A DNA stretch of 64,000 nucleotides from Acidobacteriota bacterium (GTDB lineage: Bacteria > Acidobacteriota > Terriglobia > Terriglobales > Acidobacteriaceae), in NCBI GenBank assembly GCA_021800255.1, contig JAJYZC010000008.1, positions 1-64,000 on the forward strand, in the 5' to 3' direction. The notes below the pieces were generated by a model, which searched no databases, had not been told where the DNA came from, and worked only from the letters and a program-made list of their open reading frames with translations. Positions 1-64,000 of the stretch are shown one piece after another. The translations under genes and the position numbers were made by a program. Position 1 is the stretch's first letter, and the number at the start of each line of letters is the position of its first letter.

Positions 1-230
1 CCAACGTCTTTGCGCTGGGCATCGCGGGGCTTGGACCGCTGACCAGCCGTGGATCGGGTTTAATCAACACCGCCATCGTGGGCGGCGCAGTCATCCCGTA
101 CCTTATCGGCGCGCTCGCCGATAAGATCGGCATTCAGGGGTCCTTCGTGCTGCCCGTGGCCTGCTATCTTTACATCGCCTGGTACGGCATGTGGGGATCG
201 AAGCCGGTAAAGACAGCTATTAGCTATTAG
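1..230 (+). CDS. C-terminal end of a FucP-like MFS sugar permease (partial)
   Basis: The frame is open from the left edge to a TAG at 228-230 and gives about 75 residues. Two hydrophobic segments flank the loop ALADKIG, and the lead-in ALGIAGLGPLTSRGSGLI followed by GGAVIPYLIGAL resembles the last helices of the FHS/FucP family of proton-coupled sugar permeases (fucose, glucose/galactose). Family assignment rests on this C-terminal pattern only; substrate cannot be read. No terminator-like hairpin with a T-run follows. Confidence 0.7.
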   Translation, partial: NVFALGIAGLGPLTSRGSGLINTAIVGGAVIPYLIGALADKIGIQGSFVLPVACYLYIAWYGMWGSKPVKTAISY

Positions 231-328
231 CTGGATGCAGGCGCATTGGTTTGCGCCGAAGGGCCAGCACCTCCCCATGCCACCGGATTTGCGCGTAAGA
301 TAAGGTCCGGTTTCCGGGCGGATCCTGC

Positions 329-469
329 ATGAAGCGCAAAGCCAAACCGCACACAGAGAAGCTGAACCGCGGGACCGTGCTCATCGCCTTCGCAGTCGCG
401 CTCTTCGTCCTGCTGCTCCTGGTGCGAATGCTGGTGTTTGTCGCTGGGCACGGGCGGAATCGGTTCTAA
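329..469 (+). CDS. small single-span membrane protein, hypothetical
   Basis: ATG to TAA, 46 residues: a basic N-terminus (MKRKAKPHTEKLNRG) then one strongly hydrophobic span of about 20 residues (TVLIAFAVALFVLLLLVRML) and a short polar tail. It is too short for default gene callers. It sits in the gap between the permease and the convergent glycosyltransferase. The upstream CGGGCGGATCCTGC is only a weak ribosome-binding site. The basic-then-hydrophobic layout argues for a real small membrane protein, but no family is recognised. Confidence 0.4.
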   Translation: MKRKAKPHTEKLNRGTVLIAFAVALFVLLLLVRMLVFVAGHGRNRF

Positions 470-526
470 AATTCCGGACGGGTACGCCTGGGGGCGAGCC
501 GGCAGAGCGGCAAGTCAGCGGCCAGC

Positions 527-1309
527 TTAGGCGCCGGTTGACGCCGCTCCGCGAACCGCGCGCCAGGCCTTGACGAACTTCCAGTGAATGTAGGCCGAAT
601 GGTTCCAGTGCTGCAGCAAGCCCTCGCGGCCGTCGAGAAAGCCGAGGCGGAAAAAATAGTTATAGGCGAAGGTTGCGGCGGGATTCAAGAATGCATTCCA
701 AAGCAGCCGAAGCGATGAGCGGCCGGCGCGGCCGGAGTCGATGAGCGCCCGCGCGGCGAGGCTGCTGTAACGGTTCATGTGCTCGATGTAGTCTTCGAGG
801 GTGGGATAGCAGTGGTGGAACAGCGGGTTTTTGAGCCGCCCCACCGGGCCGGAAGCCTTCATCGTCTCGTGGACGGCGCGGTCCTCAAAACTAGCTGCGC
901 CGCGCCGGAAGAGGCGCAGTTTAGGGTCGGGCCAGTAGCCGCCGTGGCGCAGTGCGCGGCCCAGGAAATGATTGAGCCGGGGAATGCGGTAGGCGGCGAA
1001 TTTCGGCTCGCCGGCCAGGAGCGCCTGGATCTCCTGCGCCAGCCCGGGGCTGACTTCCTCGTCGGCGTCGAGCGAGAGCACCCAATCGCCGGTTGCGTGC
1101 GCGATGGCGGAGTTTTTTTGCGCGGCGAAGCCCTTCCAAGGCTCCTCGAAGACGCGCGCGCCGAAGCTGCGGGCGATCCGCAGGGTCGCATCTGTCGAGC
1201 CGGAATCGACCACCACAATTTCGCCGGCCCCGCGCACGCTCGCCAGGGTGCGAGGCAGGTTTGCGGCCTCGTTGAGCGTGATGATAGCCACGGATAAGCT
1301 GTTGGGCAT
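527..1309 (-). CDS. glycosyltransferase family 2, WaaE/KdtX-like
   Basis: 260 residues. The N-terminus SVAIITLNEAANLPRTLASV is the GT-A nucleotide-sugar fold; EIVVVDSGSTDAT and LSLDADEEVSP (DAD, residues ~80-82) supply the DxD-type metal site. GYWPDPKLRLFRRG and VHETM in the middle are typical of the LPS-core beta-glucosyltransferase group (WaaE/KdtX, RgpF-like). It probably adds a sugar to a cell-surface glycolipid at the cytoplasmic face. Length is normal for the family. It is convergent with the preceding genes and not in an operon here, so the acceptor is unknown. Confidence 0.8.
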   Translation of the reverse strand: MPNSLSVAIITLNEAANLPRTLASVRGAGEIVVVDSGSTDATLRIARSFGARVFEEPWKGFAAQKNSAIAHATGDWVLSLDADEEVSPGLAQEIQALLAGEPKFAAYRIPRLNHFLGRALRHGGYWPDPKLRLFRRGAASFEDRAVHETMKASGPVGRLKNPLFHHCYPTLEDYIEHMNRYSSLAARALIDSGRAGRSSLRLLWNAFLNPAATFAYNYFFRLGFLDGREGLLQHWNHSAYIHWKFVKAWRAVRGAASTGA

Positions 1310-1531
1310 CGAAGCAAGGATAAACCGGCGGGCGTGGTGGGCGGCGAGGGACGGTAGTCAGCCGCGCATGAGAGCGGGGCGTGGTAAACGCTTTATGCTC
1401 GCGCCGCAGCGCGCAGGCAACTCTTTGCCGCGCTCCAACGTCCTAACGAGGGGGTAGTGTTAAATATAGCGCAGCTTTGCATTTAGCATCACCGATCCCG
1501 CTCATGTATTCTGAATAATAGGGATAAGCGA

Positions 1532-1846
1532 GTGAGCATTTTCCGGTCACATTGGCGCGGGAACCACGGTCGCAAGCCGGTTTTCCGGGTGGCGGCAGCG
1601 GCGTTGTGCTTACTGCTGCTGATGCTGCTGACTGTCGCCCAAGTAGCACACACGCACTCGAACCCCAATAACGCCTCCACCTGCCCGCTCTGCGTGGCGA
1701 TGCACACCGTAGTTCCGGCTGCGGCGGTCCCGGCCCTGGTCATCCTGGTGCAGATGGGAATCCCTGTGCCGGTTCCTAAGGCGCGCGCACTCACCCGGTA
1801 TTGGAATCCCAAGCTCTTCACGCGCCCACCCCCCAGCGCCGGCTAG
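1532..1846 (+). CDS. small membrane-anchored protein with HTH and CPLC motifs
   Basis: GTG start, 104 residues. A basic N-terminus is followed by a hydrophobic segment (VAAAALCLLLLMLLTVAQV, residues ~20-38), then AHTHSNPNNASTCPLCVAMH: two histidines, a CxxC pair and another histidine that could bind a metal ion. A second hydrophobic stretch follows (AAVPALVILVQMGIPV). Small proteins of this build sit before TonB receptors in other acidobacteria, which fits its place 410 bases ahead of TonB receptor 1; a role in metal handling is inference only. The TAG stop at 1844-1846 is the first triplet of a family A repeat. Confidence 0.6.
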   Translation: MSIFRSHWRGNHGRKPVFRVAAAALCLLLLMLLTVAQVAHTHSNPNNASTCPLCVAMHTVVPAAAVPALVILVQMGIPVPVPKARALTRYWNPKLFTRPPPSAG

Positions 1847-1950
1847 GTCTTTGACCGCATGAATTTCGTTCCTTCAGGTTCTTGCTTTCCCAGGTCCCAA
1901 AGGGGACCTGGGGCACCCCAATGGTGCAAAATCAGGCGGTCAAAGACCTA
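1844..1950. repeat. family A palindromic repeat, copy 1
   Basis: 107 bp bounded by perfect inverted ends TAGGTCTTTGACCGC and its complement at 1936-1950, set in CTAG at both outer edges. An inner hairpin (AGGTCCC..GGGGACCT) occupies the centre, and GGTGCAAAATCA precedes the right end. The same element recurs at 10766-10874 and 52481-52587. No coding content. It behaves like a MITE or REP-type element placed after genes. Confidence 0.85.
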
Positions 1951-2187
1951 GGAGCCGATCCGAGCGGCCGGCTTCGCGCTCTCATCTTGTGATTTTTCTT
2001 TCTTGGAACCGCAAGATAGTGTGGCTGCGACTTCCGGATTTGTATCGCTCAGATGCGCTTCTAGGGGCATTTGCGATCTCCCGCGTCAATACGCTCTCTG
2101 AGCCCGCCGTCTCGCCACAGGCGAGAGGCGCATGGCTTTTTCAGGCTTGTTCGCCGGGCGGGATCACTTGCCCCGATGTACAAGAAG

Positions 2188-2224
2188 GTGCCGCCGCGCT
2201 TTTGGCGCCGGCACGGCTTTTTTT
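2188..2224 (+). terminator. intrinsic terminator in front of TonB receptor 1
   Basis: A hairpin at 2188-2214 has a 6-bp outer stem (GTGCCG/CGGCAC), a two-base CC bulge, a 4-bp inner stem (GCGC/GCGC) and a five-base loop, followed by seven T residues at 2218-2224. It ends only 32 bases before the ATG at 2257, leaving no room for a promoter downstream, so receptor transcription must read through it. A smaller hairpin (CTCGCC-ACA-GGCGAG, 2111-2125) lies upstream. This looks like leader attenuation, though a terminator for the upstream small gene is the simpler reading. Confidence 0.65.
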
Positions 2225-2256
2225 GAGTATGGCAGCAATCTTTCAGGAGATGATTT

Positions 2257-5073
2257 ATGGCACCCCATCGCCGCGTAATCGTGAGCGGTTTTCCCCTACT
2301 GGCCTTAGTTCTTGCGCCGGTTTTAGCCTGTGCGCAGGTCGGCGGCGCAGGAAAGATCTATGGCACGGTCACCGATCCAACCGGGGCCGTGATTCCTAAC
2401 GCGACGGTCCAGATAGCCAACGGCGTGAGCGGCCTCCAACGGACCACAGTCACCAACGCCACCGGCCAATTCAGTTTTCCGAACGTCCCCTACGCGCCGT
2501 ACCAGATCGACGTCACCGCCAAAGGTTTCGCGCCTCTGCGTCAAAACACGACGGTGAACTCGGCGATAGGCACCTTTGTGGACCTGGTTATGAACATTGG
2601 CGCCGCTCACCAAAGCGTGACGGTGCAATCGGTGGGTCCGCTGGTGGAGAATACCCCCACCTTCCATACCGATGTGTCCCGCACCCTGTTCGTCACGGTG
2701 CCGTTGGAGAGCCAGTCTTCGAGTCTCAGCTCATTGGTCACGGAGACGACACCGGGGGTGACCGCGGACGCCAACGGGATGTTTCACGGCCTCGGCGACC
2801 ACGCATCGAACTCCTTTTCTATCGACGGCGAGCCCATTACGGATCAGCAGAGCAAGGTTTTCTCGAATGAGCTGCCAACGAATGCTGTGCAATCGCTGCA
2901 AGTCATCGAAGGCGCCCCGCCGGCGCAATATGGGGACAAGACCAGCCTGATCATCGTGGCGACCACGCGCTCCGGACAAGGCGTGACCAAGCCTACGGGA
3001 AACATTTACAGCTCTTACGGGAGCTTCGGGTCGGCGACTAGCGGATATACTCTTTCCTACGGCGGCGCTGATTGGGGTAACTTTATCGAGATGGACGGAC
3101 TGAACACCGGGCGTTTTCTCGATCCGCCGGAGTTCTCAGTCTTCCACGCCAAGGGCAATGAAGAAAATGCCTTCGATCGCTTGGATTACGACTTCACGAA
3201 TGCCGATTCAGTACACGTAGATTTCAACTATACCCGCTCCTGGTTCCAGACGCCCAACGCATACGACAACCTGAATGTGCAGAACGTGATCGACGCAACC
3301 GGCGCGAGCACGATCACGAGCCCAACCTTCGGCGATGTGGGCAACACCGATCAACGCTCGCAGATCCAGACCTTCAACATCGCGCCCGACTACACGCGCA
3401 TCATCAGCCCCAATGCTGTCCTCAACTATATGGTCTACGTGCGCAGAGACGAGTATAACTATTACCCCAGCGGCAATCCGCTGGCGGACTTTAGCGCGGC
3501 CAACCTGCAAACCTCTTCCGTCGCGCAGTATCGCACGCTAACCAATATGGGCACGCACGCTGACTTGACTTACACTCGTGGACACCAGAACATATTGGCC
3601 GGAATGCAATACGAGCAGACCTTCCTGCGCGAACACGACAGCCTGGGTATTGTAGACAATACCTATAACTCGCCCTGCATGGACGTGAACGGCAACCCGC
3701 TCCCCGGCTATTCCCGCCCCTCGCAGTGCAATGGCATAACATCGCTCGCCAATCCGGACTATCTTCCGGTCTTGCGGCCTTACGATCTGACGCGCGGCGG
3801 CATGGACTACCCGTTCTTCGGCCATACCGACGTAAAGGAGCTGGCGCTTTACATCGAAGATCAGATCCGGGCCGGAGCCTGGCACTTCAGTTTGGGTCTG
3901 CGCGAGGACGATTACGCCGGGCTAACGGACGCCAACCAGACCGAGCCGCGCGTGGGCATCGCGTATCATGTCCAGCCGAGCAACACGGTAATGAGCATCT
4001 CCTATGAGCGCACGCTGGAGACGCCGTTCAACGAGAATCTGGTGCTCTCCAGCCTGGGGTGCGTGGACCAGGTTCTGGCGCCGCTGCTTTCCTGTACGCC
4101 GGGAGTCTCGGCCATCATGCAGCCGGGGTACCGCAACGGATTTTATACCAGTCTCCAGCAAGGCTTCGGCAAGCACCTGGTGGTGAGCGGGGAATACCTA
4201 TGGGTGTACACCCATAACGCATTCGACTTCAGCGTACTGGGCAACACCCCCATCACCTTCCCCATTGACTGGCATAACTCCAAGATTACCGGCTATGCGC
4301 TGCACGCTACAGTTCCTACCTATCACCACTTCAGCGCTTACTTCGACGGAGCTTCAGTAGCGGCGCGCTTCTTTCCGCCGCAAGTGGCCGGTGCGGGAGC
4401 CACGGTGGGGCAGCCGGGCTATCCCTTCCGCATCGATCACGACGAAAAATTCAACGAGAATACCCACGTACAATACACGCTGCCCGCCGGCGGCAGATTC
4501 CTGCGCGACATATGGGGCGGATTCAACTGGCGCTTCGACTCGGGCATGGTATCGGGATCGACGCCATGCTACGGCCTGGCGTCGCTCGATCCCAATACGC
4601 CCTGCATTAACAGCACAATTACGCTGTCTAACGGCCAGCCGGGGGTTGCGATGCTCGACAACAACATTCCAGCCACGAAAAATCCCGTGACCGGAGCGCC
4701 AGTGGCGCTGCCGCTCAACGCGGACGAAGAGTTTGAGGCGGGAATGGCGTGTGACGGTGTGCGCGCCACGCCTACCCGTGCGCTGCCCGCCGTCTGTCCG
4801 GCTTCAGAAATTTCTTCGAGCCTGCTCTACATCCCCGGTCCCAACCAGGGCGATAACGACCACAACCCGCCGCGCGTTTCGCCGCACAGCCTGTTCGATG
4901 CCTCGGTGGGCAAGAACAACATCTTCCACGCCGATAAATACAAGACGGACCTTACCTTGACGGCTATCAACTTCACCAACAAGTATGCGCTCTATAACTT
5001 CCTGTCCACGTTCAGCGGCACGCATTATGTAACTCCGCGGGCGTTGACGGCGAAGGTCACTCTGAATTTTTAA
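2257..5073 (+). CDS. TonB-dependent receptor, Oar-like, with carboxypeptidase regulatory domain
   Basis: 938 residues. A signal peptide (LLALVLAPVLACAQ, cut near residue 27) is followed by a CarboxypepD_reg/CNA-B-like domain (GKIYGTVTDPTGAVIPNATV, ~33-110), a plug domain (~120-240; NSFSIDGEPITDQQ, VIEGAPPAQYGDKTS) and a beta-barrel to the end, closing with the hydrophobic-aromatic TAKVTLNF typical of outer-membrane barrels. It imports an unknown ligand across the outer membrane using TonB energy. Start supported by AGGAG eight bases before ATG. At 938 residues it is shorter than the 1100-1300 usual for acidobacterial Oar proteins. The upstream HTH/CPLC small protein hints at a metal ligand, unproven. 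Confidence 0.85.
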   Translation: MAPHRRVIVSGFPLLALVLAPVLACAQVGGAGKIYGTVTDPTGAVIPNATVQIANGVSGLQRTTVTNATGQFSFPNVPYAPYQIDVTAKGFAPLRQNTTVNSAIGTFVDLVMNIGAAHQSVTVQSVGPLVENTPTFHTDVSRTLFVTVPLESQSSSLSSLVTETTPGVTADANGMFHGLGDHASNSFSIDGEPITDQQSKVFSNELPTNAVQSLQVIEGAPPAQYGDKTSLIIVATTRSGQGVTKPTGNIYSSYGSFGSATSGYTLSYGGADWGNFIEMDGLNTGRFLDPPEFSVFHAKGNEENAFDRLDYDFTNADSVHVDFNYTRSWFQTPNAYDNLNVQNVIDATGASTITSPTFGDVGNTDQRSQIQTFNIAPDYTRIISPNAVLNYMVYVRRDEYNYYPSGNPLADFSAANLQTSSVAQYRTLTNMGTHADLTYTRGHQNILAGMQYEQTFLREHDSLGIVDNTYNSPCMDVNGNPLPGYSRPSQCNGITSLANPDYLPVLRPYDLTRGGMDYPFFGHTDVKELALYIEDQIRAGAWHFSLGLREDDYAGLTDANQTEPRVGIAYHVQPSNTVMSISYERTLETPFNENLVLSSLGCVDQVLAPLLSCTPGVSAIMQPGYRNGFYTSLQQGFGKHLVVSGEYLWVYTHNAFDFSVLGNTPITFPIDWHNSKITGYALHATVPTYHHFSAYFDGASVAARFFPPQVAGAGATVGQPGYPFRIDHDEKFNENTHVQYTLPAGGRFLRDIWGGFNWRFDSGMVSGSTPCYGLASLDPNTPCINSTITLSNGQPGVAMLDNNIPATKNPVTGAPVALPLNADEEFEAGMACDGVRATPTRALPAVCPASEISSSLLYIPGPNQGDNDHNPPRVSPHSLFDASVGKNNIFHADKYKTDLTLTAINFTNKYALYNFLSTFSGTHYVTPRALTAKVTLNF

Positions 5074-5117
5074 GAAGGATGGAATCTGGAATCGATTGGT
5101 CATCCTGAGCGCAGTTT

Positions 5118-5132
5118 GCCGCATTTTGCGGC
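5118..5132. other. short hairpin after TonB receptor 1
   Basis: GCCGCA-TTT-TGCGGC forms a compact 6-bp stem between the receptor stop and the left end of repeat B1. No clean T-run follows. It may mark the receptor mRNA 3' end together with the hairpin inside B1. Confidence 0.35.
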
Positions 5133-5248
5133 TATAGTATTTTCGGAAAAGGTATAGACCGAAACCGCGCCTGTTGAGTGGATTTTTCCTCAAGAAAAAT
5201 CCACTTTCCCGGCTCTCAATCATTCCCAGTATTTCCGAAAATGCCGTA
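5133..5248. repeat. family B palindromic repeat, copy 1
   Basis: 116 bp between two convergent genes. Ends are imperfect inverted repeats (TATAGTATTTTCGGAAA against the complement of TTTCCGAAAATGCCGTA). The centre is an 11-bp hairpin, AGTGGATTTTT / AAAAATCCACT, around loop CCTCAAG (5177-5205). Almost identical over its whole length to 59969-60084 and related to 43720-43837. The long stem with T-rich arm could act as a bidirectional terminator. Confidence 0.85.
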
Positions 5249-5338
5249 ACGGAAGGGCATCGCCGACCACTCGCCAGCGGCGCTCTCCCGAGTGCAATCG
5301 AGCGGGATAAAGCGCCGCAGCCAAGCATGGAGAGCGGG

Positions 5339-5698
5339 TTATCTGTAGGCTTGCTGATCGGCCCAATCCCCAATGATCGGAAACTTGAAACGCCTGCCGT
5401 TCGCCGCGTTGATTACGCACCAGAGCCATACCAAGAAAGTGGCCAGTATGGCGAGAGCCATGAAGGCCATGAGAACACCAGGTCCGAGGAACCTGAAGAA
5501 GGGCAGAACAGCAGTCAGGATGTACCCGATGCCAATTACAAAAACGTTGAATAAGAGCGACTGCCAGGCGTGGAATCGAACATAGGGCCGCTTATTGTAG
5601 CGATGGATGGCAAGGAAGAAGATGGCCATGGCCGGCGTGAAGTAGGCGGCGGCGGCAATGGTGTTATCAGAGAGGCCGGTTTTTGGGGGATGGTACAT
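5339..5698 (-). CDS. DUF4870/Tic20-like small membrane protein
   Basis: 119 residues; the start ATG at 5698 follows a strong AGGGAGGGAAG. Three or four hydrophobic segments alternate with the motifs NTIAAAAYFTPAMAIFF, FHAWQSLLFNVF and FLVWLWCVINAANGRRFKFPIIGDWA, the signature of the DUF4870/Tic20-like family (conserved FHAxQ and the C-terminal FKxPxIGxxA). Function of bacterial members is unknown. It is divergent from pepA. The same frame is open far upstream without another credible start. Confidence 0.8.
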   Translation of the reverse strand: MYHPPKTGLSDNTIAAAAYFTPAMAIFFLAIHRYNKRPYVRFHAWQSLLFNVFVIGIGYILTAVLPFFRFLGPGVLMAFMALAILATFLVWLWCVINAANGRRFKFPIIGDWADQQAYR

Positions 5699-5827
5699 CT
5701 TCCCTCCCTTTCGGCGCCTGGAGAGGGCTATGTGGGAAGTGTACACGCGGAGCCGGCTCTTTGCATCCCTTTCTGTCCCGCTTCCCCGTTTGCCACACCC
5801 CACAGGGGGGATGAAAGAATAGGGACG

Positions 5828-7354
5828 ATGCAAACTCATCTGACGTTTACCTCTCTTTCCGGAATCAAGACTGAACTGCTGGCCGTTCTGGCCGCCGACA
5901 CGCAAACCGCCAAAGGCGCGCAGGCCAAACCGGCTCCTGAACTGCTCACCGCCGATGCGACGGTGAAGGCGGCCGCCGCGCAGGCGCTGGCCAGCGGGGA
6001 GTTCAAAGCGGCGGCCAATGAGACGCTGCTGCTGCACGCGCCCACGGGCTTGGCGGCCAAACGGCTGTTGATCGTGGGCTTGGGCAAGCCTGCTGCGGCC
6101 GCCAAACAGGCTCAGATAAAGGTCAACAGCGTGCGCGATGCCGCCGGCGCCGCGGTGCGCTTCGCCAAGCCGCGCGGGATTCGGGAGATCGTGTTCGCAT
6201 TGCCCTCGTCCGAAGATTTTTCCGCCGCAGGCGTCAGGGCAGCGGTGGAGGGCGCGTTTGTGGGCGACTTCGATCCCGACACCTACCGCAGCGACCGCAA
6301 GGACCAGAGCATTGCATCGTTCACCGTGGCCGCGCCTGCCGATTGTGACCGGGCCGCTCTTGAAGCCGCCTTTGCCGAGGGGGTGATTTTGGGCGAGAGC
6401 CAGAACTTTGCCCGCTCCCTGGTCAACGAGCCCGGAAACAAGATGACGCCCACCGTGCTTGGCCAGCGCGCCGCGGAGATGGCGAAGCAAGTGGGCCTCG
6501 GCTGCGAGGTCTACTCCACCGAAAAGCTGCACGAGCTGAAGATGGGCGCCTTCTGGGGCGTCTCGCAGGGATCAACGGAGCCGCCGGCTCTGATCGTGAT
6601 GCGCTACGAACCTGCAGGCGTCAAGGAGGGGCCAATACTTGGGTTGGTGGGCAAAGGCATCACCTTCGACACCGGCGGCATCTCCATCAAGCCCTCCGAC
6701 AACATGGAGAAGATGAAGTACGATATGGCGGGCGGCGCGGCCATGATCGGCGCCATGCGCGCCATTGCACTGCTCAAGCCCAGGGTGCGCGTGATCGGCA
6801 TTGTCTGCGCGGCCGAAAACATGCCCGACGGCAAGGCGCAGAAGCCCGGCGACGTGCAGACAGCCATGTCGGGCAAGACCATCGAGATCATCAATACTGA
6901 CGCGGAAGGCCGCCTGGTGCTGGCCGACGGCCTAGCCTACGCCCGGCAACTGGGCGCGACCCACCTCATCGACGCGGCCACGCTGACCGGCGCCTGCGTC
7001 GTGGCGCTGGGCATGGTGAACGCGGGCGCGTTCTCAAACGACGACCATGCCTACGCGAAGTTCGAGGCGGCGCTGGCCGTCAGCGGCGAAAAGTTCTGGC
7101 GGCTGCCTTTAGGCGAGGACTACGCCGAGATGATCAAATCCGAGATTGCCGACATCAAGAACACTGGCGGGCGCTGGGGCGGGGCCATCACCGCGGCCGA
7201 GTTTCTGCACGCCTTTGCCGAAGACACGCCCTGGATCCATCTGGACATTGCCGGCGTGGCCTGGGTGGAGGATTCCCGCCCCTACATCGCCAAAGGCCCC
7301 AGCGGGGTGGGCGTGCGCACCATTGTGGAGTGGGTGCGGAGCTACCCCGATTAG
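5828..7354 (+). CDS. pepA: leucyl aminopeptidase (M17)
   Basis: 508 residues. Cytosolic M17 peptidase removing N-terminal residues. The N-terminal macro-like domain covers ~1-165; the catalytic domain carries GKGITFDTGGISIKPS with the metal-binding Lys/Asp, YDMAGGAA, and the family signature NTDAEGRLVL, with the catalytic Arg in that motif. The ATG at 5828 is chosen because AGGGACG precedes it and homology begins with MQTHLTFTSLSG; an upstream open frame to 5570 overlaps the divergent DUF4870 gene and lacks a good start. Length matches the family. Confidence 0.93.
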   Translation: MQTHLTFTSLSGIKTELLAVLAADTQTAKGAQAKPAPELLTADATVKAAAAQALASGEFKAAANETLLLHAPTGLAAKRLLIVGLGKPAAAAKQAQIKVNSVRDAAGAAVRFAKPRGIREIVFALPSSEDFSAAGVRAAVEGAFVGDFDPDTYRSDRKDQSIASFTVAAPADCDRAALEAAFAEGVILGESQNFARSLVNEPGNKMTPTVLGQRAAEMAKQVGLGCEVYSTEKLHELKMGAFWGVSQGSTEPPALIVMRYEPAGVKEGPILGLVGKGITFDTGGISIKPSDNMEKMKYDMAGGAAMIGAMRAIALLKPRVRVIGIVCAAENMPDGKAQKPGDVQTAMSGKTIEIINTDAEGRLVLADGLAYARQLGATHLIDAATLTGACVVALGMVNAGAFSNDDHAYAKFEAALAVSGEKFWRLPLGEDYAEMIKSEIADIKNTGGRWGGAITAAEFLHAFAEDTPWIHLDIAGVAWVEDSRPYIAKGPSGVGVRTIVEWVRSYPD

Positions 7355-8056
7355 GCCACATGCTGTGAGGCAGGAACTTCTCACGAGTCGAACAGTAAGT
7401 ATCCTCCAGTGGCACCGGAGGGTTTATGGCTGGCGGCCCTTCAAAGGGACCTGAAATTGGCCGCAGCCGGCGGTTGCGCCACTGCCTGCGCTCAGGGCCT
7501 TGTAACAGCGCGAATTTACTCGTGCCTGAAAGCCGTAACTCCGAAACTTTTGGGGTTGCCCCTGCGGAAATGCATGGTGGAACCACCCTCGCATCAACCG
7601 TGGGGACGGCTACCGGAAATGTCAAACTTCGACTGCCTCCCCGGCAAGTTCGGAGCTTCCCCCGGTGGGGGGAATAAGAACGGAAGCTGTTATATTGCCC
7701 GAAGTAACTTATTTTAGATTACCTATTTTCTGAAATACTCGAATCGAAGGGTCCATATCTCAGCGTCTACGCTTCCACCTTCTCGCCATTGTCTAAAAAG
7801 ATTCAAGCGGTTAGCTTCTGAATTGTCAGTCCGCCCGGGCTGATTTAGAGGGTACGTAGCTTTAGGGGGCACCTAGCCGGAACCACCATCATGGCTGCGC
7901 GGACTGTCATGGTAAGCAATAGGGAGCAAGACGGCAGGGCGGGAGAACAAGCAGGAGCCGGGCGCGACGGATGAATGACAAAGCCGCAAAGAAAGCGGCA
8001 AACGCACCCGCTGCTCATAAAGCTTTGCGCTAGTGAGCAGAGAATGGGAACTCGAG
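7355..8056. other. long intergenic leader before the exopolysaccharide locus
   Basis: About 700 bases without a convincing gene. Visible structure: a nested stem AGCTTCC..GGAAGCT enclosing TTCCCC-CGGT-GGGGAA near 7655-7690, and several GC-rich palindromes between 7430 and 7500. Two very short open frames (7891-7974 and 7971-8033) overlap as ATGA and then run into the GTG at 8033; they could be leader peptides or chance. I looked for a c-di-GMP-I riboswitch core (GACGCAAAGCC) because of the downstream genes and did not find one. Confidence 0.4.
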
Positions 8057-9250
8057 ATGAAGAGCAATCTGCTGCAGCCTGTAGCCATCATGGGGCTGCC
8101 TTTCAACGCGGTGACGGCCGATGAGGCTGTTGAGGACATGGAACGTCTGCTCGTGTCGGGTGGAACGCACCACATTTGTCCAGTCAACGTGGATGTCTGG
8201 TTGAACTCGCTGGCCGACCCGCACCTGCACCGGATCATGGCCGCCTGCACGCTGGTGCTGGCCGACGGGATGCCGCTGGTGTGGGCGTCGAAGCTGTTAG
8301 GCTGCCCGCTGCCTGCGCGGGTGACAGGTGTAGACCTGGTACCGAGACTGGCCACGCTTTCCGTACGCAAGGGCTACGGAATCTTTCTGCTAGGTGGGCG
8401 GACGGGCGTGGCTGACCGGGCCAGCGAGATGCTGAAGCGCAAATTTCCCGGGGTGAACATTGTGGGCACATACTCTCCGGCGGAAACGAGTCTCATCCGC
8501 ATGGATCACGCGGAGATACTCAACCGGGTTCACGCTGCGCGGCCCGACATTCTGTTAGTAGCCTTCGGTAATCCCAAGCAGGAAAAATGGATTTGGATGC
8601 ACCGCAAGCGACTGGGCGTTCCGCTGGCGATGGGGGTAGGCGGCAGCTTCGACATTCTGGTAGGCGACACGCGCCGCGCACCGCGCTGGATTCAGCAATG
8701 CGGAATGGAGTGGGCGATGCGCTTTCTGCAGGAACCGGCGCGGCTGGGTCCGCGCTATCTGCGGGACTTTATCGGGCTGGCGCAACGGCTGCCCCTGGCC
8801 TTGCTGGCGGCATGGAGCCAGAAGCCCTTTCTCGGTCCATCGCGCGTGGCTACGGCCTCCACTCCGCAGGTGTTGCACGTATACATCCACGGACGTTTAG
8901 GCGCCAACATTGGTGAGCCATTGCAGGAGGCCACGACCGCGAGCATCGTCAACGGCCAAGTCATGGTGGTGCACCTGCACACGGTCAGTCAGGCGACTGC
9001 GGCGGGTTTCGGAGTGCTGCTGGATGCGCGGCGGCAGTTGCTGGAGGCAGGACTCTCGCTCTCCCTGGCTGGGCTGGATCTGAAGATGCGCTTTTTGCTC
9101 TATGCCTGGCGGCTGCAACCTCTGTTCGACGAGTGGCAACCGGCCATTTCGCGGGGCCGTCCTTTTGTCGAGGAGGCGGAAGCACCGTTGTCTATCGACC
9201 TTGGAGCCGATCAAAATGCGCTGACGGCGCAGACGCGAGTGCGTGGATAA
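8057..9250 (+). CDS. WecG/TagA-type glycosyltransferase fused to a STAS domain
   Basis: 397 residues from ATG 8057 (a GTG at 8033 adds eight). Residues ~5-250 are a GT26 (WecG/TagA/CpsF) domain: NVDVWLNS, LVLADGMPLVWASKLLG with the conserved Asp, GVDLVPRL, VAFGNPKQEKW and GVGGSFD. These enzymes transfer ManNAc(A), glucose or similar to a polyprenyl-linked acceptor at the inner face of the membrane. Residues ~275-375 (VLHVYIHGRL..VVHLHTVSQATAAGFGVLLDARRQL..LSLAGLDLKMRFLL) have the beta-alpha pattern of a STAS domain, normally in anti-sigma-factor antagonists and sulfate transporters. It opens the exopolysaccharide locus. Confidence 0.82.
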   Translation: MKSNLLQPVAIMGLPFNAVTADEAVEDMERLLVSGGTHHICPVNVDVWLNSLADPHLHRIMAACTLVLADGMPLVWASKLLGCPLPARVTGVDLVPRLATLSVRKGYGIFLLGGRTGVADRASEMLKRKFPGVNIVGTYSPAETSLIRMDHAEILNRVHAARPDILLVAFGNPKQEKWIWMHRKRLGVPLAMGVGGSFDILVGDTRRAPRWIQQCGMEWAMRFLQEPARLGPRYLRDFIGLAQRLPLALLAAWSQKPFLGPSRVATASTPQVLHVYIHGRLGANIGEPLQEATTASIVNGQVMVVHLHTVSQATAAGFGVLLDARRQLLEAGLSLSLAGLDLKMRFLLYAWRLQPLFDEWQPAISRGRPFVEEAEAPLSIDLGADQNALTAQTRVRG

Positions 9251-9282
9251 AGCTGCACAACACGTAGGCGTATGGGAGTGAC

Positions 9283-10719
9283 ATGCCACTGATCATCCTC
9301 ATTCCGGCAGTGGCCTGTTGGCTGGTTTTGGCCAGGGGGTCGGTGCGCAAGGCGCTGCTGAACGTCTACCTGCCCTCGGTGCTGCTGCTGCCCCAGTACT
9401 ATATTTTGCGGCTGAAGCATCTGCCTCCGCTCACCTTCGCCGACGCCGCCATCCTGCCCCTGGGCCTGGCGCTGGTTTTGACGGAGATGCGGCGCTGGCG
9501 CTGGTCATGGATGGATCTGTGGGTATTTTTATTCGCGGTCTGCACCGGACTTTCGGAGGGATTGAGCACGCAGCTTGCGAATGGCCAGTGGGCCCATCTT
9601 TTTTCGGCCCGCTACACGGTCTGGCACACGCTGAACACCAACTTGGCGGACGGAGGGTTGATGTTTTTTGAGCGGCTGACGACGGTGGTGCTGCCCTATA
9701 TGGCGGGCAAGCTGCTCATCGAACCAGGTCCAGGCGGCGATCGGATGCGCCGCAAGCTGGTGAGCCGCATCGTGGAGCTGCTGGCGGTGGTAGCGGCGAT
9801 TAGCGTCTACGACTTTCTGAACGGCGGCAGCATTTGGCAGACGGTGGGAAAACACATCTTCACGCACCAGTATGTACCGTGGATTCCGCAGATGCGCTGG
9901 GGATTCGGGCGCATTGCCGGACCCTACGGCCACGCCATCCTGGCGGGCATGATCTTCCTGACCGGTTTGGTCTATTGTCTCTGGCTGCGCAAAGTTGATC
10001 CAGAGTGGGGCGCGCGGCAGGTGATCGCGGGTGTGCCGGTGACCGTGCGCGGCCTCCTGCTGACTGCGGTGGCGGCGGCGTTGCTGATGACGCAATCGCG
10101 CGGCCCGTGGATGGGCGTCATTTTGGCGCTGATGTTCACGCTGCTCACGCGGGTGCTCCCCGTGGGCAAGGCGGCGATGGTGTTTCTGCTGTTTCTGGCG
10201 GTCTTTGGCGCGGCCGCCTACCATTATGGAAACGAGTACACGGACAGGCCGCTCAACCAAGCCAAGAACACGGAGCAGCGCAACGCTATCTACCGGCGGC
10301 AACTTTTGGTCAACTACATTCCCCTGGTGATGGAGCGCAAGGCGTTCGGCTGGGGCATTACCACCTATCCAGTACTGAACGGACAGGTGTCGATCGACAA
10401 CGAGTACTTGTTGCTGGCGATTACCCAGGGATTCGTAGGGATGGGCGTATTTTTGGCGATCCTAGCGGGCAGCGCGTGGCGCCTGCTGCGGATGATCGCC
10501 CAGCCGTTGCGCGAGGAGGACCGGCTGCTGGTGTTTGCTCATCTGGCCGTGGTTATCGGTCTGGTGACGACCCTGGCGACGGTGTACATGGGGGAACAAG
10601 TGGTGATGATGTTTTTCTTGTGCATGGGATGGGTGCAGGGCATGAACCCGGCGCCGGCGCCTTTCGAGGCCGCATACACATTGGCGCCGCAAGCGGGCTT
10701 CCGGCGGGTGCTGGTGTAA
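9283..10719 (+). CDS. O-antigen polymerase/ligase-like membrane protein (Wzy/WaaL type)
   Basis: 478 residues with about ten hydrophobic spans. The large loop and the region SRGPWMGVILALMFTLL followed by a run of short spans match the Wzy_C/O-antigen ligase family; arginine- and histidine-containing periplasmic loops are as expected. It would join undecaprenyl-linked repeat units into polymer at the outer face of the inner membrane. It starts 33 bases after the WecG-STAS gene and is likely cotranscribed. Such proteins diverge strongly, so polymerase versus ligase is undecided, but the Wzx, Wza and Wzc partners favour polymerase. Confidence 0.75.
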   Translation: MPLIILIPAVACWLVLARGSVRKALLNVYLPSVLLLPQYYILRLKHLPPLTFADAAILPLGLALVLTEMRRWRWSWMDLWVFLFAVCTGLSEGLSTQLANGQWAHLFSARYTVWHTLNTNLADGGLMFFERLTTVVLPYMAGKLLIEPGPGGDRMRRKLVSRIVELLAVVAAISVYDFLNGGSIWQTVGKHIFTHQYVPWIPQMRWGFGRIAGPYGHAILAGMIFLTGLVYCLWLRKVDPEWGARQVIAGVPVTVRGLLLTAVAAALLMTQSRGPWMGVILALMFTLLTRVLPVGKAAMVFLLFLAVFGAAAYHYGNEYTDRPLNQAKNTEQRNAIYRRQLLVNYIPLVMERKAFGWGITTYPVLNGQVSIDNEYLLLAITQGFVGMGVFLAILAGSAWRLLRMIAQPLREEDRLLVFAHLAVVIGLVTTLATVYMGEQVVMMFFLCMGWVQGMNPAPAPFEAAYTLAPQAGFRRVLV

Positions 10720-10765
10720 CCGCGGCAGGAGTTTTTCCTTGCGCGCCGGCGGGAACACCACGCGC

Positions 10766-10874
10766 CAGGTCTTTGACCGCATGAATTTCGTTCCTTCGAG
10801 TTCGTGCTTTTCCAGGTCCCGAAGGGGGCCTGGAGCACCGCAGGATGGTGCAAAATCATGCAGTCAGAGACCTA
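10766..10874. repeat. family A palindromic repeat, copy 2
   Basis: 109 bp, 47 bases after the stop of the polymerase gene. Left end AGGTCTTTGACCGC, right end GCAGTCAGAGACCTA, inner hairpin around CCAGGTCCCGAAGGGGGCC, and the conserved GGTGCAAAATCA. The right end is less perfect than in copy 1. It interrupts the otherwise tight exopolysaccharide gene row. Confidence 0.82.
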
Positions 10875-10959
10875 GGTGCGGTTTGAGGTCTAAAGCAAGC
10901 AGAAAAAGGCGTCAGCTAGGCAGCCGCGGCCGGCGGCGATCAGGAGGGAGCAGCAAACC

Positions 10960-12189
10960 TTGGTGAAGTTGGACACATTTTTGGCGCAGGCGCTGGCAGT
11001 GCTGATCGTGCTGTTTGCCGCGCCTCTGTTCCTCGATCTGGCGGTCTGCATTGCGGGCAACCTGCGGCGCGCACGCCGGCCACATGCGGCGCCAGGGCGG
11101 ACAATCCGGCTGGCGGTGGTGGTGCCGGCGCACGACGAAGAGACGATGATTGCGGATACGGTGCAATCGCTGCTGGCGGCCGGCTGCACCGTCAAGGGAG
11201 CAGAGCGCGAGGACGACTCCGCAGGGGGTGCGGGGGTTCCGATTTATGTGGTTGCGCACAACTGCTCGGATGCAACGGCCGCAGTGGCGGCCGCGGCCGG
11301 CGCGCGCGTGGTGGAGATAAAAAATCCCCGGCTGGCGGGCAAGGGAGCGGCCTTGCGGTGCGGATTTCAGGCGGCGCACGCCGAGGGCGCCAATGCGTTC
11401 CTGGTGGTCGATGCCGATTCGGTCGTCAGCCCCAACCTGATCGCGGCGATTAAAGCGGCGCTCGAAGCCGGCGCTGAAGTTACGCAGTGCCGTTATGAGC
11501 TGGAGCTGCCCTCCGGCCCATTTCATCCGCTGGCCCGGCTGCGAGTGCTGGCCTTTCGCGGAATCAATGTGTTGCGCGCCCGGGGCCGGGCCGGCTTAGG
11601 CTTCTCCGCCGGCCTGTTCGGCAACGGCTTTGCCGTAACTGCGGAGACGCTGGCGCGGGTTCCGTTTTCCGCCGACAGCATCGTCGAGGACATCGAGTAT
11701 CACACGCGCCTGGCTGCGGCCGGAGTGAGCGTTCATTGGGTTGAGGAGGCGACGGTATGGGGTCCGCTGGCCGCGGCCGGCGCCGCGCGCGCCACGCAGG
11801 AGGCGCGTTGGGAGGGCGGACGGTTCCACGTCGCCGCGCACTCTACAGGGCGGCTGTTGAAGGCCGCTTTGAGCGGTGAATGGCGGGCGCTGGAGATGCT
11901 GGCCGAGGTATGGAGCCTGCCCCTCTCACGGGGCATCATGGCGCTGCTGCTGACGGCATTTGTGCCCCTGCACTGGCTGCACTTGTTTGCTCTCGGCTGC
12001 GCGATCATCACGGTGGTCTATGTGATCGAGGCTGCGCTGCTGGGCGGCGAACCCTGGCTCGATCTGGCGGCGCTGGCTGCGGCGCCTTTGCACATCGCGT
12101 GGAAGGCAGCCGTAACGCCGCTGGTTTTGCGTCAATCGCGGAGTGGCGCCGAATGGTCGCGCACACGGCGGGAGGCGCGACAGCCATGA
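10960..12189 (+). CDS. glycosyltransferase family 2, membrane-anchored
   Basis: 409 residues; probable TTG start at 10960 (GTG at 10963 possible) ten bases after AGGAGGGAG. An N-terminal span (ALAVLIVLFAAPLFLDLAV) precedes a GT2 domain: VVVPAHDEETMIADTV, the metal site VVDADSVVSP, the acid pair SIVEDIEYHTRL and QEARWEGGR (the QxxRW-like motif), then two C-terminal spans (~300-380). The layout fits an inner-membrane transferase building the polymer repeat unit. A low-complexity stretch at residues ~75-88 (AEREDDSAGGAG) is inserted in the N-terminal half. Its stop overlaps the next ATG (ATGA). Confidence 0.82.
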   Translation: MVKLDTFLAQALAVLIVLFAAPLFLDLAVCIAGNLRRARRPHAAPGRTIRLAVVVPAHDEETMIADTVQSLLAAGCTVKGAEREDDSAGGAGVPIYVVAHNCSDATAAVAAAAGARVVEIKNPRLAGKGAALRCGFQAAHAEGANAFLVVDADSVVSPNLIAAIKAALEAGAEVTQCRYELELPSGPFHPLARLRVLAFRGINVLRARGRAGLGFSAGLFGNGFAVTAETLARVPFSADSIVEDIEYHTRLAAAGVSVHWVEEATVWGPLAAAGAARATQEARWEGGRFHVAAHSTGRLLKAALSGEWRALEMLAEVWSLPLSRGIMALLLTAFVPLHWLHLFALGCAIITVVYVIEAALLGGEPWLDLAALAAAPLHIAWKAAVTPLVLRQSRSGAEWSRTRREARQP

Positions 12190-13889
12190 ACGATGTCCTG
12201 CTGATTCCCGATCCGTCGGACAAGGAAGCCGATTGGACGCTGGACCCCGAAGGCGGACAGCCGGTTCATGAAGCCGAAGCCGCTCCGGAGCCGGCCGCGG
12301 CCTCGCCTATGCAAGAGGTCAACCGTCATTTTGGAACCAACGTGGCGGCTACCGTCTCGGCGCGCGTGGTGAACATGGCCAGAGGGGTTTGCCTGGTGCC
12401 TTTTCTGCTTTGGCACATCGGTCTGGAGGCTTACGGCATTTGGACGACGATCTTCATCCTGGTCTCGTATGTGGGCGTGACCACGCTGGGACTTTCCAAC
12501 GTGTACATCAAATACGTGGCGGAGTTTCACGCGCGCCGGGAGTACGACAAGGCCAACGCGCTGCTGTCCACGGGATTGTCGATCACCATTCCCCTGTGCG
12601 CAGCCCTGTTCGCCGGCTTTGTGCTGTGCTGGAAGTGGTACTCGCCGTGGCTGCGGCTGCCTCCGGCGCACGCCGCCGACGGCAAGGAAGCGGTGCTGAT
12701 CGTGCTCGGCATCTTTCTTTCCAGCATTGCCTTCAACGGCTTCGGCGACCTGCTGACGGGAACGCAGCAGATCGCGGCGACCCAGGTCTTTCTGATTATC
12801 AGCATTCTGACCGAGTTCGCGCTGATTCTCTGGCTGGTGAGCGAGGGGCGCGGAATTCGCGGTCTGGCCGAGGCCTATCTGGCGCGGACCATCCTCAACG
12901 ACGGGCTTACCATCTGGTGGGCCTTCCGCAAGCTCAAGTGGCTGCACGTGTCGCCGCGGCTGGTGAGCAGCGAGGCGATCAAACAAGTGGTGCACTTTGG
13001 CGGTGTGGTGCAGTTCCAAACCATGCTGTCCATCTTTTTGGCTTCGGTGGAGCGGCTGGCGGGGCTGATGAGCATCGGAGTCAAGGCCGCCGGCCTGCTG
13101 GACGTGGCTAAGAAGTGGCCCTCCGCGCTCTCCACCGTGCCCATGTCCTTCTTTTTTGCGCTTCTGCCGGCCGCCTCTCACGTCGAGGCGGCTTCCAGCC
13201 CTTCCGAGCGCCTGCGCAACCTGCGCAAGCTTTACCTGAGCACCTCGCGCTACTCGAATCTGAGCACCGTGGCCTTTGTGGCCGCCATCGTCTTCTGGGC
13301 CGGACCCATCCTGCACGTTTGGCTGGGTCCGGAGTTACCAAAGCTGCATTCGGCAGTCACCTTATTTGTGGTATTCAGTCTGGCCATGCAATTCCATATG
13401 CTGACAGGACCGGGGAACTCGCTGTTCCGGGGCATCGGGCGGATTTACGAGGAGTTCAACTACTCGGTTCCTAACTTGGCGCTTTTGGCCATGGCCTTGC
13501 CGATGGCACGCTGGATTCAGGGAAGCTGGACCCCGCTGGGCATCGGCGTGGCCGCCGCCGTGGCGACCATCCTCTCAGCTTGCGTGTTGATGGGCAGAGT
13601 GCTTTTCGTGCTCGATCTCAAGCTCATCCACTACCTGAAAGTGGTGATTGTGCCGGGACTGGCTGCCTACATGGTCGCGTTTCTGCTGGCGTGGCCCGTG
13701 GCCAAGCTGGTGGCGGCGGCCAACCGCTGGGAGGGGGCGGGAGTTTTGCTCGCTGCGGGCGTGGTTTACGCGGGAGGGACGATTTTGATTCTTTATCGCT
13801 GGGTGTTGACGAACGAGGAAAAACGCAAAGGAGCCGAACTCTATTCCCGCGGCTTGGGAGTATTGCGCGGCCGGGAGGCAGTGGCATGA
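12186..13889 (+). CDS. polysaccharide flippase, Wzx/MATE-like
   Basis: 567 residues with about 12-14 hydrophobic segments. The first ~55 residues are an acidic, Ala/Glu-rich cytoplasmic extension; the transporter starts at NRHFGTNVAATVSARVVNMARGV, the usual N-terminal helix of MOP-superfamily lipid-linked oligosaccharide flippases. It would carry undecaprenyl-diphosphate repeat units across the inner membrane to the polymerase. The ATG at 12186 overlaps the previous stop by four bases (ATGA), pointing to translational coupling; the longer open frame upstream lies inside the GT2 gene and is ignored. Confidence 0.85.
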   Translation: MNDVLLIPDPSDKEADWTLDPEGGQPVHEAEAAPEPAAASPMQEVNRHFGTNVAATVSARVVNMARGVCLVPFLLWHIGLEAYGIWTTIFILVSYVGVTTLGLSNVYIKYVAEFHARREYDKANALLSTGLSITIPLCAALFAGFVLCWKWYSPWLRLPPAHAADGKEAVLIVLGIFLSSIAFNGFGDLLTGTQQIAATQVFLIISILTEFALILWLVSEGRGIRGLAEAYLARTILNDGLTIWWAFRKLKWLHVSPRLVSSEAIKQVVHFGGVVQFQTMLSIFLASVERLAGLMSIGVKAAGLLDVAKKWPSALSTVPMSFFFALLPAASHVEAASSPSERLRNLRKLYLSTSRYSNLSTVAFVAAIVFWAGPILHVWLGPELPKLHSAVTLFVVFSLAMQFHMLTGPGNSLFRGIGRIYEEFNYSVPNLALLAMALPMARWIQGSWTPLGIGVAAAVATILSACVLMGRVLFVLDLKLIHYLKVVIVPGLAAYMVAFLLAWPVAKLVAAANRWEGAGVLLAAGVVYAGGTILILYRWVLTNEEKRKGAELYSRGLGVLRGREAVA

Positions 13890-14923
13890 ACAGCCGAATA
13901 GCCATGACGTGCGTGACTTTGCTGCTTTCGGCAGGCTGGACGTGGGCGCAGGAAGCGCCGCAGAGCGCGCAGCTTTTGCCGGGGCAAGACGCGGCCCAGC
14001 TCGCGTCTCAGGAGACAGCACAACAGCCGGCCGAGCCGCAACTGGTACCCAATGAGCTGGAGCAGATGCGCAACTTCGAGCCGGCGCCCGACGCGGAGTA
14101 CCGCTTGGGCAGAGGCGACGAGATCACGGTGGACTTTGCCGGGCGTCCCGATATGAATGCCAAGCTGGTGATCGGCCCGGATGGGCGCATCACCCTGCCG
14201 CTGGCGGGCGACATCCTGCTCGCCGGACTTACGCGGCCGGAGGCGGCTGAGGCCATTGCCAAGGCTCTGGCGCCTTACTACATGAACCTGTCAGTCCAAG
14301 TGACGGTAACCAAATACACCTCCAACCAGGTTCTGGTGTTGGGGGCAGTGACAAAACCCGGGCTGGTCACATTCGACGGCACGCCCACATTGCTGGGGGC
14401 GCTGACGAGCAGCGGCATGGGATTAGGACCGGGCGGCACCGCACAGATTCCCGAGCGCTGCGCCATCTATCGCGGCCAAAACGAGGTGATCTGGGTTGAT
14501 GTCAAGAAGCTGGTTGAGGCCGGCAACGGGCTGGCTAATCTGCGCTTGGAGCGCGGCGACGTTGTCTATGTGCCCAGCATGGCCGAACAGTTCGTCTCCG
14601 TGCTCGGCCAAGTGGAAAAGCCGGGAGCGGTACCCTTAACCAGCGATTCGACGTTGGTGAGCATTCTGGCTGAGGCCGGCGGTTTTACGGCCAATGCGGG
14701 CAACACGCCGCACATCCAGATCGTGGATCCCAACCGGCACACGACGCGTGTGCTCTCAATGAAGGATTTGCTGAAGCCGGCCAAGTCGCAGGAGGCTACG
14801 CTGCGCCCCGGCGACATTATCTATGTGCCGCAGACCGGCTTTGCACGGACTGCCTATGTGCTGTCGGGGCTGTCGCCGCTGATTACGGCGCTCAGCTTCG
14901 GGCTTTTTACGGGAGGGTTATGA
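13886..14923 (+). CDS. wza: polysaccharide export protein, Wza-like
   Basis: 345 residues. Signal peptide MNSRIAMTCVTLLLSAGWTW cut near AQE; no lipobox cysteine at the cleavage site, unlike enterobacterial Wza. The Poly_export domain (YRLGRGDEITVDFAGRPDMN through ITLPLAGDILLAGLTRPEA, ~75-155) is followed by two SLBB-like domains (VLVLGAVTKPGLVTFDG and VSVLGQVEKPGAVPLTS) and a hydrophobic C-terminal helix (AYVLSGLSPLITALSFGLF). This is the outer-membrane conduit partner of the Wzc-like protein. ATGA overlaps on both sides. Confidence 0.88.
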   Translation: MNSRIAMTCVTLLLSAGWTWAQEAPQSAQLLPGQDAAQLASQETAQQPAEPQLVPNELEQMRNFEPAPDAEYRLGRGDEITVDFAGRPDMNAKLVIGPDGRITLPLAGDILLAGLTRPEAAEAIAKALAPYYMNLSVQVTVTKYTSNQVLVLGAVTKPGLVTFDGTPTLLGALTSSGMGLGPGGTAQIPERCAIYRGQNEVIWVDVKKLVEAGNGLANLRLERGDVVYVPSMAEQFVSVLGQVEKPGAVPLTSDSTLVSILAEAGGFTANAGNTPHIQIVDPNRHTTRVLSMKDLLKPAKSQEATLRPGDIIYVPQTGFARTAYVLSGLSPLITALSFGLFTGGL

Positions 14924-17793
14924 GCCAGTTTTCTTCACAACCCGTTTCCATGGGCGCACTCCGCGCCGGCGAAGGCGCTGCGGGCACGGGACCCGCCTTC
15001 GGGGTGGGTTCTCCGGCTGCCTCGCAGCCCTTGCACGCCGTCAGCCCCGGGCAGGCGATCTTCCGGCTGAACATACGGCGCAGTCTGCAACTGCACCGGC
15101 GGCTGGCATGGACGGTGGCCCTGGCGGGGATCGCGCTCTCGATTGTGTACTTCCTCAGGCTATGGCCGCAATACCTGGCGCAAAGCCTCATCTATGTCCA
15201 GCCCTCCTCACCCAAGGTGTTGCAGGGCGGAGTGCCGCAATCACCCTACGGCGGCAGCGATTACGAATCGTATTTGGAGCAGCAGATGGCGACCGCCGTC
15301 CGCCTGGACGTGCTCGAAAACGCGCTTCACAAGCTGCCTCCAGGCGCTTGGCAAAAGGACGGCGAGAGCGATCAGGCCGCGGCCGCGCGCCTGAGCCACG
15401 CCATCCAGGTGGAGCGGACCGGCGCCTATCAATTCACGATTGGCGGACGCTCCCCCAAGCCCCAGTTGGCCGCAGAGTTAGCCAATGCCGTCACCTCCAG
15501 TTATCTGCAGATCACGACGCGCGAGGAGAAGGCAGGAGATGCGCAGCGGATCGCAATTCTACGCGACGAACAGAAGCGCATTCAGGATGAACTGAATGCC
15601 GACCTCAGCCAGCAGGATGCCTTAAGCAAGCAACTGGGGGTGGCGGCGGCGGCAACTGCGGCCCCTGACTTGATTGACACAGACATCGGCAAGATTCGCG
15701 GGGATCTAATCACGGCGGAGACCAACTACGACCAGGCGGCGGCGCAGTATGCGGCCATGGATGCCGGTCAGGGGAATTCTTCGGCGGCCATCCAAGCCGA
15801 AGCTGACAACATGATCGCCAGCGACCCCGGCCTGACCAGCATGAAAACCTCGCTGAATACGCGGCGCGCGGCGCTGATTACGCAGATGAGCAACCTGACG
15901 CCGCAAAATCCTGAGTACCAACAGGACGCGGCGGAGCTGGCCAAGATCAACGGCACACTCGACTCCATGATGGCGAATCTGCGCGCCAAGGCGGCGGCGC
16001 GCATCCAGGAGCAACTGCGCACCAACTTGGCGCAGACAGCGGGTGTTGAAGCGCGGCTGAGCGGACAACTGCGGCGGCTGGTGACCGTGGCCGGCAGCGC
16101 AACGCCCAAGCTACAGCAGTCCAACGACCTGGCGGCCGACATCACCCGCCTGCAAGACCGATATACGGCCGTCAACGATCAGTTGCACAACGAAATGCTC
16201 GAAGCGAGCGCGCCGGGTTCGGTATTTCTGGTCTCCGCGGCGGTTCCTCCTCTCGACCCCGTAAGCTCCGGGGTGGTGCGCAATACGCTCATTTTGATCT
16301 TTGCTGCGATCTCGTTCGGGATATTGATTGCTGTGGCCGCGCACAAGATGGACCCCAAGCTCTACGCCGCCAGTGAGGTGGAGCAGGCGACGGGATTTGC
16401 GCCCATGGCGCAACTGCCCGACTTCAGGGAGGTTCCGGACGAGGTGGCCGAGGAACATCTGCTCCGGCTTGCGGCGTCCATAGAGCACGCCTGCAAGGAG
16501 GGCCACCTGAAGAGCTGCATCTTCACCGGGACCGCGCCCGGCGTGGGTGTGACAACGGTGGCGGCCAAAGTGAGAGATATGTTAGAGGCCATGGGCCGGC
16601 CCACGGCGCTGGTAAATGCCCGCAGAACTCCGTTGCAGGCGTCTCGCGCGGCCGCGACAGAGACTGAGGTTCACGCCGGCAGCGAGCGGGGCAGCCGCTC
16701 GACCGCCCTGTTGCGGCAGGTGTCGCAAGAAGCCGGAATGAAGGACGGGAGTCTGGTGCTGACCGACACCGCTCCGCTGGAGATTTCGGCGGAAACCGAA
16801 TATATGGCCCGCTTTGCCGATTGCGTCATCGTGGTCATGGAAGCCGGTGTGACCACTCGCGAGCAATTGCGGAGTGCGGTTCAGATTCTCCAGCGGCTCA
16901 ATGTAGGGACGGTGGGATTTGTATTGAACCGGGTGAGCCTGGCTAAGGCCGACCCGGCTTTCTGCCAGTCCGTAAGCGCCGTGGAGAGGCGCATTCGCAT
17001 CGAGGGCCGGTCTACGGCGGTGCGAACGGCGCGGGCCCGCCACTTCGAGGAAGAATCTTTGCCAGCCGCGGAGCAAGAGATTGGGCAAGCATCCGCGCCG
17101 CCGCAACCGGAACAGGCCATTCCCGCCCCCGCGTTTGCGGCCTACCGCGCTACTGGCGGGGAGCCGGAACTGGCCGGAGCCGCCGCACCAGCGCCTCTGC
17201 CGCAGCCTGCGGTAAGCGCGCCCAGGGTGCAGCAGGCTCCGCTGCCCGCACCCGAGCCGGATCCGGACATCCCCTGGTGGCTCTCAGAAGCTTACCGGCA
17301 GCCGCCCGCGCCTGCCGCGGAGATACTCTGGCAGCCGGCAAAGACTCACCCTGCGAAGGGCGCCAGCGGACAAGACGCGCAACAACCGGCTCCGGGAGCG
17401 GCTTCTGACGCGGCGGCATCGCGCCTGAGCGGCCTCAGAAACATTTTCTTTGCGGCGGGAGGCAGCGGCGATCTGAATCCCACCCGGGAAGCAGCGCCAA
17501 AAAGCGGAGAACCTGCGCTGCCTGCCAGCGAGCCGCGGCGTCCGGCTGAGCCCCTGCCGCCGGCCGTCAGCCGCGTTTTCGTGCCTCTTCCTTCGCATCT
17601 CCCGGCTGACGGCGCTGCGCTGCGAAAGGTGATCGCGGCGCCGGAATTTCTCCCTCCCAGGCCCGCAGCGCATTTGGATGCCAGAGGTCACTTGCGGGAA
17701 CATGAGCAGACGATTCATCTCGATCGCCGTGAGGCCTACGATGAAGTGGCGATCTTGCCCTCCTGGCGCGGCCAATACCGGCGCAAGGATTGA
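14920..17793 (+). CDS. Wzc-like chain-length determinant with degenerate BY-kinase domain
   Basis: 957 residues. A Wzz-type co-polymerase domain has transmembrane helices at ~65-85 and ~445-465 around a coiled-coil periplasmic part. The cytoplasmic P-loop-like domain (~525-690) reads FTGTAPGVGVTTVAAKV where BY-kinases have a GKS/GKT lysine, and the Walker A' DxD is ALVNARR; only the Walker B-like LVLTDTAPL is kept. The final ~260 residues are Ala/Pro/Glu-rich and lack a tyrosine cluster. It probably sets chain length and couples to Wza without being an active tyrosine kinase. Confidence 0.8.
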   Translation: MSQFSSQPVSMGALRAGEGAAGTGPAFGVGSPAASQPLHAVSPGQAIFRLNIRRSLQLHRRLAWTVALAGIALSIVYFLRLWPQYLAQSLIYVQPSSPKVLQGGVPQSPYGGSDYESYLEQQMATAVRLDVLENALHKLPPGAWQKDGESDQAAAARLSHAIQVERTGAYQFTIGGRSPKPQLAAELANAVTSSYLQITTREEKAGDAQRIAILRDEQKRIQDELNADLSQQDALSKQLGVAAAATAAPDLIDTDIGKIRGDLITAETNYDQAAAQYAAMDAGQGNSSAAIQAEADNMIASDPGLTSMKTSLNTRRAALITQMSNLTPQNPEYQQDAAELAKINGTLDSMMANLRAKAAARIQEQLRTNLAQTAGVEARLSGQLRRLVTVAGSATPKLQQSNDLAADITRLQDRYTAVNDQLHNEMLEASAPGSVFLVSAAVPPLDPVSSGVVRNTLILIFAAISFGILIAVAAHKMDPKLYAASEVEQATGFAPMAQLPDFREVPDEVAEEHLLRLAASIEHACKEGHLKSCIFTGTAPGVGVTTVAAKVRDMLEAMGRPTALVNARRTPLQASRAAATETEVHAGSERGSRSTALLRQVSQEAGMKDGSLVLTDTAPLEISAETEYMARFADCVIVVMEAGVTTREQLRSAVQILQRLNVGTVGFVLNRVSLAKADPAFCQSVSAVERRIRIEGRSTAVRTARARHFEEESLPAAEQEIGQASAPPQPEQAIPAPAFAAYRATGGEPELAGAAAPAPLPQPAVSAPRVQQAPLPAPEPDPDIPWWLSEAYRQPPAPAAEILWQPAKTHPAKGASGQDAQQPAPGAASDAAASRLSGLRNIFFAAGGSGDLNPTREAAPKSGEPALPASEPRRPAEPLPPAVSRVFVPLPSHLPADGAALRKVIAAPEFLPPRPAAHLDARGHLREHEQTIHLDRREAYDEVAILPSWRGQYRRKD

Positions 17794-17809
17794 CCGGCTC
17801 ATACGCGCA

Positions 17810-17833
17810 CCTCAGCCCGCTGGCGGGTTGAGG
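17810..17833 (+). terminator. hairpin after the exopolysaccharide operon
   Basis: CCTCAGCCCGC and GCGGGTTGAGG pair over 11 positions with one G-T wobble and a two-base loop, 16 bases after the wzc-like stop. No T-run follows, so it may be an mRNA 3' stabiliser or a Rho-associated end and not a full intrinsic terminator. Confidence 0.45.
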
Positions 17834-17981
17834 GCGCGCCGCCGGTGTGCACCATCTCTGAAATCGCGGAAGTTCCCGCCTTCATGCTCACAAAATTAAG
17901 CGCTTATCTTCCGGCCTCATTGCGCGGCCTGAAGCCTCGTTCATTCGCTGCGAATTATCCGCTGGGGAGCGGCCAAGCTGC

Positions 17982-18011
17982 TTTACACCGGTTCTCAGCC
18001 GGGCTTACTAT
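17982..18011 (+). promoter_or_regulatory. putative sigma-70 promoter of the aldehyde oxidoreductase operon
   Basis: TTTACA (17982-17987) and TACTAT (18006-18011) are spaced by 18 bases, about 95 bases before the ATG at 18106. It is the best match in the gap 17794-18105, which otherwise holds no gene. Two matches of this kind can occur by chance. Confidence 0.35.
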
Positions 18012-18105
18012 AGGCGCAGCATCGCAGGCTCGGCCTCGCGGCGCTGGGTTCTCGAGAGGTTGATTGCAATCCGATAATAAAGACCTTGTATCCGGAGGGT
18101 TGGCC

Positions 18106-18789
18106 ATGCCGGAGATGGATAATCTCGATCAAAATGAAGGCGCAACCGGGGCCATTACCCGGCGCCGCTTCATCCTGGGAGTCATCGCCGGCGGGGCCGT
18201 GGTGGGCGCCGCGAGCTATCGTTTCCTGGCTCCCAGCAGCCCTAAGCCGTGGCTTTCAAAGAGCGCGAGCGAGCGGCTGATTACCCTGAACGTGAACGGG
18301 AAGCTGCGGCGAGTCGATGTGATGAAGCAGGAGACCCTGGCCCAGACCCTGCGCTACAAGCTTGGCCTTACGGGCACGAAGGTGGCCTGCGACCGGGCAG
18401 AGTGCGGATCCTGTACGGTTCTGCTCGACGGCGTTCCCTACTATAGCTGTTCGGTGCTCACGCACACGGTGCGCAATCGCAAGGTGACTACGATCGAGGG
18501 GCTGGCGGCCGCCGACGGCACGCTGCACCCGCTGCAAAAAGGAATTGTGGACGAGCAGGGGTTTCAGTGCGCCTATTGCATGACCGGCTTCACCATGGCC
18601 GCGGTGGGATTTTTGCAGAAGCATCCCAACCCCACGCGCGCAGAGCTGGCGTATGGCGTTTCGGGCAATCTGTGCCGGTGCCAGGACTACAGCAAAATCC
18701 TCGACGCCCTGATGCGCGGGGCGGAGTACATGAGGACCGGGGCCCCTGCGGACAGGTACTCGTCCGCGGGGTGGAAGAGGAGGGCATGA
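18106..18789 (+). CDS. aldehyde oxidoreductase, Tat-exported 2Fe-2S subunit (PaoA/YagT type)
   Basis: 227 residues. A Tat signal (ITRRRFILGVIAGGAVVGA) leads into a plant-type ferredoxin domain (CDRAECGSCTVLLDG, later C) and the all-helical [2Fe-2S] domain (QCAYCMTGF, GNLCRCQDY), eight ligand cysteines in all. It is the electron-relay subunit of a xanthine-dehydrogenase-family enzyme and carries the whole complex to the periplasm, as in E. coli PaoABC. ATG 18106 is chosen for GGAGGG six bases upstream; a TTG at 18064 in frame is less likely. The next gene starts one base after its stop. Confidence 0.85.
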   Translation: MPEMDNLDQNEGATGAITRRRFILGVIAGGAVVGAASYRFLAPSSPKPWLSKSASERLITLNVNGKLRRVDVMKQETLAQTLRYKLGLTGTKVACDRAECGSCTVLLDGVPYYSCSVLTHTVRNRKVTTIEGLAAADGTLHPLQKGIVDEQGFQCAYCMTGFTMAAVGFLQKHPNPTRAELAYGVSGNLCRCQDYSKILDALMRGAEYMRTGAPADRYSSAGWKRRA

Positions 18790-18790
18790 G

Positions 18791-21310
18791 ATGGCGGAGA
18801 TTGGATTAACCAAGGCCGAAAGCGAGAAGCCGCGCCCTTTCGGCGAAGGTTACCGGCTGATCGGGCACAATTACTCCACCAGCGATCTGCTGGCGAAGGT
18901 GACCGGCAGGGCGAAGTATGCCGAGGATTTCCGCGCCGCCGGCATGTTGATTTGCCGGGTTGCGCTCAGCCCCATGCCGCATGCGCGCGTCAAGCGCATC
19001 AACGCGGAAAAGGCGCTGAAGATGCCGGGGGTGATGGGCATCCTGACGCCGGAGGAGATTCCCGGCCACGCCAACTACGTCAACGACAATGGCACCTTGA
19101 TCCGTGCCGACAAATTCAGCGAGCTGGCGCTGGCCGATGAGCCCATGTACCAGGGCGAGCCGATTTTCGCCGTGGCCGCGGTGGATGAGCTGACCGCCGC
19201 GAACGCCATCGAGGCGGTCGAGGTGGAGATGGAGCCGCTGCCCTTCAACGTCGATCCGCTGGACAGCCTGCGTCCCGGCAGCGCCAATGCGCGCGAAGAA
19301 GGCAACGTGTGGACCTTTGAGCCCGGCAAGGGCCCGAAGCTCATCAACCTGAAGTGGACCGAGGAGGACTTTGCCGCGGAAAAGGAGGGCAAGCTGCCCA
19401 TGGGCCACGCGCCCGAGGAGTGGTCCTACGGCGATCTGGACGCCGGCTTCAGCAATGCCGCTCTGGTGCTCGACGAAACCTTTTCCACCGAAGACGTCAG
19501 CCACCAGTGCCTGGAGCCGCGCAGCACCCTGGCTTATTGGCAAAATGGCAAGCTCTTTTTGTACACCGGCACGCAGAGCACCATGCAGACCGTTCCCGCG
19601 ATTGCGCGCTGGATGCACATGCCCGCGGACAAGATCGTCTTCATCAGCGAATATACCGGCGGCGGGTTCGGCAGTAAGATCACCGGGGCGCTGACCTTGG
19701 TGATTCCCGCCCTGCTCTCGAGGAAGCTAAACAACGTTCCGGTGATGATGCGCATCAGCCGCGAAGATGAGCATTTCATCGGGCGCGCGCGGCCGGGCAT
19801 CATGTCCCGGACCAAGGTGGGTTTCGCCAAGGACGGCCGCATCACCGCGCTCGATATGTTCCTGGTCTCCGACGCCGGCGCCTACGGAGCCAACGGCGAC
19901 GGTGAAAGCTGCGGTCAAATCACTTCGCTGCTCTATCAGCCGCCGGCCATGCGCTGGCGCAACGTAACGGTAGCCACCAACACGATTCCGCGCAGCGCGC
20001 AAAGCGCGCCGGGCGGCTTGCAGGCCATTGCGATCATAGAGCCCATTCTGTCCAAGGCCGCGCGCAAGCTGGGCGTCGATCAGGTGGCTCTGCGCCGCGT
20101 GAACTGCCCGGAAGGCAAAGCGGAATTTGGCCCTCCCGATCCGCGCACCGGCAAGCGCCGCTACACCACAAGCTGCTTCCTGAAGCAGGCGCTGGACGAA
20201 GGCGCCAAGCAGTTCCATTGGAGCCAGCGGGCGGCGCAGCCCAAGCGCAGCGGCACCAAGGCCCGCGGCTTGGGCGTGTCACTAAGCTGCTTCCACGCCG
20301 GCAGCATCGGCTATGACGGCTTGATCGTCATTACTCCTCAGGGCCGCGTGCAGATCCGCTCGGGCATCGGCAACCTGGGAACTGAGGCGGTGATCGACGT
20401 GCATCGCGCGGCCGCGGAGGTCCTCAACATACCCTGGAGCGCCGTGGACATCATCTGGGGCGACACGGCGAAGCACTTGCCTTACACCTGCTTTTCGGGG
20501 GGCAGCCAGACCATTCATGCTATGACCCGCGCCGGACATGCCGTGGGCCTGGAGTGCGCGCAGAGGCTCAAGGAGGTCGCGGCCAACGCCTTAGGCGGTC
20601 AACCGCAGGAGTACGAGGTCGCCGGTCTGCGCGTAGCGCGCAAGGGCGGCGGCGCGAGCATGAGCTTTGCCGAGGCGGCCCAGCACGCCATCAAAATGGG
20701 CGGCATCTACGATGGGCACCAGGTCAATCCCGAAGTGAACCCCTACACCAAGCACTCCGTTGCCGCGCTGGCCGGTTCGGGCCTGGTGGCTTCAGCAAAA
20801 GACACCTACAAGCACGACGGCGATGATTATTCCTTCGTGGCCAGCTTTGCTGAGGTCGAGGTGGACGTGGAAACAGGCAAGTATTATGTCACCGATTACC
20901 TTGGCTATGCCGACGTGGGCACGGTCATCCACCCGGCGGCGCTGGGCGGGCAGGTTCTTGGCCGCTCGGTGCTGGGCATCGCTCACGCCATCGGCCAGAA
21001 GTGGGTCATCGATCCGCAGTGGGGCGTGACGGTGGCCGAACGGTTCTACGAAAACCACCCGCCGACGATCCTGGATGTGCCCGTGAACATGCAATGGAAC
21101 GCGGTCAACATTCCCGATCCAGAGACGCCGGTGGGGGCGCGCGGATGCGGCGAGCCGCCCGTGGGCGGCGGATGCTCGGCGGTCACCGGCGCTCTATCCG
21201 ACGCGCTGGGGGACAACATCTTCCAGCGCCTGCCTGTATATTGCGACACCATTTTGACGTCCTATGAAGCCGGGCGCCCGATGCAAAATCCCTTCCTGGC
21301 CCACATCTGA
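18791..21310 (+). CDS. molybdenum-binding large subunit of periplasmic aldehyde oxidoreductase (PaoC type)
   Basis: 839 residues. Ald_Xan_dh N-domain (YSTSDLLAKVTGRAKYAEDF, ~35-150) followed by the molybdopterin domains. Pterin and Mo contacts are readable in GGGFGSKITGA, GGLQAIAIIEP, SGIGNLGTEAVIDVH, and GARGCGEPPVGGG, which contains the expected catalytic Glu. No signal peptide is present, so it should be co-exported folded with the Tat-tagged 2Fe-2S subunit. It is longer than the ~730 residues of E. coli PaoC, with a ~75-residue insertion around 150-225. Aldehydes are the likely substrates; specificity cannot be read. Confidence 0.83.
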   Translation: MAEIGLTKAESEKPRPFGEGYRLIGHNYSTSDLLAKVTGRAKYAEDFRAAGMLICRVALSPMPHARVKRINAEKALKMPGVMGILTPEEIPGHANYVNDNGTLIRADKFSELALADEPMYQGEPIFAVAAVDELTAANAIEAVEVEMEPLPFNVDPLDSLRPGSANAREEGNVWTFEPGKGPKLINLKWTEEDFAAEKEGKLPMGHAPEEWSYGDLDAGFSNAALVLDETFSTEDVSHQCLEPRSTLAYWQNGKLFLYTGTQSTMQTVPAIARWMHMPADKIVFISEYTGGGFGSKITGALTLVIPALLSRKLNNVPVMMRISREDEHFIGRARPGIMSRTKVGFAKDGRITALDMFLVSDAGAYGANGDGESCGQITSLLYQPPAMRWRNVTVATNTIPRSAQSAPGGLQAIAIIEPILSKAARKLGVDQVALRRVNCPEGKAEFGPPDPRTGKRRYTTSCFLKQALDEGAKQFHWSQRAAQPKRSGTKARGLGVSLSCFHAGSIGYDGLIVITPQGRVQIRSGIGNLGTEAVIDVHRAAAEVLNIPWSAVDIIWGDTAKHLPYTCFSGGSQTIHAMTRAGHAVGLECAQRLKEVAANALGGQPQEYEVAGLRVARKGGGASMSFAEAAQHAIKMGGIYDGHQVNPEVNPYTKHSVAALAGSGLVASAKDTYKHDGDDYSFVASFAEVEVDVETGKYYVTDYLGYADVGTVIHPAALGGQVLGRSVLGIAHAIGQKWVIDPQWGVTVAERFYENHPPTILDVPVNMQWNAVNIPDPETPVGARGCGEPPVGGGCSAVTGALSDALGDNIFQRLPVYCDTILTSYEAGRPMQNPFLAHI

Positions 21311-21333
21311 CGGGATGTGAAACGGAGTTTGTT

Positions 21334-22347
21334 ATGGCGGTATTTCGAGACGTAATGCCCGCATTCGATCTGCTTCAGCCCAGTTCCGCGGCCGAGGCGC
21401 AGAGGCTATTGGCCGAGAACGGCAGCGATGCCTGGGTGATGGCGGGGGGAATGGACAGCCTAGACTGGCTCAAGGACCGCATCAAGAAGCCGCGCGTGCT
21501 GGTGGACCTGAGCGGAATCGGCGAGCTCAAGGGCATCCGCTCCACGGATGACGGCATTGAGATCGGAGCCATGACCACACTGACCGAGATCGGCGAGCAC
21601 CCGCTGGTGAGGAAAAATTACGGGTTGCTGGCCGAGGCCGTGGAGCACGTGGCCTCGCCGCAGATTCGCAACCAGGGGACGCTGGGCGGCAACGTCTCGC
21701 AGGATACGCGCTGCTGGTACTACCGCGGCGGCTGGCCCTGCTACCGCGCCGGCGGCGAGACCTGTTTCGCCGATACGCCCGTAGGCCGCAACCGCGAGCA
21801 CGCTATCTTCGGCGCCGACCGCTGCGTGGCCGTGCATCCTTCCGACTCGGCGCCGGCGCTTATCGCGCTCGATGCCAAGTTCGTGATCCGCAACGCCAAG
21901 GGCGAGCGCACCGTAGATGCCGAGGACTACTTCATCGGCCCCAATGTGGATATTACCCATCTGAACATTCTTCAACCCGGCGATCTGCTGACCGCTATCC
22001 GCATTCCCTCGGCGTGGGCCGGCCAGAAGTTCTACTTTGAGAAGGTCCGCGACCGCAACGTCTGGGATTTTCCGCTGCTGAACGTGGCCTCGGCCATGGA
22101 GCTCAAAGGGAACACCATCCAGCGCATCCGCATCGCGGTGAATGCCGTGGCGCCCGCTCCGCTGCGCCTGAAGGCCGTGGAAGCCGCGGTGGCGGGCAAG
22201 CCGGCCAATGCGGAGACCGGGGAGATGGCGGGCAACCTGGCGGTCAAGGGCGCGGTTCCGCTGCAGTTCAACGCATTCAAGATTCCGATGATGCGCAATC
22301 TGGTGAAGCGCGCCATCGGCGGCGTCGAGGAGGCAACATGGGCTTAA
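21334..22347 (+). CDS. FAD-binding subunit with extra 4Fe-4S site (PaoB type)
   Basis: 337 residues. FAD_binding_5 domain with AGGMDSLDWLKD near residue 38 and QIRNQGTLGGNVSQDTR, then a CO dehydrogenase flavoprotein C-terminal domain. Between them lies CWYYRGGWPC..CFAD..HAIFGADRCVAVHPSD, a loop with four cysteines that in E. coli PaoB and 4-hydroxybenzoyl-CoA reductase binds a [4Fe-4S] cluster. This places the enzyme in the PaoB class and apart from ordinary xanthine dehydrogenases. Starts 23 bases after the large subunit and overlaps the cytochrome gene by 10 bases. Confidence 0.85.
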   Translation: MAVFRDVMPAFDLLQPSSAAEAQRLLAENGSDAWVMAGGMDSLDWLKDRIKKPRVLVDLSGIGELKGIRSTDDGIEIGAMTTLTEIGEHPLVRKNYGLLAEAVEHVASPQIRNQGTLGGNVSQDTRCWYYRGGWPCYRAGGETCFADTPVGRNREHAIFGADRCVAVHPSDSAPALIALDAKFVIRNAKGERTVDAEDYFIGPNVDITHLNILQPGDLLTAIRIPSAWAGQKFYFEKVRDRNVWDFPLLNVASAMELKGNTIQRIRIAVNAVAPAPLRLKAVEAAVAGKPANAETGEMAGNLAVKGAVPLQFNAFKIPMMRNLVKRAIGGVEEATWA

Positions 22348-23198
22348 TCAAGTGGATGACAAGTCCGTGGGGGCAGTCCATTCCGCAACATGTGGGGTGG
22401 TATCTGATCGGCGTGGCGATCATAGCAGGGTTTTTCTTCATGATCGTGCACGCTTTGTACGTCGCCTTGGTTGCGCCCCACAAAGTATTTGCGAAGAACG
22501 AAGCTCCGGTTGCGCCGGGAGCCATTCCCGCACGGGTGCCGCGCCACTCTCTGACGGCGCGCATATTTCACTGGGTAATGGCGGCGGCCATGTTCACGCT
22601 GCTCTTTACTGCGTTTCTGCCGGAAGCCGGCGTGCGCTTCAACTGGGTGCTCTACCACTGGATCGCCGGCGTCGTTTTCACCATCTCCATCTGCTTTCAT
22701 ATCGTCCACTCGTTCGCCATGGACCCGTGGTCGATCTGGCCTGACAAGTCGGACGTGCGCGACATGAAGCGCAGGCTGGCGCGCTTCTGGGGCAAGCCTG
22801 CGCCTGCGCCCGCGCGTTTCGCCAAGTACCCGCTAGAGAATAAGCTCTATCATCTCTCGATCCTGCTCGCCGGACTGGCGGTGATCGGCACCGGCGTGTT
22901 CATGCTGAAGCGCATCGAGACGCCTTTCTTCACGCGCAATCCATACATCTTCGGCGACATGACCTGGGGCCTGATGTACCTGCTGCACGGGCTGGCGGGA
23001 GTGGGTCTGGTGGCGCTGGTGATGATGCACGTCTATATGGGGTTGCGGCCGGAGAAGATGCCCATCACCAAATCGATGATCTTCGGCTGGATGAGCCGCG
23101 ATTTCTATCTTGAAGAACACGATCCAGCGCGCTGGGGCGGGAACGCTGCGGCCGCATCTAAGGAGAAACGGGGCTTGGCTGCAAGCGATGCCGACTGA
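22338..23198 (+). CDS. di-haem cytochrome b subunit (FdhI/cytochrome b561-like)
   Basis: 286 residues, four or five hydrophobic spans. Histidines sit in suitable positions for two b haems: ARIFHWVMAAA, VLYHWIAGVVF, ICFHIVHSF, NKLYHLSILL, YLLHGLAG and MMHVYMGL. The pattern matches formate-dehydrogenase gamma/thiosulfate-reductase cytochrome b proteins. Overlapping the PaoB-type gene by 10 bases, it most likely takes electrons from the periplasmic aldehyde oxidoreductase to the quinone pool. E. coli paoABC has no such gene. The C-terminus after ~265 is charged and cytoplasmic. Confidence 0.82.
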   Translation: MGLIKWMTSPWGQSIPQHVGWYLIGVAIIAGFFFMIVHALYVALVAPHKVFAKNEAPVAPGAIPARVPRHSLTARIFHWVMAAAMFTLLFTAFLPEAGVRFNWVLYHWIAGVVFTISICFHIVHSFAMDPWSIWPDKSDVRDMKRRLARFWGKPAPAPARFAKYPLENKLYHLSILLAGLAVIGTGVFMLKRIETPFFTRNPYIFGDMTWGLMYLLHGLAGVGLVALVMMHVYMGLRPEKMPITKSMIFGWMSRDFYLEEHDPARWGGNAAAASKEKRGLAASDAD

Positions 23199-23613
23199 GA
23201 TCGAGTTACGCTGCGAGACCATCGAAGAGTGCTACGAGTTCACGCTTTCCTACGCTGCGCGGGGGCTTTCGAGCGACGAAGGCAGCGATGCCGGCCGGCA
23301 GTTGCGGCAGCATCTGAGCGGCGCCCTGGTGGCGATGCGCGACCTGAAGGCGTGCTGCGCGGCGGCCATCGGTAAGGAGCAGCTAACGCCGGCCGGGCGG
23401 TACGAGGCTTTTTTCGCGGTGCTGGCGCGGGACGCCGAGAGTGCGGCCGCGGCCGTCGATCTGGTGCTGGCCCAGCCTGTCATCAGCTCGCAACTGATCG
23501 ACAACCTGAACGCTTCCATCCATCTTCGCGCTTTGCTGACCGATCTGTTCCTGGTCACGGAGATTCTGGCGCTGCGGCGGCAGGCGCAAACCAAGGCGCT
23601 GGCGCCGAATTGA
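23188..23613 (+). CDS. hypothetical helical protein in the aldehyde oxidoreductase operon
   Basis: 141 residues from ATG 23188, overlapping the cytochrome b stop by 11 bases. The sequence is almost entirely alpha-helical by composition (long Ala/Leu/Arg stretches, e.g. DAESAAAAVDLVLAQ), without signal peptide or membrane span. A CC pair (LKACCAAAIG) is the only notable motif. Not recognised. The overlap and spacing to the IscU-like gene (23 bases) suggest an assembly or chaperone role for the oxidoreductase, which is inference. A longer frame from 23110 lies inside the cytochrome gene. Confidence 0.6.
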   Translation: MPTEIELRCETIEECYEFTLSYAARGLSSDEGSDAGRQLRQHLSGALVAMRDLKACCAAAIGKEQLTPAGRYEAFFAVLARDAESAAAAVDLVLAQPVISSQLIDNLNASIHLRALLTDLFLVTEILALRRQAQTKALAPN

Positions 23614-23636
23614 TCTCCGCCGCGGGAGCGGCATAG

Positions 23637-24023
23637 GTGGGCCGGATGTACTCCGCTCGGCTTCTCGACCACTTTGAGCATCCGCGCAACGCTGGAGAGG
23701 TAGCCGGCGCGGACGCCGATGTGCGCGTCGAGAACCCTGCCTGCGGCGATGTTCTGCGGCTGACGCTCAAGCTCACCGGCGGACGGATTGCGGAGATTGC
23801 CTTTCAGGCCAAGGGCTGCGTTGCGTCGATGGCCTGCGCCTCGGCGCTCACGGAGCTGGTTCGCGGCCAGACTATCGAGCAAGCCCGCCTGGTGAGCAAA
23901 GAGCAGTTGGTAAACGCGGTCGGCGGTCTGCCTCCGGCGTCTTCTCATGCCGGTCAGCTCGCCCTCGATGCGCTCCAGGCCGCGCTCAATCGGGCAGCCG
24001 GCGAGAACTGCGGCAGTTTCTGA
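23637..24023 (+). CDS. IscU/NifU-N-like Fe-S scaffold lacking the third ligand cysteine
   Basis: 128 residues from GTG 23637 (ATG 23646 also possible). MYSARLLDHFEHPRNAG, the NPACGD motif with Cys and Asp, and AKGCVASMACASALTELV match the U-type scaffold that assembles Fe-S clusters. The third conserved cysteine, normally in a GLPPxKxHCS-type motif, is alanine here (GLPPASSHAGQLALDAL); NCGSF at the C-terminus offers a possible substitute. Position directly after the Pao-type operon suggests cluster delivery to that enzyme, which needs several Fe-S centres. Confidence 0.75.
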   Translation: MGRMYSARLLDHFEHPRNAGEVAGADADVRVENPACGDVLRLTLKLTGGRIAEIAFQAKGCVASMACASALTELVRGQTIEQARLVSKEQLVNAVGGLPPASSHAGQLALDALQAALNRAAGENCGSF

Positions 24024-24047
24024 GCTGTCGCGAGAGCGGGACCGCGT

Positions 24048-24926
24048 TCATGGCCGCGAACCCTCCCGGCGCAGTTCGAGCAAAAACTCTTCCAGCAGAT
24101 TCGCCGTCACGCGCCGCCGGTACTCGGCAGTGGAACGTATGTCGTCGATGGGCCGCACCTCGGCCAGCAACGCTTCGCGCGCCGCCTGTACGGTTTGGCG
24201 CGTGATGGGACGGCCGGCGAGAGCCGCTTCAGCTTGATAAAGCCGCGTGGGAACGGGCGCCACGCTGGCGGCGGCGAGACGAATCTCGCCGACTACGCCA
24301 TCGCGGAGCAACGCGGTTGCTGCCAGCGCGGCCTTGGCCACGGCCATGGCGCGGCGCGCGCCCACCTTACGGATGTACTGCTTGTGGCGCGTGAAGCGGC
24401 ACGGCAGGTGAACGGCGTAAAGCAGCTCATCGGTAGCCAGAGCGTTGCGTTTGTAGCCGGTGTGAAACTCGGCGTAAGGAATGCGGCGCCGGCCGCGCAC
24501 TGAGATCAACTCGACCTCCGCGTCGTAGACCAGCAGCGCGGGCGAGGAGTCGGCGGCAGGCGATCCATTCACCAAGTTACCGCCCAGGGTAGCACGGCTT
24601 TGGTTGGCGATAGAGCCGATCCAGCTTGCGGCTTTGACGAGCAGCGGCAGTTTCGCGGCCAGCACGGCGTGGGCGCGGAGATCGAGAAACGTGGATGCAG
24701 CGCCGATGGCGGCGCTTCCCGCGCCGGTTTCGATAAAACGTAGAGCGGGAATGTTCCATAGGCTGACCAGTTTGGGCGCGGCGAGCCGCCCGGCGGCAAA
24801 GGCGACCATCAACTCCGTGCCGCCCGCGATGGGGGTCCACGCGCCAGGCTCGCGGGCGAGCAGCTCCAGCACCGCGTCCAGGCCGCCGGGCGCGATCATC
24901 TGATGCGCTGCGGGATTACCGCGCAT
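24048..24926 (-). CDS. xanthine dehydrogenase family FAD-binding subunit
   Basis: 292 residues. FAD_binding_5 signature PIAGGTELMVAF (~30-42) and SIANQSRATLGGNLVNGSPAADSSP (~105-130), then the CODH flavoprotein C-terminal domain. It lacks the four-cysteine loop of the PaoB-type paralogue at 21334-22347, so it is the ordinary cytosolic kind. ATG 24926 overlaps the 2Fe-2S gene stop by 11 bases. Third gene of the operon large - 2Fe-2S - FAD subunit. Confidence 0.85.
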   Translation of the reverse strand: MRGNPAAHQMIAPGGLDAVLELLAREPGAWTPIAGGTELMVAFAAGRLAAPKLVSLWNIPALRFIETGAGSAAIGAASTFLDLRAHAVLAAKLPLLVKAASWIGSIANQSRATLGGNLVNGSPAADSSPALLVYDAEVELISVRGRRRIPYAEFHTGYKRNALATDELLYAVHLPCRFTRHKQYIRKVGARRAMAVAKAALAATALLRDGVVGEIRLAAASVAPVPTRLYQAEAALAGRPITRQTVQAAREALLAEVRPIDDIRSTAEYRRRVTANLLEEFLLELRREGSRP

Positions 24927-25428
24927 GACGAGCCGTTTCCGCCGCCGGCGCAGCGGCTTGCGCTTCAGCCGCAGCGGCCACCGACGCAAAGATGCCCATG
25001 AAGCCCGTGCAGCGGCAGAGATTGCCGGCCAGCGCCTCGCGAATCTCAGCCGTGGTGGGATGAGGAGTGCGGGTGAGAAGCTGCGCCGCGGCCATCAACA
25101 TGCCCGGCGTGCAAATGCCACATTGCGCGCCGCCATGCTGCAAGAAGGCTTCCTGAAGAACGCTCAGTTCGCCGTCCAGAGACAGACCCTCCACGGTTTG
25201 AATCTCGGCGCCTTCAGCCTGCAACACAGGCACAAGACAACTGTTCACCAAATCGCCGTTCATGCGCACCGAGCAGGAGCCGCACTCGCCTTCGCCGCAA
25301 CCTTCCTTAGTCCCGGTCAGGTGCAGGTCCTCGCGCAGCACGTCGAGCAGGCGCTTCATGGGCGGCGCATGAACCGTACAGCTTACGCCATTCACGGTGA
25401 ACCGGATTGCCTGCCAATCAGTGTTCAT
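24916..25428 (-). CDS. xanthine dehydrogenase family 2Fe-2S subunit
   Basis: 170 residues with GCGEGECGSCSVRMNG and the later NSC for the first cluster and QCGICTPGM / GNLCRCTGF for the second. No Tat or Sec signal, in contrast to the paralogue at 18106, so this complex stays in the cytoplasm. Overlaps the large-subunit stop by four bases. The C-terminal ~20 residues are Ala-rich. Confidence 0.9.
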   Translation of the reverse strand: MNTDWQAIRFTVNGVSCTVHAPPMKRLLDVLREDLHLTGTKEGCGEGECGSCSVRMNGDLVNSCLVPVLQAEGAEIQTVEGLSLDGELSVLQEAFLQHGGAQCGICTPGMLMAAAQLLTRTPHPTTAEIREALAGNLCRCTGFMGIFASVAAAAEAQAAAPAAETARHAR

Positions 25429-27686
25429 AGGGCAGCCGGCTCCCCGGCGGGCATGTGAGCAACGAGCTCGGCGAACAGTTCTTCAGGCAGCAGAGGAATG
25501 GCGTTGATGGCCACGCCGGCGGCGTCGCGGATGGCGTTCAGAATGGCTGGAGCCGGGCCGTCGTGGGGCAGTTCGCCGAGGCCCTTGGCGCCAAAGCCTC
25601 CATAGCGGTAGGGAATCTCTTCAAAGTAGACGTGGATGGGCGGGACGTCTTCGGCGGTGGGCATGATGTAGTTGGTCATCTGGCTGTTGGCCATGCGGCC
25701 GTTCTCCAGAATCACTTTTTCGTAGAGCGCGTAGCCGATACCCTGCGCGATGCCGCCCTCGATTTGCCCCGCAGCCAGGACGGGGTGGATTACGCGGCCC
25801 ACCTCCTGAACGGCCCAGAACTCCTCTACTTCAGCGGAGCAGGTGACGGTATCCACGGCTACCTGCGCTACCTGGATCGCCCACGCATAGGCCGGATAGG
25901 CCGCGCCGTGGTAGGTCTCATCGTCCCAGGAGATTCCCGGCGGAGGCTCATAACGGCAGAGCGATTTCACTTGGCCGAGCACGGCGCGGCATCGCTCGCA
26001 GGCCAAAAAGAACTCCGCAGACGTGTAACGCTCACCGAGGCCGGCGTGCTCGCGCAGCAGCCGCACCAGCCCGGCGGAGGCGCGCTCGATCAGCCTGCCC
26101 ACCACCATCGATGTGCGTGAAGCTACGGTAGGTCCGCTATTGGGAACGATGCCTGTATCCGGCGCGGCCATGAGCACGTCTTCGTAGCCAATGCCGAGGG
26201 CCTCCGCGGCGATCTGTGTGAGGATGGTGTTCGTGCCCTGGCCGAACTCGGTGTTCGAGGCCAGCACGCGCACTTTTCCATTGGGCGTTACGTCCACGCC
26301 GGCCAGGGAGTTCAAATAGACTTCCCCTGATCCGGTAAAGCCGGAACCGTGGTAATAGGCGGCCATGCCCATGCCGCGCTTGATGGGGCTGGTTGCGTTC
26401 TCGCGGGCGAAGCGCGTGCGCTTGGCGTAGTAGCCGCTCTCCTTAAGGGCGCGATCGAGCAGTTGATCGAGGATCATCGGCTCGCGCATCAACTGCCCGG
26501 TGGCGTTGGCGTCGCCGTGGTGGAGAAAATTTCTGCGCCGCAGCTCGACCGGATCGAAGCCGAGGGCTGCGGCGATCTCATCCATGTGGCGCTCCATGGC
26601 GAAGATGACCTGGGGCGCGCCAAAGCCGCGGAAGGCGCCGTAGGGTACGTTGTTGGTGGCCCAGGAGCGCGCGCGGACGCGCACGTTTGGGCAGAGATAG
26701 GGGCCGGGGGCATGCAACGTAGCGCGCGAAAGCACCGTGGACGAAAGCGTGGAATAAGCGCCGCCGTCGGTGGCCAGGTCGATCTCCATGGCCAGCAGCT
26801 TGCCGTCGCGGTCCAGCGCGGTGCGGTGGCGCACACGCGAGGGATGGCGCTTGGTGGTGGAGGCCAGGTCTTCCATGCGGTCGTAGATCAGCTTCACGGG
26901 ATGGCCGCTCTTCATGGCCAGCAGCGCCGCGTGGCAGCCCACTACGGAGGGATAATCCTCCTTGCCGCCAAACGCGCCTCCGGTCTCGGTTTGGATGACG
27001 CGCACCTTGTCTTCTGGCAATCCAAAGACTCTGCACAGCGATCGGACGACATAGTAGGGACACTGCATCGAGCCCCACACCTTGACGCTGCCTTCCGCGC
27101 CGTACTCAGCGGCCATACCTTGGTTCTCGATGTAGAGGTGCTCCTGCGCCCCGGTGCGGTACTCGCCGGTGACGATGTGGGCGGCGCGCTCCCAGACTGA
27201 ATCCACGTCGCCTTTTTCGAGCAGAAAGCTCTTGAGCAAGTTGTCTTCGCCCCACACTATCGTTTCCTGCCGCTCGCTTTCCTCGATGGTGAAGACCGGC
27301 GGCAGCGGATCGTAATCGATGCGCACCCCAGCCGCGGCCTCGCGCAGCTTGTGCTTGTCGGGATGGGCCAGGAGCAGGATCGCCTCTTCACAATGATTCA
27401 CCCGGCCGGCGGCGAGACAGGGCTGATCGGCCACGATGAGCTGAATGCAGTTTTGGCCGGGAATATCGGCAGCAGTGACTACGGCGAACTGGCTCCAATC
27501 GATGGCCGGATCAAAGGCGATGGAGCGGATGATCCCGCGGGGAATGGCGCTGCGCACGGTCAGTCCGTGCCATGCGCCCTCCGGCGCGATGTCGTCTACA
27601 TACCGCGCGCAGCCCCTAAGTTTGTCCGCGCCCTCCTTGCGCGGGACGGGAGCGCCTACGATGCGCGTTGTCGCACTCGAGCTCAT
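25425..27686 (-). CDS. xanthine dehydrogenase family molybdopterin-binding subunit
   Basis: 753 residues. Ald_Xan_dh_C N-domain (VGAPVPRKEGADKLRGCARYVDD) then the Mo domain: TETGGAFGGKEDYPSV, PYGAFRGFGAPQVIFAMERH, EFGQGTNTILTQIAAEALG and GAKGLGELPHDGPAPAI with the catalytic Glu. The FRGFGAPQ motif is typical of purine or aromatic heterocycle hydroxylases. With the 2Fe-2S and FAD subunits it forms an alpha-beta-gamma hydroxylase; substrate is not deducible. Head of a three-gene operon with 4- and 11-base overlaps, convergent with the Pao-type operon. Confidence 0.88.
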   Translation of the reverse strand: MSSSATTRIVGAPVPRKEGADKLRGCARYVDDIAPEGAWHGLTVRSAIPRGIIRSIAFDPAIDWSQFAVVTAADIPGQNCIQLIVADQPCLAAGRVNHCEEAILLLAHPDKHKLREAAAGVRIDYDPLPPVFTIEESERQETIVWGEDNLLKSFLLEKGDVDSVWERAAHIVTGEYRTGAQEHLYIENQGMAAEYGAEGSVKVWGSMQCPYYVVRSLCRVFGLPEDKVRVIQTETGGAFGGKEDYPSVVGCHAALLAMKSGHPVKLIYDRMEDLASTTKRHPSRVRHRTALDRDGKLLAMEIDLATDGGAYSTLSSTVLSRATLHAPGPYLCPNVRVRARSWATNNVPYGAFRGFGAPQVIFAMERHMDEIAAALGFDPVELRRRNFLHHGDANATGQLMREPMILDQLLDRALKESGYYAKRTRFARENATSPIKRGMGMAAYYHGSGFTGSGEVYLNSLAGVDVTPNGKVRVLASNTEFGQGTNTILTQIAAEALGIGYEDVLMAAPDTGIVPNSGPTVASRTSMVVGRLIERASAGLVRLLREHAGLGERYTSAEFFLACERCRAVLGQVKSLCRYEPPPGISWDDETYHGAAYPAYAWAIQVAQVAVDTVTCSAEVEEFWAVQEVGRVIHPVLAAGQIEGGIAQGIGYALYEKVILENGRMANSQMTNYIMPTAEDVPPIHVYFEEIPYRYGGFGAKGLGELPHDGPAPAILNAIRDAAGVAINAIPLLPEELFAELVAHMPAGEPAAL

Positions 27687-27766
27687 GCCTTAAGAAGCCC
27701 GAAACTGCCGCACGGGGTTAACGCCTAGCATACATCGGCGCGCCAGAGATGCAAAGGGTGACTCTC

Positions 27767-29276
27767 TTCCAATACAAGATGAGCCTGAAGCGGGGATCTG
27801 TTTCCAATGCAAGATGAGCCTGAAGGGTTAGTCATGCTGGGACGTGAACGTCCGCGTGCATCAGGCAGAGAAGTTGGATTTGGAAGGGATACGCCGGTTC
27901 GTCGCGGCCAGCGAGGAAATCCGGTTTGAGAGCGCCGACCGCGGGCAGGTATATGCCTGGGTGGAGGGCTTGCTGATGGGGCAGCGGTACGCGCAGCAGG
28001 GCAAAGCCGCGCGCGGCCTGTTGCGGCGCTACATCGAGAAGATGACGGGGTTGAGCCGTGCGCAGGTGACGCGGCTGATTGCCCGCTACACGGCCAGCGG
28101 CCGGGTCGAGCCAACCGTCTACCGGCGGCGGCGTTTCCCCCAGCGCTACACGCGCGCCGACATCGAGCTGCTGGCCGCGGTCGACGAGGCGCACGAGACC
28201 TTGAGCGGCCCGGCGACACGGCGCATTCTGGAGCGCGAGGTCGAACTCTATGGCCACCAGCAGTACGCGCGGCTGGCGACGATCTCGGTGGCTCACCTGT
28301 ACAACCTGCGCAAGAGCCGGCGTTACCGCGAGCGGCGCTTGAACTACATCAAGACGCGGCCCACGGCAGTGGCCATCGGCGAGCGGCGCAAGCCCACGCC
28401 CTGTGGCCGGCCCGGCTATCTGCGCCTGGATACGGTGCATCAGGGCGACGGCCCCGAGGGCAAAGGGGTGTATCACATCAACGCCGTCGACCAGGTGACG
28501 CAGTGGGAAGCGGCCGCCGCGACGCCGCGCATTTCCGAGGCGTATCTGGAGCCGCTGTTGAAGACCATGATGCAGCAATTTCCTTTTCGCATCCTGGGTT
28601 TTCACACCGACAACGGCGCGGAGTTCATCAACAAGACCGTGGCCGGGTTGCTCGAAAAACTGCTCATCGAACAGACCAAAAGCCGCCCCCGGCAGTCGGG
28701 CGATAACGGCCTGATCGAGACCAAGAACGGCGCCGTCATCCGCAAGCACATCGGCTACGGCTACATCGACTCGGCCCACGCCGACAAGCTCAACGCCTTC
28801 TACCGCGACTTCCTCAACCCTTACCTGAACTACCATCGCCCCTGCGCCCAGGCCGATGTCGAGATCGATCACAGAGGCCGCAAACGGGTTCGATACAAGC
28901 GTTATCAAACTCCGCTCGAAACCCTGCTGGCGCTCGACAAGCCGGCTCAGTACCTGCGCCAGGGACTGAGCATCAACGCCCTCAAACGCATCGGGGCCGC
29001 ACGGAGCGATACCGATGCCGCGCGCCGCATGCAACAGGCCAAGGCAAAACTGTTCGAGCAACTCCGCTTCCGTGCCTGAACCGGCATCCTGAATCCGGCA
29101 TCGGCACGCGCGCGTGCCGGATAGGACCCTTGCCGATTCGCGCGAGGGGAAGGCGGGCGCGCTCGGTCGGCAACCCATCCGGCACGCGCGCTATCATGAC
29201 TTGAATCGCAAAACGAAAGGAGACTCCCCGATTCGCTAACCCTTCGCTTCCTTCAGGCTCATCCTTCGATTGGAAA
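27767..29276 (+). mobile_element. insertion sequence with rve-type transposase
   Basis: A transposase gene is bracketed by inverted sequence: TTCCAATGCAAGATGAGCCT on the left (27803-27822) and the complement of AGGCTCATCCTTCGATTGG on the right (29255-29273). The left end carries the motif twice in direct orientation (27767-27790 and 27802-27825, period 35). The right boundary abuts an IS630-like remnant. No clear target duplication is visible. About 195 non-coding bases lie between the transposase stop and the right end. Confidence 0.75.
27844..29079 (+). CDS. DDE transposase with integrase core (ISNCY/IS481-like)
   Basis: 411 residues from GTG 27844. N-terminal helix-turn-helix region (MTGLSRAQVTRLIARYTASG, ~65-85), then an rve integrase core: YLRLDTVHQGD (first Asp), GFHTDNGAEFINKTVAGLLEK (second Asp) and QSGDNGLIETKNGAVIRKH (Glu). 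It catalyses cut or copy and paste of the surrounding element. The frame is intact, so the element may still be active. A long antisense frame covers the same bases and is disregarded. Confidence 0.85.
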   Translation: MNVRVHQAEKLDLEGIRRFVAASEEIRFESADRGQVYAWVEGLLMGQRYAQQGKAARGLLRRYIEKMTGLSRAQVTRLIARYTASGRVEPTVYRRRRFPQRYTRADIELLAAVDEAHETLSGPATRRILEREVELYGHQQYARLATISVAHLYNLRKSRRYRERRLNYIKTRPTAVAIGERRKPTPCGRPGYLRLDTVHQGDGPEGKGVYHINAVDQVTQWEAAAATPRISEAYLEPLLKTMMQQFPFRILGFHTDNGAEFINKTVAGLLEKLLIEQTKSRPRQSGDNGLIETKNGAVIRKHIGYGYIDSAHADKLNAFYRDFLNPYLNYHRPCAQADVEIDHRGRKRVRYKRYQTPLETLLALDKPAQYLRQGLSINALKRIGAARSDTDAARRMQQAKAKLFEQLRFRA

Positions 29277-29280
29277 AGAC

Positions 29281-29532
29281 TGGGTGGCGGGCAAGCAGGG
29301 CGTGTTCGCCGTCCAACAGCGGCTTTTAGCCCGGACGAGGCGCATCGTAAATGGCCCGCTCCAGTCCGCCCTTCAGGTAGTGCTTGCCGATCTGCCAAGC
29401 GGCCTTGGCCGAAAATCCCAGCGCGGCTCCGGCTTGGACCGTGCTGCTGCCGCGGTCCATTTGCCGCAGCACCAGCGCACGAATCACCGTCCGCGCCGGC
29501 TGCACCCCGCGCTCAACAACTCGCCGATCGGC
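29281..29532 (-). pseudogene. remnant of an IS630-like transposase
   Basis: Read leftward from 29532 the frame gives ADRRVVERGVQPARTVIRAL followed by VLRQMDRGSSTVQAGAALGF and SAKAAWQIGKHYLKGGLERA, an IS630-type N-terminal HTH region, then a stop (TTA at 29326-29328) and, still in frame, KPLLDGEHALLARHP. The C-terminal catalytic part is absent; the copy stops at the right end of the neighbouring insertion sequence. An internal stop plus truncation make it non-functional. Confidence 0.7.
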
Positions 29533-29653
29533 TTAGGCCGGCTCGCGAAAGTTGAATCCGTAATTCGTCATGCCATCCCACGCTTTCGATATAGCCTGTT
29601 GCAACCTCTGCCGAAAGCGCCTTCTTTGATTGCGTATCTACGAAGACACGGTA

Positions 29654-30541
29654 CTAGAACCCGTGCGCGTGCAGATAAAACACCACGCAGGAAGCCGCCA
29701 GGCAGTAGATTCCGAACCAGTGCCAGCGGCCCGATTCCAGCCAACTGCTCAGCCACTTCAGCGCGATCAATCCGGCGAGGAACGAAAACACCATACCTAG
29801 CAAGCTAGCGGTAATGGAGGCATGAAGATTGATCGCTGCGCTGGTGCCCGCCGTTGCGTTCGCAGCCTTGATCAGCCGCACCAGCTCCATCACGTCCACC
29901 ACCGGCGTGAGGAGGATGACCAGCGCAAAGCTGAAGCGCTCGGATGTATCCTTGGCCGCGCCCAACAGCATTCCCTCCGAAATGGTCGCGCCGGAGCGCG
30001 AAAAACCACGAAAGGGAAGCGCCAGCCCCTGCACAAAGCCCATCCAACCGGCCTGGCGCATGTTCATCGGGCTGCCGGCGGCGGGTTTGGCGCCACGGCG
30101 CTCCTGGCACCGCTCGATGAGGCCGGCTACAAGGATCATCACGCCCACTGCCGCCAGAGCCGGTGCGACGATTTGAAGCTGGCCGAAGAGCATTTCGATC
30201 TGCGCTTTGGGTGCGCCGTGGAAGTAGGTCTTTTCAATGATGACCTTGAGTGTCTCACCCACAACGCCCGTCCAGAACGTGGCCCAGACGGCCTGCTTGG
30301 CGAAGCGTTTGAACGTTGCCAGGTCCGAAAAGTAGGTGCGCACCCAGGCCTTCCAGAAGTAGGCGATGACCGCGAACATGGTGCCGGTGTGCAGCATGAC
30401 CAGAAGCAGGGTCATCTGGGGGGCGGAAGGGTTGAGCCCCATCAGTTTTTCGGCGACCACCACATGCGCGGAACTGGAAACCGGCAGCAACTCGGCAAAT
30501 CCTTGCACGATGGCGAGGAGGATGATTTTGAAAATCGTCAT
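29654..30541 (-). CDS. uppP: undecaprenyl-diphosphatase (BacA/UppP)
   Basis: 295 residues with about eight membrane spans. Active-site motifs QGFAELLPVSSSAHVVVAEK near the N-terminus and LPFRGFSRSGATISEGMLLG (~155-175) are those of BacA-family phosphatases that recycle undecaprenyl diphosphate for peptidoglycan and polysaccharide export. Replacement of the usual EFLPISSSGHL by ELLPVSSSAHV is a mild variation. Length is typical. Single gene; it would serve the exopolysaccharide locus indirectly. Confidence 0.9.
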   Translation of the reverse strand: MTIFKIILLAIVQGFAELLPVSSSAHVVVAEKLMGLNPSAPQMTLLLVMLHTGTMFAVIAYFWKAWVRTYFSDLATFKRFAKQAVWATFWTGVVGETLKVIIEKTYFHGAPKAQIEMLFGQLQIVAPALAAVGVMILVAGLIERCQERRGAKPAAGSPMNMRQAGWMGFVQGLALPFRGFSRSGATISEGMLLGAAKDTSERFSFALVILLTPVVDVMELVRLIKAANATAGTSAAINLHASITASLLGMVFSFLAGLIALKWLSSWLESGRWHWFGIYCLAASCVVFYLHAHGF

Positions 30542-30693
30542 AGTACCAATCTAACGTCTCACCTGTTGAAAACTTTTGGATTCCGGCACGCGGCGGGCGG
30601 ATTCGATCCAGCATCCGCGCTACTATCTCTATCATCGAAAATAGAACCGAGTCGTATACAAGCCGCGTGATGGAGCGGCGACGGGAGCCAAGG

Positions 30694-31575
30694 ATGAAAA
30701 TTGCATTTCTGGGACTGGGCAAGATGGGCACGCCAATGGCGCGGCGGCTAGTGGCCGCGGGACATGAGGTGACGGTGTGGAACCGCACCCGCGCGCGGGC
30801 CGAAGCGCTGGCGGCGGAGGGAGCGCGCGTGGCGGCCGCTCCGGGCGATGCGGCGCGGACAGCCGAAGTGGTCATGACCATGCTGTTCGACGCGAGAGCG
30901 CACGAGGAGATACTGCTGGGTCCGGGCGGGGTGCTGGAGGTCATGCCGCCAGGCGCGCTTCACATCTCGCACTCGACCATTGGTGTTGCGCTCAGCGAGC
31001 GGTTGACGGCCGAGCACGCCCGCCGCGGGCAGGAGTTTGTGGCCGCGCCGGTTTTTGGCCGGCCCGAGGTAGCCGAGGCGGGCCGTCTGTGGGTGGTGAC
31101 GGCGGGCGCGGAGAGCGCGGTGGCCAAAGCGCGTCCGCTGTTGGAGCCGCTGTCGCGGGGCATCTCCGTGGTGGGAACCGAGCCGCGTCAGGCCCATGCC
31201 CTCAAGCTGGGCGGCAACTTTCTTATCGCCTGCATGAACCAGGCGCTCAGCGAGGCTTCTGTCTATGCGGCCGGGCAAGGGATAGATCCTGCGATGTTCT
31301 TTGAAACGGTGAACAGCGCACTTTTCCAGTCGGCGTTTATGGCGTCCTACAGCAAGTTGATCCTACACCCTCCGGAGCAGCCTGGCGCAACGGTCGAGCT
31401 GGGGAGGAAAGATATTGGGCTGTTTCGCGAGGCCGCGGCCAGCCGTGGAATGCGCCTTGGTTTGGCCGAGATGCAGGCCGAGATATTCGCTCAGGCTCTT
31501 CAACTGGGATTAGGCGGCGAGGATTGGGCCGCCGGACAGTACCAAATGGCCCAGCGAAACGCATCTGTGCGATAG
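30694..31575 (+). CDS. beta-hydroxyacid dehydrogenase (3-HIBADH/GHBDH family)
   Basis: 293 residues. Rossmann start MKIAFLGLGKMGTPMARRLV, substrate motif ISHSTIGVAL (variant of DxSTxxP), and HALKLGGNFLIACMNQALSE with the catalytic Lys mark the NAD(P)-dependent 3-hydroxyisobutyrate/tartronate-semialdehyde/succinic-semialdehyde reductase family. ATG 30694 is preferred over 30667 because the fold begins there and GGGAG precedes it by nine bases. Convergent with the sugar transporter gene; could reduce a semialdehyde from that pathway, unproven. Confidence 0.83.
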   Translation: MKIAFLGLGKMGTPMARRLVAAGHEVTVWNRTRARAEALAAEGARVAAAPGDAARTAEVVMTMLFDARAHEEILLGPGGVLEVMPPGALHISHSTIGVALSERLTAEHARRGQEFVAAPVFGRPEVAEAGRLWVVTAGAESAVAKARPLLEPLSRGISVVGTEPRQAHALKLGGNFLIACMNQALSEASVYAAGQGIDPAMFFETVNSALFQSAFMASYSKLILHPPEQPGATVELGRKDIGLFREAAASRGMRLGLAEMQAEIFAQALQLGLGGEDWAAGQYQMAQRNASVR

Positions 31576-31640
31576 GATGAGATTCTTTCAAGGGACCCCT
31601 GACAAACGTAAGTGTGAAGGGGGGAGTATCATCTTCATCG

Positions 31641-32936
31641 CTAAGAAAAGCGGGTGCGCCGCCACAGCAGCGCGCCGGCAGCGCCAAGTGGGATGATGGT
31701 GCCCACAATGAGCGCGATCATCCAGGGGATGCTGACGGCGATGTGCTGGCTGCGCGTGCCCGCGGCCAGCCAGACAAAGATGGCGAGCGCGGCGCAGACG
31801 ATCACGATCTCCCACCAGCGGCGCTCGCGGGAATGGCTGGACACAGGGTCGTCACCGGCGGCGACGGCGGCCACCTGCTCCGCGTCCAGGCCATAACGCA
31901 CGCACTCGCGGTTCATCGCCGCGCGCCAGTTTTCGAGCTCCAAGGGCGGCGGCGCGGCCGTGCTGATGGCGGCCGCGCCGGCGATCATGATGCTCGAGCC
32001 GGCGACGATCAGCAGCCGGCCGGAGAAGGACATACCCCTAAACTCAGCGAATACCAGCGTGCCCCAGAGGAGTCCCCAGAGCTGGTTGGTGTTGGAAAGG
32101 GGTATGCCACGGCCGATGCCGATGTACTTGGCCGCGTATTGCTGAAAGAGGTCGCCGATGACCCAGCAGAAGCCGCCCAGAAATGGCCAGAACAGCATAG
32201 GCCGGGCCCGGTGGAGCGCGCTCGCCAGCGGCGCAGCGCCGCCATAGAAGATCCATCCCAGCGCGAGGATAGTTCCCAGTTCGCCGAAGGTAAAGACGGT
32301 GACGAAGGAGAGCGGGTTCATGCCGCTGATGTAGGCCTTGCGGTAGGGAATATACATGGTGCCCAGCAGAACGCCTGCGCTGAGCGCGGCCACGATGCCC
32401 ATGATGCCCCGGCCGGAAGAGCCGGAGGCGCGTTCCGCAGTGGCCACAGCCAGCACGGCCGCGCCCAACACGATGCCTGCGGCTCCTCCCAGCACCTTGG
32501 CCCAGTCCCTCGCCCTGCAGCCGCGCAGTTCCTTAAAGAGCAGGCAGCCCCACAGCAGGCCCACCAGGCTGTTGGTGTTCCACAGCGGAAAGGCGATGGA
32601 CAGCCCCACGTTGCGCACCGCGAAGATGGTGAGGGTATTGGCGACCGCCCAGAGCATTCCGGCCAGCACCGCCCACACCATCAGGTGCGGCTTATCGAAC
32701 AGATCGTCGAACATGAACCCCGTGCCCTTCAAGAGCGTGGGCAGCGTCCAGCGCGCCACGAAGGCGCCCATCACCATGCCCATGGAGATGAGGAACGGCG
32801 AAAATCCCTCCGTCACCAGCTTGGTGGGCGCTTCTGCGCTGCCCAGCCAGACCGCCGCGGCCAGCCCGCAAACGACGCCGAGTTTGTGCAACGAAAGAGT
32901 GGATCGCGCCGGCGCGGCGGCGGCATCTCGGCTCAC
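31641..32936 (-). CDS. DMT-superfamily sugar transporter (GlcU/RhaT-like)
   Basis: 431 residues and about ten spans plus two more near the C-terminus. Two internally repeated halves share the motif FPLWNTNSLVGLLWGCLLFKELRG and PLSNTNQLWGLLWGTLVFAEFRG, characteristic of the GRP/RhaT sugar uptake families. A ~110-residue C-terminal addition (charged linker, then two helices) makes it longer than GlcU-type proteins. It closes an operon with dehydrogenase and isomerase genes, so it probably imports their sugar or polyol substrate. Confidence 0.75.
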   Translation of the reverse strand: MSRDAAAAPARSTLSLHKLGVVCGLAAAVWLGSAEAPTKLVTEGFSPFLISMGMVMGAFVARWTLPTLLKGTGFMFDDLFDKPHLMVWAVLAGMLWAVANTLTIFAVRNVGLSIAFPLWNTNSLVGLLWGCLLFKELRGCRARDWAKVLGGAAGIVLGAAVLAVATAERASGSSGRGIMGIVAALSAGVLLGTMYIPYRKAYISGMNPLSFVTVFTFGELGTILALGWIFYGGAAPLASALHRARPMLFWPFLGGFCWVIGDLFQQYAAKYIGIGRGIPLSNTNQLWGLLWGTLVFAEFRGMSFSGRLLIVAGSSIMIAGAAAISTAAPPPLELENWRAAMNRECVRYGLDAEQVAAVAAGDDPVSSHSRERRWWEIVIVCAALAIFVWLAAGTRSQHIAVSIPWMIALIVGTIIPLGAAGALLWRRTRFS

Positions 32937-32940
32937 GGGT

Positions 32941-33042
32941 TCACCTCAAACTCATCAAAAGAGCAATGCCCAGAATCAGCACCACGACCGGCACCCACAG
33001 GTGCACATCAGTGAGGATCGCAACGAGCGCGGAGGGTTTCAT
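32941..33042 (-). CDS. 33-residue single-span membrane peptide
   Basis: MKPSALVAILTDVH then LWVPVVVLILGIALLMSLR: one hydrophobic helix with a charged end. Its ATG overlaps the stop of the oxidoreductase gene (ATGA, 33039-33042) and its stop lies four bases before the transporter start, exactly filling the operon gap. Such placement strongly suggests translation. It may be a small accessory subunit of the transporter. Not recognised as a named family. Confidence 0.6.
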   Translation of the reverse strand: MKPSALVAILTDVHLWVPVVVLILGIALLMSLR

Positions 33043-34061
33043 GCGTCAACCTCGTCGAGCCGCACGGGCCGGTGTTCGTCCTGCGACTTGCGCGCCGCCA
33101 GCGCCATAACGACAGGCACACGGCTGTCGGCGCCGGTTACCGGCGTGGGCCGGTCTTCGATCACGGCATGAGTGAAGGCTTGCAATTCCAGGGCGAAGCT
33201 ATCGGTATAACGTTGCATGAAGAAGTTCAGCGGAGGATCCGAGTACACGTGATCGGCGACGCTGACGGCCGCCTGGTTGGGAAAGCGATTTTCCGTGGCG
33301 ATCTTGCCCTTACTGCCCAGAATCTCGGCGCGCTGATCGTAGCCGAAGGTGGCCTTGCGGCTGTTGTCGATGGTGCCGATAGCGCCGGAGCGAAAATGCA
33401 GGACCACCACCGCTGTATCGAAGTCGCCGGCTGCGCTGAAAGCGGGGTCCACCATCACGCCGGCCGCGGCGTAGACCTCCTCCACTTCATCGCCCATGAG
33501 GAAGCGGGCCATATCGAAATCGTGGATCATCATGTCGAGGAAGAGTCCGCCGGACGGCCCTAAATAAGCGAACGGCGGCGGCGCGGGGTCGCGGCTGATG
33601 ATGTGCATCAGGTAGGGCGTACCGATCTCGCCGCTTGTCACCGCCTGCCGCACGCGTTCGAAGTTGGAGTCGAAGCGGCGGTTGAATCCCACCTGCAGCT
33701 TCACCCCAGCGGCCTCCACCGCGGCTAAGGCGCGGTCGATATTTTGGAGACTAAGGGAGACGGGCTTTTCGCAGAAGATATGTTTGCCCGCCTTCGCGGC
33801 CTGCTCGATTAGCCCGGCGTGGGTGTCAGTGGAAGAGCAGATAAGCACTGCGCCGATGTCCGGATCGGCGAATATCTCTGCCGCCGATGCAGCCACGCGG
33901 GGAATGCCGCAATGCTCCGCCAGGGCCTCGGCTGCTTCGCGGTTTACGTCTGCGACGGCTGCGATCCCGGCCTGCGGCAGACGGAAGGCCAGCGTCTCGG
34001 CATGAACGCGCCCGATGCGTCCTGCTCCGATGATTCCAAAATAAAGCTTCTTTCCGCTCAT
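33039..34061 (-). CDS. Gfo/Idh/MocA oxidoreductase, inositol-2-dehydrogenase-like
   Basis: 340 residues. Rossmann start YFGIIGAGRIGRVHAETLA, ICSSTDTHAGLIEQAAKAGKHIFCEKPVSL with the EKP catalytic lysine, and GGLFLDMMIHDFDMARFLMGDE with the HDxD substrate motif. Closest in pattern to myo-inositol 2-dehydrogenase (IolG). ATG 34061 begins the fold; the frame is open further upstream without homology. Between an IolE-like isomerase gene and a small peptide gene in one operon, it would oxidise an inositol or sugar with NAD. Confidence 0.82.
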   Translation of the reverse strand: MSGKKLYFGIIGAGRIGRVHAETLAFRLPQAGIAAVADVNREAAEALAEHCGIPRVAASAAEIFADPDIGAVLICSSTDTHAGLIEQAAKAGKHIFCEKPVSLSLQNIDRALAAVEAAGVKLQVGFNRRFDSNFERVRQAVTSGEIGTPYLMHIISRDPAPPPFAYLGPSGGLFLDMMIHDFDMARFLMGDEVEEVYAAAGVMVDPAFSAAGDFDTAVVVLHFRSGAIGTIDNSRKATFGYDQRAEILGSKGKIATENRFPNQAAVSVADHVYSDPPLNFFMQRYTDSFALELQAFTHAVIEDRPTPVTGADSRVPVVMALAARKSQDEHRPVRLDEVDA

Positions 34062-34159
34062 TACACTCCTCGAAAATGGCTCTCGGCTCTCAGCCTCTGC
34101 GCAAGTCAGACTATCAATTCTGCCTGCCGGAGGGCGAAGGCGATAGCTGGCCGCTGTCT

Positions 34160-35092
34160 TTAGACAAAATTCACCTCGATCGACCGAATATACTCCCGAT
34201 TGCGCCGCGCGCTTTCTTTGGGCGTGCCCATACCTGGGAGAATATCTTGTTCCACCAGCACGTAGCCGCGGTAATCGCGGGCGGCGAGCCAGCCGAGCAG
34301 CGCCGGAAAGTCCACGCATCCCTTGCCCAGTTCGGGATACAGGCCGTTGCGCATGGCCGTGAAGTAGTCCCACTCACGTTCCCGGCTGCGCCGCGCCACA
34401 TCCGGATCCAGGTCCTTCAAATGGATATACCAGATGCGGCCGGCAAAACGATTCAACGCCGCTACAATATCGCACTCTTCCTTGCCTGTGGCGTGGCAAT
34501 AGTGTCCGCTATCGAAGACCAGGCCCAACCGCTCCGGGCTGGTCAAATCCAGCAGCGTCGCAATCTCGTCCGGAGTTTCCACATAACCCGCGCAGTGGTG
34601 ATGGAAGACGGTGCGTAAGCCTGTTTCATCGAAGACCGCGCGGGCCATGGCATCCGCGCCCGCAGCGAAGGTCTTCCACTCGTCTTTGCTCAATCCCGCC
34701 CATGCCGGGGCGCGGCCTGCCAGATGCGTGCGCACAGGGTCGGTGCCGTTGTCGTCGGCCAGCACCAGATAGGGCGCTGGCCTAGCGGCCACGGCGGCGA
34801 TCAGCTTGGCCGTCTTCACCGCGCGCCGGCGCCCTTCCGCATGCGCTGCCTTCCGCTTCAGCGCCACCGGCACGAACGCGCCCAGCATCACCACGTGGTT
34901 CCTTTTGGCGAGCTCGGCGCGTAAAACCGCAGGATCGGTGGGCATATAGCCCCAATCGCCCAGTTCGGTTCCGGTGTATCCGGTCTCGACTAACTCGTCC
35001 AGCATTTGGCTATAGGGAATTGCCTTACTCTGGTCCTGATGTTCCAGGGTGCCCCACGAACAAGGGGCGTTGCCCACCAACAGCTCTTTCAT
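34160..35092 (-). CDS. xylose-isomerase-like TIM barrel, IolE-like
   Basis: 310 residues from ATG 35092 (GTG 35122 adds ten). LLVGNAPCSWG at the start, GYTGTELGDWGYMP, VFHHHCAGYVETPDE and GLVFDSGHYCHATG, then WYIHLKDLD match AP-endonuclease-2-type barrels near inosose dehydratase IolE, with metal-binding Glu/Asp/His residues in the usual strands. First gene of the leftward operon; with the IolG-like enzyme it points to polyol or inositol breakdown, although iolB, iolC and iolD are not in the window. Confidence 0.78.
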   Translation of the reverse strand: MKELLVGNAPCSWGTLEHQDQSKAIPYSQMLDELVETGYTGTELGDWGYMPTDPAVLRAELAKRNHVVMLGAFVPVALKRKAAHAEGRRRAVKTAKLIAAVAARPAPYLVLADDNGTDPVRTHLAGRAPAWAGLSKDEWKTFAAGADAMARAVFDETGLRTVFHHHCAGYVETPDEIATLLDLTSPERLGLVFDSGHYCHATGKEECDIVAALNRFAGRIWYIHLKDLDPDVARRSREREWDYFTAMRNGLYPELGKGCVDFPALLGWLAARDYRGYVLVEQDILPGMGTPKESARRNREYIRSIEVNFV

Positions 35093-35303
35093 TGCTTGCC
35101 TGCTTTCTTCTTTTTCCGGCACATCACAGGATGGCGATCACGGGCGCGTGCTTCTTCATGGCATGCGCGCGCGCCGCGCCAGTGATCATGTTGGGGCGCC
35201 TGGGCCGATTCGATCTCCGGGCAGAACCGGCTGATCGCTCATATTCCTCCTGCTCCCGCGCCAGAGGCGCCGGCAAGTGTGCGCGGGGCGATTTTGCGTC
35301 TAT

Positions 35304-35331
35304 TTGCACACGTGTGCAACAGCCATAAAAT
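35304..35331 (+). promoter_or_regulatory. divergent LacI-type operator over a promoter
   Basis: TTGCACACGTGTGCAA (35304-35319) is a perfect 16-base palindrome between the divergent IolE-like and transaldolase-like genes. Its left half doubles as a -35 (TTGCAC) with TAAAAT as -10 at 35326-35331, spacer 16, for rightward transcription. A bound repressor would block polymerase. The likely binder is the LacI-family protein encoded at 36760-37842, whose own upstream region carries related sites. Confidence 0.65.
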
Positions 35332-35470
35332 GATTCAATAGAAGAGGCTCCTCTGTCAACCTGGACTCTCTCCACGGCAAAGCCGATGGCATCGCATCGC
35401 CGCACCGGCGCCTGCCGGCGCGCCTCCCGTGCAGTCTTGACCCTGAGGCCGGCGGGTGCTAGGGTTGCTT

Positions 35471-36604
35471 ATGCACACGTTTGCAGTAAGCGAGGCCACG
35501 CCTATGCCCGCAACCGAATCGCCGCTCGAGTACAAAAGCCCGTTGCACAAGATGACCCTGACCACACCGACCTGTCTGTGGAACGATTCGGCGTCCATCG
35601 AAGAACTCACCTACTCGATTGAGCACGGCGCCGTAGGCGCTACCTGCAACCCCGTCATCGCCGTCGCCGTGCTCAAGAAAGAGATGGTTACCTGGAGGCC
35701 GCGCATCAAAGAGCTTGCCGCCGCGCTGCCCGAAGCCAGCGAGGATGAAATTGCCTGGCGCATCGTTGAAGAGATTTCAGCGAATGCGGCCCGCCTGCTC
35801 AAGCCTATCTTCGACCGCGAGCGCGGGCGCAACGGGCGGCTCTCAATTCAAACCGACCCGCGCAATTACCGTAACGCCGGCGCCATGCTCGCCCAGGCTC
35901 TCCATTTCAGCCGCCTCGCGCCCAACATGATCGTCAAAATCGCAGCCACCCAGGCGGGCCTTGCGGCCATTGAAGAAGCTACGTATCGCGGCGTCAGCAT
36001 CAACGCCACGGTGAGTTTCACGCTGCCTCAGGCCATTGCCGTAGCCGAGGCGGTAGAGCGCGGCCTCAAGCGCCGCGAAAGGGAAGGACTCGATATTGCA
36101 ACTATGGGGCCCGTCTGCACCATCATGGTCGGGCGTCTGGACGATTGGCTCAAAGTGCTGCACGACAAGCACAATCTTTCCGTCGATCCCGGCTATCTGG
36201 AGTGGGCCGGCGTCGCGGTCTTCAAGAAAGCCTACGAAATTTACCGCCGGCGCGGCTACCGTCTGCGGCTTCTTTCCGCAGCCTTCCGCAACCACATGCA
36301 CTGGAGCGAACTGATCGGCGGCGATGCCGTCATCTCTCCGCCCTGTTCCTGGCAGCGCCGCTACAATGCTTGTGACATTGAGGTCGTGCCCAGAATCGAT
36401 CTGCCGGTTGATGCCAAGATCGTGGACACCCTGCTCAGGAAATTTCCGGATTTCGAACGCGCGTACACCGAGGACGGTCTCCAGCCTGCGGAGTTCGATA
36501 CCTTTGGCTGTACCCGGCGCACTCTGCGCCAATTCATCGCCGCTTGTGCGGAGATGAATTCCATCGTGCGCGACATCATGCTGCCTGATCCGGACACAGA
36601 ATGA
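35471..36604 (+). CDS. transaldolase-family protein
   Basis: 377 residues. TAL/FSA-type barrel: GATCNPVI in the first strand region, LSIQTDPRNYRNAGAMLAQA, MIVKIAATQAGLAAIEEA with the probable Schiff-base lysine (VKIxAT), SINATVSFTLPQA and a C-terminal extension beyond the usual ~320 residues. ATG 35471 follows AGGG by seven bases; a GTG at 35456 is possible. A second operator-like sequence (TGCACACGTTTGCA, 35472-35485) spans the start. It may cleave a ketose phosphate or deoxy-sugar intermediate of the neighbouring operon; the reaction is not known. Confidence 0.75.
   Translation: MHTFAVSEATPMPATESPLEYKSPLHKMTLTTPTCLWNDSASIEELTYSIEHGAVGATCNPVIAVAVLKKEMVTWRPRIKELAAALPEASEDEIAWRIVEEISANAARLLKPIFDRERGRNGRLSIQTDPRNYRNAGAMLAQALHFSRLAPNMIVKIAATQAGLAAIEEATYRGVSINATVSFTLPQAIAVAEAVERGLKRREREGLDIATMGPVCTIMVGRLDDWLKVLHDKHNLSVDPGYLEWAGVAVFKKAYEIYRRRGYRLRLLSAAFRNHMHWSELIGGDAVISPPCSWQRRYNACDIEVVPRIDLPVDAKIVDTLLRKFPDFERAYTEDGLQPAEFDTFGCTRRTLRQFIAACAEMNSIVRDIMLPDPDTE
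35472..35485. promoter_or_regulatory. second LacI-type operator at the transaldolase start
   Basis: TGCACACGTTTGCA differs at one position from the core of the palindrome at 35304-35319 and lies 168 bases downstream (centre to centre), overlapping the start codon. Spacing of about 16 helical turns would allow repressor looping. It could also be chance coding overlap. Confidence 0.45.
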
Positions 36605-36759
36605 GTGGAAAAACTTTTGTAGCGCGGGAAGGGTGCAATTCTTATTGCAGTCAATCTGCCGCCGGGGATCAAGACCTCCGGCATTCTATCGATTGCGCCC
36701 ATCCAGCCTTCCGTAAGATTCGCCAATCGCGTCTCCCCAGATGCCGATTGAATCCCCGG

Positions 36760-37842
36760 TCAACTGCACACGTTTGTTCTCGCGGGCGCAGTGGACTCGC
36801 GCACCACCAGCTCTGTGCCGACCTTGATCTGTGCAACCGATTGCTCGCCCGCCATCAGCTTCAACAAGCTCTCCGTGGCCAACTTGCCCATGCGGCGCAT
36901 GGGCTGGCGCACGGTGGTAAGCGGCGGGTCGGTATAGGCCGCGAAAAATAGATCATCGAAGCCTGCCACGGAAACATCGCCCGGCACCGAAAGGCCATAA
37001 GCGCGAACGGCTTTCATCGCTCCCAGAGCCGACATGTCGTTGTAGCAGCAAATGGCGGTGGGCGGCTTACGCAACCCGAGCAAATGCTCCGTTGCGCGCA
37101 TGGCCTCCTCAGGCAATCCATCGCCGTGCACCACAAGGCCAGCGCAAAACGAGATGCCAGCCGACTTGAGCGCCGCGCGATAGCCTGCAAGGCGCTCCGC
37201 ATCCGACTGGTAGCCGAACCTGTCGCCCAGGTAGGCAATGCGCCGGTGGCCAAGGCCGGTGAGGTGCGCAGCGGCTGCGCGCATGCCCTCGAAGTTGCTA
37301 ATCATGACCGAGTGCACAAAATCGCCTGGATGCTGATCGTTGACCAAAACGATGGGCACCATCATTTTGCGAAGCAAAGGCAGGTAGAGCGTGCCTACGC
37401 GCGAGGAGGTAACGATGATCCCGTCCACACGCCGCTCCGCTAAAGCCTGCACTACTCTTTTCTCGCGCTCGGGGTCGGCGTTGGAGTCGGCCAGGAAAAC
37501 CGCGTAGCCGTGCTCGTTGGCGGTCTGTTCGATGCCGCACACCACTTCGCTGGCGAACGGATCGGCGACAGTGGTCACCACCAGGCCAATGGTACGCGTA
37601 TGGCGCGTCACCAGCCCACGCGCTACGGCGCTGGCGCGATAGCCGGTCGCGCGGGCGATCCGGCGGATACGGGCTGCGGTTTGCGCATTCACCAGCGGAC
37701 TGTTCTGCAGCGCGCGTGAAACGGTGGGATGTGAGACTTTAGCCAGGCGCGCAATGTCCTTAATGGAGGGCTGGCGTAAAACGCGATGCGGGACGGCGCG
37801 ATTCACCGGCGCCGTGCCCTTGTCTCGCTTCTTTTTCAGCAT
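36760..37842 (-). CDS. LacI-family transcriptional regulator
   Basis: 360 residues from ATG 37842 (GGAAGG upstream). The HTH reads SIKDIARLAKVSHPTVSRALQ (~27-47) with the hinge helix GYRASAVARGL, followed by a periplasmic-binding-protein-like effector domain (TIGLVVTTVADPFASEV, DGIIVTSSRV, VSVAGFDDL). Convergent with the transaldolase gene. Sites resembling TGCACACGTGTGCA lie upstream of this gene, in the divergent promoter at 35304 and at the transaldolase start, consistent with a local repressor that controls itself and the sugar genes. Confidence 0.88.
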   Translation of the reverse strand: MLKKKRDKGTAPVNRAVPHRVLRQPSIKDIARLAKVSHPTVSRALQNSPLVNAQTAARIRRIARATGYRASAVARGLVTRHTRTIGLVVTTVADPFASEVVCGIEQTANEHGYAVFLADSNADPEREKRVVQALAERRVDGIIVTSSRVGTLYLPLLRKMMVPIVLVNDQHPGDFVHSVMISNFEGMRAAAAHLTGLGHRRIAYLGDRFGYQSDAERLAGYRAALKSAGISFCAGLVVHGDGLPEEAMRATEHLLGLRKPPTAICCYNDMSALGAMKAVRAYGLSVPGDVSVAGFDDLFFAAYTDPPLTTVRQPMRRMGKLATESLLKLMAGEQSVAQIKVGTELVVRESTAPARTNVCS

Positions 37843-37857
37843 TGCCCGATCCTTCCC

Positions 37858-37884
37858 TGCACGCGTGTGACACGGCCGCGTGTG
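37858..37884. promoter_or_regulatory. paired operator-like sites upstream of the LacI gene
   Basis: TGCACGCGTGTGA (37858-37870) and CACGGCCGCGTGTGCA (ends 37885) are two imperfect versions of the TGCACACGTGTGCA palindrome, 16 to 43 bases before the LacI start. They suggest autoregulation. Confidence 0.5.
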
Positions 37885-37885
37885 C

Positions 37886-38363
37886 AACTATTGTGTATCC
37901 GAAGTCAACCTGCCCCTAAGCGGCTGTCAGTAAAATACAGGCGCCAACTTCCAGGAAGCAAGGCTCGGTTCCAAGCGCGACCATAAAATTCCATTGGACC
38001 ATAGTTGAAAGTAGAAGGTGATCCCTCCCCTTAAAAGACATCCCCGGGCCGTGAAGACAGCGCCGCTTGCGCCGATGTGATTTTGCGCAAGACCAGTTCG
38101 CGGCGCGGCTGCGCCGGGCAATTTCAACCTGCTAATTTTCTGTTTACCAAGGAGCTGGAGCGCCTGTGCGCGCATTTTATGGCGCGGTTGCTGCTGGGCG
38201 CCGGCTTTCACTGCGCCCCGCAGAATCATCTACGCAGCATTTCGCCGTCTGCCGTGCAACACATGCAGGATGCGCATACCAGGGGCGCATCGTGGAGGAT
38301 GGAATCGAGCCGCACATGACTTAGCCGCCCTAAAACTTACGGCAAAACTAGAAAAGGTGTATC
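37886..38363. other. intergenic stretch without an evident gene
   Basis: Nearly 480 bases between the LacI control region and the 3' end of the alpha-mannosidase gene. An 80-residue frame at 38077-38319 starts with GTG but shows no recognisable domain or good ribosome-binding site. No terminator with a T-run was found. Confidence 0.4.
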
Positions 38364-41300
38364 CTATTCAGCTTGGCTCAGTGCTGCCGCCGCTTGGGCT
38401 CGCCGCGGCTTGCGGAGCGTGCCTCTGGCTGCATTGCCTCTGGCTTTGCGATAGCGTTGATCCCAGTAGGATGGGCCCCGATTTTGAAAGGTCACTTTCA
38501 CCGTGTCGATTGAATAGGGTGTTGCTTCGACAGTTATTGTATTGTTTGTGATGGGGATAGGGGCTCCTTGAGGAACTTCCATCAGGTCAGTCGCAACCGC
38601 AGAAACAGCATCGGGGGGAATGTGGATTGTAACCTGCGTATTCTTGCCCGCCCATTCGTAGTAGCGAAGAACGAGCGAGCTGCTGTCTTCAGCTTTTTTG
38701 ACCGTGGTTAGGATAATATTACTTGGATCGACGCGGAAGAAGGAATACTCTGCTGGTAACGCGCCCGAATGCCGTTCGACCTGAAGAGCTTTCAGTTTGT
38801 AATTAAAATCCCACCCTTGCCGCTCGGTAAGGGCCTGCTTCCAAGTTCCAGCGTGGGGATAAAGAGCATATGTAAAGTGATGCATTCCCTGATCGGCGGT
38901 TGGATCGGGATCGGCAGGACTGCGCAAAAGAGTCAGGCGCAAGACGTTTCCCTTGGCGTCATAGCCATACTTTGAGTCGTTTAGAAGGCTGAACCCGTGA
39001 CTGTTATTGCCAAGGTCTGCCCAGCGGATAGCTGGAACTTCAAATTTCGCTTTTTCGAATGAGTTATCGCGCGTTGTGGGGCGTTCAATGTTTCCGTAGG
39101 GTATTTCGTAAGTGGCATAGGGGCTGGATGCCGAGAGCGGGAAGGCGGCTTTTAAGAGAATGTGATGTTCATGCCAGTCAATGGTGTTAGCGACCTCAAC
39201 GCGGTCGATGCCGGCATAGAGGATAATGTCTTGCGTAAATGTAGAGTGCTGAGTAGCATGCGTAACGCGAATGATAGCGCGCAAAGGGCCGCGCTCGATG
39301 AGCTTGACGCTGCGCACAGGTCCAAGATTGTAAGGATGCTGCTCGTAATCCGGATCAATGTTCCATGCGTCGTAGGATTTGGGGCGGTCATGGAATGCCT
39401 GGAGCTGATTTCCGCAGCCTCCCGCCGCAATGGATTCAAATTTGCCGGTTTTGTCGTAGAGGCTCGTGATACAACCCGTTTTAGAATTGACGACGATACG
39501 CAAGTATTGATTTTCGAGTGTTGTGTTGTAAGCGCGGAGATCCGAGACCGGCCTTGAGGCGCCGGCTGCCGGCGCTGGATATACGGTTAGCCTTTCGTAC
39601 CCCAGCGCCGGCACGCCGCTGGCGCGCAGCAAGACGTCGAAGCTATGTGTTTCGGGCGTGCTGCTGAGAATCTGGACGGGTAACAAATGCCCCCTTGCAT
39701 CCCGGACGACGAGGTTCGATGCGGCTTCAGGAAGCTGCACGCGGGCTTTAACGATATCAGTACGCGGCCATGCCATGGGGTTGAAGATTAGGAGCGGCAC
39801 GGTTCCAGGCGGGGTTCGCGTATCAATAAACGCAGTCAAGAAATCGAGCGCTTTCGACGTAGCTTGAGCAGCGGTAAGGTGCACGAAATTGAAATCTGCC
39901 TGCGCGTCTTTGTAAATGTCCGCAATTCCAGATCCAGCGGCAAGATCGTGAAATTCATTGCAAAGAACCTTCTCCCACGCGTTGTTGAGACTGTGCTGCG
40001 GATAGGGCTGTCCGCCTAGCCACGCAAGGGAAGAATATTTCTCTGCATTCAGCATCCACTCTTCGCTATCGCGGATGTTGCGCTTCTGGGCTGCTTGTGT
40101 AGTGTAGGTTCCGCGATGAAACTCGAGATAAAGCTCGTCGTTCCAGATAGGCAGGCTGATTTCTCCGGGGGGCGGGGTTGGCAAAGTTGTATCTCCCGCG
40201 GCCAGCGTCTTGTAGTCCCATATAGGAGATTGAGCTGTATCCAGATGCTTCTCCACATTCTGAAAGAACTCCAGCGATGTCCCGAATTCGAGATGAGGAT
40301 AGATTCTGCCAGGCTGCTCCCAGCGAAGCCCTTGATCGATCATGACTCGCGTGGGACCTCCGCCATGATCTCCCACCCCGTAGAGGTGCATCAGTTCATG
40401 AATGCCAGGATTCAGCACAGCCGCCTGTGCGTAGTATTTGGCCATAGGGATGGGGTCTGTATTGCCTCCATATCCATGCGGAAAGTAAGTCAGCACCCGG
40501 CTGCCGTCAGGCGCCTGCCACCAAAACAGTTTGAGAGGAAGCTGGTTGGTGTCATTCCAGCTCATCTTCTGGGTTACGAAGTAGTCGATGCCAGATTTCT
40601 TGTAAATTTGCGGGAGTTGCCAGTTATAGCCGAAGCTATCGGGATTCCATCCTACCTTGATATCGACGCCGAAGTGTTTTTCAAAATACCGTTTGCCGAG
40701 AAGAATTTGCCGCACCTGCGATTCGCCGCTGGGGATATTGAGATCGGGCTCGACCCACATGCCGCCGACCAGTTCGAATTGCCCGTCTTTGACGCGCTTT
40801 TGGATGCGCGCGAACATCACAGGATACTTGTTCTGCATCCACTGAAAGTACTGGGCTGTAGATTGGGCATACGTATATTGCGGATACTCGTTCATCAACT
40901 GCAAGGATGTGCCGAATGTGCGGCGCACCGTGTCTACAGTTTCTGTCCATGGCCAGAGCCATGCCAGATCCATGTGCGAATTGCCCACCATCTCGATGGT
41001 GGCCTGTTCGAGCACCAGCTTAAGCGGTTCGAGAAGCTGCTGGGCTTTCCTCAGCGAGGCATCGAAGCCTGCCTGATCGGAGTGTTGCAAGGCACTCAGG
41101 TCAACTGAATCGACTGCTTCTTCCAGGAGATGTGCTTTCGCCTCACCGCCCGGAACCACAGGCAGGATCCATCGAGCGGACATCACTTCTTTATAAAAGG
41201 TACCCGGGCTCGGCCGCGAAGGGTTCGTAGTAACCGTGATCTGCGCTCCCTGAAAGGACTTTCCTGCGTCAGTAGCCAGAGCTTTGACTGCAATCAATGC

Positions 41301-41765
41301 ATGGTCGCCGGGTTGAGCCTTTTGCCAGAGCACAATCGGCTCCAGATCCGATCCCTCCGCTACGCGGCGGCCATCGAAATAGACGATCAGCGGCGCCGCT
41401 CCGCGAGAATCGACGCGGAAGCGAAACTCGATGCGCGCATTGGCAAGGCTGTATCCATGCAGCGACCGGGGAACTACAACTTCGCGCCGAAACCAGACCG
41501 CTTCAGCGGGCAAACCATCCTGGCGTGTAATCACCGGCCAGGAAGAATCGTCCAGATTAGGGTCTTCTCCATGGGGAATGTTCCCAGCATGATACTTCCA
41601 ATGCGCTGCGCTTAGGGACTGAAATCCGCCTAACTGTGTAAGCACTTCCATCGCGTGGGAGGAAAGGGCTACCGGCTCTGCGGCCGGCCGGGATTGGCCA
41701 AAAGCGGCGGGAGCCAAGAAAAGAAGCATCGCAACAGCAAGAGATGAAGGAACCGAAGAGCGCAT
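38364..41765 (-). CDS. secreted alpha-mannosidase, GH38
   Basis: 1133 residues. Signal peptide MRSSVPSSLAVAMLLFLAP ending AFGQ; AGGAAAGG precedes the ATG at 41765. An N-terminal beta-sandwich (VWFRREVVVP..RVDSRGAAPLIVYFDGRRV) precedes the GH38 barrel: MVGNSHMDLAWLWPWTET with zinc-binding His/Asp, GWNPDSFGYNWQLPQIY with the nucleophile Asp, and LYGVGDHGGGPT with a zinc His. C-terminal sandwich domains complete it. It would release alpha-mannose residues from glycans in the periplasm or outside. Last of three co-directional genes behind TonB receptor 2. Confidence 0.9.
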   Translation of the reverse strand: MRSSVPSSLAVAMLLFLAPAAFGQSRPAAEPVALSSHAMEVLTQLGGFQSLSAAHWKYHAGNIPHGEDPNLDDSSWPVITRQDGLPAEAVWFRREVVVPRSLHGYSLANARIEFRFRVDSRGAAPLIVYFDGRRVAEGSDLEPIVLWQKAQPGDHALIAVKALATDAGKSFQGAQITVTTNPSRPSPGTFYKEVMSARWILPVVPGGEAKAHLLEEAVDSVDLSALQHSDQAGFDASLRKAQQLLEPLKLVLEQATIEMVGNSHMDLAWLWPWTETVDTVRRTFGTSLQLMNEYPQYTYAQSTAQYFQWMQNKYPVMFARIQKRVKDGQFELVGGMWVEPDLNIPSGESQVRQILLGKRYFEKHFGVDIKVGWNPDSFGYNWQLPQIYKKSGIDYFVTQKMSWNDTNQLPLKLFWWQAPDGSRVLTYFPHGYGGNTDPIPMAKYYAQAAVLNPGIHELMHLYGVGDHGGGPTRVMIDQGLRWEQPGRIYPHLEFGTSLEFFQNVEKHLDTAQSPIWDYKTLAAGDTTLPTPPPGEISLPIWNDELYLEFHRGTYTTQAAQKRNIRDSEEWMLNAEKYSSLAWLGGQPYPQHSLNNAWEKVLCNEFHDLAAGSGIADIYKDAQADFNFVHLTAAQATSKALDFLTAFIDTRTPPGTVPLLIFNPMAWPRTDIVKARVQLPEAASNLVVRDARGHLLPVQILSSTPETHSFDVLLRASGVPALGYERLTVYPAPAAGASRPVSDLRAYNTTLENQYLRIVVNSKTGCITSLYDKTGKFESIAAGGCGNQLQAFHDRPKSYDAWNIDPDYEQHPYNLGPVRSVKLIERGPLRAIIRVTHATQHSTFTQDIILYAGIDRVEVANTIDWHEHHILLKAAFPLSASSPYATYEIPYGNIERPTTRDNSFEKAKFEVPAIRWADLGNNSHGFSLLNDSKYGYDAKGNVLRLTLLRSPADPDPTADQGMHHFTYALYPHAGTWKQALTERQGWDFNYKLKALQVERHSGALPAEYSFFRVDPSNIILTTVKKAEDSSSLVLRYYEWAGKNTQVTIHIPPDAVSAVATDLMEVPQGAPIPITNNTITVEATPYSIDTVKVTFQNRGPSYWDQRYRKARGNAARGTLRKPRRAQAAAALSQAE

Positions 41766-42055
41766 AGAAACCTTTCCTGATTCGGAATCGTTTTTGCGGC
41801 TGGACTTTATCGGTGCGACCGACGCGCTGCAACGATCGCGCAGGCTTGAGGGGCAGCTTGCGCCGGAAGAATCCATGGAGGTTGCCGTCACTTTCTGACC
41901 GTAAGGCGGATAACTCGTCCCGATAGATAGCATTCTATGAACACCTCCCGCGAACAGACTCGCGCGCAATCAAGTTCCCCAAGCGTGGCCAACGCTTCAT
42001 CCGGCGGCATCCGCATCCACTTTACGGGTGCGCTCTTCCTGCGTTTCCTCCGCGA

Positions 42056-43621
42056 TCATTCTCCGCATTTGTTCTTCACATTCCAGTTCACGTATACGGG
42101 ATTACCGATCAGCCACAGCTTGCCATCCGGGCCGATTACTTGCGCCCGCAGCCAGTGCCTCTGCCCGTCGCTCGTCCACGCAAAGGCGATGGTCTGATCG
42201 TTGGAGCCGATCGCGGATCCGCCGCTGGAGGCCGACTGGCGGCCGTCTTCAATCCACTCCAGTGTGCCTCCGCGGGCAGCAGCTATGCGCGCTTCGAAGC
42301 GCACGGCCTCACCCCGCTTCGCATTCAGCAAATCACCGGCCTGCACGGTCTCGCGGGCCGTCTGCGCCTTCACTACCAGCATCCGGTTGCGAGTGCCCTG
42401 AACGTCCAGAAAAACGTGGCCGGCGCGAATTCCGTCGAGAATGGCGGGAACCGACAACTCCGTTGCATACACGACCGTGGTGGGACTTCCGACTGATCCC
42501 ACCTGATCGAGCGGCTGCATCGGCCGGTGATTATCGCTCCCTCCGATGCCCGTCAACCGGCAGCCCCTATCCAGTTGTTTGTCCCAGAAGGGCAAATTCG
42601 AAATGCCGGTGCGTTCGCTGCCCCCGTTCACCGCTTCAACGGCGGTCAGCAAGCGCATATTGACGGGAGTAGACGGCGTAAATCCGCAGCCCAGGCAGAT
42701 CTCCCCGCTGGGATCCATGGGATGGTTGACCGACGTGATGGCGCCCACCCGCCGCGCGCTCTCAAGCAGCTCATTCATGTTGCGAACGGTTTTGCCGCCG
42801 AGCCGGAAATCGATGAAATCGGTGCTGCCGAGGAAGTTGATGTGGCCTTGAAACGTGGTGATCTCGCGGCCGGGAATCAGCAGCACTTTGTCGAAGTAGG
42901 GTTGCAGCTCCCGCATCACGTCGTACTGCGACGAGGCATTGTGATCGGTAATGGCAACAAAGTCCAGTCCCCGCCGCGCCGCGGCCTGCACGGTAAAGAA
43001 GACGGGACACGGGACCATCTTCCCGGTCTGACTGGGGCACTGGCCGTCGCTGTGTGCGGTGTGCGTGTGCAGGTCGCCGCGGAACCACGCCGGACCTGCG
43101 CGCAACGGCTCGCGGAGCAGCGCAGGCTGCTCGGCTATGGCGCCAGTTCTCGAGAGGTAAACATGGATCGTGTAATGCGATGCGACGCGGGGGCGAATGT
43201 TGGGTACGCCGATCAGCACATTCCATGTGCCGGCTGGGATGGCGCCGGGAAGACAGGAGGGAGTGGCGTCTGCGAGGCCGACCGTGAGCATGGATTTGTT
43301 GCCGCCGCTCCAGCAGCGCAGACCTGCCGGGTCGAGCAAACCGAGGTCCAGCGCAGTGTGCTGCTTCCTGCCCGTATAGGCAAAGGTAAAGGTAACCCGC
43401 TCAGTTCCGCCAGGCACTCGAAATGGAACCTCAACGTAACTATGATTCTGGCTGCTATGCACGATGCCTTTGAGAATGATTTCCGAGTATGCAGACGGAG
43501 CCGTTGCCGCGGCTTTTCTATCCGATTGGGCAGCGCCGGGAAACAGGCATAAAAGATAGAAACAGATGCAAAATGCAGAATAAAGAAGAGATACCCTAGC
43601 ATAGGTCCAATGTTTTTTCAT
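42056..43621 (-). CDS. secreted PHP-domain metallohydrolase (CehA/McbA type)
   Basis: 521 residues. Signal peptide (LLYSAFCICFYLLCLFPGAAQ), an N-terminal beta domain (~45-165), then a PHP domain with FRGDLHTHTAHSDGQC, FVAITDHNASSQYD, PGREITTFQGHINFLG and IGGSDNHRPM, all metal ligands in place, and a C-terminal beta region. The CehA/McbA group includes carbaryl hydrolase and other phosphoesterases; natural substrate unknown. Between TonB receptor 2 and the mannosidase it may act on phosphodiester- or ester-decorated mannose glycans, which is inference. Confidence 0.82.
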   Translation of the reverse strand: MKKHWTYARVSLLYSAFCICFYLLCLFPGAAQSDRKAAATAPSAYSEIILKGIVHSSQNHSYVEVPFRVPGGTERVTFTFAYTGRKQHTALDLGLLDPAGLRCWSGGNKSMLTVGLADATPSCLPGAIPAGTWNVLIGVPNIRPRVASHYTIHVYLSRTGAIAEQPALLREPLRAGPAWFRGDLHTHTAHSDGQCPSQTGKMVPCPVFFTVQAAARRGLDFVAITDHNASSQYDVMRELQPYFDKVLLIPGREITTFQGHINFLGSTDFIDFRLGGKTVRNMNELLESARRVGAITSVNHPMDPSGEICLGCGFTPSTPVNMRLLTAVEAVNGGSERTGISNLPFWDKQLDRGCRLTGIGGSDNHRPMQPLDQVGSVGSPTTVVYATELSVPAILDGIRAGHVFLDVQGTRNRMLVVKAQTARETVQAGDLLNAKRGEAVRFEARIAAARGGTLEWIEDGRQSASSGGSAIGSNDQTIAFAWTSDGQRHWLRAQVIGPDGKLWLIGNPVYVNWNVKNKCGE

Positions 43622-43719
43622 CGTCCGATCTCAGATTCACTGTTAGCTTGCTGGTCCAGCCGCCGGCGCAAGCGAGAAAGTGCCCGCATCCGGCGAGCGA
43701 TATGCGCCGGACGCGGGGC

Positions 43720-43837
43720 TATCGCATTTTCGGAAATACTGTAGACCGAAAGCACATATTCAAGCCGCCGCGACCTCAAGAAGCGGCGACATGAAAATCA
43801 ATCTCAACAAGGCTACACCATATCTGAAAATGCTGTG
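43720..43837. repeat. family B palindromic repeat, diverged copy 3
   Basis: 118 bp, similar to 5133-5248 and 59969-60084 at both ends (TATCGCATTTTCGGAAA and TATCTGAAAATGCTGTGG) and in GTAGACCGAAA, but with a different centre: CGCCGC..GCGGCG around GACCTCAAGAA. Length and loop are kept while stem bases differ. The remaining intergenic bases 43622-43963 hold nothing else that I can name. Confidence 0.7.
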
Positions 43838-43963
43838 GAGCGAGTTTCATCCTTAGCCTCAGCGATTCGCCCACTTCGTGGGGCCGGGCTTGCTCCCAGT
43901 CCCACAGAGGCGGGACCCGCATCGGGTTGATGAAACACGCGGTACGGTAAACTCCCTGCTGCC

Positions 43964-46900
43964 TCAGTAGAACAGCTTGAGCGCGAGCTGCAGCGTGCGC
44001 GCGCCGTTATTCTCGTTGCTGTTTCTAGTGGCCGAGATACTGCTGAAATTAGCGGTTTGGAAGTCCAACTGTCCCGGTTGCGCGAAGGGCGGAGTATTCG
44101 TTGTGTTGAAGGCTTCGGCGCGGAACTGCACGTACATGGACTCCCTTACGTTAAAGTCCTTGACTACCGACGAATCCAGGTTGGCGAAGTGGGGCCCTCG
44201 CACCTGCTGCACCTCTCCGCCGAGCGGCCTGTAATCGGTTTGCCCGACCGTTGCCGCCAAGGGCGGTAGGGTGAAGGCGTTGGGATTGAGCCACTGCCTG
44301 TAATTGTGCGGACCTGTGTAGAGGCCCTGTCCGCCGACCACATCGGCGACGCAACCAAAGTCGGCCGTAGTCGCGGTGGGGCACGTGACGCTAAGCGGCT
44401 GCCCGCTCTGGAAGGTATAGAAGCCATTGAGCTCCCATCCGCCCAGAACGGCGTCCTCAATGCGGTTCATTGAAGCCCCAAATTGCTTGCCGCGGCCCAC
44501 GGGCAGGTCGTAGGTGCCGGAGATGTGCCACAGGTCGGTGGCGTCGGTGTCGCAAAGGCCATAGTCGCCCTTGATCCCGAAGCCGGGCAGCCACTGGGCC
44601 CGGTAATTGCCGAAGCTATATTGCGACGCCTGTGTGTGTTGATTGGCAAAGCACTTGCTCCAGGTGTAGTCGGCCAGCATCGTGAGACCATAACTGGTCT
44701 GATGCTGATAGGTGATCTGCATGGAGTTGTAACTGCTGTTAGCGTTGGTGGTTTCATAGGTAGCGTTGCGCGCGAAGTTTGGGTAAGGAATGGAGCTTTG
44801 GACGAGGTTGGATTGGTTGGGTGGGATGATCTGGGTGTTGCTGTTGTTGTAGCCCAGGTTGTCGAGGTGACGGCCCTGCGTGCCCACATATCCCACTTGG
44901 ATGGCGTCGTGGCCGGTGAACTGATCCTCGATGGTCAGGTTCTCGGTCTGCACCATAGGAGTCTCATAGTTGTACTGGCGCCCATAGAGGCTCAGGCCCA
45001 CATTATCGGGGTTGGTGTAAGGCGTGGGGCTTTGCAGCACGGTAGGATTGCTGAAGTTGAACTGCGTGAAGGCGTATTCCATGGTCGCCGGCTGGCCAGG
45101 GCTGCCGACCAGCAGCGGGTGATTGGAGTCTTGAGCGGGAATCGTCTGGGTGTACACAAAGGGATAGTTGGTGCCCAGCGTGCCTCCGTAGCCAAGGTTG
45201 CCCAGGGCGCCGTAGGCCGTGCCGAACCCTCCGCGCAGCACCAGATCCGGCTTCAGGCGGTAGGCAAATCCTACCCTGGGCGCAAAGTTGGTTTTTTGCG
45301 CATTGCCCAGATCAAGCCCTGAAACGCAGTCGATTTTGATGTTGCTTGCGGCCGCCGCGTTGTTGAAGAGGGCGGCTCGCTGCGTCTGGCAGCCCTTGGT
45401 GGAGATGTAGTAGGTGCCGCTGGGTCCGTTGCCGCCCACGGGGATGAAGTTGGCCTGGTAGCCGCGCGTCTCGGCGTAGGGGGTGAAGTAATCCCAGCGC
45501 ACGCCCAGATTAAGTGTGAGCCTGGGATTGAATTTCCAGTCGTCCTGAAAATATGCGCCGGTGTACCAACGATGGTCGTCGGTAGCGGAGATATTGGAGG
45601 CGGAGAACTGGCTCATGCCGCCTACGTCGTTTACGCCGTTGCCTACGGTGTACTCGTAGGCCGCGGGCGCCACCAGCAGGTCGCCTAGGCCGTTCAATCC
45701 GTTTCCGGTGACGGCAATGCGGTTGGGAATGTCAGTATACATCCCGTTGAAGTTGAGATCGCCGCGGCCCTGGGGCGGTTGTGAGATGTCGCCCTCCAGG
45801 TCGTCCACCTGAATTCCCGTCTTCAGGGTGTGGTTGCGGATGATCTTGGTGACGGCGTCCACACCCTCCAGGCTCCAGACATACTGCAGCGTGGGGGTGT
45901 AGTTGCCTACGCCGATATGCGTGAGGCCGGCAATGTTTGTGGGCGGAAGACCGCCGTTGTTGGCTACCTGGGGAATGCCTTGGATGCCGTACTGCGCCGG
46001 AATTCCAAACTGGTTGCCCCACACGGACCGCTGGAGCTTGTCGCTATGCACCATGCCCACGTGCATCTCATTGGTGAAGGTGGGGGTGAAGATGTGCGTA
46101 TAACCCACCGCCCAAGCATAGGCCGGCAAGCTGTCCACGCGGCCGCCGGTTTCTCCCACCGCTACGCCGGGAAAGTTCGACGGCACGTCAGCGGTATACA
46201 GGCTCCGGTCATAGACGCCAAACAAGCTGTCTTTGGAGCTGAGGTTGGCGTCGATGCGGACGTCCCAGGTGTCGGTATTCTTGTCCTCGATGGGAACGTA
46301 GCTGGAATAATTGTTGACCAGGCCTGTGGATTCGGGCTTGGGATAGACGCCCAGCAGCTTGACGGCGTTCGGGTCTTGGCGGCTGGTGGGGATGACGTTG
46401 AGGCTGGAGAGCGGGACTCCGCCGGAGTCCTGGGTAAAGTCGGTCCTGGTGAGGCCGACGAAGCTGGTACAACCGCCGCCGGCGGTGCAGTTGTAGAAGG
46501 GATCGCGCACGTAAGCGTTGGGCGTGCCCGTCATTCCGGTCACCGGATCGACGCCCGTGGCGGAAAGCTGCCGCGTGGTGGCCGGATCGAAGATGGTGCC
46601 GTTTGAAAAGATTCTTCCCAGAGCATCCTTGGGGCAGCCGCTGGTGTTGGTAGCATTGCACTGGCTGCCGTAGTTGTCGGCGATGTTGTCCTGGAGGTTG
46701 GTGAAGCCGCTGCTGATCATGTTGTTAGTGGGCACGGTCTCGCCGCCTGCTGGTTCAGGCAGCGCATAACGTCCGCCCTGGTAATCGGCAAACCAAAAGA
46801 GCCGGTTTTTGCCGTGGATCGCGTGCGGGATGATCACCGGGCCGCCGGCGGTGAAACCGAAGAGATTCTGGTGATAGGAAGGAACCGGTCCGGCCTTGCA

Positions 46901-47797
46901 TACGCCGCCGCTGCATGTGCGGTTGAAAAAGTAGTTGGCGTTAAGGTCGTTGTTGCGCACGTACTCCCACAGGTCGCCGTGCAGACTGTTGGTGCCTGAT
47001 TTGAGGGCCGCATTGATGACCCCGCCGGTGGAGTGGCCGAACTCGGCGTTGAAGTCGCCGCTTTGCAGAGTGAATTCCTGGATAGCGTCAGGCGGCGGCA
47101 CGATGGCCGCGTTGGTGCCCGTATAGTTGCCGCCATAGATCTCAATGTTGTCGTTGATACCGTTGAGACGGAAGTCGTTCTGCCAGTCGTTGACGCCGTT
47201 CACCGAGAAATAGGCGGACTCGGAACTGCCTGCGTCGGGCGTGATGCCGCTCGCCGAACCGTTGGAAGCGGGCGGAGCAGTGAAGACGCCAGCGGCAAGC
47301 TGGGCCAGCGAACCCCAGTCACGGGTGGCCAGCGGCAACTCATTCACAGTCTGGTTTGTGATCACCTGGCCCACCAGCGCGTTCGCCGTATCGAGCAGCG
47401 GCGCAGCCGCGGTTACAGTCACGGTTTGCTGCACAGTGCCGGTGGCGAAATGAATGTCCACGGTCAATACCCGTTGCACCTGCACCACCAGGCCGCGTAC
47501 TACATACCTCCGGAAGCCGGTCGATTCGGCCTCCAGGGTGTATTTGCCAACCATCAGGCCAGGAAAAACATACGTCCCCGTAGCCGTAGAGGCTGTGATA
47601 CTTCTCACGTTGGTTGCATCGTTGGTCAACACGAGCCTGGCGTGTGGAACCACCGCGCCGCTTGGATCCTCGACGGTCCCGGTAATTTCACCCGTGTCAA
47701 GCTGCGCCACGGCGCGGCTCGGCAGACTGAGCAGCAGGAGAATTCCGAGCGCAAGGCCCCAGAAATTCCTCACCCTCCCAAATGGACGCATTGTCAT
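43964..47797 (-). CDS. TonB-dependent receptor, Oar-like, large
   Basis: 1277 residues; AGGAGG sits five bases before ATG. Signal peptide (FWGLALGILLLLSLPSRAVAQ), CarboxypepD_reg domain (GEITGTVEDPSGAVVPHARL, ~37-115), plug (~125-260, TNQTVNELPLATRDW, GGVINAALKSGTNSLHGDLWEY) and a long Oar-type barrel with DYTWSKCF and LNLGVRWDYFTPY near its C-terminal half, ending LQLALKLFY. Typical for acidobacteria, where such receptors import oligosaccharides or peptides. Downstream mannosidase suggests a mannose-containing glycan. A perfect 22-bp palindrome lies upstream. Confidence 0.88.
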   Translation of the reverse strand: MTMRPFGRVRNFWGLALGILLLLSLPSRAVAQLDTGEITGTVEDPSGAVVPHARLVLTNDATNVRSITASTATGTYVFPGLMVGKYTLEAESTGFRRYVVRGLVVQVQRVLTVDIHFATGTVQQTVTVTAAAPLLDTANALVGQVITNQTVNELPLATRDWGSLAQLAAGVFTAPPASNGSASGITPDAGSSESAYFSVNGVNDWQNDFRLNGINDNIEIYGGNYTGTNAAIVPPPDAIQEFTLQSGDFNAEFGHSTGGVINAALKSGTNSLHGDLWEYVRNNDLNANYFFNRTCSGGVCKAGPVPSYHQNLFGFTAGGPVIIPHAIHGKNRLFWFADYQGGRYALPEPAGGETVPTNNMISSGFTNLQDNIADNYGSQCNATNTSGCPKDALGRIFSNGTIFDPATTRQLSATGVDPVTGMTGTPNAYVRDPFYNCTAGGGCTSFVGLTRTDFTQDSGGVPLSSLNVIPTSRQDPNAVKLLGVYPKPESTGLVNNYSSYVPIEDKNTDTWDVRIDANLSSKDSLFGVYDRSLYTADVPSNFPGVAVGETGGRVDSLPAYAWAVGYTHIFTPTFTNEMHVGMVHSDKLQRSVWGNQFGIPAQYGIQGIPQVANNGGLPPTNIAGLTHIGVGNYTPTLQYVWSLEGVDAVTKIIRNHTLKTGIQVDDLEGDISQPPQGRGDLNFNGMYTDIPNRIAVTGNGLNGLGDLLVAPAAYEYTVGNGVNDVGGMSQFSASNISATDDHRWYTGAYFQDDWKFNPRLTLNLGVRWDYFTPYAETRGYQANFIPVGGNGPSGTYYISTKGCQTQRAALFNNAAAASNIKIDCVSGLDLGNAQKTNFAPRVGFAYRLKPDLVLRGGFGTAYGALGNLGYGGTLGTNYPFVYTQTIPAQDSNHPLLVGSPGQPATMEYAFTQFNFSNPTVLQSPTPYTNPDNVGLSLYGRQYNYETPMVQTENLTIEDQFTGHDAIQVGYVGTQGRHLDNLGYNNSNTQIIPPNQSNLVQSSIPYPNFARNATYETTNANSSYNSMQITYQHQTSYGLTMLADYTWSKCFANQHTQASQYSFGNYRAQWLPGFGIKGDYGLCDTDATDLWHISGTYDLPVGRGKQFGASMNRIEDAVLGGWELNGFYTFQSGQPLSVTCPTATTADFGCVADVVGGQGLYTGPHNYRQWLNPNAFTLPPLAATVGQTDYRPLGGEVQQVRGPHFANLDSSVVKDFNVRESMYVQFRAEAFNTTNTPPFAQPGQLDFQTANFSSISATRNSNENNGARTLQLALKLFY

Positions 47798-47915
47798 CTT
47801 TACCTCCTGTTCAAAAAGAGTGTTGTGATATGCAGGGCTCTACTCTTGATTCTCTGAGCTTGCGGCAGGACACTAGCATTGTTCTTTGCCGCCCGGAAAG
47901 TGTTTACCCGCAAGG

Positions 47916-47937
47916 CCACATGTGTATACACATGTGG
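47916..47937. promoter_or_regulatory. perfect 22-bp palindromic operator upstream of TonB receptor 2
   Basis: The half-site CCACATGTGTA is followed directly by its exact reverse complement. It lies 119 bases before the receptor ATG and 279 bases before the divergent regulator-like gene at 48216, in the only long gap (47798-48215) of this locus. Near the receptor side TAGTGT (complement of 47871-47876) could be a -10. A perfect palindrome of this size strongly suggests a dimeric repressor or activator; the protein is not identified. Confidence 0.65.
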
Positions 47938-48215
47938 GTGCTATGGTTAACCTTCTGCACGCAAAAGAATTACACACAATTTTAAATGTTGATGATGGCG
48001 CGAATATGCTAGACTGAACCCGCTTGTTAGAGATGGAGATTTTGCTCTTGTAGCCGAGAACTCAGATCTGTGTCTGTTCTCCATTTGCGCTTCGGAGTGA
48101 ATTCTCCGAAAAAGTGTAGAGAAAAAATTGCGCATTCCAGGTTCGCGAAGGGGATTCCATCACCGCGGCAATTAGGACGCGGTTTTTTCCCCTTGATAGC
48201 TGCCGGGAGGCGACC

Positions 48216-49586
48216 ATGATGGAGCAGTCTGGCGTAGTATCGCAAAGAACAAAGATGCCGGCTGAGGCGGATGGGGTACCCGCTGACTTGAAGAGCGACC
48301 CACGGTGGGAGCTCGTGCAGCGCGTGATTGCAGGAGCCTCCTTTGCACGCTCGCCTTACCTCTCCCGGTTTCTTCTCTTCGTGGCGGCGGAAACTCTCGA
48401 AGGGCGGGAAAGGGAGATTACCGAGCATCAGATTGGCGTGCAGGTCTTTGGCCGGCCGTCCGACTACCGCACCATTGAGGACAATATCGTCCGCACTTAC
48501 GCCCGCCAGTTGCGCAAGCGGCTTACCGAATACTTCGCCGGGGAAGGCAGCGCCGAGGAATGGCGCATCCACATTCCCTTGGGCGGGTACGTGCCGGCGT
48601 TCACGCTGGCAGCGGAGGGCAATCGAACCGAGCCGGAACAGCCCTTGCAACCCACAGTCAAAATCCATGCCGTGCATGCCGCAGCGTGGGATAAGCCAGC
48701 GGATGCTGTCCTCAAACCCGCTGTCTGGCGGCGGCAGAAGCTCGCCTGGGGACTGGTACTCGCGGTTTACAGCGCGGCGCTGATCGGGCTCACGCGGCTC
48801 GTAACCCGTCCTCCGGCGCCGCAGCCGGCTGCCGAGCCGGCGCACGTGTTGTGGTCCGCACTCTTCAGTGGGCCGCAAAACACCTATATCGTGCCCTCCG
48901 ATGCCGGCTTCAATTTGATCGAGGATCTCGCCCATCGCCCCATTCCGCTGGCGGACTATATGCAGGGCGCCTACGATACGCTGCCGCTGCACGGCCTGGA
49001 CGCACATAGCGCCGAAGACCTGCGCTCGCAGGAGCTTGTTCCGTTTCTCGATGCGGAGTTCGTATCCACGCTGGCCCGCCTGCCTGAAGCCAATCCCGGA
49101 CGCGCTTTCATCCGCTTTCCACGCGACCTGCGGCTGAACGACCTGAAGACCGCGAATGCCGTGATCCTGGGTTCGGCGAGCAGCAATCCCTGGTCGGCCA
49201 TCGCAGAAAGCAGCGCCAACTTCCGCATCGTCGACAGGCCAGGAATGAAAGGCGCAGCCATCATCAATCTGAAACCGGAGCCGGGTGAAGCGGCTACCTA
49301 CGCCAGCCATTGGAACGAGCCGGTACATGAAACATACGCGCTCATTGCATTCCTCCCCAATTTGAGCGGCACGGGGCACCTGCTGGTGCTGCAGGGCCTG
49401 GATGTAGCCGGAACCCAGGCGGCTGCGGACATGCTGTTCCATCCTTCGGCTATTGACCCCATTCTCAAGCAAGCCACGCGCGAGGACGGCTCTTTGCGCC
49501 ACTTCGAGGTGTTGCTGCGCGCTACGAGCATCGAATCCAACTCCACCAGCCCGCAGGTCATCGCCACCAGATTTTATTATCCATAG
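48216..49586 (+). CDS. membrane-anchored regulator-like protein with N-terminal winged-helix-like domain
   Basis: 456 residues; GGGAGG six bases before ATG. Residues ~30-125 (SFARSPYLSRFLLFVAAETL, ITEHQIGVQVFGRPSDYRTI, DNIVRTYARQLRKRLTEYF, IHIPLGGYVPAF) form a domain seen in many acidobacterial proteins ahead of transmembrane and sensor or TPR parts, thought to be DNA-binding. One membrane span follows (LAWGLVLAVYSAALIGLTRLV, ~172-195), then a ~260-residue periplasmic domain without known motif. Divergent from TonB receptor 2, it resembles a ToxR-style one-component sensor of that locus; this is inference. Confidence 0.65.
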   Translation: MMEQSGVVSQRTKMPAEADGVPADLKSDPRWELVQRVIAGASFARSPYLSRFLLFVAAETLEGREREITEHQIGVQVFGRPSDYRTIEDNIVRTYARQLRKRLTEYFAGEGSAEEWRIHIPLGGYVPAFTLAAEGNRTEPEQPLQPTVKIHAVHAAAWDKPADAVLKPAVWRRQKLAWGLVLAVYSAALIGLTRLVTRPPAPQPAAEPAHVLWSALFSGPQNTYIVPSDAGFNLIEDLAHRPIPLADYMQGAYDTLPLHGLDAHSAEDLRSQELVPFLDAEFVSTLARLPEANPGRAFIRFPRDLRLNDLKTANAVILGSASSNPWSAIAESSANFRIVDRPGMKGAAIINLKPEPGEAATYASHWNEPVHETYALIAFLPNLSGTGHLLVLQGLDVAGTQAAADMLFHPSAIDPILKQATREDGSLRHFEVLLRATSIESNSTSPQVIATRFYYP

Positions 49587-49672
49587 CCATTCCGGTGGCC
49601 GCAGAGATATGGCGAATGCCCCTGCGCTCTGTCGCGGCAGCCTGCCGATCGGGGCCAAAAAGGCAGCGGCTG

Positions 49673-50251
49673 TTACCGGATCCACATCTGCGGGTTGCTG
49701 GTCGAGACAGCGCTCAGCCCTTGCGCCAGGAGTTCTTCGATTTCCTTCATCGTCTGAATAAGCCCGCCGCCTACCACCGGCAGATCGAGAGAGAGCGACC
49801 GCACCCGGGCCAGCATCTTTGGAGCTACCTGCGCGGGAAGAACCTCAAGCGCATGAACAGAGGTATTCTTCAACTGGCTTGTGATGGCCTCCATCGCCCC
49901 GCTATCCAGAAGAAATGTGCGCTGGATTCCGTATAAGCCAAGAGAAAGCGCATGACGCAAGGGCTCCAGGTGGGTTGAAATAATTCCCTGCGCGCCAACG
50001 CGCTTCATATAATTCACCGCATACCGGTCGCGCGAAAAACCGTTGAGCAGGTCGAGGTTGACGATAGGCAGCTTGCCCGCGATCAGTATCTTCTGGATCA
50101 TCTCCTCGCAGTTTTCAGGGTCGCCAGTCAGCAGATAAACCACCTTGCCCCCTGCGGTGATAGCTTGCTCTACAAGCTCCGGCTTGCGCACGGCAGGAAT
50201 GATGGGAGCATCCTTGCAAAATACTGCCAAAGGCGTCAGTTGTTTCTGCAT
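49673..50251 (-). CDS. glpP: glycerol-3-phosphate-responsive antiterminator
   Basis: 192 residues. APIIPAVRKPELVEQAI, VVYLLTGDPENCEEMIQKI, LPIVNLDLLNGFSRDRYAVNYM, GIISTHLEPLRHALSLGL, QRTFLLDSGAMEAITSQL and LPVVGGGLIQTMKEIEELL match GlpP, the RNA-binding TIM-barrel protein that with glycerol-3-phosphate allows read-through of the glpD leader terminator in Bacillus. ATG 50251 starts the homology; a longer frame to 50353 does not. Divergent from glpD, whose leader carries a suitable terminator. Confidence 0.9.
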   Translation of the reverse strand: MQKQLTPLAVFCKDAPIIPAVRKPELVEQAITAGGKVVYLLTGDPENCEEMIQKILIAGKLPIVNLDLLNGFSRDRYAVNYMKRVGAQGIISTHLEPLRHALSLGLYGIQRTFLLDSGAMEAITSQLKNTSVHALEVLPAQVAPKMLARVRSLSLDLPVVGGGLIQTMKEIEELLAQGLSAVSTSNPQMWIR

Positions 50252-50471
50252 CGTGGTTCTCGCTCTTCTTGCTAAAGCATGATGATGAGGCCGGCTTTGG
50301 TCGCCGCCACGCCATGTCTTCCATAGCGCACATCGCCTGTCAACCTGATACATCGCCTGCGCTTATCCTCGCCACCGAAGGGAAGCTGACAGGGTATGCA
50401 TCCGGTTTTCTTGAACGGCGAGATTGTACAGGCCCGCACCCCTTTTTCAAAAAAATCTTACCCCACTTTTC

Positions 50472-50500
50472 TTGACACCCATGTGCGCTTCTGCTAGTGT
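50472..50500 (+). promoter_or_regulatory. glpD promoter
   Basis: A perfect -35 TTGACA (50472-50477), a 17-base spacer and TAGTGT as -10 (50495-50500). Transcription would start near 50507, giving a leader of about 390 bases before the glpD GTG. Confidence 0.65.
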
Positions 50501-50525
50501 ACTGACTGCGGAAGAGGAAGAAGAG

Positions 50526-50605
50526 AAATCCACCGCTAAATATCATCCCTATCATGGAAACAGAGATGTTTTCTGTGGAGGGGTGGCATTTGGCGGTGGA
50601 TTTTT
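50526..50605 (+). terminator. leader terminator/antiterminator of glpD
   Basis: AAATCCACCGCTAAAT (50526-50541) pairs with ATTTGGCGGTGGATTT (50588-50603) over 16 positions with one T-G wobble; the 46-base loop contains a smaller ACAGA/TCTGT stem. It is followed by TTTTT-GC-TTTTT. It starts about 20 bases after the predicted transcription start, as expected for a GlpP-controlled terminator. The rest of the leader to 50897 has no gene. Confidence 0.65.
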
Positions 50606-50897
50606 GCTTTTTCCAATACTTTTTCAGGAAGGTTTTTTGAACCGTTCAAAGATTTTGAGTGAAAATGGCGAACAAATTCCATCCATGCTTGGCTCTCACA
50701 AGAGGGACGAGAACGGCACTTAACCGTTGTTTATCCGGGGTTTCGCGGGAGATCGAAGAGTATCGAGAGCAACGCAACCGCAGCTAAAAGCTCTTGGCGG
50801 GCCGGGGTGCAGGCATTCCGTACTCCATGTATGCGGCCGGGCGGCGGGCCGGCTCTGCCACTGCAAAGTTTTTACTTTTACGGCCGGGAGTTAGATT

Positions 50898-52478
50898 GTG
50901 ACCTCGAGAGAAGAAATTCTGCACCGGATCGGCCAACAGGCAGAGCCATGGGATGTGCTGGTGATTGGCGGCGGCGCCACGGGCTTGGGCGTCGCGGTTG
51001 AAGCCGCTGCCCGAGATTGCCGGACGCTGCTCATTGAGCGCTTCGACTTTGCCAAGGGAACATCGAGCCGCAGCACCAAGCTGGTCCACGGCGGAGTGCG
51101 CTATCTCCAGCAGCTTAACTTTACGCTGGTTCTCGATGCTCTGCGCGAACGCGGCCACATGCTGCGCAATGCGCCTCATCTGGTTCATAATCTGCCTTTC
51201 ATTGTTCCCGCCTACAATTATGGCCAGCTTCCCTACTATGGCCTTGGCCTCAAGGTGTATGAGTGGCTGTCCGGCAGACTGTCGCTCGGGCCTTCGCAAC
51301 TCCTTTCGCGCCGCGAGACTCTGGAAATGCTTCCCGGCCTTCATGAAAACGGCTTGCGCGGCGGCATCCTCTATCACGATGGCCAATTCGACGATGTTCG
51401 CTATGCGATTGCGCTCTTGCGCACCTTTCAGGACCTTGGCGGCACGGCCATCAACTATGTGGAGGCTATCCGGCTGCTCGAACGCAATGGCAAGATCATC
51501 GGCGCCCAGGCGCGAGATTGTGAAAGCGGTGCGGCCTTCGACCTCCAGGCCAAAGCCGTCATCAACGCTTGCGGGGTTCAAGCCGAGGAGACGATGGCCC
51601 TTGACGGCCGTTCTCATCCCTCGCTGCTGGCGGTTAGCCAGGGAACGCATTTCGTTTTGCCGCGCTCCTTTTTCCCCGCTCAAGCCGCTCTGATGATTCC
51701 CAGGACAGCCGATGGGCGTGTGCTGTTCGCAATCCCCTGGCATGGGGCGATCATCGTGGGAACCACCGATGAATCCGTCGATCGCGTCTCTACCGAACCG
51801 CGGGCATTGGCCTCAGAAAAAGAATTCCTTCTCGGCCATATTGCCCGCTGCTTCGAACGCCTACCGGCTCCCACGGAGATACTCAGCGTCTGGTCAGGCC
51901 TGCGCCCTCTGGTGCGCAAGGCGGGCATGAGAACTTCGCAGTTATCGCGCGATCATTTTGTTCTGGTGTCGCCATCGGGCCTGGTTACGGTTACCGGGGG
52001 AAAATGGACCACGTATCGGCGCATGGGCCAGGATGCAATGGATCGCGCTTCCAAATTTTTGGCGCTTCCCAGCCGGAAATCGCCGACTCTTGAGATGAAG
52101 CTGCATGGCTGGACATTGGAAATCGATCCGTTGGCGTCTGAATGGGAAAGTGTTTACGGCTCCGACCTGCCTCTGTTGCGGGCGCTTTCCGCTGCCCAGC
52201 CCGCGCTCGATGCGCCGCTACATCCCCGCCTGCCCTACAAGCAGCGCGAGGTTGTATGGGCCGCCCGCTATGAGATGGCGCGCACCGTTGAAGATATCCT
52301 TGCCCGGCGCACGCGCGCCTTGTTTTTGGATGCCCGGGCCGCCATCGAGGCAGCGCCTCTGGTCGCCAGCCTGTTAGCTCAAGAATTGAACAAAGACGAA
52401 ACTTGGAAAGCAACAGCGGTTGCCGCTTTTATCGAGACGGCAAAAGGTTACATCTACCATGAGGAGGAAGCAGCATGA
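50898..52478 (+). CDS. glpD: aerobic-type glycerol-3-phosphate dehydrogenase
   Basis: 526 residues, GTG start with GGGAG eight bases upstream. FAD site VLVIGGGATGLGVAVEAAAR, the GlpD signature FAKGTSSRSTKLVHGGVRYLQQ, IVGTTDES and VTVTGGKWTTYRRMGQDAMD. It oxidises sn-glycerol-3-phosphate to dihydroxyacetone phosphate and passes electrons to quinone at the inner membrane. The C-terminal DAO_C domain (~390-500) is present. Control by GlpP is suggested by the divergent glpP gene and the leader hairpin. Its TGA ends two bases before a family A repeat. Confidence 0.93.
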   Translation: MTSREEILHRIGQQAEPWDVLVIGGGATGLGVAVEAAARDCRTLLIERFDFAKGTSSRSTKLVHGGVRYLQQLNFTLVLDALRERGHMLRNAPHLVHNLPFIVPAYNYGQLPYYGLGLKVYEWLSGRLSLGPSQLLSRRETLEMLPGLHENGLRGGILYHDGQFDDVRYAIALLRTFQDLGGTAINYVEAIRLLERNGKIIGAQARDCESGAAFDLQAKAVINACGVQAEETMALDGRSHPSLLAVSQGTHFVLPRSFFPAQAALMIPRTADGRVLFAIPWHGAIIVGTTDESVDRVSTEPRALASEKEFLLGHIARCFERLPAPTEILSVWSGLRPLVRKAGMRTSQLSRDHFVLVSPSGLVTVTGGKWTTYRRMGQDAMDRASKFLALPSRKSPTLEMKLHGWTLEIDPLASEWESVYGSDLPLLRALSAAQPALDAPLHPRLPYKQREVVWAARYEMARTVEDILARRTRALFLDARAAIEAAPLVASLLAQELNKDETWKATAVAAFIETAKGYIYHEEEAA

Positions 52479-52480
52479 CC

Positions 52481-52587
52481 TAGTTCTTTGACCGCATGAA
52501 TTCGATCCTTCGAGTTGGTGCATTCCCAGGCCCCAAAGGGGACGTGGGGTCCCCACGATGGTGCAAAATCAAGCGGTCTGAGACCTA
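52481..52587. repeat. family A palindromic repeat, copy 3
   Basis: 107 bp starting two bases after the glpD stop: TAGTTCTTTGACCGC on the left, GCGGTCTGAGACCTA on the right, outer CTAG at both ends, a central hairpin around CCCCAAAGGGG and the shared GGTGCAAAATCA. Confidence 0.84.
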
Positions 52588-52674
52588 GCAGTACGATCCG
52601 GCTGGCTTGTTCTTGACAGGCGATAATCAAATATGTGATTCGGGAAGTGCATGGAATAGGAGGATGAGGGGTAA

Positions 52675-55600
52675 ATGATAAGAGGGTGGATCGATCCTGC
52701 GGAGAATTGTTTGCGAGACCTGCTGCGGCGCGCATTGACTGCGGCGGTGATTGCCGCCGGCTGCATGGCTGCGGGGCCGGCTGCCGGCGCCGCTTCGCAT
52801 TCAGCTAAGAGCGGCGTAGTGGTGGATGGACATGCGCGCTTTACGGTGATCACGCCGACGCTGATCCGGTTGGAATACTCGCGCGACGGGAGATTTATCG
52901 ACCAGAGGTCGTATTTTGCCTGGGAACGGGATGTTACGCCGCAGCCATTCGCCGTGCATCGGATCGCAGGAACACTGACCATCACGACCTCGCGCATGAA
53001 ATTGACATGGAAGGGCGGCAAGCACGGATTTGACGCAAACAACCTCTCCATTGCGTTCCAAGGTGGGGATGGGGGATGGCAGACCTGGCGTCCGGGCAGC
53101 CATCAGAGGGGCAATCTTGGGGGTACGCTTACCAGCCTGGATGGAGCCGGCGGAGCGGAACCGCTTCCGGATGGCGTGGTGTCGCGGGACGGATGGTTTT
53201 TGTATCGCGACGATACGTTTCTGCTGGGCGACGGCGCGCAACCCTGGATGCAGCCGAGACCGAAGGATGAGATCGACGATTGGTATTTCTTCGGCTATGG
53301 GTGGGATGGCTACCAGACGGCGCTCAAAGACCTGACCGCAATCAGCGGGCGCATTCCCATCCCGCCGCGCTTCATGCTGGGGGCATGGCGGTCGAGATAT
53401 TTCAGTTATACGCAAGAGCAGTTCCAGCAGCTTGTGCTGAATTACGACGCATACAAATTTCCCCTGGATGTGCTGGTGATGGACATGGGCTGGCACACCA
53501 CGCCGCACTGGGGATCGATGGACTGGAACAAGCAGTTGATCCCGCACCCCACGGCGCTGCTCCAGTGGCTCCATGCGCACCAACTGCATGCAACGCTGAA
53601 CTGGCATCCGCAGGACGGCGTAGGACCGTGGTACAGCCAGTATGGGGAATTCTGCCGGGAATTAGGCATCGATCCCGCGAAGAAGCAAGTGATTCCGTTT
53701 GAAGACACCAACGAGAAATTCATGCAGACCTACTACAAGCTGCTGATCGATCCGTTGGAAAAGCAGGGAGTGGATTTCTTGTGGCTGGACGGCGGCAACC
53801 ATCTGGGATGGGACAACGCCCTTGACTTCTGGCACGTGGGACGCCTAGCAGCGGGACGGCGCGGAGCGTCATTCAGCCGCTGGGGCGGCTGGGGCGATCA
53901 GCGCTACCCGGTGTGGTTTTCTGGGGACGCTTCGTCACTGTGGCGGACTCTGCGATTTGAGGTCCCGTTCACGGCCACGGCCGGCAACGTGGGGGCCGAT
54001 TACTGGTCCAACGACATCAGCGGTTTCCGGCTGCGAATTCCGGACTCCCAGCTCTTTACGCGTTGGGTGGAGTTTGGAGCCTTGAGCCCGGTGTTCCGCA
54101 CGCACGGAGAAAGTGAATTTGGTAATTACCGGACCCCCTGGGACTACGGCAAGAAGGCGGAAGCAGCTTCGCGCCGAGCCTACGACCTGCGGGACGAACT
54201 GTTCCCGTATATCTACTCATCGGCTTACCTCACATGGCGAACATCGCTGCCTCTGGCGCGGCCTTTGTATCTCGATTTTCCAAAGAATGAGCAGGCGTAC
54301 ACACATCCGGAAGAATATGAGTTTGGCCCGGACCTGCTGGTAGCGCCGATCGTTACGCGAGGAATGGGCAGGGCGTGGCTGGGCGCTGCCGATATGTGGT
54401 TTCCAGGCGGGAGCTGGTGGAATCTGCTGACCGGCGAGAGCGTGAATGAGCCCGGCAATCAGATCGTGCAGGCCACGGCCGGCGAAATTCCCGTCTTTGT
54501 GCGCGGCGGCGTTCCGCTGCCGATGCAGAGGGTGACTCCGCGCATGGCAGCCAGGCCGGTGACCCAGTTGGTGGTGAGGGTCTATCCGGGGCCGGACAGC
54601 GAGTTCACGATGTATGAGGATGACGGAACCTCGCCCGCTTACCTTCACGGGGCGTATGCACTGACGCCCCTGCGGTATAAGAACCTGGGCGAGCAGAGTG
54701 TGAGTGTAGCGGCGGGTCCAACGATGGGCAGTTATACGGGTCAGCCCGCGATGCGGCAAGTTGTGGTGCAACTGCCGGCAACTGCACATCCGGCCAGCGT
54801 GATGGCGGACGGCAAGCAGTTGCCGGAATCGCCATCGGCGGTGCCCGGATATACATACGATCCAGCCGCCGCCACAACCGAGATCCGCCTGCCCAGGGAA
54901 CCGATTCGGGAACAGGTTGCCGTGGACGTGACATTTCGCGGTTCGAAGAGCGTGCAGGCGCTGATCCCGCAGATCATCAACCGGATCGCGGTGGTGAGGC
55001 GGGCGCTCGCGGGTGCGGGAGAGATGAGTACGGGGTGGAAGTTTGCGCTGCAAGCTGAGAAGTTTCACCTGCAAACGCTGCTGAGCAGGGCGGAGCAGGA
55101 GTTCGGTCCTGCGAGTATTGTGCAAGTACAGGCCGGGTTGCAATCCGCCGCCAAGGAGCAGGAAAAGATTCAATCGCAGTTGGAGGAGTACAAAGACGAG
55201 CAGGCGCGCGCCGCAGCATTTACGCTGGCCGGCGCGTATGTGAGCGCAAGCGTGAGATTGCGGAAAGCCGGCGCGGGGCTGATGGTGCGGGATGTGCCGC
55301 GGTATCGCGCAACCTACGGCCGGGTCAACGATATCAGCGGCTACAGCACAGGACTTCTGCTGCGCGTGCTGACGCCGCCGGCAGCAGGCGGAGCCTCGCT
55401 GGCCGTCAATTTTCCGGGGTTCGCCGGCCAGAGCTTCAACTTGCCGAAAGGAAGGCAGGCGGCATTTCTATTTCTGCCCTTCATGAAAGCAACCGGACAT
55501 CCGATCTACGACTTGAGCGGCACGGCAACTCTCACGCTGAGCGCGAGCAGTTCGCAACGGGTACTGAAGCGCGACATCGATCTGCGCAGCGAGTTGCTCG

Positions 55601-56154
55601 ATCAGTGGAGCATTGCGGGACCGTTTGCCCAAGGAGCGGTTCCTGCCATCGGTGCGCAGCCGGTTACTGCCGCGACACTGCGGCAATCGTACCCGGGTAA
55701 GGATGGCAAACCAGTCTCCTGGAAATCGTGGCAGGCGGCTACACGCGCTCTGTACTACTCACAAGGCAGCGACTATCTGCAGATGATGAAGCCGTGGATC
55801 GATCTGTACACGATCTACCCCGCAGAGGATGCAGCCGCCCTGGCGGTGACCTGGGTGGAGGCGCCGCAGGCGGCGAACGTGATGTTGCGCGTGCGGCACA
55901 ACGCCGGCATTGCCGTGTGGTTCAACCAGCATGAAGTGATGGAGTCAGAGAAAGCGCAGGGCGTGACCGACCTTACGGATCCTCCGCCGGATGTGGTTGA
56001 AGTGAACCTGAAGAAAGGCTGGAACGAAATTGCGGTGCGAACCGATGATGTGAAGACGGACTGGGGATTTTCGCTGAGGCTGGCGTTGCCGCCGGGCATG
56101 GTGTGTGCGCAGTCTGCCGAGCCGCCGGCAGAGGTTGGGCCTAACCTTCCCTGA
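52675..56154 (+). CDS. secreted GH31 glycoside hydrolase with long C-terminal extension
   Basis: 1159 residues; AGGAGGATGAGGGG precedes ATG. Signal peptide (LTAAVIAAGCMAAGPAAGA), GH31 N-domain (~45-210), barrel (~215-580) with IPPRFMLGAWRSRY, LDVLVMDMGWH, VDFLWLDGG (nucleophile Asp) and YPVWFSGDASSLWRTL (acid/base Asp), then GH31 beta domains with VFVRGGVPLPMQ. Residues ~760-1159 add a helical segment (possible coiled coil ~795-850) and two beta-rich regions with no clear match. Activity would be alpha-glucosidase or alpha-xylosidase-like. It follows glpD after a family A repeat. Confidence 0.85.
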   Translation: MIRGWIDPAENCLRDLLRRALTAAVIAAGCMAAGPAAGAASHSAKSGVVVDGHARFTVITPTLIRLEYSRDGRFIDQRSYFAWERDVTPQPFAVHRIAGTLTITTSRMKLTWKGGKHGFDANNLSIAFQGGDGGWQTWRPGSHQRGNLGGTLTSLDGAGGAEPLPDGVVSRDGWFLYRDDTFLLGDGAQPWMQPRPKDEIDDWYFFGYGWDGYQTALKDLTAISGRIPIPPRFMLGAWRSRYFSYTQEQFQQLVLNYDAYKFPLDVLVMDMGWHTTPHWGSMDWNKQLIPHPTALLQWLHAHQLHATLNWHPQDGVGPWYSQYGEFCRELGIDPAKKQVIPFEDTNEKFMQTYYKLLIDPLEKQGVDFLWLDGGNHLGWDNALDFWHVGRLAAGRRGASFSRWGGWGDQRYPVWFSGDASSLWRTLRFEVPFTATAGNVGADYWSNDISGFRLRIPDSQLFTRWVEFGALSPVFRTHGESEFGNYRTPWDYGKKAEAASRRAYDLRDELFPYIYSSAYLTWRTSLPLARPLYLDFPKNEQAYTHPEEYEFGPDLLVAPIVTRGMGRAWLGAADMWFPGGSWWNLLTGESVNEPGNQIVQATAGEIPVFVRGGVPLPMQRVTPRMAARPVTQLVVRVYPGPDSEFTMYEDDGTSPAYLHGAYALTPLRYKNLGEQSVSVAAGPTMGSYTGQPAMRQVVVQLPATAHPASVMADGKQLPESPSAVPGYTYDPAAATTEIRLPREPIREQVAVDVTFRGSKSVQALIPQIINRIAVVRRALAGAGEMSTGWKFALQAEKFHLQTLLSRAEQEFGPASIVQVQAGLQSAAKEQEKIQSQLEEYKDEQARAAAFTLAGAYVSASVRLRKAGAGLMVRDVPRYRATYGRVNDISGYSTGLLLRVLTPPAAGGASLAVNFPGFAGQSFNLPKGRQAAFLFLPFMKATGHPIYDLSGTATLTLSASSSQRVLKRDIDLRSELLDQWSIAGPFAQGAVPAIGAQPVTAATLRQSYPGKDGKPVSWKSWQAATRALYYSQGSDYLQMMKPWIDLYTIYPAEDAAALAVTWVEAPQAANVMLRVRHNAGIAVWFNQHEVMESEKAQGVTDLTDPPPDVVEVNLKKGWNEIAVRTDDVKTDWGFSLRLALPPGMVCAQSAEPPAEVGPNLP

Positions 56155-56272
56155 AAGCGGAAATGCCGGTGTGGCTTCCCGAGGAGACAGACAGGTATTC
56201 TCATCGCTTTCCGGCATTACACGCCCGCCAGCACGCCACAGGAATCGGCGAACCGCCGTAAGTCTTGAACCT

Positions 56273-56305
56273 CGGATTGCGCTTTCCTCAAGAAAGCGCA
56301 ATCCG
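56273..56305. terminator. long hairpin between convergent genes, CCTCAAG loop
   Basis: CGGATTGCGCTTT, loop CCTCAAG, then the exact complement: a perfect 13-bp stem between the GH31 gene (ending 56154) and the acyl-CoA dehydrogenase gene (ending 56345 on the other strand). The loop is the same as in family B repeats although the stem is unrelated in sequence and the family B ends are missing. No T-run, but position suggests a bidirectional 3' end. Confidence 0.6.
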
Positions 56306-56344
56306 CATGCCCTCTTTGAAGGCCGCGCCTGAAGGAAAACTGCC

Positions 56345-57517
56345 TTAAATGCCCAGCGTCAGCTTTGCAATCGCCGCTAGCTGCATGAACGAAGTGCCTT
56401 CATAAATCTTGCCGATCTTGGCGTCGCGATAGAGCTTCTCCACGGGAAAATCACGCACGAAGCCGGCGCCGCCGAAGACTTCAACGGCCAGACTGGCCAC
56501 ACGTTCCGCTACCTGTGAGGCGAAGTACTTGCACATGGCAGCTTCTTTGCGAAAGGGCAGGCCGGCATCCTTGAGGCGCGCGGCGTTGTAGACCAGTAGG
56601 CGCGCGGCTTCAATGCCGGTGGCCATCTCCGCCAGTTGAAATTGCATGGCCTGAAATTCGACCAGCGGCTTCCCGAATTGTTTGCGCTCCTGGGCATATT
56701 TCGACGCATGCGCCCATGCGCCTTCGGCTAAGCCGAGCATTTGCGCGCCGATGCCAATGCGTCCTGCATTCAGGGTTTCCATGGCGATTTTGTAACCCTT
56801 GCCGATTTCGCCCAGAATCTGGCCGTGGGGAACGGCGCAGTCCTCAAAGATAAGCTCGCAGGTGCTGCTGGCGCGGATGCCGAGCTTGTCTTCCTTACGC
56901 CCTACAGTAAAGCCAGGCATGTCCTTTTCGACCAGGAAGGCTGTGATGCCCTTGTAGCCGAGCCTAGGATCGACGGTGGCGAAGACGATGAAAAGCCCGG
57001 CTTCTTTGGCGTTGGTGATCCACAGTTTGCGGCCGTTGAGCAGATAGCCGCCGCTGCGCTTTTCCGCGCGCGTTTCGAGCGCGAAGGCATCAGAACCGGA
57101 GCCGGCTTCGCTCAGCGCATAGGCTCCGGCCGCATCGGCAGCAAGGCTGGGCAAGTAGCGCCGCTTCTGCTCCTCGCTGGCCCAGTGCAGCAGAGCGTTG
57201 ATGACCAGCGTGTTCTGCACGTCAACGAGAAGGCCCACTGCCGGGTCGACAGCGGAGATGGTTTCGACGGCCAGCATGGCATCGAAGAACGTGCCGCCGC
57301 TGCCCCCGTACTGCTCGGGGATTTCGACGCCCATGAGCCCCAGTTCGAAGAGGCGGCGGATGAGATGGGGATCGAACTGCTGCTCCGCGTCCATGCGGCG
57401 GACGAGCGGCGCGATCTCCTGCTCGGCGAACTGCCGAACGGTCTCGCGAAAAAGCGCCTCGTCTTCATTGAGTTCGATGGGACGGCTGGCGGGCAGAGGA
57501 AGCACGCATCTCTCCAT
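56345..57517 (-). CDS. acyl-CoA dehydrogenase
   Basis: 390 residues from ATG 57517. N-terminal helical domain (EDEALFRETVRQFAEQEIAPL), FAD/substrate motifs YALSEAGSGSDAFAL and GRKLWITNAKEAGLF, and the catalytic Glu in KIGKIYEGTSFMQL. It makes trans-2-enoyl-CoA from acyl-CoA, handing electrons to ETF; the pattern fits short-chain (butyryl-CoA-like) enzymes. A GTG upstream at 57565 is possible. Divergent from an SDR and thiolase with which it could form a beta-oxidation set. Confidence 0.88.
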   Translation of the reverse strand: MERCVLPLPASRPIELNEDEALFRETVRQFAEQEIAPLVRRMDAEQQFDPHLIRRLFELGLMGVEIPEQYGGSGGTFFDAMLAVETISAVDPAVGLLVDVQNTLVINALLHWASEEQKRRYLPSLAADAAGAYALSEAGSGSDAFALETRAEKRSGGYLLNGRKLWITNAKEAGLFIVFATVDPRLGYKGITAFLVEKDMPGFTVGRKEDKLGIRASSTCELIFEDCAVPHGQILGEIGKGYKIAMETLNAGRIGIGAQMLGLAEGAWAHASKYAQERKQFGKPLVEFQAMQFQLAEMATGIEAARLLVYNAARLKDAGLPFRKEAAMCKYFASQVAERVASLAVEVFGGAGFVRDFPVEKLYRDAKIGKIYEGTSFMQLAAIAKLTLGI

Positions 57518-57696
57518 TGGTTCCCTGCTGCGCGCGCGAATCCCGGTCGCGGCGGACATGCGCACGTGGAACTAGAGTATTATGACAGATGGCTTTCGGG
57601 CCGATGGCAGTTATTTTTCCCGGGGCCAGTTCGCTTCCAGTGACGCTCTCCGCAGCGGCGCCTTCAGCGCGCTGAACCACGGGAACAGAGGCATCG

Positions 57697-58464
57697 ATGC
57701 AGATCAGGGGACACGTCTTTCTGGTTACAGGCGCGGCGTCGGGTTTGGGCGCCGCGGTGTCGCGCATGGTTGTGTGCGAGGGCGGTTCGGTGGCCGGAGT
57801 CGATCTCAATCGTAACGCCGGCGAGGCGCTGGCGCGCGAGCTGGGCGCACCGGCGGTGTTTCTCGCTGCGGATGTGACGAAGGAGTCTGACGGCAAGGCG
57901 GCGGTGGAGGCGGCTCTGGGAACTTTCGGGCACCTGCACGGCCTGGTGAACTGTGCGGGGATTGCGCCGCCGGAGAAGGTGCTGGGCAAAGAAGGCCCGC
58001 ACCGCCTGGAGAGCTTTGTACGCGTGTTGAACGTGAACCTGGTAGGAACGTTCAACATGATCCGGCTGGCTGCCCAGGCCATGGCGCGCGAGAAGCCGCT
58101 GGAGGATGGAGAGCGCGGCGTAATTGTAAATACCGCGTCGGTGGCGGCCTTCGAGGGACAGATCGGCCAGGCCGCGTATGCGGCGTCGAAGGGTGGGGTG
58201 GTGGCGCTCACGCTGCCGCTGGCGCGCGAGCTGGCGCGCTACGGCATTCGCGTGGCCGCAATCGCGCCGGGCATCTTCGAGACGCCGATGATGGCCGGCT
58301 TTTCAGCGCAGGTTCAAGAGGCGCTAGGCAAAAGCGTTCCCTTCCCGCAACGGCTGGGCAGGCCGGCGGAGTTCGCGGCCCTGGTAAAGCAAATCTGCGA
58401 GAACCCCATGCTCAACGGAGAAACCATCCGGCTGGATGGTGCGCTGAGGATGGGAGCGCAGTAA
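57697..58464 (+). CDS. short-chain dehydrogenase, 3-hydroxyacyl-CoA dehydrogenase type 2-like
   Basis: 255 residues. Cofactor motif [27 protein letters not shown], active-site YAASKGG (Tyr/Lys) and [11 protein letters not shown]. The pattern [19 protein letters not shown] and the [16 protein letters not shown] segment are shared with mammalian HSD17B10-type 3-hydroxyacyl-CoA dehydrogenases. It would oxidise 3-hydroxyacyl-CoA with NAD. AGAGG seven bases before ATG. Followed by a thiolase gene 136 bases on. Confidence 0.85.
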
Positions 58465-58600
58465 GGGGCTGGGTGAGCGGTTCGCGGCCGGTGACCGGCG
58501 GCCGGTGGTTATCAGCGGAGGGTTGATGGCTCATTGTTGACACTGATCCCTGAAAGCCGCAGCCTTCTTCAAGCATTCAACCTGGCGGAGATTGTTGAGA

Positions 58601-59788
58601 ATGGACGATCCTATCGTAATTGTTGGCGCGGCGCGGACGCCGATGGGCAGGTTTCAGGGCGATCTGAAGAGCGCAGCCGCTGCCGAGTTGGGCGCGGTGG
58701 CGATTCGCGCCGCGCTGGAGCGCGCGGGTGTGGCAGCCGCGGCGGTCGAAGAAGTGTTGATGGGCTGTGTGCTGCCCGCCGGGCAGGGACAAGCTCCAGC
58801 GCGGCAGGCTGCTCTGGGCGCGGCGCTGCCGGTTTCGACCGCAGCCACTACTGTGAATAAGATGTGCGGTTCGGGTATGAAGGCCGTGATGCTGGCCCAC
58901 GATCTGATCCTCGCCGGCAGCGCAAAGATCGCCGTTGCCGGCGGCATGGAGAGTATGAGCAACGCGCCGTATCTGCTCGACCGCGCGCGGGACGGCTATC
59001 GCATGGGCCATGGGCGCGTGCTCGACCACATGTTTCTCGACGGCCTGGAGGACGCATACGACAAAGGCCGGCTGATGGGCACATTTGCGGAGGATTGCGC
59101 GCAGTGCTACGCCTTCACGCGCGAGGCGCAGGATGCGTATGCGCGGACATCGCTGCTGCGGGCGCAAAAGGCCGTTAGCGATGGCACATTTGCGAAAGAG
59201 ATTGCGCCGCTGAAGGTGAAGGCCGGCAAAACCGTGACCGAAGTCGCGCAGGACGAGCAGCCGCTGAAGGCCAGCGTGGACAAGATTCCGTCCCTCAAGC
59301 CTGTGTTTCGTGAAGGCGGCACCGTGACTGCGGCCAACTCCAGCTCCATTGCCGATGGCGCGGCGGCGCTGGTGCTGATGCGGCGCTCTCATGCAGAAAA
59401 GCTGGGCGTAAAGCCTCTGGCCGCGATCGCCGGCCACGCGACCTTTGCTCAAGCGTCGAATCTGTTTCCCACGGCGCCTATCGGCGCGCTGCGCCGGCTT
59501 GAAGAGCGCACCGGCTGGGCGCTCAGGGAAGTCGATCTCTTTGAAATCAACGAGGCGTTCGCGGTGGTGGCCATGGCGGCCATGAAAGACCTGAAGCTGC
59601 CGCACGAAAAACTGAACGTGCATGGCGGGGCCTGTGCGCTTGGACACCCCATCGGTGCTTCCGGAGCGCGCATCCTGGTCACGCTGCTTGCGGCCCTGGA
59701 AAAATACGGCCTGCGGCGCGGCATGGCGGCACTATGCATCGGCGGCGGCGAAGCCACTGCCATGGCAGTAGAGCGGACCGGCGCGTAG
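58601..59788 (+). CDS. acetyl-CoA C-acyltransferase (thiolase)
   Basis: 395 residues from ATG 58601 (TTG 58592 possible). Active-site Cys in NKMCGSGMKAVM, His in HGGACALGHPIGASGAR and the second Cys in ALCIGGGEATAM. Extension SGNAPY-like segment reads GGMESMSNAPYLLDRAR. Together with the preceding SDR and divergent acyl-CoA dehydrogenase it completes the last step of fatty-acid beta-oxidation or acetoacetyl-CoA metabolism. Length normal. Confidence 0.92.
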   Translation: MDDPIVIVGAARTPMGRFQGDLKSAAAAELGAVAIRAALERAGVAAAAVEEVLMGCVLPAGQGQAPARQAALGAALPVSTAATTVNKMCGSGMKAVMLAHDLILAGSAKIAVAGGMESMSNAPYLLDRARDGYRMGHGRVLDHMFLDGLEDAYDKGRLMGTFAEDCAQCYAFTREAQDAYARTSLLRAQKAVSDGTFAKEIAPLKVKAGKTVTEVAQDEQPLKASVDKIPSLKPVFREGGTVTAANSSSIADGAAALVLMRRSHAEKLGVKPLAAIAGHATFAQASNLFPTAPIGALRRLEERTGWALREVDLFEINEAFAVVAMAAMKDLKLPHEKLNVHGGACALGHPIGASGARILVTLLAALEKYGLRRGMAALCIGGGEATAMAVERTGA

Positions 59789-59968
59789 CGGGAATGCCAC
59801 GCGAACAGGGAATCAACATCGCGGGACTTGAATGTGTTCTCCCGGCCTACAGTATTGCCGGAGATGCTATGGCACAACTGTAGCCGAACTCAAATCACAC
59901 TCTGCAATGGGCAGAGCCAAGAAGGCAGGCTGGTTAACCATGCACGAAACGCAATGGCTTTGTGGGCA

Positions 59969-60084
59969 TATAGCATTTTCGGAAAAGGTGTAGACCGGAA
60001 CCGCTCCTGCTGAGTGGATTTTTCCTCAAGAAAAATCCACTTTCGCGGCTCTCAATCGTTCCCAGTATTTCCGAAAATGCCGTA
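59969..60084. repeat. family B palindromic repeat, copy 2, overlapping the dsrN end
   Basis: 116 bp, nearly identical to 5133-5248: left TATAGCATTTTCGGAAA, hairpin AGTGGATTTTT / AAAAATCCACT around CCTCAAG, right TTTCCGAAAATGCCGTA. Its right 33 bases are read as the last ten codons and stop of dsrN on the minus strand. It lies between the convergent thiolase and dsrN genes. Confidence 0.87.
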
Positions 60085-61449
60085 GTCGTGCGCTGCGGCA
60101 ATCACGCCTGTCGTCCAGCCAGGCGTGGCGGTGGCGTGCAGATGCGTGTATCCGGCCATCACCTTGTGGATCGTGACGCCATCGCGTCCGGGCAGGCATC
60201 CGGCGCCGCGCAGCACGGCGCAGGCGGTGGCTGGGAGGGGCGTAACGGGCGCGATGCGGGAGTAGTGAAACTCGTGGCCGCGCAGGACGCTGCCCTGGGG
60301 AAAGAACGGATTAGGCGCATCAACCCGCAGCTCAGCGTAGCCATGGCCCTGCGGCGCGGCGAAGACCTCTACGCCGAACGGGAAGACGCCGGCCATTGCA
60401 TAGTGCGCTCCCTTCCACGCCAGGCTGCGCGCCAGCAGCATAAGTCCGCCGCACTCGGCGTAGACGGGAAGGCCGCCTTCGCAGGCCCGGCGCAAAGATT
60501 CCAGAAAGCCTGCGTTGCGCGAGATCTCCGGCGCATGAGTTTCCGGGAATCCGCCGCCGATATAGAGCGCGTGCAGGCCGGGCGGCAGTTCAGATGCGGT
60601 CAGAGGCGAGATGGGAATTAGCTCCGCGCCCGCGCGCTCAAGCTCCTCAAGATTCTCAGGGTAATAAAAGGTGAACGCCGAGTCCTTGAAGTATCCGATG
60701 CGAAGGCCGCGCCCATCCGGCAAGACCGGTCGCTCTTCCGGAGCCGTTTCGAGCGGCGGGGCGCTGCGGGCGATAGAGAGCAACGCGTCGAGGTCGAGCC
60801 GGTTTTCGACCAGCCTCAGCAGGTCTTCTTCCAGGCGCTCCATGCCGCGCGCTTCCTGTGGAGGGACCAGTCCCAGATGGCGCTCGGGAAGAGGATTGGC
60901 CGCCGAGCGGGGAAGCGCGCCGAGCACGGGAATGGAGCAGGCTGACTCGATGGCCGCGCGCAGAATCTTCTCGTGCCTTTGGCCGTTGACCTCATTCAGC
61001 ACCACGCCGCGCAGGGAAACGTGCGGATCGAGGTGCTGGCATCCGAGAACGAGCGCGGCAGCCGTGCGCGTCATCCTGGTGGCGTTGACGACCAGCACCA
61101 CCGGAGCGGCGAGCGTCTCAGCCAGCACGGCGCTTGAATGCGTGCCCGCAGCGTCGAAGCCGTCGAAGAGGCCGCGGTTGCCTTCGATCAGGTTGACCCC
61201 CTCAGCAATTGCGTTGCGCAGGAACGAGGCGCGCACCGTTGGGGCGCCCATCAGAAAGGTGTCGAGGTTGCGGGCAGGATGGCGCGACGCCCACTCCAGC
61301 CACCCGGCATCGATGTAGTCCGGGCCTTTCTTGAAGGCCCGCACATCCACGCCCGCGCGGCGCAGCAGCAGCAGCATTCCTAGCGACACGACAGTCTTGC
61401 CGGAACCACCGGAGAGGCCGGCGACGAGCAGGCGCGGCATGGCGCGCAT
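60052..61449 (-). CDS. dsrN: cobyrinate a,c-diamide synthase family, DsrN-type
   Basis: 465 residues (start uncertain: GTG 61458, ATG 61449 or ATG 61440). N-terminal P-loop amidotransferase GLSGGSGKTVVSLGMLLLL, KKGPDYIDAGWLEWAS; C-terminal class-I glutaminase-like domain with YIGGGFPETHAPEISRN, PVYAECGGLMLLA (catalytic Cys) and LRGHEFHYS. In dsr operons this protein is thought to amidate sirohaem for DsrAB. Position after dsrD in the same direction supports DsrN over a cobalamin role. The last ten residues come from a family B repeat. Confidence 0.82.
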   Translation of the reverse strand: MRAMPRLLVAGLSGGSGKTVVSLGMLLLLRRAGVDVRAFKKGPDYIDAGWLEWASRHPARNLDTFLMGAPTVRASFLRNAIAEGVNLIEGNRGLFDGFDAAGTHSSAVLAETLAAPVVLVVNATRMTRTAAALVLGCQHLDPHVSLRGVVLNEVNGQRHEKILRAAIESACSIPVLGALPRSAANPLPERHLGLVPPQEARGMERLEEDLLRLVENRLDLDALLSIARSAPPLETAPEERPVLPDGRGLRIGYFKDSAFTFYYPENLEELERAGAELIPISPLTASELPPGLHALYIGGGFPETHAPEISRNAGFLESLRRACEGGLPVYAECGGLMLLARSLAWKGAHYAMAGVFPFGVEVFAAPQGHGYAELRVDAPNPFFPQGSVLRGHEFHYSRIAPVTPLPATACAVLRGAGCLPGRDGVTIHKVMAGYTHLHATATPGWTTGVIAAAHDYGIFGNTGND

Positions 61450-61485
61450 CGTGTGCACAAGTGCAGTCAGCCGCTCTTATCCGGC

Positions 61486-61740
61486 CTACTGCGGCCCTTC
61501 CTTGGGCGGAAGCTGAATGTAGGATCCGCCGAGATAGCTGTAAATGCAGCGCTGGGAGTCGATCAGAATCCGAATCGCCTTCTTGCAGTCGTCCTTGCTG
61601 CACGCCGCCTCGCCGTGCTTGGCGACCATAGCCTTGGTCAGGTCGGTGGCCTTCAGATTTTTCTTGCCCTCGCACTCGGCCACTAACTGGTACATCTCTT
61701 CCGCCAGCGTCTCGATAGGAACCGGCGTGGTTTCGCTCAT
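61486..61740 (-). CDS. dsrD: DsrD-like winged-helix protein
   Basis: 84 residues from ATG 61740, which overlaps the previous stop (ATGA) and follows AGAGG by seven bases. The C-terminal half, KKAIRILIDSQRCIYSYLGG then SYIQLPPKEG, lines up with the Desulfovibrio DsrD pattern KKILTALVNDEVLEYWSSGS..YGLKG. The N-terminus is longer and diverged, with a KxxKATDL-type helix and two cysteines (AACSKDDC). DsrD activates DsrAB allosterically in sulfate reducers. Call based on remembered pattern plus synteny with dsrP, dsrO and dsrN. Confidence 0.72.
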   Translation of the reverse strand: MSETTPVPIETLAEEMYQLVAECEGKKNLKATDLTKAMVAKHGEAACSKDDCKKAIRILIDSQRCIYSYLGGSYIQLPPKEGPQ

Positions 61741-62510
61741 ACGCATACCTCTTTCTGCTCCAGGTCCGAAGCAATCAGCCGTTGTAACTTTTCCCGCAGG
61801 CGCACCACCTCGCCGACCACCAGCGTGGCCGGCGGCTCAATCCCCGCGCGGCGCACCTGGTCCGCGATGTTTTCGAGGGTGCCCGTGACCACGTGCTCGC
61901 CGTCCCAGTACGCCATCTGGATGATGGCCGCCGGCGTGGCCGGCGAGCGGCCCGCGGCCATCAACTTGCGGGCGATGGTCTCCACATTGTGCACGCACAT
62001 GAGGAAGACCGATGTGTCGATCCGGGCCACGGCCTCCCAGTCTACCCGATCTCCGTTTCCCTCTGCATTGTGGCCGGTGACGATGGCTACCGAAGAGGAC
62101 GCCTCGCGGTGCGTCACCGCGATGTTGGCGCTGAGCGGAGCCGACAGACAGGAGGAGACGCCGGGAACCACCTCAAACGGAACCCCGTGCTCGGCAAGAT
62201 ACTCGACCTCTTCGCCGCCGCGCCCGAACAAGAATGGATCGCCGCCCTTGATGCGGATGACGGTCTTACCTTTGCGCGCTTTCTCCACCAGCAGTGCGTG
62301 AATTTCGTCCTGGCGAGTATGGCGGCCCGGCTCCTTGCCCATGTAGATCTTCTCCGCGGAGGGCTTGGCCAGCGTCAGCACACCCTGCTGGATGAGGCGG
62401 TCGTAGACGAGCACGTCGCCCATGCTGATGCGCTCGACGGCGCGGATGGTCAGCAGGTCCGGATCGCCCGGCCCGGCGCCCACCAGAATTACTTTGCCCA
62501 TCTTCGCCAT
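61737..62510 (-). CDS. cobA: uroporphyrinogen-III C-methyltransferase
   Basis: 257 residues from ATG 62510 (GGGGA eight bases upstream). SUMT signatures VGAGPGDPDLLTIRAVERI, VLVYDRLI, VIRIKGGDPFLFGRGGEEVEYL, PGVSSCLSAPLSANIAVTHR and VFLMCVHNVETIARKLM. It makes precorrin-2 from uroporphyrinogen III with two SAM, the first committed step to sirohaem, the cofactor of DsrAB. No CysG dehydrogenase/chelatase domain, so another enzyme must finish sirohaem. Lies between dsrP and dsrD. Confidence 0.92.
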   Translation of the reverse strand: MAKMGKVILVGAGPGDPDLLTIRAVERISMGDVLVYDRLIQQGVLTLAKPSAEKIYMGKEPGRHTRQDEIHALLVEKARKGKTVIRIKGGDPFLFGRGGEEVEYLAEHGVPFEVVPGVSSCLSAPLSANIAVTHREASSSVAIVTGHNAEGNGDRVDWEAVARIDTSVFLMCVHNVETIARKLMAAGRSPATPAAIIQMAYWDGEHVVTGTLENIADQVRRAGIEPPATLVVGEVVRLREKLQRLIASDLEQKEVCV

Positions 62511-62598
62511 CTTTGCTTCCCCTTCAGCATTCGCCGGCCGCACCCTTTATGCTCATGCGCGCCTGTCTAAACTCCAGCCTCATCGTTAAAGGCGCCGT

Positions 62599-63807
62599 TC
62601 AGCGGCCGGCGGCTCCTGCCACCAGGACGCTTTCGTGAACCTCCTCTTCTCCAATCTCTTCGTGAACTCCCAGAGCGATCTTGTAAAACACGGTAATCAT
62701 CAATGCGCCAATCGCCCAGACTCCGATCACGATGCTCCACTCCGGCAGAGTGGGCGTGTAGGTGGTGATGGTGTCGAGCGGCGAGGGTGTGAATCCGCCC
62801 ACGATCAGCCCCAACCCCTTATCCAGCCAGAGGGAGAAAAACACGGCGAGGCAGGCAATGGGCAGCAGCACACGGTTCCCGCGCCAGGAGGGAACCAGGA
62901 GCAGGCTGAGCGAAAACACTGCGAGCAGCCCCGAGAGCCACATCCAGGGCACGAGGTGATAGTTCCCGTCGAGTCCCACGTAGAGATATTCCAGGGGCGC
63001 CATATCTCCCGGTATGCGGCTGTAGAGAGTCGTGAAGATCTCCACAAGGATGAAGAACACATTGATCGCCATGGCGTAGGTCACGATCACCGCGAGCGCG
63101 TTGATGGCCTTCTGGCCTGCATCGAAGCCGGTGGTCTTGCGCAGAATCAGGCAGAACAGGATCAGCAGTGCCGGGCCTGAACAGAAGGCTCCCGCCAGGA
63201 ATCGGGGCGCCATGATGGCGGTCAGCCAAAAGGCGCGTCCGGGGAGTCCGGCGTAGAGGAACGCCGTAACCGTATGAATGCTCACCGCCCAGGGAATGGA
63301 GAGGATGATGATAGGCTTGATCCATGCCGGCGGAGCCACTTCCTCGCGCTCCGCAGTCAGAGTGACCAGCGTGATGACCGCATTGAGGAGCAGGTAGCCG
63401 CCCAACGAGATCATGTCCCAGAACATCAGCGACCACGGCGTGGGATGCAGAATCATATTGAAGATGCGCGCCGGCTGCCCCAGATCGACAAAGATAAATA
63501 ACATGCACATGATCACGGCGGTGATGGCCAGGAACTCGCCCAGGATGGTGATGCGGCCGAACGCCTTGTAGTCGTGCAGATAGTAGGGCAGCACCACCAT
63601 GACGGCCGAGGCCGCAACCCCTACAAAAAAGGTGAACTGGGCGATGTAAAGGCCCCAGCTCACGTCGCGGCTCATGCCCGTCACGCCCAAACCTACGTTG
63701 AATTGATACATGTAGAAGACGAAGCCCACGGCAATGACCGCCAGCACGCAGAACAGCCATATCCAGTACCGGCGGCTTCCTTCGAGCGCTTTTTCAAACA
63801 TAAACAT
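62599..63807 (-). CDS. dsrP: DsrP, NrfD-family quinone-interacting membrane subunit of DsrMKJOP
   Basis: 402 residues with about ten spans. LGVTGMSRDVSWGLYIAQFT, VLPYYLHDYKAFGRITILGE, VDLGQPARIFNMILHPTPWS and TGFDAGQKAINALAV are the landmarks of DsrP, which exchanges electrons with menaquinone in the DsrMKJOP complex. ATG 63807 is five bases beyond the dsrO stop. Variation from ordinary NrfD/PsrC is clear in the GVTGMSRDVSWG motif. The gap of 88 bases to cobA is the only sizeable one in this gene row. Confidence 0.9.
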   Translation of the reverse strand: MFMFEKALEGSRRYWIWLFCVLAVIAVGFVFYMYQFNVGLGVTGMSRDVSWGLYIAQFTFFVGVAASAVMVVLPYYLHDYKAFGRITILGEFLAITAVIMCMLFIFVDLGQPARIFNMILHPTPWSLMFWDMISLGGYLLLNAVITLVTLTAEREEVAPPAWIKPIIILSIPWAVSIHTVTAFLYAGLPGRAFWLTAIMAPRFLAGAFCSGPALLILFCLILRKTTGFDAGQKAINALAVIVTYAMAINVFFILVEIFTTLYSRIPGDMAPLEYLYVGLDGNYHLVPWMWLSGLLAVFSLSLLLVPSWRGNRVLLPIACLAVFFSLWLDKGLGLIVGGFTPSPLDTITTYTPTLPEWSIVIGVWAIGALMITVFYKIALGVHEEIGEEEVHESVLVAGAAGR

Positions 63808-63811
63808 GGCG

Positions 63812-64000
63812 TCACACCAGGTAGTAAACCGACGGTCCGGTTCCGAGTTCGGGCTCGCGCTGGACGGCGAAACGCTCGCGGAGCAGTTGCCGGGGTTCAG
63901 AGTTGGGGTCGGCCAGATTGCCGAAGACCAATGCCTTTTCGGGGCAGGCATCGACGCAGGCCGGCCTTTGACCTTGCGCCAAACGCTCCTCGCAGAAGTT
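63812..64000 (-). CDS. dsrO: DsrO, C-terminal part of the periplasmic iron-sulfur subunit (partial)
   Basis: 62 residues up to TGA (63812-63814), cut by the window edge. NFCEERLAQGQRPACVDACPEKALVFGNLADPNSE followed by LLRERF and GTGPSVYYLV carries cysteines of a 4Fe-4S ferredoxin-like site and the ERL..GxxPACV..CP..A signature of the DsrO/HybA/PsrB group. Immediate upstream position to dsrP identifies DsrO. The Tat signal and remaining clusters lie beyond base 64000. Confidence 0.85.
   Translation of the reverse strand, partial: NFCEERLAQGQRPACVDACPEKALVFGNLADPNSEPRQLLRERFAVQREPELGTGPSVYYLV

Follow-up and report, generated by a model that had tools for sequence, protein, structure and literature searches.

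The 64,000-nucleotide stretch of acidobacterial DNA analysed here (contig JAJYZC010000008.1; "the window") contains a gene in which a WecG/TagA (GT26) transferase is fused to a C-terminal STAS domain. Both folds are present, the gene heads an exopolysaccharide (EPS) operon, and the STAS domain is under purifying selection. The serine that serves as phospho-acceptor in classical STAS proteins has been lost in the sampled Acidobacteria, whereas most related fusions from Verrucomicrobia retain it. We conclude that this STAS domain descended from a phospho-regulated domain and has been maintained, but that, in the window's lineage, it can no longer be phosphorylated at the classical site. We give an even chance to a reading in which the protein is a membrane-associated transferase of early EPS synthesis and its STAS part is a docking domain, switchable in Verrucomicrobia and locked in the window's lineage.

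A WecG/TagA transferase fused to a STAS domain

The fusion gene occupies positions 8057–9250 of the forward strand and encodes 397 aa from the ATG at 8057; an in-frame GTG at 8033 is a possible alternative start that would add 8 aa. A preliminary description of the window had placed a WecG/TagA transferase here, with exact coordinates and frame, and profile and structure matches bear this out. The catalytic domain (residues 9–236; 8081–8764, forward strand) matches PF03808 (Glyco_tran_WecG) over residues 65–234 with an E-value of 9e-60 (201.7 bits; cut-off 27.4), and the protein also exceeds the cut-off of TIGR00696 (137.2 bits; cut-off 69). In an AlphaFold2 model of the fusion protein built from 21 sequences (mean pLDDT 84), residues 7–203 align with TagA/TarA at Z 25.7 and an rmsd of 1.7, with 33% identity over 193 residues (VIA-align). 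Six residues (D70, R88, Q175, R222, R229 and R233) are invariant among 21 relatives; by alignment, D70 corresponds to the catalytic Asp65 of TagA and R229 to Arg221 of the TagA appendage. The sugar-contacting Thr37 of TagA is replaced by P42 in the window protein, a position that we do not take as family-defining.

In the AlphaFold2 model, the catalytic core is followed by a C-terminal appendage region (residues 204–253; 8666–8815, forward strand). A long helix (residues 227–253) closes this region immediately ahead of the STAS domain and corresponds to the end of the TagA appendage. In TagA, the appendage is required for activity, attaches to the membrane and supplies the active site with Arg221 (PMC6493773). 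By analogy with TagA, we infer a membrane role for the appendage of the window protein. Furthermore, the modelled placement of the STAS domain behind the appendage helix suggests that it could affect membrane docking or active-site closure.

Single-sequence matches to STAS models fell under the curated cut-offs (PF13466, 23.8 against 29.2 bits; PF01740, 18.2 against 22.6; TIGR00377, 19.9 against 53.45), so the reality of the domain needed testing. Six relatives (L053, L056, L113, L017, L058 and L059) pass the PF01740 cut-off, and a profile built from 21 relatives reaches solved STAS structures (4hyl, 4e-10; RsbV 6m36, 1e-8; SpoIIAA 1auz, 8e-8). AlphaFold2 block means exceed 90 across residues 261–360. 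Residues ~261–368 of the model align with SpoIIAA (1th8_B) at Z 14.2 and an rmsd of 2.4 over 108 residues, and the domain aligns with RsbV (6m36_B) at Z 14.1 and an rmsd of 1.7 over 99 residues (VIA-align for both); the match to MlaB (7cha_K) has a Z of 10.5. The profile and structure matches rule out a chance resemblance or a non-STAS fold, and the C-terminal STAS domain of the fusion is genuine. Domain search and structure prediction, which the preliminary description had suggested as a check, thus return a STAS fold for the C-terminal part, but the limits given there (~275–375) need to be moved slightly earlier, to residues 261–362 (8837–9142, forward strand). The remaining tail (residues 363–397; 9143–9247, forward strand) is poorly conserved and modelled with low confidence, with pLDDT below 50 from residue 365 and a mean identity of 40% in 10 close relatives.

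The fusion heads an exopolysaccharide operon

The gene content downstream supports the earlier proposal that the fusion heads an EPS operon. The operon genes named next are all on the forward strand. The next gene encodes an O-antigen ligase/polymerase-like (Wzy_C) protein (9283–10719; Pfam and synteny), followed by a GT2 glycosyltransferase (10960–12189) that is EpsU-like, below the cut-off of that model, and whose start codon is uncertain. A putative flippase (11880–13889) has no Pfam match and a weak match to NCBIfam WZX_like (E 0.0033); its start probably lies further downstream. Profile matches and synteny identify the last two genes as a polysaccharide export (OPX; Poly_export) protein (13580–14923) and a Wzz/EpsF-like chain-length protein with a partial tyrosine-autokinase-like region (14920–17793). 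The latter has 957 aa and a long Pro/Ala-rich C-terminal stretch.

The gene order after the fusion is kept in 11 acidobacterial loci (L092, L093, L094, L036, L041, L043, L044, L046, L047, L049 and L052). More distant acidobacterial fusions have GT2, OPX and PCP neighbours (L088, L090, L095 and L096) or are immediately followed by OPX and PCP genes (L089 and L091). The source genome has a single Bac_transf (PF02397) match (G000:C4:2635–3198), which is on a different contig, so the window holds no initiating sugar transferase of this type. Immediately after the EPS genes lie xanthine/aldehyde dehydrogenase-type molybdenum hydroxylase genes (18064–22347) for Fer2, MoCoBD and FAD subunits. It should also be noted that Rfam at gathering thresholds gave no match in the whole window, and none up to an E-value of 1 in positions 7300–8120.

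The phospho-acceptor serine is missing from acidobacterial fusions

According to the preliminary description, the phosphorylatable serine of STAS antagonists is replaced here by the segment TVSQATAAG, in which a serine and a threonine remain. The replacement is confirmed. This segment spans residues 309–317, and both profile alignment and a residue check place T314-A315-A316-G317 (8996–9007, forward strand) on the D-S(P)-S/T-G acceptor motif of RsbV and SpoIIAA, with Ala315 in place of the acceptor serine. S311 sits in the preceding strand (310–313) and T314 occupies the position of the conserved aspartate.

We counted acceptor motifs over distinct STAS sequences only. None of the 29 acidobacterial fusions has a serine at the acceptor; most carry TAAG or variants of it, and the others GADA, GPDA, EADG or DPVG. 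In contrast, 29 of 30 verrucomicrobial fusions have the serine in at least one STAS domain, and 24 of the 30 keep a D-S-x-[G/A] acceptor. Another five verrucomicrobial fusions have Ser or Cys at this position without the full motif, and one (L055) has Asn. In many verrucomicrobial fusions the STAS domain is present twice; the motif of the first copy is often altered (S/N-S-L-E), and that of the second is canonical. Free STAS proteins encoded in the fetched loci all have D-S-[S/A]-G (14/14 distinct sequences).

Partner-switch genes are often linked to verrucomicrobial fusions

Profile models detected no RsbW-like kinase, PP2C phosphatase or REC-PP2C-HATPase protein within the window. The PF13581 and PF07228 matches of the source genome are on other contigs; on one of these, C91, a gene for an RsbW-like protein (PF13581, 1.4e-27) adjoins a gene for an RsbV with the motif IDSSG. 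The 20 fusion loci that were fetched yielded neither a free STAS gene nor a SpoIIE or RsbW-like one; 19 of these loci are acidobacterial, and one (L053) has no stated phylum and was kept apart in the acceptor counts. Likewise, not one of the 21 fusion genomes from Acidobacteria has a SpoIIE phosphatase gene within 25 kb of the fusion. The acidobacterial contigs are mostly short, which makes missing linkage weak evidence there, but four of the genomes (G277, G385, G494 and G340) are well assembled. Sub-cut-off PF13581 matches lie 21 kb from the fusion in G277 (a 766-aa frame) and 39 kb from it in G069 (a 993-aa frame), and we did not count these as RsbW. Among 20 acidobacterial loci with a STAS-less WecG, one has a free STAS gene (L163, 8 kb off). 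Given the alanine at position 315, the lack of an acceptor serine in all 29 acidobacterial fusions and the lack of switch genes around those examined, the phospho-switch that had been proposed to gate polymer synthesis is not supported for this protein at the usual site.

The verrucomicrobial fusions show a different pattern. In 8 of 29 genomes, the fusion has a SpoIIE gene no more than 25 kb away, where at most 1.2 would be expected if such genes were scattered evenly over the genome (Fisher p 0.015 against the acidobacterial genomes). Of 17 verrucomicrobial loci, 8 have a free STAS gene within the flanks that were fetched, or 9 counting one ~15 kb off, compared to none of the 20 loci above (Fisher p 0.0006); L153, in which no STAS was found, is excluded from the 17. 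Neither p-value is corrected for relatedness, and kinship within each phylum means that independence is overstated. In L139 and L147, a WecG-STAS-STAS gene stands beside genes for a REC-SpoIIE-HATPase protein, a Bac_transf, a free STAS protein and a hexapeptide protein, while L142, L146 and L136 encode HATPase-SpoIIE proteins and a free STAS protein. Pfam confirmed the REC/PP2C/HATPase combinations, and several clusters encode a lipid-linked sugar transferase together with a free STAS protein and a kinase domain of the RsbW type. Since the acceptor is mostly kept and switch genes are often linked, the gene content suggests that a phospho-gate is plausible for the verrucomicrobial branch, which it fits far better. 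Most verrucomicrobial fusions, however, have no SpoIIE gene within 25 kb, and this counts against our preferred reading.

An EPS cluster from the window's genus group (L087:5738–12304) encodes a response regulator, a SpoIIE-HATPase fusion, a free STAS protein (FMDSSG), a Bac_transf and a Bac_transf-WecG fusion. This locus was chosen for its STAS match, and its WecG is STAS-less. It indicates that a trans-acting, SypE/SypA-like version exists in the window's lineage.

Distribution, history and selection

The preliminary description had asked whether the fusion recurs in acidobacterial genomes, and it does. It is present in 17 of 149 near relatives and in 5 or more of the 396 genomes sampled across the phylum Acidobacteria (source genome included in both). 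With a STAS model, it was also identified in no fewer than 28 among 288 genomes belonging to the phylum of a verrucomicrobial record, and by match range in one more (G731). The two larger surveys scored ~4 and ~6 candidates per genome, respectively, so that these counts are lower bounds. We rejected the idea of a clade-private oddity, as fusions occur in Verrucomicrobia too. The opposite idea, that a STAS fusion is a general trait of WecG proteins, was also rejected: STAS-less WecG domains make up 48 of the 108 rows of the tree described below, and in a plasmid tblastn none of 279 matching records covers 80% of the query.

The tree was built from 108 WecG domains with the STAS part excluded, leaving out WecG matches shorter than ~190 aa and identical domains. 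One 63-row group (support 97/91) takes in every one of the 60 STAS-bearing WecG domains, together with three STAS-less rows (L016, L112 and the long-branch L079). The 29 acidobacterial fusions and STAS-less L016 form a single group (support 99/97). The careful tree places L079 within the 63-row group and the quick tree places it outside; the least number of changes of STAS state is 4 and 3, respectively. This grouping is consistent with a single old fusion shared by Acidobacteria and Verrucomicrobia, followed by a few losses, without proving it. The acidobacterial L016, which belongs to the same clade, has lost its STAS domain, and we count this against the preferred reading.

In 10 pairs, dN/dS was 0.06–0.42 for the STAS domain and 0.04–0.16 for WecG. 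The low STAS values show that selection preserves the domain, though with less constraint than WecG, and as dN/dS stays under 0.43 in every one of the 10 pairs we rejected a decaying C-terminus. Mean identity in 10 close relatives is lower for STAS (64%) than for the transferase (76%), which again counts against the preferred reading.

Several further gene architectures were observed. Between L038:217–1422 and L039:5753–6943, the WecG parts are 96% identical (dS 0.17) and the STAS parts 67% identical (dS 1.30), so the gene looks mosaic, as if recombination had taken place between the two domains. The verrucomicrobial L055:232–2436 encodes a 735-aa protein that combines WecG, a partial STAS (acceptor NNRE) and a family-4-type glycosyltransferase. 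Two stop-to-stop frames join WecG to other partners: a family-4-type glycosyltransferase (L153:9476–11863) and a PMT_2 membrane mannosyltransferase (L171:7758–10067). In the WecG-STAS-STAS frame L125:841–3438, ~400 residues before WecG have no Pfam match and may be untranslated.

A proposed docking domain, switchable or locked

In the reading that we prefer, docking of the STAS domain would set where or with whom the transferase acts. In Verrucomicrobia, the acceptor serine and the linked kinase, phosphatase and free-STAS genes would allow this docking to be switched. With the serine gone, as in the window's lineage, the STAS domain would behave like a permanently unphosphorylated one, giving constant docking to a partner. 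The comparison here is with SypA, a free STAS protein with a phosphorylatable Ser56, whose non-phosphorylatable variant SypA-S56A is the active form (PMC4517449). On this basis, "constantly on" is the likelier direction.

Four other readings must be weighed against constant docking. The STAS domain could serve structurally or in oligomerisation, as MlaB does in its ABC transporter, with no regulatory role. This would agree with the fold being near that of MlaB and with a domain that is conserved yet acceptor-free, but in the verrucomicrobial relatives the acceptor is retained and switch genes often lie alongside, from which the ancestral role was probably regulatory; we consider a purely structural module unlikely. 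In a switch acting on threonine, an unlinked kinase, for example the RsbW-like protein of contig C91, would phosphorylate T314, which precedes the usual serine by one residue. Of the 21 members of the window's clade, 20 indeed have Thr at the T314 position, and three (L011, L049 and L052) have it at the usual acceptor position. However, T314 replaces the conserved aspartate and not the acceptor, the same position is G, E or D in other acidobacterial fusions, the C91 RsbW is already paired with a canonical RsbV, and the fusion has no linked kinase or phosphatase, which leaves this switch decidedly unlikely.

The same RsbW/RsbV pair, the one clear pair in the source genome, bears on an outward action of the domain, in which the unphosphorylatable STAS would permanently bind an RsbW-like anti-sigma factor and the amount of EPS enzyme would feed a stress response. 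An alanine at the acceptor would stop phosphorylation-driven release, as this requires, but the pair is on another contig, and the changed D and S/T positions may also make RsbW bind less strongly. We regard such an outward action as very improbable. Some STAS domains bind nucleotides, and a small ligand (a nucleotide, nucleotide-sugar or lipid) might tune the transferase through the STAS domain; no ligand-binding motif was identified in it, and this is the least probable of the readings weighed here.

Comparison with known systems

The window protein shares the catalytic fold, and the positions of the catalytic Asp and the appendage Arg, with TagA/TarA and the WecG/TagA/CpsF (GT26) family. 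TagA itself has no STAS domain and has Thr37 where the window protein has Pro42. The STAS fold is that of RsbV and SpoIIAA, but here the domain is fused to an enzyme, has Ala for the acceptor serine and is without a linked kinase or phosphatase. MlaB has the same fold and serves as an assembly subunit of an ABC transporter, without a transferase fusion.

Our search found no paper on a STAS domain with a WecG/TagA or EPS glycosyltransferase, most subscription journals being outside its range. STAS-glycosyltransferase fusions as such are already known: a review mentions Anabaena all4160, a glycosyltransferase with an N-terminal STAS domain that acts in the heterocyst envelope polysaccharide (PMC8256260). 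That protein resembles the one in the window in joining the two functions in polysaccharide synthesis, with STAS N-terminal there and C-terminal here.

The fusion joins STAS covalently to an early polysaccharide transferase, and so offers a testable target class for STAS switches such as SypA. The acceptor and the switch genes tend to co-occur or to be jointly absent between the two phyla, which provide natural "switchable" and "locked" versions for laboratory comparison. One parallel is SypA-SypE of the Vibrio fischeri syp locus, where STAS is in the first gene of a polysaccharide locus, as in the window. SypA-SypE-like gene sets occur among the loci studied here, as L087, L139 and L147 encode REC, PP2C and HATPase domains and free STAS beside sugar transferase genes. 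The direct target of SypA is stated to be unknown in the literature (PMC10120452; PMC8256260, section 6), and the review leaves that of HmpV open (PMC8256260). It is a tentative and rather doubtful generalisation that the STAS switches at polysaccharide loci (SypA, HmpV and free STAS proteins) act directly on early lipid-linked glycosyltransferases (WecG/TagA type and sugar-transferase neighbours) and not via a sigma factor, and that the acidobacterial branch hard-wired the active state through fusion and loss of the acceptor. SypA is a free protein with Ser56, whereas the STAS domain of the window is fused to its transferase and unphosphorylatable at that site.
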